Of a stretch of DNA of 64,000 bases, positions 1 to 64,000 are shown piece after piece. A program made the position numbers and the translations under genes. Below the pieces are notes generated by a model. The model was not told the origin of the DNA. It saw nothing but the letters and a program-made list of their open reading frames with translations, and did no database searches. Each line of letters starts with the position of its first letter. Positions within the stretch are counted from its first letter, which is position 1. The DNA comes from Subtercola sp. Z020 (lineage in GTDB: Bacteria; Actinomycetota; Actinomycetes; Actinomycetales; Microbacteriaceae): positions 1-64,000 of the forward strand of contig NZ_PSTT01000071.1 in NCBI RefSeq assembly GCF_002931235.1. Direction: 5' to 3'.

Positions 1-122
1 GCCTCTAGCCGCACGCCCCCCCCCACTCTCGGGGTTTGGAGTGGCCTGCGCCCCGCACCACCGGCCGGGCGTCGCAGGCCACTCCAAACCCCGAGAGTGG
101 GGGGGGGCGTGCGGCTAGAGGC
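1..122. repeat. Perfect 50-bp inverted repeat at the purE 3' end
   Basis: Bases 1-50 are the exact reverse complement of 73-122, separated by a 22-nt loop (51-72). Each arm holds a run of nine C or G and its own small hairpin (CCACTC at 23-28 with GAGTGG at 39-44). The right arm includes the last codons and stop of purE. The left arm begins at base 1, so the repeat may continue beyond the window. It could be a very long terminator, a mobile palindromic element, or a fold-back artefact at a contig end. Confidence 0.9.
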
Positions 123-621
123 GGGACTGGAGGGCGGCGTTCTTCTGCTCGACGGAGGCCGTGAGGTTCTCGCGGTAGGCCGTGAGGGCGTCGGCGAGCG
201 AGGAGTCGGGCTCAGCCGCCGCGAGGATCTGCACCGCCAGCAGCGCAGCGTTCGTCGCCCCGCCGATCGAGACGGTCGCGACCGGGATGCCCGCGGGCAT
301 TTGCACGATGGAGAGCAGCGAGTCCATGCCGTCGAGGCGCGCCAGCGGCACCGGAACACCGATGACCGGCAGCGTGGTGACCGCCGCGAGCATGCCCGGC
401 AGGTGCGCCGCTCCCCCGGCGCCCGCGATGATGACCCGCAGCCCGCGGCTCCGCGCCGAGCGGCCGTAGTCGATCATCTTCTCGGGTGTACGGTGCGCCG
501 AGACGACCTGCACCTCGTGTGCGACACCGAAGTCCCGCAGCACCTCCACGGCCGCCTGCATGACCGAGTAGTCGGAGTCCGACCCCATGACGACACCGAC
601 GACGGGAAGTTCTCTGCTCAT
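115..621 (-). CDS. purE: N5-carboxyaminoimidazole ribonucleotide mutase PurE
   Basis: This 168-aa cytoplasmic enzyme converts N5-CAIR, the PurK product, into CAIR in de novo purine synthesis. The class I PurE motifs are complete: GSDSD at residues 13-17, SAHRTP at 41-46 and [10 protein letters not shown] at 67-76. The length is normal for the bacterial mutase. Its partner purK lies 3.7 kb away on the other strand, so the pair is split here. The ATG is preceded by TAGGCT with a 6-nt gap, suggesting a leaderless transcript of its own, started in the 21-nt gap to accD. The stop codon lies within the right arm of the 50-bp inverted repeat. Confidence 0.96.
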
Positions 622-627
622 GCCGCC

Positions 628-633
628 AGCCTA
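628..633 (-). promoter_or_regulatory. -10 box of purE (leaderless)
   Basis: TAGGCT on the - strand ends 6 nt before the purE ATG, so transcription would begin at or next to the start codon. Confidence 0.6.
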
Positions 634-642
634 CCGGCGGGC

Positions 643-2244
643 CTAGAGCGGGATGTTCCCGTGCTTCTTCGCCGGCAGCGACGCCCGCTTCGTGCGGAGG
701 GCGCGCAGCCCCTTCACGATCGCCACCCGCGTCGCCGCGGGCTCGATCACGCCGTCGAGTTCGCCGCGCTCGGCCGCGAGGAACGGCGACGCCACGTTGT
801 ACGTGTACTCATTCGCCAGCTTCGTGCGCACCGCCGCGACATCCTCCCCCGCATCTTCTGCGCGCTTGATCTCGGGACGGTACAGGATGTTCACCGCACC
901 CTGCCCGCCCATCACCGCGATCTCGGCCGTCGGCCAGGCGAGGTTGAGGTCGGCGCCGAGCTGCTTCGAGCCCATCACAATGTACGCGCCGCCGTAGGCC
1001 TTCCGCACGATGACCGTGATCAGCGGAACCGTCGCCTCGGCGTACGCGTAGAGCAGCTTCGCGCCGCGACGGATGACCCCGGTCCACTCCTGGTCGGTGC
1101 CGGGCAGGTACCCGGGAACATCCACCAGCGTCACGATCGGAATGGAGAACGCGTCGCAGAAGCGGACGAACCGCGCCGCCTTCTCGCCCGCCTCGATGTT
1201 CAGCGTGCCGGCCATCGCGTTCGGCTGGTTCGCGATGATGCCCACCGAGCGCCCCTCGACGCGGGCGAACCCGATGAGGATGTTCGGGGCGTACAGCGGC
1301 TGCACCTCGAGGAAGTCGCCGTGGTCGACGATGTGCTCGATGATCGTGTGCATGTCGTACGGCTGATTCGGGCTGTCGGGGATGATCGTGTTGAGCTTGT
1401 GGTCACTGTCGGTGATCTCGAGCTCGGCCGTCGATTCGTACACCGGCAGTTCGGCGAGGTTGTTGTCGGGCAGGTAGCCGAGCAGCGTGCGCACGTAGTC
1501 GAGCGCGTCGTCTTCGTCGCTGGCGAGGTAGTGCGAGACGCCCGAGACGGTGTTGTGCGTGAGCGCCCCGCCGAGCTCCTCCATGCCGACGTCTTCGCCG
1601 GTCACGGTCTTGATCACGTCGGGGCCGGTCACGAACATCTGGCTGGTCTTGTCGACCATGATCACGAAGTCGGTGAGGGCGGGTGAGTACACCGCGCCGC
1701 CCGCCGCCGGGCCCATGATGATGGAGATCTGCGGGATGACGCCCGACGCCTGCGTGTTGCGGCGGAAGATCTCGCCGTATTTGCCGAGCGCGACGACGCC
1801 CTCCTGGATGCGCGCCCCACCCGAGTCGAGCATGCCGATGATCGGCACGCCGGTCTTCAGCGCCAGGTCCATCACCTTGATGATCTTCTCGCCGGCCACC
1901 TCGCCGAGCGACCCGCCGAAGATCGTGAAGTCCTGCGCGTAGACGGCGACCTGCCGGCCGTGGATCGTGCCGGTGCCGGTGACGACCGCGTCACCGTAGG
2001 GGCGCTTCTTCTCCATGCCGAAGGCGTGGGTGCGGTGGCGCACGAACTCGTCGAGCTCGACGAACGAGCCGTGGTCGAGAAGCTGCTCGATGCGCTCGCG
2101 GGCGGTCTTCTTGCCCTTCGCGTGCTGCTTCGCGATCGCGGCCTCACCCGACTGCGTGACAGCCTCGTGGTAGCGGTTCTTGAGGTCGGTCAGCTTGCCG
2201 GCAGTGGTGTACATGTCGGGGCCTGAGGTGGTTTCGTCGCTCAC
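643..2244 (-). CDS. accD: Acyl-CoA/propionyl-CoA carboxylase carboxyltransferase (beta) subunit
   Basis: This 533-aa carboxyltransferase moves the carboxyl group from carboxybiotin to acetyl- or propionyl-CoA, giving malonyl- or methylmalonyl-CoA. The N-terminal half has GGARIQEGV near 142-150 and [13 protein letters not shown] at 178-190. The C-terminal half has [12 protein letters not shown] near 415-430, and the protein ends in the GNIPL tail usual for this family. birA is divergent next door, and the epsilon subunit (5.5 kb) and AccA3 (11.4 kb) are close, so the whole enzyme is encoded in this stretch. It starts with GTG, 8 nt after TAGAGT. Acyl-chain preference cannot be read from the sequence. 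Confidence 0.95.
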
Positions 2245-2252
2245 GGGAGTTC

Positions 2253-2258
2253 ACTCTA
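2253..2258 (-). promoter_or_regulatory. -10 box of accD (leaderless)
   Basis: TAGAGT on the - strand lies 8 nt before the GTG start. It is in the 109-bp divergent gap shared with birA. Confidence 0.55.
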
Positions 2259-2341
2259 CCGGCCAACACTTCGGGCGAGCCGTTGACGATTTCCTCCACA
2301 TTCTCTCGGTGTTGCCAGAGGTTTCCGTGACCCGGGCACCC

Positions 2342-2347
2342 TAGGGT
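2342..2347 (+). promoter_or_regulatory. -10 box of birA (leaderless)
   Basis: TAGGGT ends 6 nt before the birA ATG. No Shine-Dalgarno sequence is present. Confidence 0.55.
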
Positions 2348-2353
2348 CGAGGT

Positions 2354-3169
2354 ATGCACGCCGAGAAGAGCCGAACACTGGTGCCGCGCCTCGACTGGCT
2401 GGCCGAGGCGGGGTCGACGAACTCCGTTCTCGTCGCGCACGCGGGCGGGCCGGATGCCGCGGGCTGGCCCGATCTCTCTGTGGTCGTCACCGACAACCAG
2501 ACCGCTGGCCGTGGCCGCCTCGGCCGCGTCTGGTCGGCGCCCGCGGGCGCCTCGCTCGCGATCTCGCTGCTGCTCCGCCCCGCGCTTCCCTCGGGCGCCC
2601 CGCTGCCCGTGTCGTCGCTCGGCTGGATTCCGCTGATCGGCGGCGCGGCGATGGCCAGCGCGGCGAACACCGTGCTGGCCGGAGCCGCGACTGCCTCGGT
2701 GAAATGGCCGAACGACGTTCTCATCGACGGTCGCAAGGTGTCGGGGGTGCTCTCCGAGCTCCTTGCCGGTCCGAACGGCGCCCCCGCGGGCGTCGTCGTG
2801 GGCGCAGGGGTCAACCTCTTTCTCACGGCCGAGCAGCTGCCGGTGGCCACCGCAACCTCGCTCGCCCTCGCCGGCGCCACCGGTTTCGGCGCAGACGATG
2901 TTCTCGCGGCCTACCTCGGCGCGATCATCCCGCTCTACCGCGCGTTCGTGGCGGCGAACGGGGATGCCGCGGCCAGCGGTGTGGCGGCGGCCGTCACGGC
3001 CCTCTGCGGCACCCTGGGCCAGTCTGTGCGGGTCGAACTGCCGACGGGCGAGACCGTCGTGGGCCGGGCCTCCGCCCTCGACTCCGACGGGCGGCTCGTG
3101 GTCACCCGCGACGACGGGCAGGGCACCCTGGTCGTGTCGGCGGGCGACGTGACCCACCTCAGGTACTGA
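2354..3169 (+). CDS. birA: Biotin--[acetyl-CoA carboxylase] ligase BirA
   Basis: This 271-aa ligase activates biotin as biotinyl-AMP and attaches it to the carrier lysine of AccA3. The biotinyl-AMP loop TAGRGRLG is at 50-57 and KWPND, which includes the catalytic lysine, at 117-121. A C-terminal SH3-like domain follows. There is no N-terminal helix-turn-helix, so it is a monofunctional group I ligase that should not act as a repressor. It is divergent from accD. The next gene begins 5 nt after its stop and is probably co-transcribed. Confidence 0.95.
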   Translation: MHAEKSRTLVPRLDWLAEAGSTNSVLVAHAGGPDAAGWPDLSVVVTDNQTAGRGRLGRVWSAPAGASLAISLLLRPALPSGAPLPVSSLGWIPLIGGAAMASAANTVLAGAATASVKWPNDVLIDGRKVSGVLSELLAGPNGAPAGVVVGAGVNLFLTAEQLPVATATSLALAGATGFGADDVLAAYLGAIIPLYRAFVAANGDAAASGVAAAVTALCGTLGQSVRVELPTGETVVGRASALDSDGRLVVTRDDGQGTLVVSAGDVTHLRY

Positions 3170-3174
3170 CGCCG

Positions 3175-3687
3175 ATGACCGACTTCACTGCGGTCGTGCG
3201 CCCCGAGCTGCCGCCGGAGCGCATCGTCGCCCGGTACCGCTCACACAGCCGCGCGCTGTTCTGGCCGTCGGTCGCCCTGGTCGCCATCGCCACAGCGAGC
3301 GGGTACTTTCTCGGCCGGTTCGCGGTGGAGTGGCAGAACACGGCGGCGCTGGCGGCCGCGATCGTGCTCGCGGTGCTGTTCTGGCTGCTGCCGACGCTCC
3401 GCTGGCTCGCGAGACGGTGCACGGTCACCACGAGGCGGGTGATCAGCGTGCGCGGGCTCGTCGTGCGCGAGAGGCAGGAGGCATCGCTGCTGCGCGGCTT
3501 CGACGTGACGCTGCGGCGGCGCGGGCTGCAACCGCTCTTCCGCTCGGGGGATGTCACCGTGCACTCGGGCTCGGAGCATCCACTGGTCATCAGCGACCTG
3601 CCCGACGCCGGGCTGATCGTCGCCGCGCTCACCGAGCTGGGTGACGACGCCTACGCGCACGGGGCCCGGCGCCCGCAGTTCGAGTGA
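3175..3687 (+). CDS. PH domain-containing membrane protein (bPH2/DUF304-like)
   Basis: This 170-aa protein has two hydrophobic helices at about residues 28-48 and 55-72, then a bacterial PH-like domain with the typical segment TVTTRRVISVRGLVVR. Such proteins sit in the cytoplasmic membrane; their function is mostly unknown. It begins 5 nt after birA in the same direction, an arrangement common in actinobacteria. Assignment rests on the membrane pair followed by the PH-like pattern. Confidence 0.8.
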   Translation: MTDFTAVVRPELPPERIVARYRSHSRALFWPSVALVAIATASGYFLGRFAVEWQNTAALAAAIVLAVLFWLLPTLRWLARRCTVTTRRVISVRGLVVRERQEASLLRGFDVTLRRRGLQPLFRSGDVTVHSGSEHPLVISDLPDAGLIVAALTELGDDAYAHGARRPQFE

Positions 3688-3696
3688 CGGGGGTCG

Positions 3697-4335
3697 TCAG
3701 TTGCTGACGAGGGCCTTGTCGCGTTCGGCGGCGACGGCGGCGATCTTCTGCATGCCGTCGCTGCGCTGCTCGCCGTAGACCCAGTAGCGGTAGAGCACGA
3801 AACGGAACGCGGTGCCGAGAGCGAGGCCCACGACGTTCGCCGCGATGTTCGTGGCCAGCACGCTGGTCAGGCCGAGCACGTGGTGGGTGAACCAGATGCA
3901 GGCTTCGGCGATGACGAGGCCGCCCACCGAGACGAGGGCGTACTCGACGAGTTCGAGGCCGACGTTCTTGCGCCGGTTCTCCCGAAAGGTCCAGTAGCGG
4001 TTGCCGATCCAGTTGAAGACGATGGCGACAGAGGTGCTGATCAGCTTCGCGCCGATGGCCGTGGCGAAGAAGTGGCCCGTACCGAATGCGCCGAGGAACA
4101 GCAGGTTGAACAGGCCAACATCGATGAGGAAACCCGCGAACCCGACGACCCCGAACTTGACTGCGTAGGTGAGAAAGCCGTTCCAGGCGCGCTCAGCCAG
4201 TCGTTTCAACCCGTTCAAACCGTATGCTTTCCCGCGGCGCCCTGACAGGAATACGAATCGGCCCGCTGTTTCATGAGATTGTGTTTGTTCAACGACTATA
4301 GGTGACGCTCCCGTTCTGTGGCTGAATCTGAACAC
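3697..4335 (-). CDS. GtrA-like membrane protein
   Basis: This protein has four membrane helices in the GtrA pattern: KFGVVGFAGFLIDVGLFNLL, then an FNWIGNRYWTF motif, then two more helices. The family acts in cell-surface polysaccharide assembly, often by moving lipid-linked sugars. The longest frame starts with GTG at 4335, but its first 35-40 codons have much lower third-position GC than the rest and no good ribosome site. In-frame TTG codons at 4218 and 4209 may be the true start, with TACGGT just upstream. The 4335 start is therefore uncertain. The gene is divergent from purK. Confidence 0.75.
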   Translation of the reverse strand: MFRFSHRTGASPIVVEQTQSHETAGRFVFLSGRRGKAYGLNGLKRLAERAWNGFLTYAVKFGVVGFAGFLIDVGLFNLLFLGAFGTGHFFATAIGAKLISTSVAIVFNWIGNRYWTFRENRRKNVGLELVEYALVSVGGLVIAEACIWFTHHVLGLTSVLATNIAANVVGLALGTAFRFVLYRYWVYGEQRSDGMQKIAAVAAERDKALVSN

Positions 4336-4360
4336 CCTCCCGTCACCTGCACAGCTTCAG

Positions 4361-4366
4361 TACAGT
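4361..4366 (+). promoter_or_regulatory. -10 box of purK (leaderless)
   Basis: TACAGT ends 6 nt before the purK GTG. Confidence 0.55.
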
Positions 4367-4372
4367 GGGTGG

Positions 4373-5533
4373 GTGACTTTACGCGTAGGTGTGATCGGTG
4401 GCGGCCAGCTGGCCCGGATGATGATTCCCGCGGCGGTGAACCTCGGCCTCGAGCTCGACGTTCTGGCCGAAACAGAGGGTTCCTCGGCGCGACTGGCCGC
4501 GACGGCGGTGGGCGACTACCGCGACGCCGAGACGGTTCTGCGTTTCGCCGAGACGGTCGACGTGGTCACCTTCGACCACGAACACGTGCCTGAGTCGATT
4601 CTCAGACAACTCGTCGCCGCCGGGCACTCCGTGCAGCCGGGCCCGGATGCGCTGCGCTTCGCGCAGGACAAGCTCGACATGCGCCGGCGCCTGGGTGAGC
4701 TCGGTGTTCCGATGCCCGACTGGGCCGAGGTGCGCAGCGAGCAGGAGCTCGAGGCCTTCCTCACCGACCACGGCGGCGAAGCGGTGGTGAAGACGGCGCG
4801 AGGCGGTTACGACGGCAAGGGTGTGCGCCTCGTCTCCGACGCCGCAGAGGCCGCGGACTGGTTCACGGCGCTGAGCGAAGACGGCCGGGGCGGTGCCCTC
4901 CTCGTCGAGGAGCGCGTCGACTTCTCGCGCGAGCTCGCGCAACTCGTGGCCCGGCGACCCTCCGGCGACACCGCCCTGTGGCCGGTCGTCGAGACGGTGC
5001 AGCGCCGCGGCGTCTGCAGCGAGGTGTTCGCCCCCGCGCCGGGAGTGTCGGCCCGCGTCGCAGAGGCCGCGGCATCCATCGCCACACTGATCGCCACAGA
5101 ACTCGGGGTGACCGGCGTGCTCGCGGTCGAACTCTTCGAGACGACGGATGATCGGCTGCTCGTCAACGAACTGGCCATGCGGCCGCACAACAGCGGTCAC
5201 TGGTCGATCGACGGCGCGGTCACGAGCCAGTTCGAGCAGCACCTGCGGGCCGTGCTCGACCTGCCGCTCGGCGACACCAGCCCCACCGCCCCGGTCAGCG
5301 TGATGGTCAACATTCTGGGTGGCCCGGCCACCGGCACCCTCGCCGACCAGTACCCGCACGCCCTGGCCGACCAGCCGGCGGCGAAGGTTCACAACTACGG
5401 CAAGGAGCCGCGACCCGGCCGGAAGGTCGGGCACGTCACCGTCGTCGGAGACGATCTCGACACCGCGGTCTTTCGGGCGCGGGCGGCCGCAGCCCTGCTC
5501 GGCGCCGACCTCGGAGACGGGGCGGCGTCGTGA
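4373..5533 (+). CDS. purK: 5-(carboxyamino)imidazole ribonucleotide synthase PurK
   Basis: This 386-aa ATP-grasp enzyme uses ATP and bicarbonate to carboxylate AIR to N5-CAIR, the substrate of PurE. GGGQLARM at 9-16 is the N-terminal nucleotide-fold motif, GGYDGKG at 144-150 is the flexible ATP loop, and the C-terminal segment HNYGKEPRPGRKVGH is typical. Translation starts at GTG without a leader. The stop overlaps the next start by 4 nt (GTGA), which couples it to the carboxylase epsilon subunit. Confidence 0.96.
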   Translation: MTLRVGVIGGGQLARMMIPAAVNLGLELDVLAETEGSSARLAATAVGDYRDAETVLRFAETVDVVTFDHEHVPESILRQLVAAGHSVQPGPDALRFAQDKLDMRRRLGELGVPMPDWAEVRSEQELEAFLTDHGGEAVVKTARGGYDGKGVRLVSDAAEAADWFTALSEDGRGGALLVEERVDFSRELAQLVARRPSGDTALWPVVETVQRRGVCSEVFAPAPGVSARVAEAAASIATLIATELGVTGVLAVELFETTDDRLLVNELAMRPHNSGHWSIDGAVTSQFEQHLRAVLDLPLGDTSPTAPVSVMVNILGGPATGTLADQYPHALADQPAAKVHNYGKEPRPGRKVGHVTVVGDDLDTAVFRARAAAALLGADLGDGAAS

Positions 5534-5790
5534 GTGACGCGGAGCGCACCGGCGGCGCAGGGCCCACGGCCCACGCAGGGCCCACCCCCGACGCGCCGGC
5601 CGTCGTCGTGACGACCGGCAACGCGACCCCCGTCGAGATCGCTGCCATCACCGCCGTGATCAGCGGACTGCTCGCCGAAGAGGGCGAGGCGCGCCGCGAG
5701 GAGGAGCCCGTGGGCACGAGCGCGTGGCAGCGCAGCCAGCGCGCGCTTCGCGGCACCCTGCAGCCCGGCCCCGGGCGCTGGGTCGACTGA
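5530..5790 (+). CDS. Acyl-CoA carboxylase epsilon subunit
   Basis: This 86-aa protein matches the small actinobacterial epsilon subunits that bridge the biotin carboxylase and carboxyltransferase parts of acyl-CoA carboxylase. The core GNATPVEIAAITAVISGLL is followed by SAWQRSQR and a GPGRW end, as in the family. The first 25 residues are low-complexity Ala/Gly/Pro. It is translationally coupled to purK through a GTGA overlap. A hairpin-filled gap follows it. Confidence 0.85.
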   Translation: MSDAERTGGAGPTAHAGPTPDAPAVVVTTGNATPVEIAAITAVISGLLAEEGEARREEEPVGTSAWQRSQRALRGTLQPGPGRWVD

Positions 5791-5825
5791 CAGCCCCGTT
5801 CAGCCATCGCCCTCACAGGTGAGCG

Positions 5826-6108
5826 GAAACGTCGATTCCGACGTTTCGAACGAGTGTCCCCCAAAGTGCCGACTAGGCAGATTCCCTGCCTCGCGGCACT
5901 ATTACAAGTGCTTGGTGTCTCTCATTCGAGTTTCACCGCCAGGCGCTCGCTATCTAGGGTAAGTAGGCGAGTGCCTGGGGGCGAGTCACGGTCGTATTCG
6001 GGTTACGACCGTGGCCCGAGAACTGCTGGGGGTTGGCGTTTCGCCGGCCCCCAGTATCTTTCGCAGGCACCGGGGGGTGCCTGGCGGGAGGGGCGTCGCA
6101 GCGCCCCT
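5826..6108 (+). ncRNA. Array of seven consecutive hairpins, possible structured RNA
   Basis: The 325-bp gap between two convergent genes is filled by hairpins at 5826-5847 (9-bp stem), 5865-5900 (7+6 bp with an internal loop), 5939-5978 (12 bp), 5987-6013 (10 bp perfect), 6026-6054 (13 bp), 6064-6083 (8 bp, GGGG loop) and 6089-6108 (7 bp). The three non-Watson-Crick positions (one in the third hairpin, two in the fifth) are G-U in a + strand transcript but C-A on the other strand. That favours a + strand RNA, perhaps the 3' end of the purK transcript. The last hairpin lies 7 nt beyond the stop of the opposing gene and may terminate that operon. No known RNA family is recognised. Confidence 0.55.
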
Positions 6109-6115
6109 GTTCCGC

Positions 6116-7144
6116 CTATTTCGGAATCTCTAGCCACTCCGCCACTTCGGCGTCGTCGCCGCCGTTGCCGAGCACGGCTGCCGTGGGGTCGTCGCCGCCG
6201 CGCAGCCCCACCACTGTGACCGCGGCCGTGCTGCTGTCCACACCCGTCCGCACGATGAGCCGGTCGGCGTGGGAGCGCGAGATCTGGTCGGCCAGCCGGG
6301 AATGGATGCGGGTGCGGGCCCGGTCGGAGAGATCGTCGAGACCGCCGTCGTCGAGCAGCGTCACCTCGATTCCGCGCCGCCTCGCCGCCAGCACCTCTGT
6401 TCGCACGTCTTCGTTCAGCAGTCGACGGCCGCGGATCTCGTCGCGGATCGCCCCCTCGAGGTGCAGGCACTCGCGACGATCCTCCGCGCTGATCGATCCG
6501 CCGGAGTCGACGATGTGGTGCAGCATCGGGCCGGCGACCCTGTTCATGTTGTCGAGGCGGTAGCGCCCCTCGGTCAGCTGCGCCTCCTGCGTCGCGTGCC
6601 AGGCCGCCGCGTCGAGTTCCGCGCGGGCGAAGAGGCTGGTGTCGCGGGTCGCCCGGCCGAGAGCCCGGCTGAGCGCCTGGGCGACGGCGACCCACACAGA
6701 GCTGCCGATCCAGCCCGTCGTGGTGAGGGCGAGCGGGTTGGCCCACACCATGATGAGAACCGCAAGGCCGGCGATGCCGAGCCACGCGAAGGGGGCGCGG
6801 CGCCGCACGGCGGTGATCGTCAGCAGCGTTCCGACCGCCGCGACCGGCCAGGTGGCGTAGCCGTTCGTGACGGAGCCGTCGAGCTGTGACAGCACGAGCC
6901 CCGTGACCGCCATGCTCACGACCACGTTGAACACGGCTATCCAGAGCGGCATCTCGGTGGGGCTGCTCGGCCAGAGGCTCACGGCCGTCGCGACGGCGTA
7001 GAGCACCATCGCCACGATCACCGGCACGGGTGAGCGAGGGGTGTCGAGCGAGTACACCGCGAGAATCAGGTGATACGCCGAGAAGAGCGCGGCGAGCGCC
7101 AGTACAGACCAGCGGGCGATGGCGTTCACGACAGGGGCCGCCAT
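6116..7144 (-). CDS. Membrane protein with degenerate histidine-kinase-like cytoplasmic region
   Basis: This 342-aa protein has about five membrane helices in residues 8-160, then a soluble part with a helical segment containing MLHHIVD and a mixed alpha/beta end. The layout copies a DesK-like kinase, but no N-box asparagine and no DxGxG or GLxxxxER boxes can be seen, so ATP binding is doubtful. It starts 19 nt before the stop of the kinase gene upstream and is surely co-expressed with it. It could be a partner or inhibitor of that kinase, or a signal sensor. The kinase link is an inference from layout and position. Confidence 0.6.
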   Translation of the reverse strand: MAAPVVNAIARWSVLALAALFSAYHLILAVYSLDTPRSPVPVIVAMVLYAVATAVSLWPSSPTEMPLWIAVFNVVVSMAVTGLVLSQLDGSVTNGYATWPVAAVGTLLTITAVRRRAPFAWLGIAGLAVLIMVWANPLALTTTGWIGSSVWVAVAQALSRALGRATRDTSLFARAELDAAAWHATQEAQLTEGRYRLDNMNRVAGPMLHHIVDSGGSISAEDRRECLHLEGAIRDEIRGRRLLNEDVRTEVLAARRRGIEVTLLDDGGLDDLSDRARTRIHSRLADQISRSHADRLIVRTGVDSSTAAVTVVGLRGGDDPTAAVLGNGGDDAEVAEWLEIPK

Positions 7145-8457
7145 TCGATGATGATGGATGTTCCGCCGCCCGGCATCGAGAGCACGCTGACCGTGCCGCC
7201 GACCGCCGCCATGCGTTCGCGGATCGAGACGCGAAGACCGAGGCGGGCGTGCGGAACCCCGTTCACGTCGAACCCGCACCCCGTGTCGGAGACCTGCACG
7301 GTGAGGCCGGACTCCGCGTTGCACTGCACCACCACGGTGCGCGCGACATCCCGCTCCTCGTCGCTCGGGCCGCCGGCTCCCGCAGCGCCCAGCCCGGTTG
7401 CGCCGCTCGCGCCGTTCGCGCTTGCGCCGTTCGCGCTCGCCTCGCTGCCGCCCGCCCCCGCGTGCTGCAGGCTGTTGATCAGCGCCTGCTGGGCCGCGGT
7501 GAAGACGGCCTCGGCGACCGGGCCGGGCAGCCGGGTGTCGTCGACTCCCGCCGACGCGAAGCCGATGCGCGGGCTGAGCAGCCGGGCGGCGTCGGCCAGC
7601 CGGTCGGCCAGCTGGCTCGCCGGCACCTCCTGCTCGGGGTCGAACGCCACGGGCGCCTCCTGCAGCGTCTGCAGGGCCCGTACGCTCATCTCGACGGCCG
7701 CGCGCCTGTCCTCCTCGGTCTCGGCCCGGGCCGCAGCGATGAGGGTGCTGAGCACCGTGTCGTGCACGAGGGCGTCGACGCGGGAGCGTTCGAGTTCTGC
7801 GGCGTGATTGCGCGCGGCCCGCGCGTACTGCTCCATCGCCGTGGACTGGGCGGCATCCACCCGCACGGCGGCCGCACGGATCGAGGTGATCGTCGCGAGC
7901 GCGAAGGCGCCGAGCAGCACGACGTAGAACCCGTCGAGCAGGGCGAGGGCCAGGGGCGCCGCGCCACCGGCCGGCTGCGTACGGATCAGAACGTAGATGA
8001 CGGTGATGTCGACGATGTAGAGCACGGCCCAACGCGGCGAGAACGCGATCACGGCGAAGATCATCGAGATGGTGATGAGGTACCAGAGCCACGGTTGGTC
8101 GGCGACCACGGTCGGCCCGTGCAGCAACCCGGCCGGCCAGAGAGCGAGCGCGACCGTGTAGACCACGGTGAAGATTCCCATCACCACCTTCGCCGGGCGG
8201 GGGCCTCCGCGGTTCAGCGCCGCCAGAACCATCACGACGAACAGCAGACCGAAGAGCACGAGGGCGATCGCCAGCGCGAACCCGTCGTGCAGGTAGACCG
8301 ACGACGCACTCACGGCGGGAATCGTCTGCACGGCGAAGACGAGCGCGAAGATGGCGGCGGCGCGCGTCAGGATGCGCTCGACCCGCGCACGGCTGATCGC
8401 ACCGCGCAGGCGGAGCGGTGTCGGCCCGGCGGCAGCGGTCTGCCTAACGACCGACAT
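7126..8457 (-). CDS. DesK-like sensor histidine kinase
   Basis: This 443-aa membrane kinase has about six helices in residues 30-195, a dimerisation helix with phospho-acceptor His232 in DALVHDTVLS, and a GHKL ATPase domain: N-box AAQQALINSLQHA at 321-333, DTGCGF at 391-396 and LGLRVSIRERM at 406-416. Between the N-box and the next strand is a low-complexity Ala/Gly/Ser insertion of about 35 residues (334-369) not usual in the family. It overlaps the response regulator gene by 14 nt and the downstream membrane protein gene by 19 nt. The signal is unknown. Confidence 0.85.
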   Translation of the reverse strand: MSVVRQTAAAGPTPLRLRGAISRARVERILTRAAAIFALVFAVQTIPAVSASSVYLHDGFALAIALVLFGLLFVVMVLAALNRGGPRPAKVVMGIFTVVYTVALALWPAGLLHGPTVVADQPWLWYLITISMIFAVIAFSPRWAVLYIVDITVIYVLIRTQPAGGAAPLALALLDGFYVVLLGAFALATITSIRAAAVRVDAAQSTAMEQYARAARNHAAELERSRVDALVHDTVLSTLIAAARAETEEDRRAAVEMSVRALQTLQEAPVAFDPEQEVPASQLADRLADAARLLSPRIGFASAGVDDTRLPGPVAEAVFTAAQQALINSLQHAGAGGSEASANGASANGASGATGLGAAGAGGPSDEERDVARTVVVQCNAESGLTVQVSDTGCGFDVNGVPHARLGLRVSIRERMAAVGGTVSVLSMPGGGTSIIIEWRPLS

Positions 8458-9196
8458 TGCTCACATCGTCGATGGCGAGGATGCCGTCTTCGACGGCCCG
8501 TCTCAGCAGGTCGACCTTGGTCGGGGCCGGCCTGCCCACCTCGACGTACTTCGCGCGGACCCGGTCGAGGTACTCCCGGGCCGTCGACGGTGCGATGCCG
8601 AGCTGGGCGGCCACGGCCTTCAGCGGCAGACCGGAGGCGTAGAGATGCAGAACGTGCTGCTCCCGTGGGCCGAGCTGGGCCCTGGCGAACTCCTGGTCGG
8701 CGTCGATCGCGCTGGCCCACTCGAGGTTGTTCAGCACGTCGCCCCGCGCCACGCTCGCGATCGCCGCCATCACGATGCTGGTCGCGCTGGTCTTCGGGAT
8801 GACGCCGGCCGCCCCTGCCGCGAGCGCCTCACGGATGCTCGCGGTGCGATCGGCGATGCTGTGCACGAGCACGGCCGCTCCCGTCGCCCGGGACCGCAGC
8901 ACGTTGTCGGTGACGCTCGACCCGTCGCCGAGGCTCAGGTCCATCACGATCACGCCGGCGCGGTTGCCGCCGAGACTCTGCAGCAGGGCATCCACCGTCG
9001 CACCGGAGCCGACGACCTGGTAGCCGGCGTCGAGGCAGGCGGCGCGGATGCCGAGCAGCACGGACTCGTGGTCGTCGACGATGCCGACCCGCACCTGGGC
9101 GGCTTCGGCGGCGGCCGTCGTGGCTTCGGCGGCGGCCTCGGCTTCGGCGGCGGCTTCGGGGTTCGGGGTACCGACCATCGTGCCCATCACCCCCAC
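8444..9196 (-). CDS. NarL/FixJ-type response regulator
   Basis: This 250-aa regulator has a receiver domain with acidic pair D41-D42, phospho-acceptor Asp86 in VMDLSLGD and Lys135, then a LuxR-type helix-turn-helix (about 174-235, with LGPREQHVLHLYASG). It begins with an unusual Ala/Glu-rich stretch (residues 14-33) before the receiver core. The first gene of the three-gene locus, it is the evident partner of the kinase downstream. Candidate starts are GTG at 9196 and 9190 and ATG at 9187; all keep the same domains. Confidence 0.85.
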   Translation of the reverse strand: MGVMGTMVGTPNPEAAAEAEAAAEATTAAAEAAQVRVGIVDDHESVLLGIRAACLDAGYQVVGSGATVDALLQSLGGNRAGVIVMDLSLGDGSSVTDNVLRSRATGAAVLVHSIADRTASIREALAAGAAGVIPKTSATSIVMAAIASVARGDVLNNLEWASAIDADQEFARAQLGPREQHVLHLYASGLPLKAVAAQLGIAPSTAREYLDRVRAKYVEVGRPAPTKVDLLRRAVEDGILAIDDVSNVGR

Positions 9197-9233
9197 CTCA
9201 CGCCTCGTGGAAGCAATCGTAGTCCCGCAGGCC

Positions 9234-10616
9234 TCAGCCAGCAGGCGTCAGCACCGCCAGGGCCTCGACGTGGTGGGTGTGGGGAAAGAGGTCGAAGGCC
9301 CGCAGGCTCCGCAGCTCGTAGCCGCCGGCCGTCAGCTGCCCGAGGTCGCGCGAGAACGCGACGGGGTCGCAGGCCACGTACACGAGCTGCGCCGGCCGCA
9401 TGCCGAGCAGACTCGAGATCACCTGCTTGCCCGCACCGGCGCGGGGCGGGTCGAGGATGACGGATGCCCGGCCGAAGCCCCGCCGGTCATCCGGAGTCGC
9501 AGCCTTTGCCACGCCCGTGAGGTACCGGTCGACGCGGGCGGTCACGGCGGTCGCCCTGCGCACGTCACGGAGGTTGTGGGCCGCGTTCGCGGTCGCGTGC
9601 CGGTCGCTCTCGACGGTCTCGATGCGGATGTTGCCGCCGAATCGGTCGGCCATCGCCGCGGCGAGCAGCCCGACCCCGCCGTACAGGTCGAGGTTCGGAG
9701 CGTCGGCGTCGAAGGCGTCGTCGAGGAGCTGGTCGCGGATGGCGCGGCTGAGCGTCTCGGGGGCGCCGTGGTGCACCTGCCAGAAGCCGAGCTCCTCGAG
9801 GCGGAACTCGCGGTCGCCCACCCGCTCGGTGATCGGGGCGCCCGGCTGCGCGCCTCTCGGTTTCCCGCCCTGCGGTTTCCCGCTCGCCCGTGTCCCGCCT
9901 GCCCGCGCACCGCCCTGCGGCCTCTCGCTCGCCGTGCGGCCCTCCGCGCGCACCACCACGCGCGCGCCCCGGCGGCCGTCGGAGATGACGTCGACGCGTT
10001 CGGCACCCATCAGCCGCTCGTCGAGCGGCGAGGCGTACTCCACGGCGGGGGTGGCCAGCGGCAGTGTGTCGACCGCGACCACGCGGTGCGAGCGGGCGGC
10101 GTAGGGGCCGACGATGCCGTCGTCGTCGACGTGCAGGCTGACCCGCGTGCGCCAGCCGAGTCCGTTCGCGGCGTCGTCGCCGGCGACGGCCTCGACCTCC
10201 ACCTGCCGTGCCGGGTGGTTCTCGGCCAGCTTGCCGAACCGGCCGAGCGAGTCGACCAGCACCTGGCGCTTCAGCTCGCGTTGCCAGCCCAGCTCGATGT
10301 GGCCGAACTCCGCTCCCCCTGCGCGGCGTTCGGGCGCGCGCTCGAGGGCGGCGTCGGCCCAGATGTGCGGTCGGCGGTGCGGCGACGCCTCGAGCACCTC
10401 GACCGTCTCCGCCCGCCAGAACGAGGAGTGGTCGTCAGCCGAGATGCGCGCCCGCACCCGCTCGCCGGGCAGGCTGTCGGCGACGAAGACCACGCGGCCG
10501 TCGAGCCGTGCCACCGAGACCCCGCCGTGCGCGACGTTCACCACGTCGAGCTCCACCTCGCTGCCGAGGGGGACATCTGCGGCCGGGGTCGTGGCGTTCC
10601 GGGGGGAGTCAGTCAT
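9234..10616 (-). CDS. Class I SAM-dependent RNA 5-methyluridine methyltransferase (TrmA/RlmD-like)
   Basis: This 460-aa enzyme has an N-terminal TRAM domain (about 15-75) for RNA binding and a C-terminal Rossmann methyltransferase domain. Visible motifs are DLYGGVGLL (SAM site, 310-318), DPPRAG (389-394), the catalytic cysteine Cys416 in VACDPVAFSRD and FPHTHHVE at the end. It should methylate uridine C5 in rRNA or tRNA. Cys416 appears to be its only cysteine, so the iron-sulfur cluster of RlmD is absent. Residues 229-262 are a Gly/Arg/Lys/Pro-rich insertion. The gene is divergent from maf. The exact RNA target cannot be predicted. Confidence 0.85.
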   Translation of the reverse strand: MTDSPRNATTPAADVPLGSEVELDVVNVAHGGVSVARLDGRVVFVADSLPGERVRARISADDHSSFWRAETVEVLEASPHRRPHIWADAALERAPERRAGGAEFGHIELGWQRELKRQVLVDSLGRFGKLAENHPARQVEVEAVAGDDAANGLGWRTRVSLHVDDDGIVGPYAARSHRVVAVDTLPLATPAVEYASPLDERLMGAERVDVISDGRRGARVVVRAEGRTASERPQGGARAGGTRASGKPQGGKPRGAQPGAPITERVGDREFRLEELGFWQVHHGAPETLSRAIRDQLLDDAFDADAPNLDLYGGVGLLAAAMADRFGGNIRIETVESDRHATANAAHNLRDVRRATAVTARVDRYLTGVAKAATPDDRRGFGRASVILDPPRAGAGKQVISSLLGMRPAQLVYVACDPVAFSRDLGQLTAGGYELRSLRAFDLFPHTHHVEALAVLTPAG

Positions 10617-10634
10617 GCCTCAAGCCTCGCACGT

Positions 10635-10640
10635 TAGGCT
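10635..10640 (+). promoter_or_regulatory. -10 box of maf (leaderless)
   Basis: TAGGCT ends 7 nt before the maf ATG, in a 31-bp divergent gap. Confidence 0.55.
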
Positions 10641-10647
10641 TCCCGGC

Positions 10648-11343
10648 ATGCGGCTCTACCTCGCCTCGACCTCCCCCGCGCGCCTCGCGCTGCTCCGTCA
10701 GATCGGCATCGAGCCGGTGATCCTGCCCTCGCAGGTCGACGAAGAGGCGGCGGTCATCGCCGCAGAAGCCGCCTCCGGGCCGCTCAGCGCACCCGCGCTG
10801 GTGCAACTGCTGGCGCGGTTGAAAGCCGAAGCCGTGCTGGCTGCCACACCCGGTGGCCAGCCGCTCGACGGCTTCGTTTTGGGTGGCGATTCGGCGTTCG
10901 AGTTCGACGGGGTCATCTACGGCAAGCCGCACCGGCCCGAGATCGCGAAGGAGCGCTGGCTGCGCCAGCGCGGGCGGTCGGGGGTTCTGCACAGCGGGCA
11001 CTGGCTGGTCGACCGGCGGGCGGGTGCTGCTGTTGCTGCTGGTGCGGCCGGTGCGGCTGGAGCGGCTGGTGCGGCTGGTGCGGCCGGTGCGGCCGGTGCG
11101 GTCACGTCCGCCACTGTCGAGTTCGCCGCCGACATCGCCGAGGCCGAGATCGACGCCTACATCGCGAGCGGTGAGCCACTGGAGGTCGCCGGGGCGTTCA
11201 CCGTCGATGGGCTCGCAGCCCCGTTCATCCAGAGCATCACCGGTGCGCCGTCGACCGTGATCGGGATGTCGCTGCCGACCGTGCGCGAGCTGCTCGGCGG
11301 GTTCGGGGTGAGCATCAGCGACTTCTGGGCACCGCCTTTGTAG
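10648..11343 (+). CDS. maf: Maf-like nucleoside triphosphate pyrophosphatase
   Basis: This 231-aa protein hydrolyses non-canonical or modified NTPs to monophosphates. The start ASTSPARLALL matches the family SxSPRRxxLL motif, followed by LGGDSAFEFDG, YGKP and a C-terminal GEPLEVAGAFTVDG. Between the GHWLV strand and VEFAADIAEAEIDAY lies a run of about eight Gly-Ala-Ala units (residues 126-151), coded by 9-nt GGTGCGGCx repeats. The insertion probably forms a surface loop. The length without it is normal. It lies directly upstream of the biotin carboxylase gene, as in other actinobacteria. Confidence 0.9.
   Translation: MRLYLASTSPARLALLRQIGIEPVILPSQVDEEAAVIAAEAASGPLSAPALVQLLARLKAEAVLAATPGGQPLDGFVLGGDSAFEFDGVIYGKPHRPEIAKERWLRQRGRSGVLHSGHWLVDRRAGAAVAAGAAGAAGAAGAAGAAGAAGAVTSATVEFAADIAEAEIDAYIASGEPLEVAGAFTVDGLAAPFIQSITGAPSTVIGMSLPTVRELLGGFGVSISDFWAPPL
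11021..11102 (+). repeat. GC-rich 9-bp tandem repeat inside maf
   Basis: Tandem copies of GGTGCGGCC/T, in frame, encode the Gly-Ala-Ala run in Maf. Copy number is likely to vary between strains. Confidence 0.85.
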
Positions 11344-11408
11344 GAGTTCGCGCCGTTCGCCGCGCAATTTTTGTGGGCACGTACCAAAGGGCGGAGTTCC
11401 GATGCGAA

Positions 11409-11414
11409 TAGGCT
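11409..11414 (+). promoter_or_regulatory. -10 box of accA3 (leaderless)
   Basis: TAGGCT ends 8 nt before the ATG. Confidence 0.55.
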
Positions 11415-11422
11415 GAGGGACT

Positions 11423-13237
11423 ATGCCCCGAATAACGAAAGTTCTGATCGCCAACCGAGGCGAGATCGCCGTGCGCGTCATCCGGGCAGCGAAAGACAGC
11501 GGCATCGGGTCGGTCGCCGTCTACGCCGACCAGGACAGAGACGCCCTGCACGTGCAGCTCGCCGACGAGGCGTACGCCCTCGGGGGCACGTCGAGTGCTG
11601 AAACGTACCTCGTCATCGACAAGATCCTCTCGGTCGCCAAGCGTTCCGGCGCCGACGCCGTTCATCCGGGCTACGGCTTTCTCGCTGAGAACGCCGCCTT
11701 CGCCCAGGCCGTCATCGACGCCGGCCTCGTGTGGATCGGCCCCTCCCCCTCGGCCATCGAGCTCCTGGGCGACAAGGTCTCTGCGCGGCATATCGCCGAG
11801 CGCGTCGGCGCCCCCCTCGCCCCGGGCACTCTCGACCCCGTCTCGGGCGCCGACGAGGTGCTGGAGTTCGTCGCCGAACACGGCCTGCCCGTCGCGATCA
11901 AGGCGGCCTTCGGTGGTGGCGGCCGCGGCCTGAAGGTCGCCCGCACCGTCGAAGAGATCCCGGAGCTGTTCGAGTCGGCCACCCGTGAAGCGATCGCCGC
12001 CTTCGGGCGCGGCGAGTGCTTCGTCGAGAAGTACCTCGACCGCCCGCGCCACGTCGAGACCCAGTGCCTCGCCGACGAACACGGCAACGTCGTCGTCGTC
12101 TCGACCCGTGACTGCTCGCTGCAGCGCCGCCACCAAAAGCTCGTGGAGGAGGCGCCGGCGCCGTTCCTCTCCGCCGACCAGCTGACCGAGCTCTACCGCG
12201 CCTCGAAGGCCATCCTCAAAGAGGTCGGCTACGTCGGCGCGGGCACCTGCGAGTTCCTGGTCGCGGTCGACGGGACCGTCTCGTTCCTGGAGGTCAACAC
12301 GCGGCTGCAGGTCGAGCATCCGGTCTCCGAGGAGATCACCGGCATCGACCTCGTGCGGGAGCAGTTCCGGCTCGCCGCCGGCGGCGTTCTCGACTACGAC
12401 GACCCCGCGCCGCGCGGGCACTCGTTCGAATTCCGCATCAATGGCGAAGACGCCGGCCGCGGTTTCCTTCCGAGCCCCGGCCCCGTGCACGTCTTCAAGG
12501 CGCCCGGCGGACCCGGAATCCGCGTCGACAGCGGAGTTCAGGCGGGCGACGTGATTTCGGGGTCGTTCGACTCGCTGCTCGCCAAGCTGATCGTCACCGG
12601 TGCCACCCGCGAAGAGGCGCTCGAGCGGTCGCGCCGGGCCCTCGCGGAGTTCGAGGTCGCCGGGTTGCCGACCGTGCTGCCCTTCCACCGCGCGATCGTG
12701 CGCGACCCGGCCTTCGCGCCCGCCGACGGTGCGCCGTTCGGCATCTACACCCGCTGGATCGAGACCGAGTTCGACAACACGATCGAGCCCTGGAGCGGAT
12801 CGCTCGAGGCCGCGGCCCCCACCCCCGTCTTCAACACGGTGGTGGTCGAGGTCGACGGCAAGCGCATCGAGGTCGTGCTGCCGGAACGCCTGATGGCCGC
12901 CGCCTCGGCAGGCGGGTCGGGCTCGGGGTCGGGTGCCGGCTTCGGCGCCGGGCGCTCGCTCGGCGCGGCGCCCCGCCGCCGCACGGGTTCGTCGGTGAGC
13001 GGCAGCGCGACCGGCAACGCCGTGAAGGCTCCCATGCAGGCGACCATCGTGAAGGTGTCGGTCGCCGAGGGCGACAAGGTCGTCAAGGGCGACCTCATCC
13101 TCGTGCTCGAGGCGATGAAGATGGAGCAGCCGATCCAGGCGCACAAAGACGGCATCGTGACCTCGATCGACGCCGCCGTCGGCGCCACCGTCTCGTCAGG
13201 CCACCGCCTGCTCGAGATCGCCGACGGGGCGGCGTAG
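11423..13237 (+). CDS. accA3: Acetyl/propionyl-CoA carboxylase alpha subunit (biotin carboxylase and biotin carrier)
   Basis: This 604-aa protein carboxylates its own biotin with ATP and bicarbonate. Residues 1-450 form the biotin carboxylase: the [18 protein letters not shown] start, [10 protein letters not shown], the GGGGRG ATP loop and [16 protein letters not shown] Gly/Ser/Ala-rich linker (about 494-520) leads to the biotinyl domain with EAMKM and the biotinylated Lys566. The short alpha form, lacking a carboxyltransferase, fits pairing with AccD and the epsilon subunit in this window. BirA at 2.4 kb would attach the biotin. Confidence 0.96.
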
Positions 13238-13260
13238 CCGCCGGCGCGCCCGGCGCCCTC

Positions 13261-13323
13261 GCGGGCCGCGCACGTTGGCTCCCTATCAGGACACTCGTGA
13301 CCCGATCCGGAGCCCTAATCGCG
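13261..13323. repeat. Direct repeat, copy A
   Basis: A 63-bp segment that recurs at 13643-13706 with about five substitutions and one indel. The shared core includes GCGGGCCGCGCACGTTGGCT and GGACACTCGTGACCCGATCC. Confidence 0.85.
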
Positions 13324-13642
13324 CGCGCACCCGGCGCGGTGTAGCTGCCCCCGCGTCCCAGCGCCCTGCCGCGGCGGCCTCGTGCACCCGCCCCGTCGGC
13401 GTAGCCGCCGCGGGCGCCCCGCCCGCCAGCTCGGCGCCCTGGCGCACCCGCGCGGCGGCTCCCGCGCAGCCCGCGTCCATCCCCGTTCCGGCGCACGTGC
13501 CCTGCGGCCGCCCACCCACGTCCACTCGGACACTCCTTAGCCAAACCAAGCCAGTATTCGCGTCGGACTAGCCGGGGAGTGTGTCCTGACGGCCACGCCA
13601 CGGCTACGCCGCCCACAGCGCGCACTGCGACCCACCGCCGCG

Positions 13643-13706
13643 GCGGGCCGCGCACGTTGGCTCACCTACCAGGACACTCGTGACCCGATCCGGGGCCCTA
13701 CCCGCG
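13643..13706. repeat. Direct repeat, copy B
   Basis: Second copy of the 63/64-bp repeat, 382 bp after the first. It runs on into GTCGGATCGGCTGGGTAATGTCC, an imperfect inverted match to its own GGACACTC. Confidence 0.85.
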
Positions 13707-13846
13707 TCGGATCGGCTGGGTAATGTCCAGATGCACGGCGTCCGACCTCCAAACCATCGCGGGTCGACCACCGGGAAGTTCGGCGCGAAACCGTCGCCTC
13801 GGCAGAGGCAGTACCCGCGGCGTCATGGCACGTCGACTGAACCCTC

Positions 13847-13915
13847 CCGCCCGGACGGAGCTGAGCCGATGTGGCGCCGTATTTGCGCCGGATCGGCTCA
13901 GCTCCGTCCGGGCGG
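13847..13915. repeat. 24-bp perfect inverted repeat upstream of the helicase gene
   Basis: Bases 13847-13870 pair perfectly with 13892-13915. The 21-nt loop contains a further GGCGC/GCGCC stem. It lies 180 bp before the helicase start and 600 bp after accA3, so it is not placed like an ordinary terminator. Confidence 0.85.
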
Positions 13916-14093
13916 TTGCGAAGTGTGTTCGGCAAACGTGCGACGTGGTGCGCAACCGGCAGTGGCGGGGCAGACCGGGCGTGGCCAGGCGGGCCCGGGT
14001 CGTACGGAACGGAGCCGGGTCGGCGGGCCGGGGCGCGGCGGCGCTGGGCGGGGCGGCGGGGAGGGTGTCGGCGGCGCGTGAGATCATGGGGAG

Positions 14094-17000
14094 ATGCCGA
14101 CTGTCGCGTTTCCGCTGGTGGACGCCGCCGACATCGTGCGGCTGGTCGGGCGCGCGGCGTACGACCGCGGGCGTGACTCGGTGCGGTCCGAGTCGGTGCT
14201 CGACCTGCGGTGGAAGCCCGACACGGTGGCGGGCTCCGAGAACCCCACGACCTCCGTCGGCGCGGGCGGACGCGGCGTTTCCGTCGAGATCCGCGATGGG
14301 GCGGGCGGCGCCAGGAGCGAGGCGGGCGACGACGACGACTCGGCAGGGGTGGGTACGGCGCGGGCCGGTGCTGCGGGGGCGGATGCTGCGGTGTCGAGCA
14401 GCGCCGGGGCGCTGACGAGCCAAGTCTCGGGGAGCTCAGTCGTGCCGTACTTCTGTCGAGTGCGCCTCACGCGGATGGCAAACGGGTACTGGCTGCCGCT
14501 GAGCTCCACGTGTTCGTGCCCCGTGGCGTCCAACTGCAAACACGTCGCCGCCTCGTTGCTCAGCAGCAACCAGGCGCACCTCCGCGAGCTCGGACGATCC
14601 GGCGGAGGCGCCTTCGCGGCCCCGCGAGCGCACCTCTCGGCCGAGGCCGGCCCCGGTGGCGGTGTGCGCCTGCGCGCGCTGGAGGGCGACGAGGGTGGCA
14701 CTCCGCACGGGAGTTCCGCGCAAGTGGGTTCGGCGCATCGTCCAGCCGACAACACCGCGCCGGCGACCGCGTCATCCGCCGTCGAAGACCGGAGCCGAGC
14801 TCGAGACGGCCAGGCGGGCGCGGCCGCGGGTCTGGGCGCGGGCTTGGGCGCAACCGGTAGCACGGGCACGGGCGCAGCCGGCGGCACGGCGTGGGTCGAC
14901 CCCGGAACGGGCACCGTCTTCGGAGACGCCGAAGCCCTCACCGAGAGCGAGACGGAGGCCGCCGCCGCGAGGGCGTGGGATCGAGGTACGGAGTGGTATC
15001 CCTCCGCACCCGCCACGATCATCCAGAAGCCGGCCGAAGACGACGACTGGCGGGCGATCGTGGGTGCCGCCGCCGGGCAGGACGGTGCGGCGTCGCGGTC
15101 TGCGGCAACGGCGGACGCGGCATCCGGAGCCGGAGGCAGGCGCGCCCGGCGGGAGCCGAAGCTACCGACCCACATGGGGCTGCAGTTCGAGGTGCGCGAG
15201 TTCGTGCCGCGTTCGCGCGAGGCATGGCGGGGGCCCGCGTCGAGGCCCGCCCAAGTGCCGAAGGCGCGCGACGACACGCTCGCGCTGCCGCCGCGGCGGC
15301 TGGGCGTGCGGCCGGTCATCCGCTCGGATTCGGGCAGCTACATCAAGGCGAACGTGACGTGGTCGTCGTTCGCGCACCAGGTGAACAGGCTGAACCTCGA
15401 CCCCGAGCACCTCCGCTGGTTTGCACAGTTCGCCGCCGTGCACCGGGCCACGAGGGAGCTGTACACGGGCCACGACACCGACTGGTTGTACCTCGACGAG
15501 TTCTCGAGCCCCCTGCTCTGGCACCTGCTGGACGAGGCGGCACGACTCGGCATCCCGCTGCTCGGAACCAAGAAGATCGCCGTCATCACACGCGGCACGG
15601 CGGCCGAGGTGCGGCTCGACGCCACACGTTCCGGCAATGGCGACGGCGACCTGCAGCTGTCGGCGGTAGCCGTCGTCGACGGTGCCGCCTTCGAGCGCGG
15701 CTCGGCTGGCGCGATCGGCAGCCACGGTCTCTACGCGTTCGATCTGGCGCCGAGCCTCCGCGTGACCTTCGCCCCCGTCGAGGGAGGGCTGACAGACCAG
15801 ACGCTCGCGCTGCTCGAACGGCGCTCCGACATCGTCGTGCCCGAATCCGAGGTGACGGAGTTCTTCGACGAATTCCTGCCGCGGCTGCGGCTGGCGGTGC
15901 ATGTCGACAGCCCCGACGCCTCTGTCGAGTTGCCGGAGGTGGTTCCGCCGGTGCTGGTGCTGTCGGCGCGGTTCCGGGCGAAGAGCGTGCTGTCGCTCGG
16001 CTGGACGTGGGAGTACCGGGCGGGCGCGCGCACGGTGCGGCTGCCGCTCTACGCCGACGGCCAGCTCGAAGAGGCGTCGCTGGCGGAGGCAGGGGATGCC
16101 GAACCGGCCGCCGAGAGCAGTGCGCGCGACGGCAGCCTCCCGCGCGATACAGCCACCGAACACGGCACACTCGCGCGCGTCGCGGAAGTGCTCGCCGACG
16201 AGCCCGACGGCGCCTCCATCGAGGCCCTCGATGCGTTCGGCGGCCTCGACGCGCACACGCGCGAACCGCTGAATCCGAGCCTCGCGCTGCAGGGCTACGA
16301 CGCAGCACTCTTCACCGACAAGATGCTGCCGCGTCTCGAGCGGCTTGCCGGGGTGCGGGTGGATGTCGCGGGCACCCGCCCCGACTACCGCGAACTGAGC
16401 GGGGAACCCGAGCTGACCTTCACCACCGTCGAGAGCGACAAGCGCGACTGGTTCGATCTCGGCGTCGTCGTCAACGTCGGCGGGTACAAGGTGCCTTTCG
16501 GCCCTCTCTTCAAGGCGCTCGCCAAGGGCCAGAAGAAGCTGCTGATGGTGGACAAGACCTACCTCACCCTCGACCACCCCGTGTTCGACCGCCTTCGCGA
16601 GCTGCTCGACGAGGCGAGCACCCTCGACGAATGGGAGACCGGCGTACGCATCAACCGCTACCAGTCGAGTCTTTGGTCGGAGTTCGAACAGCTCGCCGAA
16701 GACACGGTTCAGGCGGAGGCCTGGCAGACCGCGGTCGCGGGGCTGAACGAGCTCAACGGCATCCCTCGCCCGGAGGTACCCGACGGAGTGCGCGCGACGC
16801 TCCGCCCCTACCAGCTCGAGGGTTACCAGTGGCTGGCCTTTCTCGAAGAACAGGGCCTCGGCGGCGTGCTGGCCGACGACATGGGGCTCGGAAAGACCCT
16901 GCAGACGCTGGCGATGCTCGCGAATGCTCGCAAGCGGGCTCCGGATGCCGCGCCCTTCCTCGTCGTCGCACCGACGTCCGTCGTGCCGAACTGGATCACC

Positions 17001-18185
17001 GAGGCCGCGCGGTTCACCCCCGGCCTCGTGGTTCGGGGTATCTCTGCGACGCAGGCGAAGAGCAGGCAGACCGTGCTGCAGGCGGCCGCGGGAGCCGATG
17101 TCGTCGTGACGAGCTACACCCTCTTCCGTCTCGACGCCTCGGCGTACCGGGCGGTCACCTGGTCGGGCCTGATGCTCGACGAGGCGCAGTTCGTCAAGAA
17201 CCACACGTCGAAGCTGCACGAGTGCGCGAAGGAGCTTGACGCTCCCTTCAAGCTCGCGATCACCGGCACGCCGCTTGAGAACAACCTGATGGAGCTCTGG
17301 TCGCTCTTCGACATCGTCGCGCCGGGCCTGTTCCCGTCGGCCAACCGCTTCGCGGAGGGCTACGTTCGGCCGATCGAACGGATGCTGGACGACACCCTGC
17401 TGCCGAAGCTCCGCCGACGCATCCGCCCCCTCATGATGCGGCGTACCAAAGAGTTGGTGGCGCCGGAACTCCCGGCGAAACAGGAGCAGGTGCTGCAGAT
17501 CGCGCTCTCGCCCGAGCACCGGAAGCTCTACGACGCGTTCTTCCAGAAGGAACGGCAGAAGCTCCTCGGGCTGGTCGACGATCTCGACCGCAATCGGTTC
17601 ATCGTCTTTCGTTCGCTCACCCTGTTGCGCATGCTCAGCCTCGACGCGTCGCTCATCGACGAGAAGTACAGCTCCATCCCGTCGAGCAAGCTCGATGCCC
17701 TGCTCGTCCACCTCGACGACGTGGTCGCCGAGGGCCATCGGGCCCTGATCTTCAGCCAATTCACGTCCTTCCTGGGCTTGGCCGCTGCGCGGCTCTCGGC
17801 GAAGGGCATTCCCTTCGAGTATCTGGATGGGTCGACACGCAACCGCGGGAAGGTGATCGACTCGTTCAAGACCGGCACCGCACCCGTCTTCCTGATCAGC
17901 CTGAAAGCCGGTGGATTCGGGCTGAACCTCACGGAGGCCGACTACGTCTTCATGCTCGACCCCTGGTGGAACCCGGCCTCAGAATCTCAGGCGATCGACC
18001 GCACCCATCGCATCGGCCAGACCAAGAGCGTCAACGTCTACCGGATGGTCGCCCTCGACACGATCGAAGAGAAGGTGATGGCGCTGAAGGAGCAGAAGGC
18101 GAAGCTCTTCGACGCCGTCATGGACGACGACGCCGTCTTCAGCACTGCCCTGACGGCAGACGACATCCGCGGCCTGTTGGAGTAA
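14094..18185 (+). CDS. SWIM zinc-finger SNF2-family helicase/ATPase
   Basis: This 1363-aa protein is a double-stranded DNA translocase of the SNF2/RapA superfamily. An N-terminal SWIM finger (CSC...CKH, about 138-153) is followed by roughly 200 residues of Ala/Gly-rich, poorly ordered sequence. The helicase core near the C-terminus has DDMGLGKT (about 927-934), DEAQ (about 1028), GTPLENN and, in the second RecA lobe, GGFGLNLTEADYV and HRIGQTKSVNVYRMV (about 1305). Such proteins are thought to act in transcription recycling or repair; the substrate is unknown. It starts at ATG 14094 directly after GGGGAG. No linked methylase or defence genes are present. Confidence 0.88.
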   Translation: MPTVAFPLVDAADIVRLVGRAAYDRGRDSVRSESVLDLRWKPDTVAGSENPTTSVGAGGRGVSVEIRDGAGGARSEAGDDDDSAGVGTARAGAAGADAAVSSSAGALTSQVSGSSVVPYFCRVRLTRMANGYWLPLSSTCSCPVASNCKHVAASLLSSNQAHLRELGRSGGGAFAAPRAHLSAEAGPGGGVRLRALEGDEGGTPHGSSAQVGSAHRPADNTAPATASSAVEDRSRARDGQAGAAAGLGAGLGATGSTGTGAAGGTAWVDPGTGTVFGDAEALTESETEAAAARAWDRGTEWYPSAPATIIQKPAEDDDWRAIVGAAAGQDGAASRSAATADAASGAGGRRARREPKLPTHMGLQFEVREFVPRSREAWRGPASRPAQVPKARDDTLALPPRRLGVRPVIRSDSGSYIKANVTWSSFAHQVNRLNLDPEHLRWFAQFAAVHRATRELYTGHDTDWLYLDEFSSPLLWHLLDEAARLGIPLLGTKKIAVITRGTAAEVRLDATRSGNGDGDLQLSAVAVVDGAAFERGSAGAIGSHGLYAFDLAPSLRVTFAPVEGGLTDQTLALLERRSDIVVPESEVTEFFDEFLPRLRLAVHVDSPDASVELPEVVPPVLVLSARFRAKSVLSLGWTWEYRAGARTVRLPLYADGQLEEASLAEAGDAEPAAESSARDGSLPRDTATEHGTLARVAEVLADEPDGASIEALDAFGGLDAHTREPLNPSLALQGYDAALFTDKMLPRLERLAGVRVDVAGTRPDYRELSGEPELTFTTVESDKRDWFDLGVVVNVGGYKVPFGPLFKALAKGQKKLLMVDKTYLTLDHPVFDRLRELLDEASTLDEWETGVRINRYQSSLWSEFEQLAEDTVQAEAWQTAVAGLNELNGIPRPEVPDGVRATLRPYQLEGYQWLAFLEEQGLGGVLADDMGLGKTLQTLAMLANARKRAPDAAPFLVVAPTSVVPNWITEAARFTPGLVVRGISATQAKSRQTVLQAAAGADVVVTSYTLFRLDASAYRAVTWSGLMLDEAQFVKNHTSKLHECAKELDAPFKLAITGTPLENNLMELWSLFDIVAPGLFPSANRFAEGYVRPIERMLDDTLLPKLRRRIRPLMMRRTKELVAPELPAKQEQVLQIALSPEHRKLYDAFFQKERQKLLGLVDDLDRNRFIVFRSLTLLRMLSLDASLIDEKYSSIPSSKLDALLVHLDDVVAEGHRALIFSQFTSFLGLAAARLSAKGIPFEYLDGSTRNRGKVIDSFKTGTAPVFLISLKAGGFGLNLTEADYVFMLDPWWNPASESQAIDRTHRIGQTKSVNVYRMVALDTIEEKVMALKEQKAKLFDAVMDDDAVFSTALTADDIRGLLE

Positions 18186-18269
18186 CGACCGCTGCCGGCC
18201 CGCCGCCGCCCAGCGCCCCGGTCACCCGTTGTCGCCTGGCCGCTCACCCATCGCCTCCTGCCCGCTTCT

Positions 18270-19586
18270 TCAGAATCCGCAGGCCTCGTGCCAGTACCAG
18301 CACCCGGTGCTGCCGGGCGCCGGCTCGACCGTGATGGTGACGCTCCGGCTGGTGGCGCCCACGGCGTTCGTCGCCGTGACCGCGAAGGTGAAGGCGCCGA
18401 CCGTGGTCGGGGTGCCGGAGAGTGCGCCGGTTGCGGGGTCCATCGTCAGGCCCGGCGGCAGGGATCCGATCACCGCAAAGGCCATCGGGTCGAGGCCGGT
18501 GACGGCGAGCGCGGCTGAGTACGCCTCTCCGACTCGGGCGTCGGCGGCGCCGGTCGAGGCGCTCGCCGGCGAGAGCCCGAAGCGACTGACCGTGCTCGAA
18601 AGCGCATTCGCGGTGTAGAGCTGGCCGGTCGCGCTGACCGCGGCCGCCTCCGGCGTCTCGTCGCTCGAGAGCTGGGCCACGACCGGTGTGAAGCGCCCGC
18701 CGGGCTCGAACATCGCGAAGGAGGCCGTGCCGAGGTTGGTGACGAAGACGTCGCCCCGCGCGTCAGCCGTCACGTTGTACGGGTAGGAGTCCGGCGGCAT
18801 CAGGGTGGTGGTCGCGGCAGCGGACCCCGCCGGGAGCAAGAGGTTCACTCCGCTCACGGTGTTGTCGCCCGAGTTGGCCGTGTAGAGCATTCCGTGGCCG
18901 TCGGCGACGATCGAGATCGGCATCGCCCCCGAGCCCAGCTCAGCGTAGCGGAGGGCGACCGACGCGGTTCCCGCTCCGTCGAAGTCGATGCGCGACACCG
19001 TGCTGTCTGCGGCGTTCGCCGTGTACACCGAACCGGAGAAGTCGCTCGTGATGTCGACCGGGCCCGAACCTGTGGCGAGCGGATAGCGCGCCACCACGTC
19101 ACCGGTAGGCGCGATGCGCACGACCGCCTCGGGCGAGTGCGTCACCACGAAGACGGTACCGAACACGTCGACGGTCACCGACTGGGGCAGCTGGCCGTCG
19201 AGTTGCGTACCGAGGTGGCTCGAAAAGGCCGCATCGATGTCTCCCGTGCGGTCGTCGATGCGCCACACCGTGCTGCTGAGGTAGCTGGAGACGTAGAGCC
19301 CGCCGTGCCTGTCGCTGGCGAGCGCGTTGGGTTGCGAGAACGAGGGCAGCTCGGCGTGGAAGATCGCGTCGAAGGTGCCGTCGGGATGGAGCTTCGAGAT
19401 CGACTCGTTGCCGGTGTTCAGGGTGAAGATGTCACCCGACGCATCGACCAGGATGTGTGACGGCTCGGAGCCCGCCGCCAGCTCGGCGAAGGGATTCGTG
19501 ACGTCAGGCGCGGCAGATGCGGTGGCGACGCCGCCGAGCATCAGGGTGGCGAACAGGGGGAGAAAAGCGAGGGTGCGGAGATTCAT
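18270..19586 (-). CDS. Secreted NHL/SMP-30-like beta-propeller protein with Ig-like domain
   Basis: This 438-aa protein starts with a signal peptide (about residues 1-26, ending ASA-AP). Repeated blades follow, with phrases such as ILVDASGDIFTLNTGNESIS and VTADARGDVFVTNLG, typical of NHL or Vgb-like propellers. A C-terminal putative-Ig domain has LPPGLTMDPATGALSGTPTT. It should be exported; ligand or partner is unknown, and no sortase signal or membrane anchor is seen. It is convergent with the helicase gene and alone in its transcription unit. Confidence 0.75.
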   Translation of the reverse strand: MNLRTLAFLPLFATLMLGGVATASAAPDVTNPFAELAAGSEPSHILVDASGDIFTLNTGNESISKLHPDGTFDAIFHAELPSFSQPNALASDRHGGLYVSSYLSSTVWRIDDRTGDIDAAFSSHLGTQLDGQLPQSVTVDVFGTVFVVTHSPEAVVRIAPTGDVVARYPLATGSGPVDITSDFSGSVYTANAADSTVSRIDFDGAGTASVALRYAELGSGAMPISIVADGHGMLYTANSGDNTVSGVNLLLPAGSAAATTTLMPPDSYPYNVTADARGDVFVTNLGTASFAMFEPGGRFTPVVAQLSSDETPEAAAVSATGQLYTANALSSTVSRFGLSPASASTGAADARVGEAYSAALAVTGLDPMAFAVIGSLPPGLTMDPATGALSGTPTTVGAFTFAVTATNAVGATSRSVTITVEPAPGSTGCWYWHEACGF

Positions 19587-19593
19587 GGAACTG

Positions 19594-19599
19594 ACAATA
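19594..19599 (-). promoter_or_regulatory. -10 box of the propeller protein gene (leaderless)
   Basis: TATTGT on the - strand ends 7 nt before the ATG at 19586. Confidence 0.5.
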
Positions 19600-19694
19600 G
19601 CTCAGTAAAACGCTCCGTGCCCGCTGTGGAAAAGCCGAGCATCCAGAGCCGCCTGTGAAGGAGGGGACGAACGACCGAACTCGACGAGACGCGG

Positions 19695-21131
19695 CTAGAG
19701 AACGATGTGCATCGCGCGCGCCGCGTCGGTGATCGACCCCGTCAGCGACGGATACACGGTGAACGCCCGCGACACCTGGTCTACCGTGAGGCGGTGCTCG
19801 ACAGCGAGCGCGATCGGGAAGATCAGCTCCGAGGCCTTCGGCGCAACGATGACCCCACCGATGACGGTGCCCGATCCGGTGCGCGCGAAGAGCTTCACGA
19901 AACCGTCCTTGATGCCCATCATCTTGGCGCGCGGGTTCTCAGACAGCGGCAGTTTGTAGATATCGCCCTGCGCGATGCCCTCCTCGATCTGCCGCTGCGT
20001 CCACCCGACGGTCGCGATCTCGGGCTGCGTGAAGATGTTCGAGGCGACATTGCGGATCTCGGTGGGATTCACCGCGTCCCCCATCGCGTGGAACATCGCC
20101 GTACGCCCCTGCATCGAGGCGACGGATGCCAGCGGCAGGAAGGTCGTGCAGTCTCCGGCCGCGTAGATGCTCGGCACGCTGGTGCGCGCGACCCGGTTGA
20201 CGCGGATGTGACCGCTCTCTGTGAGCTGCACGCCCGCTTCTTCGAGCCCGATTCCGGCCGTGTTCGGAACCGCGCCGACCGCCATGAGGCAGTGCGACCC
20301 CTCGACCGTTCGACCGTCGGAGAGCGTCGCGACGACGCCGTTCTCCGTGCGCACCACGGAGTCGGCGCGCGACTTCGAGAGCACGGTCATCCCGTTTCGG
20401 CGGAAGACGTTCTCGATCACGGCCGCCGCGTCGGCGTCTTCACCGGGCAACACCTGGTCGCGGCTCGAGATGAGCGTGACCTTCGAGCCGAGGGCCGTGT
20501 ACGCCGAGGCGAATTCGGCGCCGGTGACGCCCGAGCCGACCACGATGAGGTGTTCGGGGATGGCCTGCAGATTGTAGAGCTGCGTCCAGGTGAAGATGCG
20601 TTCGCCGTCGGGAACGGCGCTGGCAAGGACGCGGGGGCTCGCTCCCACCGAGATGACGGTGGTGTCGCCTTCGATGCGGTCGAAGTCGATTGCGCCCGCA
20701 CCGCGGCCGGTCGAGACGATCACCGCGTCGGGGCCGTCGAGACGCCCCTCGCCCTGAACGATCTTGACGCCCGAGCGGATGAGCGTCGACTTCATGTCTT
20801 CGGACTGCTGGCGCGCGAGCCCGAGCAGCCGCTTGTTGACGGCGGCGATGTTGACCGCGACCTCGGGTCGGATCGGCCTGCCCGTCTCGGTGCGGCTGAA
20901 GAACTGTACGCCGAGGTCGGCGGCGTCGCCGATGGCGCTGGCGGCCTCTGCCGTCGCGATCAGCGTCTTCGAGGGAACGACATCGGTGAGCACGGCCGAT
21001 CCGCCGACTCCGACGCGCTCGACGAGCGTGACTTCACCGCCGAGCTGAGCGCCGGCGATTGCTGCTTCGTACCCGCCGGGGCCTCCGCCAAGAACGGTGA
21101 TTCTCTGCTTGCGCTCGAATTCATAGGCCAT
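19695..21131 (-). CDS. lpdA: NAD(P)H-quinone dehydrogenase, LpdA type
   Basis: This 478-aa flavoprotein has the dihydrolipoamide dehydrogenase fold: FAD motif GGGPGG at 15-20, a second dinucleotide motif near GSGVTGAEFASAY and the dimerisation domain at the C-terminus. The redox-active CxxxxC pair is absent; the segment reads VGGSAVLTDVVPSKTL (42-57). This is the hallmark of the mycobacterial LpdA (Rv3303c) group, which reduces quinones rather than lipoamide. GGGGAAG lies 9 nt before the ATG. It is divergent from the purine nucleoside phosphorylase gene. Confidence 0.85.
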   Translation of the reverse strand: MAYEFERKQRITVLGGGPGGYEAAIAGAQLGGEVTLVERVGVGGSAVLTDVVPSKTLIATAEAASAIGDAADLGVQFFSRTETGRPIRPEVAVNIAAVNKRLLGLARQQSEDMKSTLIRSGVKIVQGEGRLDGPDAVIVSTGRGAGAIDFDRIEGDTTVISVGASPRVLASAVPDGERIFTWTQLYNLQAIPEHLIVVGSGVTGAEFASAYTALGSKVTLISSRDQVLPGEDADAAAVIENVFRRNGMTVLSKSRADSVVRTENGVVATLSDGRTVEGSHCLMAVGAVPNTAGIGLEEAGVQLTESGHIRVNRVARTSVPSIYAAGDCTTFLPLASVASMQGRTAMFHAMGDAVNPTEIRNVASNIFTQPEIATVGWTQRQIEEGIAQGDIYKLPLSENPRAKMMGIKDGFVKLFARTGSGTVIGGVIVAPKASELIFPIALAVEHRLTVDQVSRAFTVYPSLTGSITDAARAMHIVL

Positions 21132-21214
21132 ACGTCTATTCTTCCCCAGGCGCGTATTCCCGACAAACTCTCCACAGGTTCCCGCTCGGTCGGGATGATG
21201 GCGATCGGGTTAAC

Positions 21215-21220
21215 TACAGT
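21215..21220 (+). promoter_or_regulatory. -10 box of the PNP operon (leaderless)
   Basis: TACAGT ends 6 nt before the ATG at 21227, in the gap divergent to lpdA. Confidence 0.55.
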
Positions 21221-21226
21221 AAAGGC

Positions 21227-22063
21227 ATGTCATCTGCAGCAGCCCAGAATCCCCTCGACCAGCCCGACCTCAGCCCCTTCGAGATCGCCCGCGAAGCCGC
21301 CGGCCAGATCGCCGAGAAGAGCGGTATCGCCCAGCACGACATCGCCCTCACGCTCGGCAGCGGCTGGGCCAAGGCGGCCGATCTCATCGGTGAGACGGTC
21401 GCCACCATTCCCGCCACCGAGATCGTCGGGTTCAGTGCGCCGGCGGTCGTCGGGCACGTGGGGTCGCTCCGATCGGTGCGCCTGCCGAACGGCAAGCACG
21501 CACTGGTGATCGGCGCGCGAACCCACTACTACGAGAACCACGGGGTGCGCCGGGTCGTGCACAGCGTGCGCACGGCCGCGGCCGCGGGCGCGAAGGTGAT
21601 GATTCTGACCAACGGCGCCGGCGGCATCCGGGAGACGTGGAAGCCGGGGAGCCCTGTGCTGATCAGCGACCACATCAACCTGACCGCAGACTCGCCGCTC
21701 GAAGGTGCGACCTTCATCGATCTGACCGACCTCTATTCGAAGCGCCTGCGCGACATCGCGCGGGGGGTGGATGCTGGGCTCGACGAAGGCGTCTACGTGC
21801 AGTTCCGCGGGCCGCACTACGAGACCCCGGCCGAGGTTCAGATGGCGAAGACGATCGGCGGGCACATCGTGGGTATGTCCACCGCGCTGGAGGCGATCGC
21901 CGCCCGTGAAGCAGGCATGGAGGTGCTCGGGATGTCGCTGATCACCAACCTCGCCGCCGGAATCCAGAAGACCCCGCTCTCGCACAAAGAGGTGCTCGAA
22001 GCAGGCCAGCAGGCCGAGCCGGTCATCAGCGCGCTGCTCGCACGCATCGTGGCGGCCCTGTGA
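21227..22063 (+). CDS. punA: Purine-nucleoside phosphorylase (trimeric type)
   Basis: This 278-aa enzyme cleaves inosine and guanosine nucleosides with phosphate to the base and (deoxy)ribose 1-phosphate. GSGW at 44-47 is the phosphate loop. NGAGGIRETWKPGSPVLISDH, GPHYETPAEVQM and ITNLAAG with its base-contacting Asn follow the PNP family 2 pattern. It heads an operon whose next gene, overlapping by 4 nt, is a sugar-phosphate mutase that could use the sugar product. Confidence 0.93.
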   Translation: MSSAAAQNPLDQPDLSPFEIAREAAGQIAEKSGIAQHDIALTLGSGWAKAADLIGETVATIPATEIVGFSAPAVVGHVGSLRSVRLPNGKHALVIGARTHYYENHGVRRVVHSVRTAAAAGAKVMILTNGAGGIRETWKPGSPVLISDHINLTADSPLEGATFIDLTDLYSKRLRDIARGVDAGLDEGVYVQFRGPHYETPAEVQMAKTIGGHIVGMSTALEAIAAREAGMEVLGMSLITNLAAGIQKTPLSHKEVLEAGQQAEPVISALLARIVAAL

Positions 22064-23793
22064 GCGAGCGGGGCGAGCTCGCGACGGCCGCGCACGAGTG
22101 GATCGCCCAAGATCCCGACGAAGAGACCCGGGCAGAGCTGACCGCCCTGGTGGCCGGGGCGGAGGGCGGCGACGAACGAGCGGTCACCGAACTCGCCGAC
22201 CGCTTCAGCACGAGGCTGACGTTCGGCACGGCCGGGCTCCGCGGCGCCATCGCTGCGGGCCCGAACCGCATGAACCGCGTGCTCGTCGCGCAGGCTGCCC
22301 GAGGGCTCGCCGACTTCCTGCTCGAACGCGCCGCGCCCGGCGAGGTGCCCTCGGTGGTCATCGGGTACGACGGCCGCAAGAACTCGGAGATCTTCGCCCG
22401 GGACTCGGCCGAGCTGATCGCCGGGGCCGGGCTTCGCGCCGTGCTCCTCCCCCGCCTGCTGCCGACGCCGGTGCTGGCGTTCGCGGTGCGACACCTCGAC
22501 GTGAGCGCCGGGGTGATGGTCACGGCCTCCCACAACCCGCCGAACGACAACGGGTACAAGGTCTACCTGGGCGGGGCCGATCAGGGGTCGCAGATCATCT
22601 CACCCGTCGACGAGCAGATCGAGGCGCACATCGTGCGGGTGGCATCGGCCGGTCCGATCACCGATCTGCCGCGATCGAGCGGATACGAAACGGCGCCCGA
22701 GTCGGTGTTCGAGGCGTATGTGCACGAGACGGCGGCGGTGAGCTGGCTCCCGGCAGCGGAGATCGGCGCGCAGCCACGGGTCGTCTACACGGCGATGCAC
22801 GGTGTGGGCTGGGAGACGTTCTCGCGCGTACTCGGGGCCGCAGGCTTCATCGAGCCCGACGTCGTCGAAGCCCAGATACGACCGGATGCCCGCTTCCCCA
22901 CCGTCGCGTTCCCGAACCCCGAGGAGCCCGGGGCACTCGACCTCTCCTACGCGGCAGCCCGCTCGGGCGGGGCGCAGCTGATCATCGCGAACGACCCCGA
23001 TGCTGATCGCCTGGCCATCGCCGTGCCCGACGCGACGAGCGAGTCGGGCTTCCGGCGGCTGAGCGGCAACGAGGTGGGGGCGCTGCTCGGTTGGCGGGCT
23101 GCTGAGGCGCACGCTGCCTCAATGCGGGCCGGCGCTGCGGCTGGTGCTGGCTCAGCTACTCCCCGACCGATGCTCGCCTGCTCCGTCGTCTCCTCCCCTG
23201 CCCTGGCGGCGGTTGCCGCGTCGTACGGGCTCGGTTTTCAGGAGACCCTCACCGGCTTCAAGTGGGTCTCCCGGGTGCCCGGCCTGCTCTTCGGCTACGA
23301 AGAGGCGCTCGGCTACCTCGTGAACCCGCAGACGCTTCGCGACAAAGACGGCATCTCGGCCGCCGTCACACTGCTCGCCCTCGCGAGCGAACTGGCGGTC
23401 GACGGCTTCACTCTCGACGACCAGCTCGACCGGTTCAGCGAGAAGTTTGGCCACTTCGGCTCGGCGCAGATCTCCGTGCGCGTGACCGACCTGAGCCTCA
23501 TCGAGTCCGCGATGAAGCGGCTTCGCGCGCAGCCTCCGACGCGCATCGGCGGGGTGAGCGTCGCCTCCATCGACGATCTGGCCCTCGGCTCGGCCGACCT
23601 GCCGCCGAGCGACATCCTCCGCATCCGGTTGGCCGACGGGTCGCGCATCATGGTGCGCCCGAGCGGAACCGAGCCGAAGCTCAAGGTCTACATCGACGTG
23701 TCGAGCACGACGGGCAAGCTGGAGAAGCGCAAGAAGTTCGTCGCCCAGCGCCTCGCCGAGCTGGAGACCGGGATGCGCGAGCTGGTGTCGTGA
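22060..23793 (+). CDS. pmmB: Phospho-sugar mutase, likely phosphopentomutase (PGM2/PmmB-like)
   Basis: This 577-aa alpha-D-phosphohexomutase has active-site Ser157 in TASHNPPNDNGYK, the metal loop DPDADR at 312-317, the sugar loop GYEEALGYL near 417 and the phosphate loop RPSGTEPKLK near 533. The family name suggests phosphomannomutase, but PGM2-type members isomerise ribose 1-phosphate to ribose 5-phosphate. GTGA coupling to the nucleoside phosphorylase, and the absence of deoB in this window, favour that role here. It overlaps the regulator downstream by 4 nt. Confidence 0.85.
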   Translation: MSERGELATAAHEWIAQDPDEETRAELTALVAGAEGGDERAVTELADRFSTRLTFGTAGLRGAIAAGPNRMNRVLVAQAARGLADFLLERAAPGEVPSVVIGYDGRKNSEIFARDSAELIAGAGLRAVLLPRLLPTPVLAFAVRHLDVSAGVMVTASHNPPNDNGYKVYLGGADQGSQIISPVDEQIEAHIVRVASAGPITDLPRSSGYETAPESVFEAYVHETAAVSWLPAAEIGAQPRVVYTAMHGVGWETFSRVLGAAGFIEPDVVEAQIRPDARFPTVAFPNPEEPGALDLSYAAARSGGAQLIIANDPDADRLAIAVPDATSESGFRRLSGNEVGALLGWRAAEAHAASMRAGAAAGAGSATPRPMLACSVVSSPALAAVAASYGLGFQETLTGFKWVSRVPGLLFGYEEALGYLVNPQTLRDKDGISAAVTLLALASELAVDGFTLDDQLDRFSEKFGHFGSAQISVRVTDLSLIESAMKRLRAQPPTRIGGVSVASIDDLALGSADLPPSDILRIRLADGSRIMVRPSGTEPKLKVYIDVSSTTGKLEKRKKFVAQRLAELETGMRELVS

Positions 23794-24620
23794 GCGAAGG
23801 CACGGCGACGTCGCCCGCCGACAACGCGCTCCCGGGCCCGAGCAGCGGGTTCGTGCAGTCGCTCGCCCGGGGGCTGAGCGTCATCAGGGTCTTCGGCAAA
23901 GACCAGTCGCGCATGACGCTCAGCGACATCGCCCGGGCGACAGGCCTGACGCGCGCCACAACCAGACGGTTCCTGATGACGCTGATCGAACTCGGCTACG
24001 TGCGAAGCGACGGGCGGGACTTCGCCCTCACCGCGAAGGTGTTGGAGCTCGGCTTCAGCTACCTTTCGGGCATCACCCTGCCCGAGGTCGCGCAGCCGCA
24101 CCTCGAAGAGCTCTCGCACAGCATCGGCGAGGCGACATCGGCGGCCATCCTCGACGGCTCCGACATCGTGTACGTGGTGCGGGTTCCAACGCACCGCATC
24201 ATGTCGGTCGGCATCAACCTCGGCACACGACTGCCCGCCTACGCGACATCCATGGGGCGCGTTCTGCTCGCCGGTCTCGAGCCCGACGTGCTCGCCGACT
24301 ACCTGCACGACGTGAAGCTGCAGGCGCTGACCGAGCGAACGGTGCACTCTGAGAGCGCCCTCCTCGCCGAGCTGGAGCGGGTGCGCGTCGATGGGTGGAC
24401 GATCGTCGACCAGGAGCTGGAGCCGGGCCTCCGCTCGATCGCCGCACCGCTCCGCAATGCTGCCGGTTCGGTGATCGCCGCCATCAACGTGTCGACGGCC
24501 GCCTCGACCACCTCGAACGAAGCCGTGCGTGAGAAGTACCTGCCCGCACTCGAAGCGGCGGCCGCGGCGATCTCCGCCGACCTGGCCCTCGCGGAACGCG
24601 CCGAACACTCGGGGCTCTGA
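23790..24620 (+). CDS. IclR-family transcriptional regulator (PcaU/PcaR-like)
   Basis: This 276-aa regulator has a winged helix-turn-helix near residues 25-80 (MTLSDIARATGLTRATTRRF) and an IclR effector domain with YVVRVP, ATSMGRVLLA and a C-terminal INVST strand. The subtype resembles regulators of aromatic catabolism, but its GTGA overlap with the mutase gene makes it the third member of the nucleoside phosphorylase operon. It may sense a nucleoside or pentose phosphate; that is inference from position only. Confidence 0.85.
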   Translation: MSEGTATSPADNALPGPSSGFVQSLARGLSVIRVFGKDQSRMTLSDIARATGLTRATTRRFLMTLIELGYVRSDGRDFALTAKVLELGFSYLSGITLPEVAQPHLEELSHSIGEATSAAILDGSDIVYVVRVPTHRIMSVGINLGTRLPAYATSMGRVLLAGLEPDVLADYLHDVKLQALTERTVHSESALLAELERVRVDGWTIVDQELEPGLRSIAAPLRNAAGSVIAAINVSTAASTTSNEAVREKYLPALEAAAAAISADLALAERAEHSGL

Positions 24621-24644
24621 GCCCGGCCCCGCGCGGCGCTGCGC

Positions 24645-24917
24645 TCAGCCCAGCGCGACCTCGAGCTTCGCCGTCAGCTCGTCGACGTCGAAGTAGTTCT
24701 GCACCACGATCACGTCGGCATTCGTCTTGCCGAGTCGCTCGACGAACTCCGGCGACGTCAGAATCACCTGCGCATCCGCCGCGGCGACCGCCACGCTCTG
24801 GATGTCCGTCGCCGTCACCTCGGCCTCGATGTCGAGACGCGCCAGCGCGCGCTCGGCGTTCACCTTCAGGATGCCCGAGGTTCCGACACCCGCGCCGCAG
24901 ATGGCCACGATCTTCAT
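24645..24917 (-). CDS. PTS system IIB component (ascorbate/UlaB-like)
   Basis: This 90-aa protein matches small PTS IIB proteins that take a phosphate from IIA on a cysteine and pass it to sugar. MKIVAICGAGVGTSGILK contains the phospho-acceptor Cys7 and the P-loop-like GAGVGTS. The ATG at 24917 is chosen over the longer frame because GGAG lies 6 nt upstream. The gene is 45 nt after the IIA gene. No IIC membrane component is present anywhere in the window. Confidence 0.85.
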   Translation of the reverse strand: MKIVAICGAGVGTSGILKVNAERALARLDIEAEVTATDIQSVAVAAADAQVILTSPEFVERLGKTNADVIVVQNYFDVDELTAKLEVALG

Positions 24918-24962
24918 TTCACACTCCGAGAGACTTCGCCCACGAGCGACGATACTCCGCAT

Positions 24963-25403
24963 TCACGCTGACACATCGAAGACCGCCCGCACCTCGGCCA
25001 CCGACCGTGCGGTCGCCAGCCGGTCGATCGCCGTCGCGTCGTTGAACACGTTCGCCAGCTCTGCGACCCCGCTGACGTGGTCATCGGCGTTCGTCACGGC
25101 CAATCCGATGACGACCGACACCGGGTCGTTGTAGGGATGCCCGAATACCACCGGTTCCGCCAGCGTCACCACCGACATCCCCGACTCCCGCACATCGGGC
25201 CCCGGCCGCGCATGCGCCAGGGCGAGACCCGGAGCGATCACGATGTAGGCGCCGAACTCCTCGACCATCGCGATCATCCGTTCGCCGTACGATGCCTCCG
25301 CCACCCCGGCCGCCTCGAGCGCCGCGGCCGAGAGCAGCACGGCCGCGCGCCAGTCGTCAGCGGTCTGGCCGAGGAGGATCCCCGCGTCTGAGAGGGCGAG
25401 CAT
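24963..25403 (-). CDS. PTS system IIA component (fructose/mannitol-type EIIA)
   Basis: This 146-aa protein is an EIIA-2-type phosphocarrier. The likely phospho-histidine lies in LALAHARPGPDVRESGMSVV (about residue 64), and FGHPYNDPVSVVIGLA is typical of the family. It begins 6 nt after the adenosine deaminase stop, so the two are co-transcribed and probably coupled. Without a IIC gene it either serves a transporter encoded elsewhere or has a regulatory role. Confidence 0.85.
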   Translation of the reverse strand: MLALSDAGILLGQTADDWRAAVLLSAAALEAAGVAEASYGERMIAMVEEFGAYIVIAPGLALAHARPGPDVRESGMSVVTLAEPVVFGHPYNDPVSVVIGLAVTNADDHVSGVAELANVFNDATAIDRLATARSVAEVRAVFDVSA

Positions 25404-25409
25404 CCCGGT

Positions 25410-26531
25410 CTACGCCTCGTCGAACCCCTCGGAGATGACGTCGGCCAGCTCCTCGCGGTCTTCGATCGGCAGGAACGTGGCCGCCGCTGCATTCAACTGG
25501 AACGTCTCGAGGTCGGTGAGGTCGTAGTCGAATACGTCTGACAGCAGGGCAAGCTCACGGCTGATCGTCGTGTTGCTCATCAGGCGGTTGTCGGTGTTGA
25601 CCGTGACCTTGAAACCGAGCTGGTAGAGCAGGTCGAAGGGGTGATCGGCCAGCTCGTCGCCCCAGCGCGTGATCGCGCCGGTCTGCAGGTTCGACGACGG
25701 CGCGAGTTCGAGGGCGATCTCCCGGTCTTTGACCCACTGCGACAGGCCACCGAGCGTCACGTAGGTGCTCTCGTCGTCCTGGCGTTCGATCGTTATGTCT
25801 TCTGCGAGCCGCACCCCGTGGCCGAGTCGCAGCGCGCGACCGTCGAAGAGCGCCCCGCGGATGCTGTCGAGCCCATCGGCCTCGCCGGCGTGCACAGTCA
25901 CCGGGAAGTACTGGTGCGCGAGGTAGTCGAAGGCGGCCCGGTGATTGCCCGCCGGGAAGCCCAGCTCGGCACCGGCGATGTCGAAACCGACGACGCCGCG
26001 GTCGCGGTGCCGAACGGCGAGCTCGGCGATCTCCATGGCCCGGTCGGCGTGCCGCATGGCCGTGACCAGCTGGCCGATGCGGATGACGCGACCGTCGGCC
26101 AGCGCGTCATCGATGCCCTGCTCGATGCCGGCCTGCACGGCTTCGACCGTCTCGTCGAGCGTCAGCCCGGTCGAGAGGTGCTGCTCGGGCGCCCAGCGCA
26201 CCTCGCCGTAGACGACGCCGTCGGCCGCCAGGTCTTGCACGAATTCCCGCGCGACGCGACTGAGACCCTCGCGGTTCTGCATGATCGCGATCGTCACATC
26301 GAAGGTCTTCAGATAGTCGACGAGCGAACCCGAGTCGGCGCTGGCCTCGAACCACTCGCCCAGAGCGTCAGGGCCGGCCGCCGGCAGTTCGAGCCCGATG
26401 GCGTCGGCGAGTTCGACGATCGTCTCGGACCGCGGGCCGCCGTCGAGGTGGTCGTGCAGCGAGATCTTGGGCAGGGAACTGATGCTGATGTCGGTTCCGC
26501 TCAGAAAATACTCTTCGCCTCTGTCTGACAT
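25410..26531 (-). CDS. add: Adenosine deaminase
   Basis: This 373-aa enzyme deaminates adenosine or a related aminopurine nucleoside. Zinc ligands are in LPKISLHDHLDGG (His26, His28), VHAGEAD carries the catalytic Glu region, RLGHGVRL a further His, and NTDNRLMSN the catalytic Asp. The ATG at 26531 is chosen because AAGGAGG (26537-26543) lies 5 nt upstream; the longer frame to 26591 lacks a ribosome site. A possible -10 box TAGATT is at 26597-26602. Its nearest upstream gene is an IclR regulator, and the PTS IIA gene follows 6 nt later. True substrate may differ from adenosine. Confidence 0.88.
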   Translation of the reverse strand: MSDRGEEYFLSGTDISISSLPKISLHDHLDGGPRSETIVELADAIGLELPAAGPDALGEWFEASADSGSLVDYLKTFDVTIAIMQNREGLSRVAREFVQDLAADGVVYGEVRWAPEQHLSTGLTLDETVEAVQAGIEQGIDDALADGRVIRIGQLVTAMRHADRAMEIAELAVRHRDRGVVGFDIAGAELGFPAGNHRAAFDYLAHQYFPVTVHAGEADGLDSIRGALFDGRALRLGHGVRLAEDITIERQDDESTYVTLGGLSQWVKDREIALELAPSSNLQTGAITRWGDELADHPFDLLYQLGFKVTVNTDNRLMSNTTISRELALLSDVFDYDLTDLETFQLNAAAATFLPIEDREELADVISEGFDEA

Positions 26532-26596
26532 CGGTTCCTCCTTGGTGAGGCGAGCGCCCCGTTGCGAACCCGCGCGCCACGCGTCGAGCAAGACAC

Positions 26597-26602
26597 AATC
26601 TA
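26597..26602 (-). promoter_or_regulatory. Possible -10 box for add
   Basis: TAGATT on the - strand in the 106-bp gap between the IclR gene and add. No clear -35 box; weak call. Confidence 0.3.
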
Positions 26603-26637
26603 TCGGAACGAGCTGCCCGCGCTCTGCTCAGAATGTC

Positions 26638-27420
26638 TCATCTGCCGTTGCCGAGCAGACTTTCAGCGATCTCCCGGGCGGCCACCTCCGCGTGCCGCGC
26701 GACGAACGCGCTGGTGCGTTCGCTGAAACTGGTCGCGACATAGGGCACGGTCAGCACCGCGATCGCACGGTCGGTGGATGCCCGAGCCGTGGAGTTACGC
26801 TCGCCGGATGCCCGTGCCGGCTCCAGCACGGGAAAGACGATGTCGGTCACCCCGGGCTGCAGGGCGTCCGGCCGTTCGAGGTGCCCGCGCGCGCGTATCG
26901 CCGCGAGGTCGGACGCCGGAACACCGCCCACCCCGACCTCCGCCCCGGCCCCCGAGAACGCGAGCTGCACCAGCCCCGACGCCGTCGTCTCGACGGGGAA
27001 CAGCGCGCCCACCCGCACCTGGAACCCGAAGTCGCTCGGGCTCACGACCTGCGCGACCACCCGCATCCGCCCCGCATCGAGCACGCTCAGATTGCACGAC
27101 GACCGGGTCTCGTCGGCGAGCCGGCGCATCGGCGGGTGCGCGGCGGCGACCAGGGAGCGCAGCGGCTCCTGCCGGTGGGCGAGATCGAAGAGCCGCGTCG
27201 ACAGCTGGTAGAGACCCGACTTCGCATCGCGATAGAGGTAGCCGCGTCGTTCGAGCAGGGTCAGCACGCGAAAGATCTGGGCGACGTTCCGCCCGATCTC
27301 CGCTGCGATCTCGGCCTGGCTCAGGCCCGTGTCGCTGTCGGCCAGCAGTTCGAGCACGTCGAGCGCCTTGTCGAGGGCAGGAACGGCGTACTCGGGGGCC
27401 GAACCCGTGCGGTCGGGCAT
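26638..27420 (-). CDS. IclR-family transcriptional regulator
   Basis: This 260-aa regulator has an N-terminal winged helix-turn-helix (GLSQAEIAAEIGRNVAQIFRV, about 32-52) and an IclR effector domain with TTASGLVQLAF. It starts 8 nt after the stop of the SAHH-like gene and is almost certainly co-transcribed with it. It is the best candidate to bind the TTCATATATGAA palindrome upstream of that gene. A variable loop rich in Arg/Ser/Ala interrupts the effector domain near residue 205. Confidence 0.85.
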   Translation of the reverse strand: MPDRTGSAPEYAVPALDKALDVLELLADSDTGLSQAEIAAEIGRNVAQIFRVLTLLERRGYLYRDAKSGLYQLSTRLFDLAHRQEPLRSLVAAAHPPMRRLADETRSSCNLSVLDAGRMRVVAQVVSPSDFGFQVRVGALFPVETTASGLVQLAFSGAGAEVGVGGVPASDLAAIRARGHLERPDALQPGVTDIVFPVLEPARASGERNSTARASTDRAIAVLTVPYVATSFSERTSAFVARHAEVAAREIAESLLGNGR

Positions 27421-27428
27421 CCGCTCGC

Positions 27429-28625
27429 CTACTCGGCGGCCGACATCGCCGCCAGCATACGCCGCGCGATGGTGCGCTCGATGTCGTCGGGAACGGGCTG
27501 CGCGCCCGCCGGCAACGAGCCCGACGCCGCCTCAAGCGCGACCCGTTCGAGCGAGAGGGTCTGCAGGAGGAAGCCGAGATCCATCGACTGGATCGAATTG
27601 CCCTTCGGCGACCGGCCCGCAAGATTGAACATACGCCCCTGCGCGATGAGCACGAGGTGGCGGCCATCGGGCAGCTCGATCCGGTCGATCGCGTCGTCGA
27701 CCGCGCGGCTCGACGTCGACGATGCGAGCAGCGCAGGCACGTCGATCTCCCAGGGGAAGTGCCCGCAGTTGGCGAGAATGGCGCCGTCGTGCATCCGCTC
27801 GAAGACGGCTGCGCCGACCACGTTCGGCCGGCCCGTCGCCGTGATGACGACATCGGCCCACGGCGCGAGGTCGACGGCGGTCGACACCCGGAACCCGTCG
27901 AGCGCCGCTTCGAACGCCTTCAACTCGTCGATCTCGGCGACGGCGACCTTACCGCCGAGCGAGCGCAGGTAGTGCGCCACACCCCGCCCGCACCAGCCGT
28001 AGCCGACCACCACGAATCGGGTGCCCGGCATCATCAGGTTCGTGATGCGCATGAAGCTCTCGGCGACCGACTGCCCGACCGCATGCTTGTTCTCGCCGAT
28101 CTGCTTCAGCAGGCTGTCGTTGATGACGATCACCGGAAAGGGCACCTGACCGGCGAGTTCTGTGCGCAGTCGGTCGCCGCCCGAGGTCGTCTCCTCCGTT
28201 CCGCCCAGGATGCTGCCGGTCACCCCGCGCGCGACGACTCCGGCCGCGAGGTCGCCGCCGTTGTCGAGCAGGATGCTCGGCTGCGCATCGAGCACGCGCA
28301 AAACGTTCGCGTGGTGCTGCTCGAGGTCGTCGTCGCGGCGGCCGAAGATCGTCATCCCCTGCCCGTTCAGGTAGGCGACGACGTCGTCCTGCGTCGACCC
28401 GTGGTTGCCGGTGCCGACGATCTCGGCGCCGCCCGCCGCCAGCGTCTCGACGAGAACCGCGGTCTTCGGCTCGACGTGCAGCGACATGCCGATGCGGTGG
28501 CCGGCGAACGGCTTGGAGCGCGCGAACTCCTCGCGGGCCTGGGCGAGCAGGGGCATGCGGGAGCGGATCCATTCGACCCGGCGGGCTCCGGATGCGGCGG
28601 CGTCGGTCATCTGCGTGTCGGTCAT
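27429..28625 (-). CDS. S-adenosylhomocysteine hydrolase homologue (divergent)
   Basis: This 398-aa protein follows the SAHH fold: KPFAGHRIGMSLHVEPKTAVL, LDNGGDLA, GGTEETTSGGDR, NDSLLK, then an NAD domain with GYGWCGRGVA and CGHFPWEID. Catalytic-type His, Asp, Glu and Lys are kept. However, the LHMTxQT segment is altered, the Asp after the catalytic Lys is Glu, GHFDxEID reads GHFPWEID, and the C-terminal KPxxYRY tail that completes the neighbouring active site is missing. It may act on a deaminated or other modified nucleoside thioether. ATG 28625 has AAAGGA 8 nt upstream; ATG 28634 is an alternative. Confidence 0.75.
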   Translation of the reverse strand: MTDTQMTDAAASGARRVEWIRSRMPLLAQAREEFARSKPFAGHRIGMSLHVEPKTAVLVETLAAGGAEIVGTGNHGSTQDDVVAYLNGQGMTIFGRRDDDLEQHHANVLRVLDAQPSILLDNGGDLAAGVVARGVTGSILGGTEETTSGGDRLRTELAGQVPFPVIVINDSLLKQIGENKHAVGQSVAESFMRITNLMMPGTRFVVVGYGWCGRGVAHYLRSLGGKVAVAEIDELKAFEAALDGFRVSTAVDLAPWADVVITATGRPNVVGAAVFERMHDGAILANCGHFPWEIDVPALLASSTSSRAVDDAIDRIELPDGRHLVLIAQGRMFNLAGRSPKGNSIQSMDLGFLLQTLSLERVALEAASGSLPAGAQPVPDDIERTIARRMLAAMSAAE

Positions 28626-28637
28626 GCCGACCATCCT

Positions 28638-28666
28638 TTCATATATGAACGGTGCTTTCATATATG
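28638..28666. promoter_or_regulatory. Palindromic operator candidate between divergent genes
   Basis: TTCATATATGAA (28638-28649) is a perfect 12-bp palindrome. TTCATATATG recurs in the same orientation at 28657-28666, 19 bp on. This AT-rich block stands out in GC-rich DNA, between the SAHH-like gene (-) and the nucleoside hydrolase gene (+). It may be the binding site of the IclR regulator in the same operon, or a pair of -10 elements. Confidence 0.6.
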
Positions 28667-28722
28667 CTTTACCGACAACCTGCTCGGAACGGGCAGCTGT
28701 CGGACTCGACCGGGAGGACCCC

Positions 28723-29670
28723 ATGGCGCGCAAGATCATCCTCGACTGCGACCCCGGGCACGACGATGCCGTGGCGATGCTGCTGGCGCACGGCAACCCC
28801 GACGTCGACCTGGTCGCTGTGACGACGGTCGTCGGCAACCAGACCCTGGCGAAGGTGACGAAGAACGCCCTCTCGGTGGCGCGGGTTGCCGGGATCACGG
28901 GCATACCCTTCGCGGCCGGCGCTGTCAGGCCGCTCGTTCGGCAGGTGGAGGTGGCCGAGAGCATCCACGGCGACAGCGGGCTCGACGGCCCGGTGCTGCC
29001 CGAGCCGACGATCGAGCTGGATCCCCGGCACGCGATCGACCTCATCATCGACACGATCATGGCGTCGGAACCCGGCGAGATCACCCTCGTGGCCACCGCC
29101 GGCCTCACGAACATCGCCATGGCCGTGCGCAAAGAGCCGCGCATCGTGCCGCGCGTGCGCGAGATCGTGCTGATGGGCGGCGCCTACGCGGGCGGCAACT
29201 GGAGCGCGACCTCGGAGTTCAACATCATCATCGACCCCGAAGCCGCACACATCGTGTTCAACGAGGCGTGGCCGCTGACGATGGTGGGGCTCGACCTGAC
29301 GCACCAGGCACTGGCGACGCCGGAGGTCGCGGCGTCGATCGCCGCCATAGACACGGCGCCCGCGCGCTTCGTCGGCGAGTTGCTCGAGTTCTTCGGCGAG
29401 GCCTACCGCGAGCACCAGGGCTTCGACTCGCCGCCGGTGCACGACCCCTGCGCGGTCGCCTACGTCATCGACCCCACGATCATGACGACGCGAAAAGTGC
29501 CGCTCGACGTCGAGCTGACGGGCACGCTGACGCTCGGGATGACGGTGGCCGACTTTCGCGCGCCGGCCCCCGCCGACTGCACCACCCAGGTCGCGGTCAC
29601 CCTCGACGCCCCGCGCTTCTGGGCGCTGGTGACCGACGCCCTCCGCCGCATCGGCGACCCCGCCCTCTAG
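28723..29670 (+). CDS. Inosine/uridine-preferring nucleoside hydrolase
   Basis: This 315-aa enzyme cleaves ribonucleosides to base and ribose. The calcium-site motif DCDPGHDDAVA lies at residues 8-18, with VLMGGAYAGGN, SEFNIIIDPEAA and a C-terminal VHDPCAVAY that supplies another metal ligand. The length is standard. GGGAGG (28712-28717) precedes the ATG by 5 nt. It is divergent from the SAHH-like gene and shares the palindromic promoter region. Confidence 0.92.
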   Translation: MARKIILDCDPGHDDAVAMLLAHGNPDVDLVAVTTVVGNQTLAKVTKNALSVARVAGITGIPFAAGAVRPLVRQVEVAESIHGDSGLDGPVLPEPTIELDPRHAIDLIIDTIMASEPGEITLVATAGLTNIAMAVRKEPRIVPRVREIVLMGGAYAGGNWSATSEFNIIIDPEAAHIVFNEAWPLTMVGLDLTHQALATPEVAASIAAIDTAPARFVGELLEFFGEAYREHQGFDSPPVHDPCAVAYVIDPTIMTTRKVPLDVELTGTLTLGMTVADFRAPAPADCTTQVAVTLDAPRFWALVTDALRRIGDPAL

Positions 29671-29749
29671 CGCCGCCCGCCGCGACCGCTCCCTCGCGCT
29701 CCGCCAGCCCACGCCCACCCCCGCCCTCGGCGCGCCTCCCCTCGCCGAA

Positions 29750-29797
29750 GGGACGCATATTGTGGCCACGGCGCTCCGTTGGGACGATTTGCGTCCC
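29750..29797. repeat. Imperfect inverted repeat after the nucleoside hydrolase gene
   Basis: GGGACGCA (29750-29757) pairs with TGCGTCCC (29790-29797), with partly matched flanks. A terminator or a small palindromic element are both possible. Confidence 0.4.
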
Positions 29798-29840
29798 CTC
29801 GATCGCTCACACTCAACCGCGTCACTCGGCGCCGCTGCAT

Positions 29841-29869
29841 TTGAACGTCACCTCGCGAAAAAATAATGA
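29841..29869 (+). promoter_or_regulatory. Promoter of the small two-gene operon
   Basis: TTGAAC (29841-29846), a 17-bp spacer and TAATGA (29864-29869) in an A-rich patch. This is the best -35/-10 pair seen in the window. Confidence 0.6.
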
Positions 29870-29899
29870 GAAGTCGTCGCTTTGTGGGATGATTGCTTC

Positions 29900-30076
29900 A
29901 TGCTGTATTTCGTCTTCGCGGAGCTGGAGCCACCGTTTGCAGAGCGACCGCTCCGCGCCCTGGCGGTGCGCGACACTGGGGTCGGCGACCTGAGGGGTGC
30001 GGTGGCCGCGTTCGCGGCCGTCGTAGCCGTCGGCTCCGGTCCAGAAGACAAGAACGTCGGGTGCGCCCGCTCATGA
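29900..30076 (+). CDS. Small hypothetical protein
   Basis: This 58-aa protein, MLYFVFAELEPPFAERPLRA onward, is not recognised. It is acidic at the start, with an Ala/Val-rich middle. A classical promoter lies 31 bp upstream and its stop overlaps the next ATG by 4 nt (ATGA). A TTG at 29882 would add six residues. Coupling and the promoter argue for a real gene; the ribosome site is weak. Confidence 0.5.
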   Translation: MLYFVFAELEPPFAERPLRALAVRDTGVGDLRGAVAAFAAVVAVGSGPEDKNVGCARS

Positions 30077-30348
30077 CGCAGATCTCGGTGCACCTGGGGG
30101 ACGACGTCGATGCCGGAGAGGCGCTGCGATTCTGTCTCGCGATCGTCAGCGACGCCCGATTCGTCGGCGCCAAGGAGATCCGACTGGCCCGCTCACGGGT
30201 GGATGTCTGGAGCGAGCCCGACGACGGTCCGGGAGAGCTGCACGTCGCGATCCCTGAGATGTCCAAGCAGGGCATGGCCGCGCTCGGATCGCTTCTCTTC
30301 CACTTGACGCAGAGGTACGCCCGTACCGGCTGGACACTCGACGACTGA
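30073..30348 (+). CDS. Small hypothetical protein, coupled to the one upstream
   Basis: This 91-aa acidic, soluble protein has predicted mixed helices and strands, no membrane segment, no cysteine cluster and no motif I recognise. It overlaps the preceding small gene by 4 nt. The pair resembles a toxin-antitoxin or effector-partner unit only in size and coupling; there is no motif evidence for that. It sits at the border between the hydrolase gene and the thymidine phosphorylase operon. Confidence 0.6.
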   Translation: MTQISVHLGDDVDAGEALRFCLAIVSDARFVGAKEIRLARSRVDVWSEPDDGPGELHVAIPEMSKQGMAALGSLLFHLTQRYARTGWTLDD

Positions 30349-30399
30349 GTTCAGACGGGCGAGACGGGGCGGTCAGCGGGACGGAGCGGAGCGGGCGGG

Positions 30400-31698
30400 T
30401 CAGCGGGGCGCGATGCGCTCCGCCACGAGGGGGCCGCGGGGCACGTACGAGGCGGCCGGGCCGATCGTGTAGGCGCCGTCGAGCGCCTCGAGGGCACGCT
30501 CGAAGCGCGACGGCTCGTCGGCGCTCAGCGTGAACAGCGGCTGGCCAGCGACGACCGTGTCGCCCGCCTTCGCGTGCAGGTCGATGCCGGCGGCGTGCTG
30601 AACAGGGTCCTCGGCGCGAGCGCGGCCCGCCCCGAGCCGCCAGGCCGCGATACCGAACGGCAGCGCAAGCTGTTCGAGCAGCACACCCGACGAGGGAGCC
30701 ACGACCGTGTGCGTCTCGCGGGCGACGGGCAGCGCGGCATCCGGTTCCCCGCCCTGCGCCCGAATGACGGCCCGCCACGAGTCCATCGCCTGCCCCGACG
30801 CGAGCGCGCCCGCGACGTCTGCGTCGGGCTGCCCGGCCAGGGCGAGCATCTCGGAGGCGAGCGCCAGGGTCAGCTCGACGACATCCGCCGGGCCGCCCCC
30901 GGCCAGCACCTCGACCGACTCGCGCACCTCGTTCGCGTTGCCGATCGCCAGGCCGAGCGGGCGGTGCATGTCGGTCAGCAGGGCCGACGTGAGCACGCCC
31001 GCGTCGTTCCCGAGGTCGACCATCGTCTGCGCGAGCTCCCGCGAGCGATCGATGTTCTGCATGAACGCCCCCGACCCGAATTTCACGTCGAGCACCAGGG
31101 CCGCCGTTCCCTCGGCGATCTTCTTCGACATGATCGACGACGCGATCAGCGGAATCGCCTCGACGGTTCCCGTGATGTCCCGCAGCGCGTAGAGCTTCTT
31201 GTCGGCCGGGGCGAGGCCGCTGCCGGCCGCGCAGATGACTCCACCGACATCGCGCAGCTGCGCGAACATCTCCTCGTTCGTCAGCGACGCGCGCCACCCG
31301 GGGATGCTCTCGAGCTTGTCGAGCGTGCCGCCCGTGTGCCCGAGACCCCGTCCAGAGAGTTGCGGCACGGCCACACCGAACGACGCGACCAGCGGCATCA
31401 GGGGCAGGGTGATCTTGTCGCCGACGCCGCCGGTGGAGTGCTTGTCGACGGTGGTCTTGCCGAGCCCCTCGAAGCTCATCGTCTCGCCGCTCGCGATCAT
31501 GGCGAGCGTCAGGTCACGGATTTCGTCGCGACCCATTCCGTTCAGAAGGATCGCCATCGCCATGGCTGCCATCTGAGAGTCTTCGACGTAGCCGCGGGTG
31601 TAGGCGTCGACCAGCCAGTCGATCTGCGAGGTGGTCAGCCGTCCGCCGTCACGCTTCGCGCGGATCAGGTCGATGACGTCGTGGGCTTCGGTGCTCAT
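30400..31698 (-). CDS. deoA: Thymidine/pyrimidine-nucleoside phosphorylase
   Basis: This 432-aa enzyme phosphorolyses thymidine or uridine to base and (deoxy)ribose 1-phosphate. The family signature is present around SGRGLGHTGGTLDKLESIPG (residues 117-136), preceded by DKHSTGGVGDK for phosphate binding. It is the last gene of the nucleoside uptake operon, after cytidine deaminase, so imported cytidine would become uridine and then uracil. Confidence 0.93.
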   Translation of the reverse strand: MSTEAHDVIDLIRAKRDGGRLTTSQIDWLVDAYTRGYVEDSQMAAMAMAILLNGMGRDEIRDLTLAMIASGETMSFEGLGKTTVDKHSTGGVGDKITLPLMPLVASFGVAVPQLSGRGLGHTGGTLDKLESIPGWRASLTNEEMFAQLRDVGGVICAAGSGLAPADKKLYALRDITGTVEAIPLIASSIMSKKIAEGTAALVLDVKFGSGAFMQNIDRSRELAQTMVDLGNDAGVLTSALLTDMHRPLGLAIGNANEVRESVEVLAGGGPADVVELTLALASEMLALAGQPDADVAGALASGQAMDSWRAVIRAQGGEPDAALPVARETHTVVAPSSGVLLEQLALPFGIAAWRLGAGRARAEDPVQHAAGIDLHAKAGDTVVAGQPLFTLSADEPSRFERALEALDGAYTIGPAASYVPRGPLVAERIAPR

Positions 31699-31839
31699 GT
31701 GGTGCTCTCTGTGCAGGTGACGATGGAAGTGGCGGTGACTGTCGCGACGTCGACGGCGACGGTGGCGTGGGCCAGGCCGACGGCGACGGCCATGGGGGCG
31801 ACGACGACGGCGAATGGATGCTCGGGGCCGACCGCTGGC

Positions 31840-32259
31840 TCAGCCGCCCGTTGCCTCGCTGTACTCGACCAGGGTGCGCGGCCCGAACGCGTCGGGCAGC
31901 ACCTCGTCGATGGTGCGGATGCCCGACACCGTCTCGAGCAGCATCCCCTCAGCCGAGTGCTCGTAGAGCAACTGCCGGCAGCGCCCGCACGGCATCAGCG
32001 CGCCGCCCTGCCCGTCGACGCAGGTGAAGGCGACCAGCTTGCCGCCGCCGGTCATGTGCAGCGACGAGACGAGCGCGCACTCGGCGCAGAGCGTCAGCCC
32101 GTACGACGCGTTCTCGACGTTCGCCCCCGAGATGATGCGCCCGTCGTCGACTATGGCCGCGACCCCGACGGGGAAGTGCGAATACGGAACATAGGCGTGC
32201 GTCGCTGCTTCGTTCGCAACGGCCCGCAGGGCATCCCAGTCGACCGGGGTGTCGGTCAT
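31840..32259 (-). CDS. cdd: Cytidine deaminase
   Basis: This 139-aa tetrameric-type enzyme converts (deoxy)cytidine to (deoxy)uridine. NVENASYGLTLCAECA carries the first zinc Cys and catalytic Glu, and PCGRCRQLL the other two cysteines. The ATG at 32259 follows AAGGAG by 6 nt, and that site overlaps the end of the permease gene. The 141-bp gap to deoA holds only short GCGACGG-type repeats. Confidence 0.93.
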   Translation of the reverse strand: MTDTPVDWDALRAVANEAATHAYVPYSHFPVGVAAIVDDGRIISGANVENASYGLTLCAECALVSSLHMTGGGKLVAFTCVDGQGGALMPCGRCRQLLYEHSAEGMLLETVSGIRTIDEVLPDAFGPRTLVEYSEATGG

Positions 32260-32269
32260 GACGAGCTCC

Positions 32270-33670
32270 TTATGACTTGATGTACGGTCTGCCGGATGCC
32301 GCCGGCCCCCGCGAGCGGCCCACCAGCCCTGCCACGGCGAAGATGGTGAGCACGTACGGCAGCATGAGCATGAACTCGGAGGGCACCGGCGAGCCGATGA
32401 TGCCGAGCACATTCTGCAGGTTCGAGGCGAACCCGAACAGCAGCGCCGCGAGCGTGGCCCTGATCGGATCCCACTGGCCGAAGATCACCGCCGCGAGGGC
32501 GATGTACCCGGCGCCCGCCGTCATCTCCTTGTTGAAGCTCGGCACCGAGACCAGCGTGAAGTACGCCCCACCGAAACCGGTGATCGCACCCGCCAGCAGC
32601 ACGTTGCGAAAGCGGGTGCGGTTGACGTTGATGCCGACGGTGTCGGCGGCCTGTGGATGCTCGCCCACCGCCCGCACGCGAAGGCCCCACTTGGTGTGGA
32701 AGAGCCCGAAGAACACCGCAGCGACCGCGATGTACATCAGGTACACGACGATGGTCTGCCGGAACAGCGTCGGGCCGAGGATCGGGATCTCGCTCAGCAG
32801 CGGGATCGCGATGCGGTCGAAACGCGGCGGCGTGTTCAGCAGCTCGGCGTTCTTCGACAGAACCTGCGAGTAGAGAAAGTTCGTCAGGCCGATGACCAGC
32901 ACGTTCAGCACGACGCCGACGATCACCTGGTCGACGAAGTACTTGATCGCGAAGGCGGCGAGCACGAACGACACGAGCATGCCGGCGACCATGGCCGCGA
33001 CGAGGCCGAGCAGCGGCTGGCCGGTGAGCGACGCGATGACCGCCGAGGCGAAGGCGCCAGCGAGGAGCTGGCCCTCGATGGCGACGTTCACCACGCCGAC
33101 CCGCTCGGAGATGACCCCGCCCATCGCTCCGAAGATCAGCGGAACGGAGAGCGAGACGGTTCCGACGAGCAGGCCGGGCACGGGGAGGGTCTGGCCCGCC
33201 GCCGCCCAGGCCAGGAAGCCGAACAGGAACAGCACGCCGAAGATGCTCGTGAGCCAGAGCGGCACGCGGCGATTGGCCCGCACCCGCAGCCAGGCGATGA
33301 TCGCGATCACCAGCAACAGAACCGTGACGACGATGCCGGCCACGCGCGTGGGCGTCTCGACCGCCGGAAGCTGGATCAGGTCGCTGTCATTCGAGAGCCG
33401 GAAGGTCGAGACGCCGTCACGACCGAGGATGACGAACAGTACGAGCGCGATCAGCGTGAAGATGCCGAAGGCGATGGGCGCCTTCCACGATTTCACGATG
33501 GTGCGTTCGAGGCCGTTGGAGGAATCGGGATGCTCGTGCTGGGTCGCCGACGACACGGCAGCCGGGTCGACGACCTCGACCGCCAGGTTGCCCGAACCGG
33601 AAACGCTGCTCGAACCGGAAACACTGCCGGGGCCGGTAACACTGCCGGGTTCAGAAATGGGGGAACTCAT
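32270..33670 (-). CDS. Nucleoside ABC transporter permease (NupQ/YufQ-like)
   Basis: This 466-aa membrane protein belongs to the BPD_transp_2 permeases of BMP-type nucleoside importers. It has about ten helices after residue 65, with ISERVGVVNVAIEGQLL, GEHPQAADTVGINV and GAITGFGGAYF typical. The first 25 residues are a Gly/Ser/Val repeat coded by near-identical short DNA repeats. It overlaps the other permease gene by 4 nt (ATGA). The cytidine deaminase gene follows 10 nt later. Confidence 0.9.
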   Translation of the reverse strand: MSSPISEPGSVTGPGSVSGSSSVSGSGNLAVEVVDPAAVSSATQHEHPDSSNGLERTIVKSWKAPIAFGIFTLIALVLFVILGRDGVSTFRLSNDSDLIQLPAVETPTRVAGIVVTVLLLVIAIIAWLRVRANRRVPLWLTSIFGVLFLFGFLAWAAAGQTLPVPGLLVGTVSLSVPLIFGAMGGVISERVGVVNVAIEGQLLAGAFASAVIASLTGQPLLGLVAAMVAGMLVSFVLAAFAIKYFVDQVIVGVVLNVLVIGLTNFLYSQVLSKNAELLNTPPRFDRIAIPLLSEIPILGPTLFRQTIVVYLMYIAVAAVFFGLFHTKWGLRVRAVGEHPQAADTVGINVNRTRFRNVLLAGAITGFGGAYFTLVSVPSFNKEMTAGAGYIALAAVIFGQWDPIRATLAALLFGFASNLQNVLGIIGSPVPSEFMLMLPYVLTIFAVAGLVGRSRGPAASGRPYIKS

Positions 33671-34943
33671 TTCGCTGCCACCGCCTTCGCGAGCTTGACG
33701 GGCTTCTTCTTACGGGCGACACCGGGCGTCGGCAGCCGGAACACGGCACGCACGAGCGGCGGCGCCGCAATGAACAGAACGATCAGCGACTGGACGACGA
33801 GCACGATGTCGACCGGGATGCCCTGGCCTGCCTGCATCGCGAAGCCACCGGCCTTGAAGGCGCCGAACAAAATGCCGGCCACGAAGATGCCCCAGGGGCG
33901 GGAACGCCCGAGCAGCGCCACCGTGATCGCATCGAAGCCGATGCCCGCGTCTATTCCGGAGGAGAACCCGGTGGTCACCGTGCCGAGCACCTGGGCCACA
34001 CCGGCGATTCCGATGAGCCCACCCGAGAGCAGCATCACCGTGATGTAGGAGTTCTTGACGTTGATGCCGGCCACGCGGGCTGCGTTCGGGTTGACACCGA
34101 CGGCCCGGAACTTGAAGCCGAGGCTCGACCGCGACAGCAGCCACCAGACGAACACCGTGGCGGCGATCGACACCAGCAGCCCGGCGTGCAGGTTGTACGA
34201 CGACCCCAGCAGGTCGGGGTAGACGGCGGTCGGCAGCATGGCCGGGGTCTTCGGGTTGTTCGAGCCGGGGGCCTGCAGCAGCCCCGGCGTGCGGAGCATG
34301 TACGACACCAGGTACACGGCGACGTAGTTCAGCATGATCGTCACGATGACCTCATGCGCACCGGTTCGCGCCTTCAGCAGCCCGACGATGCCGCCCCAGA
34401 TCGCGCCTCCCGCGATGCCCGCGACCACCGCGAGGATGAGGTGCAACCCGTACGGCAGCGGGAACGAGTAGCCCACCCAGCCGGCAGCGGCCGCGGCGAT
34501 GAGCATCTGCCCCTGGCCGCCGATGTTGAACATCCCCGCCCGGAAGGCGAGGCCGACGCCGAGACCGGCGGCGATCAGCGGCGTCGCGAAGGTGAGCGTG
34601 TCAGTCAGGGGCTTGATGCCCTTGGCGAAGTCGAGGGCGCCGAAGTTGTAGACCGAGCCCTGGAAGAGGGCGCCGTACGCGCCGGAGACGGCGACCCAGA
34701 TGGCCTGGAAAGTGTCGCCCGGCCGGGAGAAGAAGTACCCCGACGCCGTCTGCACGTCTTCGTCGGTGACCGCGATCAGGATGCCGCCGGCCACCAGGGC
34801 GAGCAGCACCGCGAGGATCGAGATGACGACACTGCCACCCATGATGTCGCGGAGCACCTGGTTCGACTTCGGCGCGGGCGCCACGGCCTTCGCCGAATCC
34901 GGCGCGGGGCCTGATGCGGGTGCTGGCGCAACTCGGGTGTCGC

Positions 34944-34947
<4 letters not shown>
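33667..34947 (-). CDS. Nucleoside ABC transporter permease (NupP/YufP-like)
   Basis: This 426-aa permease pairs with the one downstream to form the membrane channel. Key segments are FNIGGQGQMLIAAAAAG, GGAIWGGIVGLLKARTGAHEV and AVGVNPNAARVAGINV. An Ala/Pro-rich cytoplasmic tail precedes the first helix at about residue 38. It overlaps both neighbours by 4 nt, showing tight coupling within the operon. Confidence 0.9.
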
Positions 34948-36491
<1,544 letters not shown>

Positions 36492-36521
36492 TACTTCACC
36501 CTACCTGTGGGTCGAACGGTT

Positions 36522-36564
36522 AAAGAAAGGGTGGGGAAACCGGACGAATCCGGCTCCCCCACCC
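36522..36564 (-). terminator. Hairpin with U-rich tail between the binding protein and the ABC genes
   Basis: GGGTGGGG (36529-36536) pairs with CCCCACCC (36557-36564), and CCGGA (36540-36544) with TCCGG (36549-36553). On the - strand the stem is followed by TTTCTTTAA. Such partial terminators let the binding protein be made in excess over the transporter. Confidence 0.75.
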
Positions 36565-36581
36565 CCGTGCTGACGTGCTGA

Positions 36582-37694
36582 CTACTTCGAGAGGTACGAC
36601 TTCACGGGGATCTTGCCGGAGACGATGTCCGACTTGATCGAGTCGAGCTCACCCTGCAGGCCCGAGTCGACCTTGCTTTCGAAGTTGTGGAACGGCGCGA
36701 TGCCGACGCCGTCGTTCTCGAGGTCGCCGATGTACGCGGCGGTGTCGAAGGTCGTGCCGGTCGCCGACGCCTTGACGACGTCGCTGGTCGCCTGCTTGAT
36801 GCCCTTCAGCACCGAGGTGAAGTACAGGCTGTCGTAGGTCGGGAACGTGTCGAACACGTCAGCGTCGGCACCGAGCAGTGCGACATCTTTACCCGAGTCG
36901 GTGATGGCTGCGCCGGCGCTCTGGAAGATGGGGCCACCGACGGGCAGCAGAACGTCTGCACCCTGGTCGATGAAGTTCTGCGCCGTGGTCTTGGCCGTGT
37001 CGTTCGCCTCGAAGCCACCCGTGAAGGTCGCCGCGTCGGGGTTGGCCGAGTCGTAACCGAGCACCTGCACCGACTTCGACTTCTGCGTGTTGTAGTACGC
37101 CACGCCCTGGGCGAAGCCGTCCATGAAGATGGTGACGGTCGGGAAGTTCATGCCGCCGTAGGTCGCGACCTTGCCGGCCTTGCTGTAGCTCGCCGACGCG
37201 TAGCCCGCGAGGAAGGCGGCCTGCGCGGTGTCGAAGAGGATCGGCTTGATGTTCGGCGCGTCGGTCTTGCCGTCGAAGTCGTTGTCGGCCGCATCGTCGA
37301 TGATGGCGAAGTCGACGTCGGGGTTCGCGAGCGCAGCGGTGACGGTCGCGGCCGAGAGCGCGAAGCCGACGGTGACGATCAGCGTGCAGTTCTGCGAGAT
37401 CAGGCTGTCGATGTTCGGGGCGTAGTCGGTCTCTGCGTTCGACTGCACCTCGATCGGGTCGACGCCCACCGCGGCGGCGCCGTCTTTGAGGCCCTCGTCA
37501 CCCAGCTGGTTGAACGACTTGTCGTCGAAGCCACCGAGGTCGGAGACCATGCAGGGCTTGAAGCCGGCGACGGCGGAGGCCGTCGGAGCGCTCGACGACG
37601 AGGTGGTGGGGGCCGATGCGCAGCCGGCGAGCAGTGCCGCCGTTGCGAGAGTGGCCAGGCCACCGAAGACGGCGCGGCGTGTGGTGTTGCTCAA
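36582..37694 (-). CDS. BMP-family nucleoside-binding lipoprotein
   Basis: This 370-aa lipoprotein binds nucleosides outside the membrane for the ABC importer encoded next. The signal peptide ends in the lipobox LLAGC, followed by a Ser/Ala/Thr-rich linker, and the BMP domain starts at CMVSDLGGFDDKSFNQ. I chose TTG 37694 because GGAGG (37700-37704) lies 5 nt upstream; ATG 37706 would add four residues but has no ribosome site. It is the first gene of the operon running to deoA. Four GTTAC repeats lie in its upstream region. Confidence 0.88.
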   Translation of the reverse strand: MSNTTRRAVFGGLATLATAALLAGCASAPTTSSSSAPTASAVAGFKPCMVSDLGGFDDKSFNQLGDEGLKDGAAAVGVDPIEVQSNAETDYAPNIDSLISQNCTLIVTVGFALSAATVTAALANPDVDFAIIDDAADNDFDGKTDAPNIKPILFDTAQAAFLAGYASASYSKAGKVATYGGMNFPTVTIFMDGFAQGVAYYNTQKSKSVQVLGYDSANPDAATFTGGFEANDTAKTTAQNFIDQGADVLLPVGGPIFQSAGAAITDSGKDVALLGADADVFDTFPTYDSLYFTSVLKGIKQATSDVVKASATGTTFDTAAYIGDLENDGVGIAPFHNFESKVDSGLQGELDSIKSDIVSGKIPVKSYLSK

Positions 37695-37699
37695 GATGT

Positions 37700-37704
37700 C
37701 CTCC
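37700..37704 (-). promoter_or_regulatory. Ribosome site deciding the lipoprotein start
   Basis: GGAGG on the - strand, 5 nt before TTG 37694. It overlaps the upstream in-frame ATG, arguing against use of that ATG. Confidence 0.6.
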
Positions 37705-37743
37705 ATAAAGTGCTGCCCGCTGACGGACGCAGGGTGCTGTGGG

Positions 37744-37809
37744 GTTACACGTTACCCAAAGTTACGTGCAGCGTCGTGCCCGCTCTGTGCTTTGCAGCGC
37801 AAGCGTTAC
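37744..37809. promoter_or_regulatory. GTTAC repeats upstream of the nucleoside uptake operon
   Basis: GTTAC occurs at 37744, 37751, 37761 and 37805 on the + strand. Read on the - strand, TAACGT at 37749-37754 could be a -10 box for the lipoprotein gene. Regulator unknown. Confidence 0.35.
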
Positions 37810-37903
37810 AAAGCCGTGGCGGCTCGTTAATCTAGCGGAAATGTCCACGGCGGGTTTGCGCGTTCTGCGCAACGATCGTGCGTCGGAACGCCCCAGGCGA
37901 CCG

Positions 37904-38968
37904 CTACTGCGGCTGGCTGGGCGAGGACACAACAACCTTGCCCGACACGATGTCGGCCTTCAGCGCGGCCACTTCGTCGGCCAAGCCGGCCGGCAGGCTC
38001 GCCTCGAGGTCGTGGTACGGGGCGAGATCGACCCCTCCGTTCGCCAGCGTGCCGACGTAGGCCGAACTGTCGAACGTACCCTTCGAGTCGTCTCCGACGA
38101 TCTGTTCGACAGCATCGCCCGTCTTCTTCATCACGCTTGTGAGAAGAATCGGCTTGTAGTCGGCCGGCAGGGTGTCGTACCCATCGTTGTCGACCCAGAT
38201 GATCTTCGCCGTCTTCGACTCCGACGCGGCAGCCGCGGCACCCTCACCGACCTGCCCTGCGACAGGCATGATCACGTCTGCGCCCTGGTCGATGAATGCT
38301 TGCGTGACGGTCTTGCCCTTGTTCACATCTTCGAAGTCACCGGTGAAGACCCCGTCCTGCACGTCTTTGCTCCAGCCGAGGGCCTGCACGCTCGTGCCGT
38401 GCGCGGCGTTGTAGGCGGCGACGCCGTCGACGAACCCGTCCATGAACAGGGTGACGGGAGGCTGATTGCCCCCGCCGAAGGTGGCGACCTTGCCGGTCTT
38501 GGAGACGCCGGCGGCGAGGTAGCCGGCGAGGTACGACGCCTGCGCAGTGTCGAAGAGGATCGACTTCACGTTCGGAGCAGTGACCTGTTCGTCGACGATC
38601 GCGAAGTGGGTGGAGGGGTGCGACGCCGCCTGCGCGCTCGTCGCGTCGGCCAACTCGTACCCGACCGTCAGCACGAACCCGCAGCCGCTGCCGACGGCCT
38701 GCTCGACATTCGGCGCGAGGTCGGTCTCGTTCGTCGAGACGAGCACCTCGGCCGCGATGCCGAAGTCGGCCTCCGCCTTCTGCAGCCCTTCCCAGCTCGA
38801 CTGGTTGAACGAGCGGTCGTCGATGCCGCCCGAGTTCGTCACCATGCGCGCACAGAAGGCACTGGCCGAGGAGGTCGACTGTGTCGGTGCCGGCGAGCAT
38901 CCCGCCAGAACCAGGGCAGCAGACGCGACGACAGAGAGAACGGAAACGGCACGGATGGTCGACTTCAT
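37904..38968 (-). CDS. BMP-family lipoprotein, second paralogue
   Basis: This 354-aa lipoprotein has the lipobox VLAGC at residues 20-24 and a BMP domain with GGIDDRSFNQSSWEGL. It is clearly related to the lipoprotein downstream but diverged along its whole length, so the pair is an old duplication. It has its own leaderless promoter and no transporter genes of its own. It may deliver a different ligand to the same ABC transporter or act as a sensor. Confidence 0.88.
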   Translation of the reverse strand: MKSTIRAVSVLSVVASAALVLAGCSPAPTQSTSSASAFCARMVTNSGGIDDRSFNQSSWEGLQKAEADFGIAAEVLVSTNETDLAPNVEQAVGSGCGFVLTVGYELADATSAQAASHPSTHFAIVDEQVTAPNVKSILFDTAQASYLAGYLAAGVSKTGKVATFGGGNQPPVTLFMDGFVDGVAAYNAAHGTSVQALGWSKDVQDGVFTGDFEDVNKGKTVTQAFIDQGADVIMPVAGQVGEGAAAAASESKTAKIIWVDNDGYDTLPADYKPILLTSVMKKTGDAVEQIVGDDSKGTFDSSAYVGTLANGGVDLAPYHDLEASLPAGLADEVAALKADIVSGKVVVSSPSQPQ

Positions 38969-38975
38969 AACGACA

Positions 38976-38981
38976 AACCTA
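38976..38981 (-). promoter_or_regulatory. -10 box of the second BMP gene (leaderless)
   Basis: TAGGTT on the - strand ends 7 nt before the ATG at 38968. Confidence 0.55.
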
Positions 38982-39026
38982 TCGGCCGACCGCGGAGCGG
39001 AACGCTGCCGTTGCCGAATCGAAACG

Positions 39027-40148
39027 TTAGAGAACGTCGCCCGAGCCCGAGAGCCGCAGGGCGTCGACGACCGCCTTCACCCGCTGCGCGTGCGCACTCG
39101 TCGTCACCAGCAGCGCATCCGGAGTGTCGACGACGACGATGTCCTCGACACCGATCAGGCTGATCACCCGGCCGCTGTGCGAGACCACGACGCCGCTCGA
39201 CGAGTCGGAGAGAACGCGGGCATTCTTGCCCAGGATGGCGAGTTCGCTCTTGCGGCCACCCGAGTGCAGTTTGGCGATGGAGGCGAAGTCGCCCACGTCG
39301 TCCCAGCTGAACGTTCCCGGTACGACCGCGAGCTTGCCCTCCTTCGCGCTCGGCTCGGCGACGGTGTAGTCGATCGCGATCTTCTCGAGCTCTGGCCAGA
39401 CGTTGTCGACGACGATGCCGCGGCGCGGGGTGTCCCACGCCTCGGCGAGCTCCATCAGCCCCGCCAGCATGTCGGGGCGCGAACGGCCGATCTGCTCGAG
39501 CAGAACGTCGGCGCGGGAGATGAACATACCGGCGTTCCAGAGGTACTTGCCGGTCTTGAGGTAGCGCTTGGCCGTCGCCAGGTCGGGCTTCTCGACGAAG
39601 CTGTCGACGAACTTCGCGTCGGCGGCGCCTTCGACGCCGAGCGGCTTCATGGCGTGGATGTAGCCGAAGCCGATCGACGGCTCCGTCGGCATGATGCCGA
39701 TGGTCGTGATGTAGCCGGCGTCGGCCGTGATCAGCGCCTCGCGAACGACGTCGCGGAACTGCTCGGGCTGCCCGATCACATGGTCGGCCGCGAACGACCC
39801 GATGATCACGCCGGGTTCCCGACGGTTCAGGATGGCGGCGGCCAGGCCGATGGCCGCGGTCGATTCACGCGGCTCGCTCTCGAGAACCACGTTGGCGTCG
39901 GCGAGCGCCGGCAGCTGCCGCTCGACGGCGGCCCGGTGCGCACGCCCGGTGACCACCATGATGCGCTGCTCGCCCGAGAGCGGAACAAGCCGGTCCCAGG
40001 TGTCGCGCAGCAGGCTCTGCCCCGAACCGCTGAGGTCGTGCAGGAACTTGGGCGCATCCGCCCGCGACAGCGGCCACAGTCGCGAGCCGATTCCGCCGGC
40101 CGGGATCACGCTGTAGAAACGCTCAAGCAGGTCGTTGTGTGCACTCAT
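39027..40148 (-). CDS. manC: Mannose-1-phosphate guanylyltransferase
   Basis: This 373-aa enzyme makes GDP-mannose from mannose 1-phosphate and GTP. It has PAGGIGSRLWPLSRADAPKF at residues 16-35 (nucleotide loop with catalytic Arg and Lys), FVEKPD and FSWDDVGDF. The isomerase domain of bifunctional AlgA-type proteins is missing. ATG 40148 follows TAAGGT by 7 nt. The GT4 mannosyltransferase gene is divergent, and a polyprenol-phosphate-mannose synthase lies 10 kb away; both would use GDP-mannose. Confidence 0.92.
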   Translation of the reverse strand: MSAHNDLLERFYSVIPAGGIGSRLWPLSRADAPKFLHDLSGSGQSLLRDTWDRLVPLSGEQRIMVVTGRAHRAAVERQLPALADANVVLESEPRESTAAIGLAAAILNRREPGVIIGSFAADHVIGQPEQFRDVVREALITADAGYITTIGIMPTEPSIGFGYIHAMKPLGVEGAADAKFVDSFVEKPDLATAKRYLKTGKYLWNAGMFISRADVLLEQIGRSRPDMLAGLMELAEAWDTPRRGIVVDNVWPELEKIAIDYTVAEPSAKEGKLAVVPGTFSWDDVGDFASIAKLHSGGRKSELAILGKNARVLSDSSSGVVVSHSGRVISLIGVEDIVVVDTPDALLVTTSAHAQRVKAVVDALRLSGSGDVL

Positions 40149-40155
40149 GGGCCCC

Positions 40156-40161
40156 ACCTTA
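40156..40161 (-). promoter_or_regulatory. -10 box of manC (leaderless)
   Basis: TAAGGT on the - strand ends 7 nt before the ATG at 40148. Confidence 0.55.
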
Positions 40162-40223
40162 CCGATAGCCACCTGTGCACCCTGCGGCCACTCGCCATTC
40201 ACACCGGTGCCACGTTCGGTTCC

Positions 40224-40229
40224 TAACGT
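40224..40229 (+). promoter_or_regulatory. -10 box of the glycosyltransferase gene (leaderless)
   Basis: TAACGT ends 7 nt before ATG 40237. This decides the start against the longer frame. Confidence 0.55.
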
Positions 40230-40236
40230 GAGCCTC

Positions 40237-41388
40237 ATGAGAGTTGCAATCGTGACCGAAAGCTTCCTCCCCACCGTGAATGGTGTGACCAACAGCGTCT
40301 GCAAGGTGCTCGACCACCTGGCAGAGACGGGGCACGAGGCGATCGTCATCTGTCCGTCGGCAGGCGCTCCCTCCCACTACCGCGGGTTCCCCGTCTTCGA
40401 GGTGCCCGCAGCGCGCTACCGCAGCTTTCCGGTGGGACTGCCGAACCTCCTCCTGCAGCGCCTCCTCGCGGAGTTCGACCCCGATGTCCTGCACGCCGCC
40501 TCACCGTTCTTCCTGGGCGCGCAGGCGATCGCCGCCGCCAACCGGCTCGGCGTGCCCTCTGTCGCCATCTTCCAGACCGACATGGCCGGGTACGCCAGAC
40601 GCAACCACTTCGGCCCCGCCACCCGGCTCACCTGGAAGTTCGTGAAGTGGGTGCATGAGGGCGCCAGCCTCACGCTCGTGCCCTCGAGTGCGTCCATGGA
40701 TGATCTGCAGGGCTATGGCGTACCGAGACTGAAGCACTGGGCCAGGGGTGTCGACCTCGACGCCTTCCACCCGAACAACAGGCACCGTGCGGGCGCTGCG
40801 GCGCTCCGTGAGCGGCTCAGCCCCGACGGGGAGGTCGTGGTGGGCTACGTCGGGCGCCTCGCGCCGGAGAAGCAGGTGGAACGTCTCGCCGAGCTGAGGG
40901 GGCTGCCGGGCATCCGGCTCGCCATCGTCGGCGACGGACCCTCACGGGCGTCGATCGAGCGCGCAACAGAGGGGATGCCTGTCACCTTCCTCGGCCGGCT
41001 GGGCGGCGATGCACTGTCTGAGGCGTACGCGAGCTTCGACCTGTTCGTGCACACGGGTACAGAGGAGACCTTCGGACAGACCCTGCAGGAGGCGCACGCC
41101 GCAGGTCTGCCCGTGGTCGCACCCCGGGCGGGCGGGCCGATCGACCTCATCGACGACGGGGTGAACGGCTACCTCTACGACCCGGCGGACCCGGCGGAAC
41201 TCCGCCAGCTCGTCGACGACCTCGTGGCGAGCGAGACGCTCCGCCTGCGCTTCGGTGAAGCGGGCCGGCGCACAGTGCTCGGGCGAACGTGGACGAACGT
41301 CTGCGGCGAGCTCGTCAAGCACTACGAATCGGTCATCTCGACGCCTAGACTCGTGCTGCCAGCGCAGCGTCGAGTAAGGCTCTCCTAA
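40237..41388 (+). CDS. GT4 glycosyltransferase, likely GDP-mannose-dependent alpha-mannosyltransferase (MgtA-like)
   Basis: This 383-aa protein has the two Rossmann domains of GT-B, family 4 enzymes. The N-terminal MRVAIVTESFLPTVNGVTNS is typical of the MgtA/PimB-like group. YVGRLAPEKQVE marks the second domain, and EETFGQTLQEAHAAGLPVVAP the nucleotide-sugar EX7E motif. It probably adds mannose to a lipid or lipomannan precursor at the inner face of the membrane. Position next to manC supports GDP-mannose as donor. Confidence 0.85.
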   Translation: MRVAIVTESFLPTVNGVTNSVCKVLDHLAETGHEAIVICPSAGAPSHYRGFPVFEVPAARYRSFPVGLPNLLLQRLLAEFDPDVLHAASPFFLGAQAIAAANRLGVPSVAIFQTDMAGYARRNHFGPATRLTWKFVKWVHEGASLTLVPSSASMDDLQGYGVPRLKHWARGVDLDAFHPNNRHRAGAAALRERLSPDGEVVVGYVGRLAPEKQVERLAELRGLPGIRLAIVGDGPSRASIERATEGMPVTFLGRLGGDALSEAYASFDLFVHTGTEETFGQTLQEAHAAGLPVVAPRAGGPIDLIDDGVNGYLYDPADPAELRQLVDDLVASETLRLRFGEAGRRTVLGRTWTNVCGELVKHYESVISTPRLVLPAQRRVRLS

Positions 41389-41412
41389 CAAGACATTTCA
41401 CGATGCGAACAC

Positions 41413-41418
41413 TATGCT
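41413..41418 (+). promoter_or_regulatory. Possible -10 box of the sdh operon
   Basis: TATGCT, 70 nt before the chosen sdhC start. It contains the ATG of the longest frame, which therefore may not be used. Confidence 0.4.
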
Positions 41419-41474
41419 TGAACAGAATTCGTGCGTCCCGGCAGTGCTCGAGGGGCCTCGAACCATCCTTAACC

Positions 41475-41482
41475 AAAGGGGG
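41475..41482 (+). promoter_or_regulatory. Ribosome site deciding the sdhC start
   Basis: AAAGGGGG ends 6 nt before GTG 41489. Confidence 0.65.
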
Positions 41483-41488
41483 TTGCTC

Positions 41489-41914
41489 GTGCCCAATGAA
41501 GCGGTATCGACGCTAGCCACAGCCCGGAGTTCCTCGAAGCGTCCGGCCGGTACCCTGTACCGCGGCAACACAGGGATGTGGTCGTGGGTGCTGCACCGTA
41601 TCACCGGTGTCGCCATCTACTTCTTCCTCCTCGTCCACGTGCTCGACACGGCGATGATCCGGGTGTCGCCCGGAGCGTACGACGCGGTCATGAGCACCTA
41701 CAAGAACCCGCTGATGGGGCTCGGTGAGACCGCCCTGGTCATCGCCATCATGTTCCACGCGTTCAACGGGCTCCGCATCATCCTCATCGACTTCTGGAGC
41801 AAGGGCGCGAAGTACCAGCGCCTGATGTTCTGGATCGTCATCGCTCTGTGGGTCATCGGAACGGCCGGGTTCGCGCCGATCCATCTCCACAACGTCTTTA
41901 CGGAGCCCCACTGA
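41489..41914 (+). CDS. sdhC: Succinate dehydrogenase cytochrome b556 subunit SdhC
   Basis: This 141-aa protein anchors the complex in the membrane and binds heme and quinone. It has three helices, with WVLHRITGVAIYFFLLVH and a heme-ligand histidine candidate in FHAFNGLRIIL. GTG 41489 is preferred over ATG 41414 because of the strong ribosome site; the 25 extra residues of the longer frame look non-coding. Its stop overlaps the sdhD ATG by one base. Confidence 0.92.
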   Translation: MPNEAVSTLATARSSSKRPAGTLYRGNTGMWSWVLHRITGVAIYFFLLVHVLDTAMIRVSPGAYDAVMSTYKNPLMGLGETALVIAIMFHAFNGLRIILIDFWSKGAKYQRLMFWIVIALWVIGTAGFAPIHLHNVFTEPH

Positions 41915-42363
41915 TGTCCGCGATCATCGACTCCCCCCGCCAGCCCCAGCAGCGTGCCAGTAAGGGCCGCGTCAACTGGGAGAAGTGGGGCTGGATCTAC
42001 ATGCGCGCCTCGGGCGTGCTGCTGATCATCCTGATCTTCGGCCACCTGTTCGTGAACCTCGTGCAGGGCGACGGCATCAAGGCCATCGACTTCGCCTTCG
42101 TAGCCGGCAAGTACGCCTCGCCGTTCTGGCAGGTCTGGGATGTGGTGATGCTGTGGCTCGCCATGATCCACGGCTCGAACGGTATGCGCACGATCGTCAA
42201 CGACTACGCCTCGAACCCGCTGGTGCGCCGCATCCTGCTCGGCGCCCTGTTCGTCGCAGCCGTCGTGCTGATCGTGCTCGGCACGCTCGTGGTGTTCACC
42301 TTCGACCCCTGCAGCACCCTGATCCCGGCAGACCAAGCCCTCTCGTTCTGCCCGGCCCCGTAG
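41914..42363 (+). CDS. sdhD: Succinate dehydrogenase membrane anchor subunit SdhD
   Basis: This 149-aa protein has three membrane helices and is the second anchor of complex II. WIYMRASGVLLIILIFGHLF and HGSNGMRTIVNDY carry the expected conserved Arg, His and Asp. Its start overlaps the sdhC stop (TGATG), ensuring equal expression. Confidence 0.92.
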   Translation: MSAIIDSPRQPQQRASKGRVNWEKWGWIYMRASGVLLIILIFGHLFVNLVQGDGIKAIDFAFVAGKYASPFWQVWDVVMLWLAMIHGSNGMRTIVNDYASNPLVRRILLGALFVAAVVLIVLGTLVVFTFDPCSTLIPADQALSFCPAP

Positions 42364-42387
42364 TACCCGAAACGAAGAAAGCACCCA

Positions 42388-44187
<1,800 letters not shown>

Positions 44188-44189
44188 TC

Positions 44190-44948
44190 ATGAGTACAGC
44201 AACACTGGACTCCCCACCGGCACCCGCCGAAGCCCCGGTCCCCACCTTCACGGTCACCATGATGGTGCGCCGCTTCAATCCCGAGGTCGACGAAGAGCCG
44301 CGCTGGGAGGACTTCGACGTCGAGCTCTACCCGACAGACCGGGTTCTGGATGCTCTGCACAAGATCAAGTGGGAGCAGGACGGTTCTCTGACCTTCCGTC
44401 GCTCCTGTGCGCACGGAGTGTGCGGTTCGGATGCCATGCGCATCAACGGCCGCAACCGTCTCGCCTGCAAGACCCTGATGAAAGACCTCGACATCACGAA
44501 GCCCGTGTACGTCGAGGCCATCAAGGGCCTGCCGCTGGAGAAGGACCTCGTCGTCGACATGGAGCCGTTCTTCGCCTCCTACCGCGAAGTGCAGCCCTTC
44601 CTGCAGGCATCGTCGAAGCCCGACAAGGAACGCCTGCAGTCGGCCGCCGAGCGCGCCCGGTTCGACGACACCACGAAGTGCATCCTCTGCGCCGCGTGCA
44701 CGTCGTCGTGCCCCGTCTTCTGGACCGACGGGCAGTACTTCGGCCCGGCGGCGATCGTGAACGCGCACCGCTTCATCTTCGACTCCCGCGACGAGGCCTC
44801 CTCGGTGCGCCTCGACATCCTGAACGACAAAGAGGGTGTGTGGCGCTGCCGCACCACCTTCAACTGCTCCGAGGCGTGCCCCCGCGGCATCCAGGTCACG
44901 CAGGCGATCGCAGAAGTCAAGCAGGCGATCATGTTCGGCAAGCGCTGA
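44190..44948 (+). CDS. sdhB: Succinate dehydrogenase iron-sulfur subunit SdhB
   Basis: This 252-aa subunit passes electrons from FAD to quinone. CAHGVCGSDAMRINGRNRLAC ligates the 2Fe-2S cluster, CILCAACTSSCP the 4Fe-4S cluster, and CSEACPRGI completes the 3Fe-4S site. GGAGAGGAAG lies upstream of the ATG, which is 2 nt after the sdhA stop. It is the last gene of the sdhCDAB operon. Confidence 0.96.
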   Translation: MSTATLDSPPAPAEAPVPTFTVTMMVRRFNPEVDEEPRWEDFDVELYPTDRVLDALHKIKWEQDGSLTFRRSCAHGVCGSDAMRINGRNRLACKTLMKDLDITKPVYVEAIKGLPLEKDLVVDMEPFFASYREVQPFLQASSKPDKERLQSAAERARFDDTTKCILCAACTSSCPVFWTDGQYFGPAAIVNAHRFIFDSRDEASSVRLDILNDKEGVWRCRTTFNCSEACPRGIQVTQAIAEVKQAIMFGKR

Positions 44949-44958
44949 CCCGTCGATC

Positions 44959-44964
44959 TAGGCT
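44959..44964 (+). promoter_or_regulatory. -10 box of the yihY-like gene (leaderless)
   Basis: TAGGCT ends 6 nt before GTG 44971. Confidence 0.55.
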
Positions 44965-44970
44965 TGTCGC

Positions 44971-46161
44971 GTGACCACTGTGACGAAAGACGCCAAGCCG
45001 AGTGACGTCGTCGAAGATGCGACAGACGATGCCGCCCATCGCTCCACGGAGCCGAAGGGCGGCATCGCTGGTCTGATCGCGAAGATCGTGGCGTCGAAGC
45101 CCGTTCGGGTCTTCCAGAACTACGCGAGCAACGGTGGGCCGCTGCTCGCATCAGGCATGAGCTACCAGGCCGTCTTCGCGATCTTCGCCGCTCTCGCCGT
45201 GGTGTTCTCCGTCTTCGGCATCGTCTTCTCGACGAACCAGGCGCTGCAGGATGCCCTGATCAGCCAGCTCAATCAGAGCGTTCCGGGGCTGATCGGCGAG
45301 AACGGGGCGATCAAGCCCGAGGCGCTGACCTCGGCGTCTCCCGTGCTCGGCTGGACGGGTATCGTCGCGGCAGCGGGGCTGGTGTTCACCGCCATCGGCT
45401 TTCTCGGGGCGATGCGGAGCGCCATCCGGCTGATCTTCAACCTCCCCGGCCCGACGACGAACTTCGCAGTGCTGAAGCTGAAGGACCTCGGCTTCGCGAT
45501 CGTCTTCGCGGTCGTGCTGCTCATCTCGATGGCGATGACAGTGGCCTCGACGGCTGCGCTCGGGTTCGTGTTCGATCTGCTCGGTCTCGACAATGCCTCC
45601 CCGTTCGCCGAGATCGTCGGGCGGATCATCGGCCTCGTGGTGGTCTTCTTCTTCGACACCCTGGTGCTGGCGGGAATCTACCGGATCCTCTCCGGCGTGC
45701 CGATCCCCTTCCGTCAGTTGCTGCCCGGGGCGGCCATCGGCGGGGCCGCGATGGGCGTGCTGAAGGCGCTCGGCTCGACCCTGCTGGGCGGAGCGACCTC
45801 GAACCCGCTGCTCGCCTCGTTCGCGGTGATCATCGGGATTCTGATCTGGTTCAACCTGATCTGCCAGGTCGTGCTGATCGTCGCCTCGTGGATCACGATC
45901 AGCATGAACGATGCCGGGATCGACCCCCGCCAGCTGACACCGGAGCAGAAGGAGGCCGAGGCCCTGCAGACCGAGGCGGATGCCCACCGGCAGGTTCTCG
46001 AGGCGCAGCACGCGCAACTCACCTCCGAACTCGCGGAGTCATTCGGCCTGCGGAAGACGAACCTGCGTCGGGCCCTCAAGCGCATCGACAGGGAACTCGA
46101 GGCAGAGAAGAAGGCCCCGGCCATCGACCCGGCTGCCGCCACCCCGCCTCGGAAGCCCTGA
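44971..46161 (+). CDS. YihY/BrkB-family membrane protein
   Basis: This 396-aa protein has a short polar N-terminus, about six membrane helices (60-310) and a charged C-terminal coiled-coil-like tail (about 320-380). LASGMSYQAVFAIFAALAVVF and LPGAAIGGAAMGVLKALGS are typical of the family. The function is not settled; these proteins were once misnamed ribonuclease BN. It sits between sdhB and exonuclease III with a promoter of its own. Confidence 0.85.
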   Translation: MTTVTKDAKPSDVVEDATDDAAHRSTEPKGGIAGLIAKIVASKPVRVFQNYASNGGPLLASGMSYQAVFAIFAALAVVFSVFGIVFSTNQALQDALISQLNQSVPGLIGENGAIKPEALTSASPVLGWTGIVAAAGLVFTAIGFLGAMRSAIRLIFNLPGPTTNFAVLKLKDLGFAIVFAVVLLISMAMTVASTAALGFVFDLLGLDNASPFAEIVGRIIGLVVVFFFDTLVLAGIYRILSGVPIPFRQLLPGAAIGGAAMGVLKALGSTLLGGATSNPLLASFAVIIGILIWFNLICQVVLIVASWITISMNDAGIDPRQLTPEQKEAEALQTEADAHRQVLEAQHAQLTSELAESFGLRKTNLRRALKRIDRELEAEKKAPAIDPAAATPPRKP

Positions 46162-46199
46162 CCGACCGGCCCCCGCAGGGCGGCGTCGGGGGCTCCCTC

Positions 46200-46205
46200 T
46201 AGACT
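46200..46205 (+). promoter_or_regulatory. -10 box of xth (leaderless)
   Basis: TAGACT ends 6 nt before ATG 46212. The 6-nt spacer TGTCGC is the same as that before the yihY-like gene. Confidence 0.55.
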
Positions 46206-46211
46206 TGTCGC

Positions 46212-48126
<1,915 letters not shown>

Positions 48127-48153
48127 CTCGCCGCGCCGCGCGCCGCCGCGGCA

Positions 48154-48212
48154 TCGACTCGGGGCTTTCTGTCGGTATCAGCGCCGGATAGCGACAGAAA
48201 CTCCCGAGTCGA
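48154..48212. repeat. Palindromic element after trpS
   Basis: Arms 48154-48174 and 48192-48212 match at 19 of 21 positions around a 17-nt loop. The element could terminate trpS. Its ACTCGGGG core resembles the ACTCTCGGGG of the palindrome at the window start. Confidence 0.75.
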
Positions 48213-48225
48213 AAGCGCATACTGG

Positions 48226-49149
48226 GTGAGACCCCAAGGAGTGACCACGCCTGACATCTTCGTTCTGCTGAGCACCTGGCAGCTCGACCCCGCGGGGGTC
48301 GCCGCGATCGTCATCGTCGGCGTGCTCTACGGGCTCGGCATCCGGATGCTCGCCCGCCGCGGCGTGCACTGGTCGCTGAAGCGGTCGGCCGGGTTCTACC
48401 TGCTCGGGCTCGGCTCGTTCGCGGTCATCGAGTTCGGATTCCTCGGGGTCTACAGCCAGCAGCTGCGTTTCGCCTTCACGACCCGCATCGCGCTGCTGCT
48501 GTTCGCGGTTCCCGGACTCGTCGCCACGGGCAAGCCCGTCGCCCTGGCCCGCGAGGCGCTGAGCGGCAGCCCGCGGGGCGCACGGATGCTCGACCGCGTG
48601 CTCGAATCGCGGGTCATCGGCATCATGGGCAATGCGGTGTTCGGGCCGGTGTTCGCGCTCGTGGCCTTCTCGGTGTTCCTCACCCCCCTCGCGGGGAACC
48701 TGCGGGAGTCGCCGGTCGCCCAGGGCGTGATCTCGGTGGTCGTGCCGCTGATCGGTCTCATTCTGGTGCTGCCGCTCACCGAACTCGTCGTGGTGCGAAC
48801 CAGCCTCTTCATCGCGGCAGAGTTCATGCTGGCGTTCGTCGAGCTCGTCGTGGATGCGATCCCCGGCATCCTGCTGCGGCTGAACGACCAGATCCTCGAC
48901 CACGCGGGCCCGGTGCTCGGCGCCGTGCCGGGCTGGTTCCCGAGCGCCCTCCGCGACCAGCAGCTGTCGGGAGACCTGCTCTGGTTCATCGCCGAGGTCG
49001 CCGACATCCCCATTCTGATCCTGCTGTTCGTGCGCTGGTCGAAACACGATCGCACAGAAGCGAAAGGCCTCGACGACCTGACAGACGAGCAGATGGCGGC
49101 GCTGACCGAGGCGCATCTGAAGTCGTTCGGGCAGCGCTCGCCGGACTAG
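48226..49149 (+). CDS. CtaG-like cytochrome c oxidase assembly membrane protein
   Basis: This protein (307 aa from GTG 48226, or 302 aa from GTG 48241) has about seven membrane helices. The segments LLLFAVPGLVATGKPVALA and RDQQLSGDLLWFIAEVADIP resemble the caa3-type CtaG family that helps assemble heme-copper oxidase. Histidines that usually precede the first segment are not seen, so the call is moderate. Its stop overlaps that of the FUSC gene tail to tail by 4 nt. Confidence 0.6.
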   Translation: MRPQGVTTPDIFVLLSTWQLDPAGVAAIVIVGVLYGLGIRMLARRGVHWSLKRSAGFYLLGLGSFAVIEFGFLGVYSQQLRFAFTTRIALLLFAVPGLVATGKPVALAREALSGSPRGARMLDRVLESRVIGIMGNAVFGPVFALVAFSVFLTPLAGNLRESPVAQGVISVVVPLIGLILVLPLTELVVVRTSLFIAAEFMLAFVELVVDAIPGILLRLNDQILDHAGPVLGAVPGWFPSALRDQQLSGDLLWFIAEVADIPILILLFVRWSKHDRTEAKGLDDLTDEQMAALTEAHLKSFGQRSPD

Positions 49150-50303
49150 CCGGCCGGCGGCTCGGAGAGGTCCGCGGTCGCCTCGACGAGTTCCTCGTGG
49201 ATGCGCCTCAGGTCTTCGAGCAGAAACCCGAGAAGCACCCAGTGCGCTGAACTCGGCACCGCGACCGTGAGCGGAGCGGTCAGGGCCGGCAGGGCATCCG
49301 GAACCGGAGCCTGCGGCAGCGAGGAGGCGGCAGGCGTGCCCGGCAGGTTGGCGCTGCGGATCACCAGGCGCAGGTCGTGCGAGGCCCGTTCGAGCTCGGA
49401 GACGATCTCCGCCACGAGCGGCTCGCCCACCAGCTCATCGTCGTAGTGGTCGACCACTCCCCTCGCCATACCGACCACGCGGGTGACGAGCACCGAGAGC
49501 ATCGTGAGCAGTTCGCCGTCGCGGTCGAGCAGATCGCGGTGCACGGAGCGTCGCGGGTTGTACTTCAGGCTCTCCTCCCCTGCGGCGAGCGCGGCTGCCG
49601 CCTTCGCCCGCATCGGGGTCAGCAGCCTCGCCTCCAACAGCATCGTCGTGCGGTCGTTCGCGGTCGTCGGCGCACGCAGGATCCGCGCGAGGGAATCCAG
49701 GATGCCCGCAACCTCCTCGCCGAGCCTCGCAACCGACTCGTGCACCGGCTGCAGCGCCACCGGCGGCACGATCAGCAGGTTGACCGCGACGCCGATGAGG
49801 GCACCGATGATCGTCTCCAATATGCGGTTGAAGGCATATCCCGGCGTCGAGGCACCGAGCGAGAGCACGAGCATCGCGCTGATCGGAATCTGCACCGACG
49901 ACGTCGGCCCGAGCTTCAGCACCCAGCCGAGCACCAACGCGACGATCACCGCCAGAAGCACCACCCAGGAGGTGGCGCCGAAGACCAGCCCCACCCCGTA
50001 CGCCAGAATGACGCCGATGACCACGCCGACGCAGCGCTCGAGCGCCTTGCCGAACGATTGGTTGACGCTCGGCTGCACCACGAGAATGGCGGCGATCACG
50101 GCGAAGATCGGCACCTGGCCCTCGAGCAGCCAGGCCGTCGCGAGCCAGGCGAGAACGGCAGCGACGCTCGTCTTGACCACCTGCAGGAAGGGCACGCGCG
50201 AGGTGGAGAGGATGAGCCGCGCATAGCGTTCGGGTGAGAGCGCTGCCACGTTCATCCGCCGGGCGCGGAACCAGCTCGCATGCGGGGACTTGTCAGCGTT
50301 CAC
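49146..50303 (-). CDS. FUSC-family membrane protein (aromatic acid exporter-like)
   Basis: This 385-aa protein has six membrane helices in the first 175 residues, then a long helical cytoplasmic domain. FGKALERCVGVVIGVILAYGVG and ETIIGALIGVAVNLLIVPP fit the FUSC/ArAE family, which exports aromatic acids or related compounds. It has an independent leaderless promoter, in the gap divergent to the mannose synthase gene. Substrate unknown. Confidence 0.8.
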   Translation of the reverse strand: MNADKSPHASWFRARRMNVAALSPERYARLILSTSRVPFLQVVKTSVAAVLAWLATAWLLEGQVPIFAVIAAILVVQPSVNQSFGKALERCVGVVIGVILAYGVGLVFGATSWVVLLAVIVALVLGWVLKLGPTSSVQIPISAMLVLSLGASTPGYAFNRILETIIGALIGVAVNLLIVPPVALQPVHESVARLGEEVAGILDSLARILRAPTTANDRTTMLLEARLLTPMRAKAAAALAAGEESLKYNPRRSVHRDLLDRDGELLTMLSVLVTRVVGMARGVVDHYDDELVGEPLVAEIVSELERASHDLRLVIRSANLPGTPAASSLPQAPVPDALPALTAPLTVAVPSSAHWVLLGFLLEDLRRIHEELVEATADLSEPPAG

Positions 50304-50309
50304 ACGACA

Positions 50310-50315
50310 ACCCTA
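50310..50315 (-). promoter_or_regulatory. -10 box of the FUSC gene (leaderless)
   Basis: TAGGGT on the - strand ends 6 nt before GTG 50303. Confidence 0.5.
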
Positions 50316-50426
50316 TGAGGCCGTGCCGTATATTGAAGGGCTCCCCCGAATTCCGAGCGCCGATGCAGGTGAGTTAGTGTGGGGAGGTTGCCTCTGCACA
50401 GGGGCGCACGTCAGAAAGGTAGCCCA

Positions 50427-51188
50427 TTGGCCGGAGCTGTCGTCGTCATGCCGACCTACCGCGAGAAAGACACGATCGCCGCGATGATCGATCGTATCCT
50501 CAGCGCGAATCCCGCGGTCGACATCCTCGTCGTCGACGACTCGAGCCCTGACGGCACCGGGGAGATCGTCGACGCGATCGCCCTGACAGAGCCGCGCGTG
50601 CACATCCTGCACCGCACCGAGAAGAACGGCCTCGGCACGGCCTACGTCGCCGGCTTCGGCTGGGCTCTCGAGCAGGGCTACGACTACATCATCGAGATGG
50701 ATGCCGACGGCTCCCACCAGCCGGAGGAGCTGCCGCGCCTGCTGAAGCTGCTCGACAACGGGGCCAACCTCGGCATCGGCGCGCGGTGGATTCCCGGTGG
50801 CAAGACCGAGAACTGGCCCTGGTACCGCAAGCTCATCTCCCGCTCGGGAACCACCTACGCCCGCATCATGCTCTCGTCGAAGCTGCACGACATCACGTCG
50901 GGCTACCGGGGCTTCACCGCCGACACGCTCCGCTCACTCGACCTCTCCCGGCTCGACAGCGCCGGCTACTGCTTCCAGATCGAACTCGCGTGGCTCGTCG
51001 AGCGCTCGGGCGGTGTCGTGCGGGAGTTCCCGATCACCTTCGTCGAGCGCCTCGAAGGCCAGTCGAAGATGACGAGCGGAATCGTGGTCGAGGCTCTCGC
51101 GAAGGTCACCTCGTGGGGCGTCGCTTCACGGCTCGGCCGCATCCCGAAGTCGCAGGCGCTGGCTGCGCCGAGAGACTCGACGCGCTGA
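50427..51188 (+). CDS. ppm1: Polyprenol monophosphomannose synthase
   Basis: This 253-aa GT2 enzyme transfers mannose from GDP-mannose to polyprenol phosphate, supplying mannosylation outside the membrane. VVVMPTYREKDTI opens the fold, VVDDSSPDG (35-43) and DADGSHQPEELP (about 91) bind nucleotide and metal, and GARWIPGG follows. There is no C-terminal membrane domain, so it is the synthase alone. The TTG start is chosen for GAAAGG 7 nt upstream. A GTP cyclohydrolase II gene follows closely. Confidence 0.9.
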   Translation: MAGAVVVMPTYREKDTIAAMIDRILSANPAVDILVVDDSSPDGTGEIVDAIALTEPRVHILHRTEKNGLGTAYVAGFGWALEQGYDYIIEMDADGSHQPEELPRLLKLLDNGANLGIGARWIPGGKTENWPWYRKLISRSGTTYARIMLSSKLHDITSGYRGFTADTLRSLDLSRLDSAGYCFQIELAWLVERSGGVVREFPITFVERLEGQSKMTSGIVVEALAKVTSWGVASRLGRIPKSQALAAPRDSTR

Positions 51189-51211
51189 CCGCCGATCGGG
51201 TGCCCGACGAG

Positions 51212-51859
51212 ATGAACGACGACGGCACCTCCGCGAGGCGTGCGACCCGCGTGAGCTTCGAAGTCGAGACGCTCGTGCCGACCGTGCACGGGGAGTTCCG
51301 GTTCCGGGCGTACCACGACCGCGTGGCCGGTACCGATCACCTGGCGGTCGTCTCCGGCGACCCATCGGGCCCGGGCGCGCTCGTCAGGGTTCACTCCGAG
51401 TGCCTCACCGGCGAGGCCTTCGGCTCGCTGAAGTGCGAATGCGGGCCGCAACTGGATGCTGCGCTCGACCTGATCGCCCAGCACGGCGGTGTCGTGGTCT
51501 ATCTCCGCGGTCACGAGGGCCGCGGCATCGGGCTGCTGAACAAGCTCCGTGCCTACCGGCTGCAGGAGAGCGGCCTCGACACCCTCGAAGCGAACATGGC
51601 GTTACAGCTGCCGGTGGATGCCCGGGAGTACGGTGCCGCGGCGGCCATCCTCGCCGAGCTCGGGCTGACCGGCATCCGGCTGCTCACGAACAATCCCGAC
51701 AAAGTGACCCAGCTCGAAGAGCACGGCATCACCGTCACCGAGCGCGTGCCGCTCATCGTCGGCCGCGGCGACGAGAACGCCGGGTACCTCGACACGAAGC
51801 GCGACCGCATGGGGCACCAGCTGCCCGGAGATTCACGGCCGAACCCCATGTCGCCGTAA
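51212..51859 (+). CDS. ribA: GTP cyclohydrolase II
   Basis: This 215-aa enzyme opens the ring of GTP, the first step of riboflavin synthesis. VRVHSECLTGEAFGSLKCEC contains the three zinc cysteines, and YLRGHEGRGIGLLNKLRAY the catalytic region with GTP-binding residues. There is no DHBP synthase domain, unlike the common RibBA fusion, and no other rib gene nearby. GTG 51200 is an alternative start. It lies 23 nt after ppm1 in the same direction. Confidence 0.88.
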   Translation: MNDDGTSARRATRVSFEVETLVPTVHGEFRFRAYHDRVAGTDHLAVVSGDPSGPGALVRVHSECLTGEAFGSLKCECGPQLDAALDLIAQHGGVVVYLRGHEGRGIGLLNKLRAYRLQESGLDTLEANMALQLPVDAREYGAAAAILAELGLTGIRLLTNNPDKVTQLEEHGITVTERVPLIVGRGDENAGYLDTKRDRMGHQLPGDSRPNPMSP

Positions 51860-51985
51860 CCGAGGTATGGTATTACCGCGGTACACCACCGCTTCTCGTC
51901 ACACCGCGGTTGACTGTGCGCCCGATCGACGCACCTCCCGCCGTGTCACTCGTGTACTCCTGTACCCCATTGCCTGAAAGCCGTC

Positions 51986-53326
51986 ATGTCCTCAGCCAAC
52001 GCCGTCGCCCCCTCCGCAGCACCTGCCAACACCCGCAACCGGGTGATCCTCGCCAGCCTCATCGGAACGTCGATCGAGTTCTACGACTTCTATGTGTACG
52101 GCACGGCGGCTGTGCTCGTGTTCCCGAAGCTGTTCTTCCCCGACAACTCGAACCCGACCGTCAGCCTGTTGTCGTCGTTCCTCGTGTTCGGTATCGCGTT
52201 CATCGCCCGGCCCATCGGGTCGATCATCTTCGGGCACTTCGGTGACCGTATAGGCCGCAAGAAGACGCTGGTCGCATCGCTGCTCACCATGGGGATCGCG
52301 ACCGTTCTGATCGGGCTGCTGCCGACATATGCCCAGATCGGCATAGCCGCTCCCCTGCTGCTCACCCTCTTCCGCTTCGCCCAGGGCCTCGGCCTCGGTG
52401 GCGAGTGGAGTGGTGCCGCCCTGCTGGCGACGGAGAACGCGCCAAAGGGCAAGCGCGCCATCTACGGCACGTTCCCGCAAATGGGCGCCCCGATCGGCTT
52501 CATCCTCGCCAATGGCATCTTCCTGGTGCTGAGCCTCACCATGTCGGCCGACGCGTTCGCCAGCTGGGGCTGGCGCGTGCCGTTCGTGATCAGCGCGATC
52601 CTCGTCATCGTCGGCCTCTACGTGCGCTTCAAGCTCGTCGAGACGCCCGCCTTCCAGAAGGTCGTCGAGCGCGGCGAGGTCGCCAAGGTGCCGGTCGCCC
52701 GCGTCTTCAAGTCCAGCTGGCGCCCGCTCATCCTCGGAACGTTCATCATGCTGGCGACCTACACGCTCTTCTACCTGATGACCACGTACACGCTCACCTA
52801 CGGAACGACGGCGACGAGCGCGGCGACCCCCGGCCTCGGCTACTCCCGCACCGACTTCCTCATCATGCTGATCATCGGCGTCGTGTTCTTCGGAATCTTC
52901 ACGCTCGTCTCGGGTCCGCTCGCCGAGAAGTACGGCCGTCGCCTCACGCTCATCGTGACGACCGCGGGCATCCTCGTCTTCGGCCTGCTGTTCGTACCCC
53001 TGTTCGGCGGCGGCTTCGTCGGCACCATGGCGCTGCTCATCATCGGATTCACGCTGATGGGGCTCACGTTCGGGCCGATGGCATCCGTGCTGCCCGAACT
53101 GTTCCCGGCGAACGTGCGGTACACGGGGTCGGCGATCAGCTACAACTTCGCGTCGATCCTGGGTGCGGCCGTCGCGCCGTTCGTCGCCGTCGCACTGTGG
53201 GCCGCGGCATCCGGGAGCCCCGTGCTCGTCGGCGTCTACCTGTCGGTGATGGCCGTGATCACGCTGGTGGCGCTGCTGCTCAGCCGCGAGACCCGCGACG
53301 TGGAGTACGACAACAACCTCAGCTGA
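51986..53326 (+). CDS. MHS-family MFS transporter
   Basis: This 446-aa protein has twelve membrane helices and belongs to the metabolite:H+ symporters. GTSIEFYDFYVYGTAA in helix 1, GHFGDRIGRKKTL in the loop between helices 2 and 3 and FRFAQGLGLGGEWSGAAL in helix 4 are diagnostic. Relatives take up dicarboxylates, shikimate, proline or betaine; substrate cannot be predicted. GAAAG precedes the ATG. A TTGACT box at 51910-51915 may be its -35 element. Confidence 0.88.
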   Translation: MSSANAVAPSAAPANTRNRVILASLIGTSIEFYDFYVYGTAAVLVFPKLFFPDNSNPTVSLLSSFLVFGIAFIARPIGSIIFGHFGDRIGRKKTLVASLLTMGIATVLIGLLPTYAQIGIAAPLLLTLFRFAQGLGLGGEWSGAALLATENAPKGKRAIYGTFPQMGAPIGFILANGIFLVLSLTMSADAFASWGWRVPFVISAILVIVGLYVRFKLVETPAFQKVVERGEVAKVPVARVFKSSWRPLILGTFIMLATYTLFYLMTTYTLTYGTTATSAATPGLGYSRTDFLIMLIIGVVFFGIFTLVSGPLAEKYGRRLTLIVTTAGILVFGLLFVPLFGGGFVGTMALLIIGFTLMGLTFGPMASVLPELFPANVRYTGSAISYNFASILGAAVAPFVAVALWAAASGSPVLVGVYLSVMAVITLVALLLSRETRDVEYDNNLS

Positions 53327-53386
53327 GCGGGCGCGGCCGCGGGGCCTTCCGACCGACATAAACTTGACGGGAAACCGAAAGTTGCC

Positions 53387-55468
53387 ATGTCGAATACTGC
53401 AGAACCCCGCGGCCGTCGTCGGCGTGGTGCGAAAGATGCCGAAGGCCCCCGCGCCCGTTTCAGCGATCTGATCCCCTACCTCTTCGAGCACAAGAAGGTT
53501 CTCTCCTTCGTCATCGTGCTGAGCGTGCTGGGCGCCGCCGCAAGCCTCGCCCAGCCCCTGCTCGTGAGCCAGGTCATCACGCTGGTCACCGCCGGGTCGA
53601 GCCTCGACGGGCTGGTCTGGGGCCTCGTCGCCCTCGTGGTGGTCTCAGGCCTGATCAGCGGTTTTCAGCACTACCTGCTGCAGCGCACGGGCGAGGGCGT
53701 CGTACTCTCGTCGCGGCGCAAGCTGGTGGGGCGGATGCTCAACCTCCCCATCCGCGAATTCGACACCCGCCGCACCGGCGACCTGGTCTCGCGGGTCGGC
53801 TCCGACACGACCCTTTTGCGGGCCGTGCTGACGCAGGGCCTCGTGGAGGCCATCGGCGGCTCGCTCACCTTCGTCGGGGCGCTCATCGCCATGCTCATCA
53901 TCGACCCGGTACTGCTCGGGCTGACGGTGCTCGTCGTCGGGCTCTCGATCGTCGTGGTTGTGCTGCTCTCTGCGCGCATCCGCGTCGCCAGTCGCCAGGC
54001 GCAGGAGAAGGTCGGCGACCTGGCCGCGAGCGTGGAGCGGGCCATCAGTGCGGTGCGTACGGTTCGCGCGGCGAACGCGACCGAACGCGAGATCGCAGCG
54101 GTGGAGAAAGACGCCGAGGGCGCCTGGCTGATGGGTATCAAGGTGGCGAAGATCTCGGCGCTGGTGGTGCCCGTCGCGGGAATAGCGATGCAGGTCGCGT
54201 TCCTCACGGTGATCGGGGTGGGCGGCTACCGGGTGGCGAGCGGGTCGATCACGATCGCCGCCCTCGTGTCGTTCATCCTGTTCCTGTTCATGATGATCCT
54301 TCCGCTCGGGCAGGCGTTTGGGGCGTTCACGTCGGTGAATTCGGCGCTGGGGGCGCTGGGGCGCATCCAGGAGATCATCGCGCTGCCGAGTGAGGGGCAG
54401 CTGGATCGGGATGTGGCGCCGCTGCATGCGGGTGCTGGTGGTGTGGCTGGTGCTGGCGGTATGGGTGGTGCTGGCGGCGGCGCGGGTGGCGCTGGCGCTG
54501 GTCTCGCGGCGTCGCGGGTGGCCTCCGTCGGTGAGCTCGCCGTCGAGTTCGACGACGTCTTCTTCGCCTACGCCGACGGAGCTGCGCCGGGCGACGGGGC
54601 TCCGGATGCCCGGGGTGACCTCACCGGGCCGGGCACAGTTCGGCTCGCAGCACGGGGCGCAGACGTGCAGGCTGAGCCGGGCATCCAGAGCCGGATCGGC
54701 GACGACGCACCGGTGAAGCTGTCCGCGGCGCCGACCCGCGCCGCGGCAGCCACCCGCGACGCCTCGCCCGCCTCCGCCGCACCCGCCGCACCCGTTCTTC
54801 GCGGAGTGAGTTTCAGCGTGCCCCGCGGCAAGCGCATCGCCCTCGTCGGGCCGTCGGGTGCCGGCAAGAGCACCATCCTCGCGCTCATCGAGCGGTTCTA
54901 CGACGCGACGGGAGGCAGCATCCGTGTGGGCGGGGTCGACATCCGCGCCCTCGACCGGCGCGAACTGCGGGCGCAGATCGGCTACGTCGAGCAGGACGCG
55001 CCGGTACTGGCCGGCAGCATCCGCTCTAACCTGCTGCTCGCCACGCCCGACGCGACCGACGACCAGTGCGTCGCGGTGCTCGGTGCCGTCAACCTGCTCG
55101 AGGTGCTGGAGCGTTCACCTCTCGGCCTGGATGCGCCCGTCGGCGAGGAGGGAGTCATGCTCTCGGGCGGCGAGCGCCAGCGGCTCGCGATCGCGCGAGC
55201 GCTGCTGTCGGCCCCGCCCATCCTGCTGCTGGATGAGTCGACCTCGAGCCTCGACGGGCTGAACGAGCAGATGCTGCGCGAGGCGATCGACGCGGTCGCC
55301 GAGAACCGCACGCTGATCGTCATCGCGCACCGGCTCTCGACCGTCGTGGACTCCGACCGCATCATCGTGCTCGACCACGGCAGCGTGGTCGGGGTCGGAA
55401 CCCACTCCGAACTTGTCGAGTCCACTCCCCTCTACCGCGAGCTCGCAAAGCGCCAGCTGCTCGTCTGA
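53387..55468 (+). CDS. ABC exporter (fused membrane and ATPase domains) with inserted Ala/Gly-rich segments
   Basis: This 693-aa half-transporter has a six-helix type I exporter domain (about 30-335) and an ATPase domain with Walker A GPSGAGKST (about 487), signature LSGGERQR (about 592) and ILLLDESTSSLDG (about 614). Two insertions are odd: a Gly/Ala repeat at about 345-375, and roughly 70 residues (398-468) between the A-loop strand VEFDDVFFAYADG and VLRGVSFSVPRGK, which are normally almost adjacent. The second splits the ATPase fold. It may act as a homodimer; substrate unknown. GAAAG lies 5 nt before the ATG. Confidence 0.88.
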   Translation: MSNTAEPRGRRRRGAKDAEGPRARFSDLIPYLFEHKKVLSFVIVLSVLGAAASLAQPLLVSQVITLVTAGSSLDGLVWGLVALVVVSGLISGFQHYLLQRTGEGVVLSSRRKLVGRMLNLPIREFDTRRTGDLVSRVGSDTTLLRAVLTQGLVEAIGGSLTFVGALIAMLIIDPVLLGLTVLVVGLSIVVVVLLSARIRVASRQAQEKVGDLAASVERAISAVRTVRAANATEREIAAVEKDAEGAWLMGIKVAKISALVVPVAGIAMQVAFLTVIGVGGYRVASGSITIAALVSFILFLFMMILPLGQAFGAFTSVNSALGALGRIQEIIALPSEGQLDRDVAPLHAGAGGVAGAGGMGGAGGGAGGAGAGLAASRVASVGELAVEFDDVFFAYADGAAPGDGAPDARGDLTGPGTVRLAARGADVQAEPGIQSRIGDDAPVKLSAAPTRAAAATRDASPASAAPAAPVLRGVSFSVPRGKRIALVGPSGAGKSTILALIERFYDATGGSIRVGGVDIRALDRRELRAQIGYVEQDAPVLAGSIRSNLLLATPDATDDQCVAVLGAVNLLEVLERSPLGLDAPVGEEGVMLSGGERQRLAIARALLSAPPILLLDESTSSLDGLNEQMLREAIDAVAENRTLIVIAHRLSTVVDSDRIIVLDHGSVVGVGTHSELVESTPLYRELAKRQLLV

Positions 55469-55496
55469 GCGGGCCGCTGTCGCCGCCCGCCGAGCG

Positions 55497-56360
55497 TCAG
55501 TCGGCGAGCGCGTACTGCAGTTCTGCGGCGCGCAGCGTGTTCGCGAGCAGCATCGCGATCGTCATCGGGCCCACCCCGCCGGGCACCGGAGTGAGGAGCG
55601 AGGCCACCTCCGAGACGCCCGCGAAGTCGACGTCGCCGCTGAGGCCCTCCGGCCCGCGGTGGATCCCCACGTCGATCACGACCGCACCCGGCTTCACGAA
55701 GTCGCTTGTGATCAGCCCCTTCACCCCGACCGCAGCCACGATGACATCCGCGGCACGGCAGACCGACGCGAGGTCGCGGGTGCGCGAGTGCGCGATGGTC
55801 ACCGTCGCGTTGCGGTTGACCAGCAGCTGGGCGACCGGTCGCCCCACGAGCTCCGAACGGCCGACCACGACCACATTGGCGCCCTCGATCGGCACATCGT
55901 AGGCATCGAGCAGCTCGATCACCCCTGACGGCGTGCACGGCCGCAGCCCCGGCTTGCCTTGGGCGAGCAGCCCCACGCTCATGGTCGTGAGCCCGTCGAC
56001 ATCCTTCTCGAACGGAATCAGCTCGATCAGCGCCGCAGCGTTCAGATGCGCCGGCACCGGCAGTTGCAACAGGATGCCCGACACGGCGTGGTTCGCCGCC
56101 AGCTCCTTGAGCAGGCTCTCGACCTCCTCCTGCGTCGCATCCTCGGGGAGGTGCTGGTGCAGATCGGCCATTCCCGCAGCGACCGACGACCGGCGCTTGT
56201 TGGCCACGTAGACCTCCGACGCAGGATCGCCCCCGACGAGCACGGTGGCGAGGCCCGGCTGGATGCCCGTACGAGCGAGGAAGTCGGCGACATCAGTCTT
56301 CAGCTGGTCGCGCACGCGCGCCGCGACGGCCTTCCCATCGATGATTCCGGCTGCAGCCAT
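55497..56360 (-). CDS. folD: Methylenetetrahydrofolate dehydrogenase / methenyl-THF cyclohydrolase FolD
   Basis: This 287-aa bifunctional enzyme links 5,10-methylene-THF and 10-formyl-THF. Tyr51 and Lys55 in SEVYVANKR are the catalytic pair, VVGRSELVGRPVAQLL the NADP site and TPVPGGVGPMTIAML the family signature. The ATG at 56360 is preceded by AAGGAG at 6 nt, so the longer frame to 56402 is not used. purU, which consumes 10-formyl-THF, lies just upstream in the same direction. Confidence 0.95.
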   Translation of the reverse strand: MAAAGIIDGKAVAARVRDQLKTDVADFLARTGIQPGLATVLVGGDPASEVYVANKRRSSVAAGMADLHQHLPEDATQEEVESLLKELAANHAVSGILLQLPVPAHLNAAALIELIPFEKDVDGLTTMSVGLLAQGKPGLRPCTPSGVIELLDAYDVPIEGANVVVVGRSELVGRPVAQLLVNRNATVTIAHSRTRDLASVCRAADVIVAAVGVKGLITSDFVKPGAVVIDVGIHRGPEGLSGDVDFAGVSEVASLLTPVPGGVGPMTIAMLLANTLRAAELQYALAD

Positions 56361-56428
56361 GCTCTTCTCCTTCACAATCACGATTTCGTCGGCGTTCTCC
56401 ACCGATCCTCTGAACCCGTCTGGGTGGC

Positions 56429-57364
56429 CTAGAGGATGGTGGTGGAATTCCGGTATGTCATCACTCGATCCTCACAATGCCACTGCACAGCACGGGCCAG
56501 AACGCTCCGCTCCACCTCGGCGCCACGCCGTTCCAGCTCACCGACGCTCTCGCGGTGGCTGACGCGCACCACGTCCTGTTCGATGATCGGCCCCTCGTCG
56601 AGGTTGGCCGTGGCGTAGTGCGCGGTCGCTCCGATGAGCTTCACTCCGCGTTCCTTCGCCTTCAGGTAGGGCCCAGCGCCGGCGAACGCCGGCAGAAAGG
56701 AGTGATGGATGTTGATGACCGGGCACCCGACGTTCGCCAGGAAGTCGGCCGACAGAATCTGCATGTACCGGGCCATCACCACCAGGTCGACCTTGCCGGT
56801 GAGCAGCTCCAGCTGCTCGGCCTCGGCAGCGGCCTTGGTCGCCTTGCTCACCGGGATGTGCACGAACGGCACTCCGAAACTCTCGGCGTCGGCACGGAGG
56901 TCATCATGATTCGAGATGACGAGTGTGATGTCCATGTCGAGGTCGCCACTCTTGTTCCGCCAGAGCAGTTCGAGCAGGCAGTGGTCGTACTTCGAGACCA
57001 TGATCGCGACCCGCTTCGGCGACGCCGCGCTCGTGAACGTGTACGACATCCCGAACCGCCGGCCGACTTCGGCCTCGAAATCGCGGTCGAGCTCCGAGAG
57101 CCGATCGGCCAGGTTCTCACGGTGGAAGACCGTGCGCTGAAAGAACTCGCCGTTCTCGGAGTCGGTGCTGAACTGGCCGAGCTCGACGATGTTCGCGCCG
57201 TGCTCCGCGAGAAACCCGGCCACCGCGGCGACGATCCCGGGTTGGTCGGCGCACTGGATGGTCAGACGGCCGATGTCGCGCGGCATCGGCGGGGTCTCGA
57301 CGCCGCCTGTCGGGGCGAGCGCGGCAAGCGGAGCATCGGCGAACGCCGGCTGTTCGGGCACCAT
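56429..57364 (-). CDS. purU: Formyltetrahydrofolate deformylase PurU
   Basis: This 311-aa enzyme hydrolyses 10-formyl-THF to formate and THF, balancing one-carbon pools. An N-terminal ACT domain (LTIQCADQPGIVAAVAGFL) is followed by a formyltransferase-like domain with VINIHHSFLPAF and GATAHYATANLDEGPIIEQD, which hold the catalytic Asn, His and Asp. Start options are ATG 57364 (used here), GTG 57403 and ATG 57286; the last would give the usual family length. It is followed by folD in the same direction. Confidence 0.9.
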   Translation of the reverse strand: MVPEQPAFADAPLAALAPTGGVETPPMPRDIGRLTIQCADQPGIVAAVAGFLAEHGANIVELGQFSTDSENGEFFQRTVFHRENLADRLSELDRDFEAEVGRRFGMSYTFTSAASPKRVAIMVSKYDHCLLELLWRNKSGDLDMDITLVISNHDDLRADAESFGVPFVHIPVSKATKAAAEAEQLELLTGKVDLVVMARYMQILSADFLANVGCPVINIHHSFLPAFAGAGPYLKAKERGVKLIGATAHYATANLDEGPIIEQDVVRVSHRESVGELERRGAEVERSVLARAVQWHCEDRVMTYRNSTTIL

Positions 57365-57451
57365 CGGTGGGCGTACTCCTCGGTAGATATGTGTGAATCC
57401 CACGCTAACGGGTTTTGCGGCGCCCTCCGCACGCGCGGCGGGCCACCAGGG

Positions 57452-58282
57452 TCAGCCCGAGACCGCCCACAGCGCGACCGCGCTGGCCGCCGCCACGTTG
57501 AGGGAGTCGATGCCGTGGGCCATCGGGATGCTCACCACCGCGTCGGCGTGCGCGAGCGCCTCGGGGGTGAGGCCCTCTCCTTCGGCTCCGAGCACGAGGG
57601 CGAGCTTGGCCGGGCGCACGTCGGATCGGGCGTAGTCGCGAAGCGAGACCGCATCGTCGCTCAGGGCGAGCGCCGCGATCTCGAACCCGGCTTCGCGGAG
57701 GGTGGCGCCCAGCTCGGGCCACTCACCGGTGCGCGTCCACGGAACCTGCAGCACCGTGCCCATGCTCACGCGGATGGCTCGTCGGTAGAACGGGTCCGAG
57801 CATCGCGGCGTCACGAGTACCGCATCGGCGCCGATCGCCGCCACCGAACGGAAGATGGCGCCGACGTTGGTCGGGTCTGCCACGTTCTCGAGCACGACGA
57901 CCAGCCGAGCGCCCGCCAGCAACTCTTCGACCGACAGCAGTGCGGGCCTGTTCATCGACGCGACGATGCCGCGGTGCAGAATGTAACCGGTCAGCTCGGC
58001 AAGCAGCTCACCCGGCCCCACGAACACCGGGGTCGTGGCTGCGTGCGGGCCGAGCGCGGTCAGCGCGTCGTCAGCCGAGCCCCCGAGAGCGAGCACCGAG
58101 CGGGGCGTGTGTCCCGCGCGTACGGCGCGCTCGAGAACGAGCGCCGATTCGGCGAGGTAGAGACCGTGTTCGCTGCCCTGCGCCTTCCGCAACGCGACAT
58201 CCGTCTGGTGGGAGTAGTCGGTCAGTCGAGGGTCACTGAGTTCGGTGATCTCGACCAGGTTCGACGAGAAGCCCGTGCTCAC
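57452..58282 (-). CDS. SpoU/TrmH-family RNA 2'-O-methyltransferase
   Basis: This 276-aa methyltransferase has an N-terminal substrate-binding domain and a C-terminal SPOUT knot domain. The three motifs are LENVADPTNVGAIFRS, LVLGAEGEGL and IPMAHGIDSLNVAAASAVAL. It should methylate ribose in rRNA or tRNA; the target is not evident. Its GTG overlaps the stop of the nicotinamidase gene by 4 nt, so the two are coupled. Confidence 0.9.
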   Translation of the reverse strand: MSTGFSSNLVEITELSDPRLTDYSHQTDVALRKAQGSEHGLYLAESALVLERAVRAGHTPRSVLALGGSADDALTALGPHAATTPVFVGPGELLAELTGYILHRGIVASMNRPALLSVEELLAGARLVVVLENVADPTNVGAIFRSVAAIGADAVLVTPRCSDPFYRRAIRVSMGTVLQVPWTRTGEWPELGATLREAGFEIAALALSDDAVSLRDYARSDVRPAKLALVLGAEGEGLTPEALAHADAVVSIPMAHGIDSLNVAAASAVALWAVSG

Positions 58283-58875
58283 GCCTCGTCGACCGACGTC
58301 GAGCTCACCAGGTCGGCACCCGCATGACCGAGTTCCGCAAGCGCAGCCGCGCTCGACCCCGCATCGACGCCCGCAACGAGGTCCGTCAGAATTCGCACCT
58401 TGCGGCCGTGTTCGATGGCGTCGAGGGCCGAGGCCCGCACGCAGTAGTCGGTCGCGATCCCCGCAACGTCGATCTCCGTCACTCCGTGCTCGTCGAGCAG
58501 CTCGTGCACCGTGCCGCCCTCCTCGGTCGTGCCCTCGTAGATGGAGTAGGCCGGCTCGCCCTGGCCCTTTCGAACGTGAAAGGTGATGGCGTCAGCGGTC
58601 AGCGCATCGTGGTACTCGGCCCCGGGGGTACCGGCGACGCAGTGCGCGGGCCACGTGGCCACGAAGTCGGGAGCCGCGTCCGTCGCGAAGTGCCCCCCGT
58701 TGTCGTTGTCGGGGTCGTGCCAGTCGCGAGAGGCGATCACGAAGTCATAGGCGTCTGGATGCTCGGAGAGCAGCCGCGAGATGCCCGCCGCCACGGCGCC
58801 ACCCCCTTCGACGCCGAGCGCACCGCCCTCGGTGAAGTCGTTCTGCACGTCGATGATGAACAGGGCCTTGCTCAC
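58279..58875 (-). CDS. pncA: Nicotinamidase
   Basis: This 198-aa hydrolase converts nicotinamide to nicotinate for NAD salvage. The catalytic triad is Asp9 in FIIDVQNDF, Lys103 and Cys145 in IATDYCVRAS; Asp51, His53 and His62 form the metal site. GAGGAG lies before the GTG start. It is coupled to the methyltransferase gene downstream by a GTGA overlap. Confidence 0.94.
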   Translation of the reverse strand: MSKALFIIDVQNDFTEGGALGVEGGGAVAAGISRLLSEHPDAYDFVIASRDWHDPDNDNGGHFATDAAPDFVATWPAHCVAGTPGAEYHDALTADAITFHVRKGQGEPAYSIYEGTTEEGGTVHELLDEHGVTEIDVAGIATDYCVRASALDAIEHGRKVRILTDLVAGVDAGSSAAALAELGHAGADLVSSTSVDEA

Positions 58876-59025
58876 GATCAGCTCCTCGAATGGTCAGGCA
58901 GCAGGCTTCGACCGAGACCCGCTGGCGAACGAGACAATTCTACGTCTGGCCGCCCGGAGCGCCGCCGCTGGATGCGCCGTCGGCAGATAGGTCAGCGCCA
59001 GACGAGCCGCCACCAGATGGGTCAC

Positions 59026-60471
59026 TCAATTGTTCGAGAGCGCGTTGCCACAGTTGTACACGCCGACCGTCAGCGCATCGAGCGCCTCCCTGCCCGAACC
59101 CAGCTGGCTGTTCAGCGCGAAGAACGCGAAGGTGAGAACGCTGCCGTCCGCGGCGTGGATGACCCCGGCGAGCGTGTTGGCGGAATCGATCGATCCCGTC
59201 TTCGCGAACACCCTGCCGTTCACGACAGAGTTCGCACCGGTGAACCGGTACGACAGCGTGCCGGTCTGATCGGCGATGGGCAGGCCGTCGAGCAGCACCC
59301 CCAGGCTGCCGTCGCGAGCGTTCACTCTGTCGAGAAGCGCGGTGATGAACTCGGCAGAGACAGCGTCGTCGTCGCTGAGACCCGATCCGTCGACGATCAC
59401 CAAGCCTGCAGCATCGAGCCCGTACGCCTCCGAGAGCGCCGCCGGAATGGCGGCCTGCAGCGAGGTGAACGACGAACCGGCACCCCGCTTGATCGCGGTC
59501 AGTCGCGCGAGCATCTCGGCCTCGGTGTTGTCGGAACGCAGCACGGCCTCCTGCACCATCGTCGACACCGGGGCGGACTGCACCGCTCCGAGGGAGGCGG
59601 CCCCGGCAGGTGCAGCGCCCTCGCCGAGGCGAGCGCCGACTGCGACCGAACCGAGAGCCGCCTTGAAGGCCTGGCCGGCGCGGGCGACGGGGTCGTCGCT
59701 CCGCGGCGACGTGTCGGCCGAGGGGTTCGACCGGTCACCGTCGACCATCAGTGCGGTCACCTCGGCGGTGGAGCCCTCGGTCTGCTCCACGCGATCCCAC
59801 GAGGGCTGCCAGGTGTCGCCGGTGAACAGCGAGGAGTCGAGAGTGATCGTCGAGATGGCGCTGCCCGCCGTTGCGGGGTCGGCTGCCCACGCCGCCTTCA
59901 CCTGGTCCGCCAACTCCAGCATCGACGCACTGTCGTTGTAGATGTTCGAGGTGCCGCTGGCGAGGGTGACATCGCCCCCGCCGACCAGAACCACCTCACC
60001 GCCCTGTTCGCCCTTCAGCACGGTTGTCGTGACCCGGTAGTCCGGCCCGAGCACCGTGAGCGCAGCGGCGGAGGTGAGCACCTTCATCACGCTCGCGGTC
60101 CGTGAGAACGTGTCGCCGTCGCGGTCGAACAGGATGCTGCCGCTGGCGGCGTCGCGGATGGTGCCCTGGAACGTTCCGAGCCCGGCCGCCGAGGCGAGAG
60201 CGTCGACCGAGCACGTGCGCACGATCGTCGGCGCCGCCGCGGTTGTCGGTTGCGGGCGCCGCTGGGGCACCGGCACCGTGGAGGTCGCCCGGGGAGTCGG
60301 GGCGGTGGCGGAGGCAGCCACGACGGGCGTGGTCTCGTTCTGCGCGGCAGCGAAGGCTGCACCGCCGGCGAGGGAACCGCCGGCGAGGAGGGCGAACAAC
60401 GCCCAGCCACCGTTGAGCCGCAGCCGGCGGTGCCGCGAGCGGCTGTTCTGCGGTGCGGAGTGGCCGGGCAT
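59026..60471 (-). CDS. dacB: D-alanyl-D-alanine carboxypeptidase/endopeptidase (PBP4, peptidase S13)
   Basis: This 481-aa enzyme trims peptidoglycan stem peptides outside the membrane. A basic N-terminus and one hydrophobic helix (about 22-43) form an uncleaved or cleaved signal, then a Pro/Thr/Ala linker. The S13 motifs are SVMK (Ser127, Lys130), SDN (313-315) and KTG (about 424-426). ATG 60471 is chosen over GTG 60501 because TACATT lies 6 nt upstream. Three 17-bp tandem repeats lie directly behind this promoter. Confidence 0.92.
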   Translation of the reverse strand: MPGHSAPQNSRSRHRRLRLNGGWALFALLAGGSLAGGAAFAAAQNETTPVVAASATAPTPRATSTVPVPQRRPQPTTAAAPTIVRTCSVDALASAAGLGTFQGTIRDAASGSILFDRDGDTFSRTASVMKVLTSAAALTVLGPDYRVTTTVLKGEQGGEVVLVGGGDVTLASGTSNIYNDSASMLELADQVKAAWAADPATAGSAISTITLDSSLFTGDTWQPSWDRVEQTEGSTAEVTALMVDGDRSNPSADTSPRSDDPVARAGQAFKAALGSVAVGARLGEGAAPAGAASLGAVQSAPVSTMVQEAVLRSDNTEAEMLARLTAIKRGAGSSFTSLQAAIPAALSEAYGLDAAGLVIVDGSGLSDDDAVSAEFITALLDRVNARDGSLGVLLDGLPIADQTGTLSYRFTGANSVVNGRVFAKTGSIDSANTLAGVIHAADGSVLTFAFFALNSQLGSGREALDALTVGVYNCGNALSNN

Positions 60472-60477
60472 CCGCAC

Positions 60478-60483
60478 AATGTA
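60478..60483 (-). promoter_or_regulatory. -10 box of dacB (leaderless)
   Basis: TACATT on the - strand ends 6 nt before ATG 60471. Confidence 0.6.
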
Positions 60484-60533
60484 CCAGCCGCCACTCCGCA
60501 CCAGCCGTCACTCGCTACCAGCCGTCACTCCAC
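60483..60533. repeat. Three 17-bp tandem repeats upstream of dacB
   Basis: ACCAGCCGTCACTCG-type units begin at 60483, 60500 and 60517. They cover the -35 region and the bases just upstream, so they may be regulator sites. Confidence 0.75.
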
Positions 60534-60608
60534 GAGCGGAGGGCGGCGCCGGCGCGACAGCGATCTCGGCCCACCCCACGACGGTGCGGGGCGGGTTCCG
60601 GGCCGCGG

Positions 60609-61592
60609 CTACTCGCCGGGGTAGCTGAGCCCGATCTGGCGGCGAACCTCATCGAGCACACCCATGATCGCAACACTCTCGCTGAGGGGAAGGATCGCAC
60701 TTTCGCGCTCACCCGCCGCAACGACCCGCTCGAGCTCCCACGCCTGGTACTGCATGCCGCGACCGACCACCTCAGAGGCGTACTCCTCGAGCACACCTCC
60801 GTCTGAGCCGATGACACGGAACGACGTCGGTGCGTACCACGTGCGGTCGATCTCGACGCGGGCCTCCGTGCCGATCACCGTCGCGGTCACGGGCCCAGCG
60901 GCATCCAGCGCGGAGTGCAGCACGGCCTGCCGACCACCCTCGTGCTCGAAGATGATCGCCGTCTGGCGGTCGACGCCGGTCGCGATACGACTGGCACTCG
61001 CCATGACCCGGGTCGGCAGACCGAGCATGTCGACGGCGAACGAGACGGGGTAGATGCCGAGGTCGAGAAGCGCGCCGCCACCGAGTTCCGGCGCGTTGAT
61101 ACGGTGCGACGGATCGCTCGGCAGCAGCTGGTTGTGATCGGCGAGCACCGTGCGCACGTCGCCGAGCATTCCAGCGGCAATGAGCTCGCGGATGCGCACC
61201 ATGTGCGGCAAGAACCGCGTCCACATGGCCTCGAGCACCACGACACCGGCTGCCGCGGCCGCGTCGGCGATGGCCCGGGCCTGCTTCTCGTTCACGGTGA
61301 ACGACTTCTCGACGAGCACGTGCTTGCCGCCCTGAATCGCGAGGAGCGCATTCTCCTCGTGGAACGGATGCGGCGTGGCCACGTAGATCACGTCGACGTC
61401 AGGGTCGGCGGCCAGCTGCTCGTAGCTGCCGTGGGCGGTCGGGCCGCCGAAGCGCGCCGCGAAGGCGTCGGCCGACTCCTGGCTCCGCGAGCCGACCGCC
61501 ACCAGCTCGAGGCCGTTCTCGACCAGATCCGAAGCGAATGAGGCGGCAATGCCGCCCGTTCCGAGAATTCCCCAGCGCAGCCCGTCGGTCAT
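60609..61592 (-). CDS. Gfo/Idh/MocA-family NAD(P)-dependent oxidoreductase
   Basis: This 327-aa enzyme has an N-terminal Rossmann domain with GILGTGGIAASFASDL and a central VLVEKSFTVNEKQA (family EKP motif with Ser for Pro). The C-terminal domain contains GGGALLDLGIYPV. Relatives oxidise or reduce sugars, inositol or dihydrodiols. ATG 61592 has AAGGAG 6 nt upstream. A strong terminator separates it from the tRNA gene upstream. Confidence 0.9.
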   Translation of the reverse strand: MTDGLRWGILGTGGIAASFASDLVENGLELVAVGSRSQESADAFAARFGGPTAHGSYEQLAADPDVDVIYVATPHPFHEENALLAIQGGKHVLVEKSFTVNEKQARAIADAAAAAGVVVLEAMWTRFLPHMVRIRELIAAGMLGDVRTVLADHNQLLPSDPSHRINAPELGGGALLDLGIYPVSFAVDMLGLPTRVMASASRIATGVDRQTAIIFEHEGGRQAVLHSALDAAGPVTATVIGTEARVEIDRTWYAPTSFRVIGSDGGVLEEYASEVVGRGMQYQAWELERVVAAGERESAILPLSESVAIMGVLDEVRRQIGLSYPGE

Positions 61593-61621
61593 TGCGTACT
61601 CCTTCATCGTCGGTGACAGTA

Positions 61622-61658
61622 CAGAAAGAAAAAGAAGGCCCGGTTTCCCGGGCCTTCT
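61622..61658 (-). terminator. Intrinsic terminator of tRNA-Thr
   Basis: An 11-bp perfect stem AGAAGGCCCGG (61633-61643 paired with 61648-61658) with a GAAA tetraloop is followed on the - strand by TTTTTCTTT. It lies a few bases after the tRNA CCA end. Confidence 0.9.
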
Positions 61659-61662
61659 GTCA

Positions 61663-61738
61663 TGGGGCCGCCTATCAGAATCGAACTGATGACCTATTCA
61701 TTACGAGTGAATCGCTCTACCGACTGAGCTAAGGCGGC
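61663..61738 (-). tRNA. tRNA-Thr (anticodon CGT)
   Basis: The 76-nt gene includes an encoded CCA end. The acceptor stem is GCCGCCT with AGGCGGC, the anticodon loop is CTCGTAA with anticodon CGT reading ACG, and the T arm contains GTTCGATTC. All arms pair well. Confidence 0.95.
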
Positions 61739-61773
61739 CTGGCCGATGGTAGCCACCGGCACAGCAAGCAATC

Positions 61774-62463
61774 TTATAGGAGTGTTTGCAGGTCGCGAAA
61801 CGACCGCGTCAGCAGAGTCGACATCGATTGGGCCTCCGAGCTCTCCGCCCAGGTCGCCCACGCGTGCCGCATTGCGGCGATCGACACCAGGGCGATCAGC
61901 CGCGCGCGTTCGTGAAGAGCAGTTTGATCAGGGTTTTCGTTCCGAGCCGCGGTGGTCGCGGCATCCAGAGCCAGGCGCTCAGCGACGACCGAGGTGAGCT
62001 CGATCTCGAACTCGCGCAGGCTGGTAATTCGCTGCACGAGAAGATGCGGATAGTCCCGGATGACCAGCTTGCGCAGGTGGTGCATCTCGAAATCCTGGCT
62101 GACGGTGTCGGCGATCGACCGCATGATGTCGAGCAGCCCGTCGAGAAGAGGAGCGTTGGGCCCGGCGGAAATGAACGCCTCTACTTCGGCGGGCGGCAGG
62201 GTGAACGGCGATTCGCCGAGAACGGCCGCCTCTTTCGACGAGAAGTAGTTGAAGAACGTTCGCGGCGAGATGTCGGCGCGTCGACTGATCTCGTCGACGG
62301 TGACATTGTCGAGACCCTTGTCGCGGCTCAGCTCGAGCACAGCCGACTGGATGCTGCGGCTCGTCGCTATGCGTTTGCGCTCGCGGAGCCCCATTCCGGC
62401 AGCGACCGGGCCCGAGCGCGACGCTCCACCCGCTTCAGCAGAGGTGCTCCCGGCTATGCTCAC
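61774..62463 (-). CDS. TetR-family transcriptional regulator
   Basis: This 229-aa repressor-type protein has the TetR helix-turn-helix at about residues 45-80 (VDEISRRADISPRTFFNYFSSKEA) and a helical ligand domain with no recognised subtype. It starts with GTG; the sequence before it is AT-rich (AATAATTG). The secreted hydrolase gene ends 60 bp upstream in the same direction. No transporter or oxidoreductase target is adjacent downstream. Confidence 0.88.
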   Translation of the reverse strand: MSIAGSTSAEAGGASRSGPVAAGMGLRERKRIATSRSIQSAVLELSRDKGLDNVTVDEISRRADISPRTFFNYFSSKEAAVLGESPFTLPPAEVEAFISAGPNAPLLDGLLDIMRSIADTVSQDFEMHHLRKLVIRDYPHLLVQRITSLREFEIELTSVVAERLALDAATTAARNENPDQTALHERARLIALVSIAAMRHAWATWAESSEAQSMSTLLTRSFRDLQTLL

Positions 62464-62523
62464 ACCATCAATTATTGCAGACCGCGCAAGAATTCGGGCT
62501 CTTCAGTCATTCTCTCCCTAATC

Positions 62524-64000
62524 TCACGTTGTGCACTTCGGGTCGGAACTCGGTGCGTCACCCGTGAGAAAGTACGTGTCGACGAGGTCGTGCACGCAGC
62601 TCGACGTGCCGTAGGCCGTGTGGCCCTCGCCTTCGTAGGTGATGAGCTGCGAGCCAGTGAGCTGCTTCGAGACCGCCACAGCGTCTTCGTAAGGAGTGGC
62701 CGGGTCGTCGGTCGTTCCGACGACGAGGATGGTCGGAGCACCGGCGTCGCTCACCGGGCCGGGCGTGCGGGTTGCCGGCACCGGCCAGTTCGCGCAGCCG
62801 ATGTCTCCGTAAGTCCACCACGGGCCGAAGGTCGGGGCCGCTGCGATGAGCGCGTCGTTCTGCTTCTGGATCGTCGCCTCATCGGTCACGGCCGGGTAGT
62901 CGAGACAGTTGATCGCCGTGAAGGCCTCCGTCTGGTTGTTCTGGTAGGTGCCGTCGGAGTTGCGACCGTTGTAGGCATCCGCCAGCTGGAAGGCGAGCGT
63001 GGCATCGCCGGTCTTCACCTGCGCGATCATCTGCGAGAGGTACGACCAGCTGCTTTCGGTGTAGAGCGGGTAGAAGATCGCCGTGAGAAGACTTGCCGAG
63101 CCGAGCTTGCGGCCGTCGGAGGCGGTGATCGGGTTGCTGTCCACCGCTTTGAGGAGTGTCTGCACCTGCTTGGTCGCGTTCTCGACGGAGCCGGAGAAGG
63201 GGCAGTTCGAACCGCTGAGGCAGTTCGTGAGGTACGCCTTCAGCGCACCCTCGAAGCCCTTCGCCTGCCCGATGCTCGAGTCGAAACCGGTCGAGGTCGG
63301 GTCGACGACGCCGTCGATGGTCATGCGGCGCACCTTCTCGGGGAACAGCGTCGCGTACTCGCTGCCGATGAAGGTGCCGTAGGAGTACCCGAGATAGTTC
63401 AGGCCGGTGTCGCCGACGGCCGCGCGCAGCACGTCGAGGTCGCGCACCGTGCTCTCGGTGTCGATGTGGCCGAGCAGGGCTCCGGTCTTGGCCGCGCAGT
63501 CGTCGCCGAAACTCTTCGCGACGGCGGTGGCCCCGGCCAACCACTCGTCAGACCCGCGCTTGCCGGGAACGATGTCGTAGAGGTAGGCGTCCATCTGGGC
63601 GGGCGTGACGCAGTCGACAGCGGAGGACTGCCCGACACCACGAGGATCGAAGCCCACGATGTCGTACTGCTGCTGAACGGAAGGATCGACGGCGAAATCG
63701 ACGCTGTCCTTCACGAAGTCGAGTGCGGAGACTCCGGGGCCTCCGGGGTTCACGAAGAGGGTGCCCTGGCGGGTGCCGCTCTTCGCCGGCTGCTTGATGA
63801 GCGCGAGGGAGATGGGCTCACCTGTCGGGTCGCTCCAGTCGAGCGGCACCTGTGCCTTGGTGCATTCGAACCCGCCGCCGCAGTCTGACCAGGCGAGGGT
63901 CTGGCCGTAGAACGGCTGCAGGTCGGCCTCCACCTGTTCGCCCGTCGGAGTCGACTGGCCGGCTGCCGCTCCCGTGGAGCCACCGTCGGTCGACGCGTTG
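62524..64000 (-). CDS. Secreted alpha/beta hydrolase, tripeptidyl aminopeptidase-like (N-terminus beyond the window)
   Basis: The open frame runs off the right edge with no start, so the signal sequence is not visible. The visible 491 residues match secreted actinobacterial peptidases: NPGGPG oxyanion motif, GYSYGT with the catalytic Ser, TTDDPATPYEDA with the Asp, and GEGHTAYG with the His. The last part is the typical C-terminal TAP cap with paired cysteines. It probably releases peptides from protein N-termini outside the cell. Confidence 0.88.
   Translation of the reverse strand, partial: NASTDGGSTGAAAGQSTPTGEQVEADLQPFYGQTLAWSDCGGGFECTKAQVPLDWSDPTGEPISLALIKQPAKSGTRQGTLFVNPGGPGVSALDFVKDSVDFAVDPSVQQQYDIVGFDPRGVGQSSAVDCVTPAQMDAYLYDIVPGKRGSDEWLAGATAVAKSFGDDCAAKTGALLGHIDTESTVRDLDVLRAAVGDTGLNYLGYSYGTFIGSEYATLFPEKVRRMTIDGVVDPTSTGFDSSIGQAKGFEGALKAYLTNCLSGSNCPFSGSVENATKQVQTLLKAVDSNPITASDGRKLGSASLLTAIFYPLYTESSWSYLSQMIAQVKTGDATLAFQLADAYNGRNSDGTYQNNQTEAFTAINCLDYPAVTDEATIQKQNDALIAAAPTFGPWWTYGDIGCANWPVPATRTPGPVSDAGAPTILVVGTTDDPATPYEDAVAVSKQLTGSQLITYEGEGHTAYGTSSCVHDLVDTYFLTGDAPSSDPKCTT

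Follow-up and report, generated by a model that had tools for sequence, protein, structure and literature searches.

A putative small regulatory RNA gene with its own promoter block, downstream of accE in Microbacteriaceae

What fills a gap between two convergent genes that folds into one strong local stem after another? The question is posed by a stretch of 64,000 nucleotides from Subtercola sp. Z020, referred to here as the window, in which accE follows purK and a gap lies between accE and a convergent gene that we call X. The original prediction read this gap as seven back-to-back hairpins that might represent a structured RNA, a 3' end processed from the purK mRNA, or a protein-binding scaffold. 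What emerges from comparison with relatives looks like an undescribed RNA family, a small regulatory RNA gene with its own promoter.

Composition of the gap

The propensity of the gap to fold is strong. Folded as + strand RNA, 5826-6108 has a predicted energy of -168.9 kcal/mol, whereas its dinucleotide shuffles average -116.4 +/- 5.0 (z -10.46) and none of 200 does as well; the - strand reaches -144.7 (z -7.68). The strong stems that had been described are thus present, seven of them, accompanied in the MFE structure by an eighth, weak hairpin (5910-5931). Two other parts of the description did not survive. The structure contains 11 G-U pairs, where only three non-Watson-Crick positions, all G-U, had been reported, and the seven hairpins do not form one element, as what different genera share is confined to about 5854-6060 and leaves out the first hairpin and the last two. 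Based on 75 homologous loci, on which the division into parts rests, the gap is composed of an accE-side hairpin, a predicted promoter, an RNA of about 150 nt and two hairpins found in close relatives only. The features of the gap and its borders are as follows.

5530-5790, + strand: accE, acyl-CoA carboxylase epsilon subunit (Pfam PF13822, E 3.2e-15)
5826-5847, 5865-5900, 5910-5931, 5933-5984, + strand: the first four of the eight MFE hairpins
5985-6015, 6017-6063, 6064-6083, 6089-6108, + strand: the last four of the eight MFE hairpins
5826-5847, + strand: 9-bp hairpin between accE and the promoter block (MFE), outside the stretch aligned among genus members
5856-5874, + strand: conserved promoter block, a putative activator site (consensus GTCCYCCNAAATGACGACT; here GTCCCCCAAAGTGCCGACT)
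5865-5900, + strand: hairpin over the promoter block and spacer (MFE), upstream of the predicted RNA start
5897-5902, + strand: -10-like element CACTAT (nAnnnT), 22 bp after the block
about 5908-6060, + strand: small RNA of about 150 nt, ends predicted (match to covariance model R1, covariation, fold z -8.02)
6064-6108, no strand assigned: two hairpins beyond the RNA (MFE), aligned only in four other genus genomes
6116-7072, - strand: gene X, a membrane protein, the usual downstream neighbour, convergent to the RNA

All 12 genomes of the window's genus, its own included, match the segment 5790-6125; of the eleven besides its own, four align as far as query position 318-319 and seven as far as 266-274. 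The hairpin at 5826-5847 is probably a terminator on the accE side and no part of the RNA, and the pair at 6064-6108 probably terminates the convergent gene. Such hairpins at both outer edges of a convergent gap, which may be terminators, would suit a mere terminator cluster or a DNA element. We give that explanation hardly any credence: the invariant loop, compensatory changes and G-U bias described below indicate an RNA.

Conservation, covariation and anatomy

DNA matches to 5848-6060 occur in 192 of 398 family genomes, and the best-scoring ones beyond the genus cover mostly 5855-6005 or part thereof. The covariance model R1, built from 31 loci, matches 194 of 299 family genomes and 55 of 85 genera, as a rule with a single hit in each genome. 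Of 297 genomes sampled across the order, 11 match, all in Microbacteriaceae; as far as sampled, the predicted RNA gene appears specific to this family. Within the window the model matches 5908-6022 with E 6.4e-26, a locus that belongs to its own seed. Because of its stricter filters, the covariance-model search misses distant forms. A promoter block and a P3-like hairpin with the loop variant CUCGGGU stand in the same place in three genomes of one genus (G044, G118 and G302) that have no R1 match. This divergent form is found at loci L162, L163 and L164, in genomes of about 3.1-3.2 Mb.

The Rfam search suggested with the original prediction was carried out with Rfam 15 and returned 0 matches at E up to 1 for window positions 5000-7000. 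Seven homologous loci gave a single match, which does not fall in the RNA and scores 27 bits where the cut-off is 80 (E 0.21). Among the titles and abstract openings of the papers listed in our literature searches, we found no description of this RNA. Here, then, is a covarying RNA gene spread across 55 of the 85 sampled genera of an actinobacterial family, for which we found neither an Rfam entry nor a published account.

Covariation in relatives, one of the two points on which the original prediction had staked itself, was looked for and found. There were originally 81 matches, and 75 loci were kept after removal of the partial L078 and of five opposite-strand matches (L027, L035, L036, L103 and L087). 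Alignment A4, made with MAFFT unguided by structure, holds 71 of these 75; it omits L011, L053 and L062 as near-duplicates and L113 for an insertion. Changes on both sides affect 29 of 36 pairs (18.0 +/- 2.0 in shuffles) and 187 cells (58.1 +/- 6.1), and the covariation score is 0.271 (0.151 +/- 0.005); 0 of 500 shuffles attain the pair count, the cell count or the score. Relatedness inflates such counts, and the control that preserves it, in which pairing partners are shifted by 1 to 3 columns, lowers every covariation measure. The tested structure came from a set of sequences that overlaps A4, and RNAalifold on the 71-sequence alignment retains only 20 pairs, those of P3 and the top of P2.

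The substitutions also carry a strand signal. In P3, the longest conserved stem, non-Watson-Crick cells comprise 71 G-U against 6 A-C; over all helices, including the poorly aligned lower P2 stem, they are 162 against 90. The excess of G-U over A-C identifies the + strand as the RNA, so the strand argument first drawn from the window itself holds among its relatives. Together, the invariant loop, the compensatory changes and the G-U bias support a structured + strand RNA over a DNA element. Family-wide conservation and a predicted dedicated promoter point the same way, and of the identities originally offered the structured RNA is the one upheld.

Taken alone, the predicted RNA (5908-6062) has a fold z of -8.02. 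It is predicted to contain the following stem-loops.

5914-5937, + strand: P1, GGUG...CACC (RNAalifold on alignment A2)
5939-5978, + strand: P2, hexaloop AGGGUA at 5956-5961 (RNAalifold, covariation)
5982-6018, + strand: P3, 15 bp, heptaloop UUCGGGU at 5997-6003 (covariation, A4)
6025-6062, + strand: P4, a probable terminator hairpin at 6025-6055 with a weak U tract here (MFE)

P3 is the most regular of these in A4, with 97.0% of cells paired and changes on both sides in 13 of its 15 pairs. Its loop UUCGGGU is invariant in 71 of 71 aligned sequences, while the 15-bp stem below it varies compensatorily. P1 has 89.4% of its cells paired in the same 71 sequences, is dropped by RNAalifold on that alignment and is replaced by an alternative fold in the window's own MFE structure. 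The lower helix of P2 is 59.7% paired in A4 and poorly aligned. By pattern match, the P2 loop reads AGGGUA in 59 of 75 loci and AGGGAA in one; A1 is absent from the other 15. In two genomes of one genus (loci L166 and L167) the GGGU loop of P2 is missing and P3 is retained. A conserved linker, UGGGGGCG, directly follows P2 and precedes P3, the two being spaced by 3 columns in the consensus structure.

Further contacts within the RNA were considered and set aside by eye: the P2 and P3 loops are not complementary and would not kiss, and pairing of an upstream CCCCC with the GGGGG linker shows no consistent covariation. At L027 and L062 a GGAGG linker faces CCTCC and CCCCC.

The hairpin at 6025-6055 is probably the terminator of the RNA. 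It is followed by at least 6 T in 6 of 12 genus members, with a weaker tract in this genome; a simple consensus scan of window positions 5700-6300 found no terminator and no sigma-70 promoter. Distances between anchors spread over all three reading phases (29, 28 and 18 of the 75 loci), which makes a coding role for the RNA improbable. Most loci do contain short frames (up to 39 codons), but these share no phase, and a small peptide was rejected on that account.

Promoter block, gene neighbourhood and candidate regulon

In 73 of the 75 loci the best-scoring copy of the promoter block ends 31-33 nt upstream of the start of the RNA model; at L092 no block can be recognised (9 of 17). A scan of the window with up to 3 mismatches returned 2 matches, with 0.25 expected on average, and the one at the RNA locus has 0 mismatches. 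The sequence of the spacer between block and RNA varies among loci, and nAnnnT stands at offset 22 after the block in 62 of 75. In 42 of 75, GT[CA]C[CT]CC is present once more, 9-14 bp upstream of the block and most often at 11 bp. The half-sites GTCC...GGAC of the block are suggestive of a NarL-type regulator. At L011, positions 1695-1770 hold two tandem 38-nt repeats with palindromic GGGGGACATGAAATGTCCCCC, which overlap the promoter block and extend upstream of it; similar dyads occur at L007, L008 and L010.

This arrangement bears on whether the RNA might instead belong to the purK-accE mRNA, as its structured 3' UTR or as a tail processed from it. The gene order invites such a reading, 70 of the 75 loci having an AccE frame upstream in the same orientation. 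We nevertheless regard it as very unlikely, and the processed purK 3' end of the original prediction is not supported either, since a promoter block stands at a fixed spacing before the RNA itself and the same spacing recurs before other genes. In addition, the distance from AccE to the RNA, where AccE is upstream, ranges from about 70 to 660 nt. AccE lies on the opposite strand in 4 of 75 loci and was not found in one. In three of the four (L009, L011 and L012, all from the window's genus) it is downstream of the RNA, which suggests a local inversion that left the RNA intact; in the fourth, L102, it is about 2 kb off. A stand-alone, separately controlled, structured + strand RNA gene is, by these comparisons, well supported.

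On the other side lies gene X. Among 299 family genomes, X is present in 223, the RNA in 194 and both in 192, an association inflated by shared ancestry; X alone occurs in 31, and the two genomes with the RNA and no X have weak matches. X was seen downstream on the opposite strand in 10 of 12 loci inspected and is not among the frames shown for L073 and L082, whose genomes (G151 and G019) nevertheless have X near the RNA. The protein looks like a sensor kinase in which no catalytic (ATPase) domain is recognised, and it has no match in Pfam or NCBIfam. Beyond X lie two signalling genes.

7126-8457, - strand: histidine kinase, on the same strand as X (PF02518, E 7.5e-06)
8444-9196, - strand: NarL/LuxR-type response regulator (PF00072 and PF00196)

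The best NCBIfam match of the kinase is MacS-type, at 36 bits against a cut-off of 300. The response regulator is a candidate activator of the RNA promoter, with gene order as the link between the RNA and these two-component genes.

Does the block serve other genes? A looser pattern applied to the 12 genus genomes returned 31 sites. Twelve belong to the RNA locus, and the remaining 19 are no excess over a reversed control pattern (31). A tighter pattern, applied to 27 genomes (25 with a model match and 2 with the divergent RNA form), returned 35 sites in 23 genomes; setting aside the 22 of the RNA locus leaves 13, where the control gives 1. In 30 genomes mostly without the RNA there were 13 sites, 2 at a divergent RNA locus and 11 elsewhere, barely more than the 7 of the controls. 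The -10 spacing provides the stronger evidence. At offset 22, fixed beforehand by the RNA loci, nAnnnT follows 17 of 31 block sites outside the RNA locus; these 31 comprise 18 of the 19 from the genus (one being without a locus) and the 13 from the 27-genome set. When orthologues and repeats are merged, 12 of 22 groups have the motif, whereas at other offsets the number averages 1.08 and never exceeds 3. Given the lack of a site excess in the genus, only the -10 spacing and the 27-genome count speak for a regulon. The recurrence of the same spacing before other genes makes the RNA probably a member of an activator-dependent regulon.

The frames that follow these sites encode a secreted SLH-domain protein, a LysM lipoprotein, an OmpR-type response regulator and a GDSL/GAF protein, and several further ones carry signal peptides (by eye). 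The secreted SLH-domain protein is represented at L143, L136, L139 and L152, with the SLH match in L143. There the block stands about 33 nt before the frame and is followed by a TAnnnT -10 element at offset 21; this gene likely belongs to the same regulon as the RNA. At L138 and L148, both in genome G003, the block begins a stretch whose two copies are nearly identical onward, possibly a repeat or mobile element.

Possible mode of action and comparison with known RNAs

The interpretation that we hold with rather more confidence than doubt is that of a Microbacteriaceae-specific, activator-controlled small RNA acting in trans through its GGGU-bearing loops. An activator, perhaps the adjoining response regulator, would bind the promoter block and switch the RNA on jointly with an envelope or secretion regulon, and the RNA would then act through the two GGGU-bearing loops of P2 and P3. 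The P3 loop UUCGGGU appears to fit YUNR, the U-turn pattern known from the loops of antisense RNAs. Base pairing is the favoured mode because the P3 loop, even as the variant CUCGGGU, keeps this pattern; targets would bear ACCC(G) stretches. A protein partner of the loops is the main alternative to base pairing. Given the promoter spacing in common with other genes and a loop that does not vary, regulator, regulon and partner can be put to the test directly.

Two-component-controlled, trans-acting sRNAs are exemplified by MicF and CpxQ. Like them, the RNA described here has a predicted promoter of its own, an apparent regulon with secreted and envelope proteins, and adjoining signalling genes. 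It differs in sequence and structure and in being actinobacterial, and its regulator and targets are putative.

The pair of adjacent stem-loops also brings to mind ANTAR-titrating RNAs. By this analogy, which we consider unlikely to apply, P2-P3 would be bound by a PdtaR-type ANTAR response regulator and would sequester it. ANTAR-target RNAs are described as a pair of neighbouring stem-loops, joined by a linker of 2-25 nt and each having a hexaloop with A1 and G4 (PMC8164766). Trans-acting titrating RNAs are known in Enterococcus and Listeria, and PPE1-5' of M. tuberculosis belongs to the same group, for which an actinobacterial precedent is reported (PMC8131098). Like EutX, Rli55 and PPE1-5', the present RNA is stand-alone and has adjacent stem-loops with short loops, the first of which (AGGGUA in the window) is a hexaloop with A1 and G4, as in 60 of 75 loci. 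All 24 genomes examined for ANTAR domains encode them, and the genome of the window has 5 matches. However, P3 has in place of a second such hexaloop the UUCGGGU heptaloop, which lacks A1 in 71 of 71 sequences and is closed by A-U in 70 and by G-C in 1, and we rejected membership in the ANTAR-target class on this ground. The ANTAR domains, moreover, are equally present in tested genomes without the RNA and so do not discriminate.

6S-type RNA is a long rod with a central bubble. That our candidate is the family's abundant RNA-polymerase-binding RNA, a functional analogue of 6S, Ms1 or CoRP, seems to us highly improbable. It is, like these, a conserved stand-alone RNA in actinobacteria, where 6S is described as hardly known and one abundant RNA-polymerase-associated RNA per species has been proposed (PMC11077062); the Ms1 carrier table of PMC9130861 names no Microbacteriaceae. 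Yet its predicted structure, about 150 nt of individual hairpins in series, is no such rod, Rfam offers no match, and the neighbours here, accE and X, differ from the HAD hydrolase and oxidoreductase that adjoin Ms1. Structure and neighbourhood led us to reject membership in the 6S or Ms1 family. A wider version of the idea would have it fill the place of the missing RNA-polymerase-associated RNA, or global regulatory RNA, in Microbacteriaceae, representing a new GGGU-two-stem class co-activated with the envelope regulon by the adjoining two-component system; we regard this as a long shot.

6C RNA (RF01066) is likewise an actinobacterial stem-loop sRNA with a homopolymeric run in its loops. 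The 6C loops are C-rich, whereas those described here are G-rich. A role as a 6C sponge, with G-rich loops pairing with the C-rich ones, was considered and rejected, as RF01066 has no match in 12 of 12 genus genomes and none in the window. Matches to 6C below the family cut-off occur in three other genomes of the family (G012, G015 and G017).
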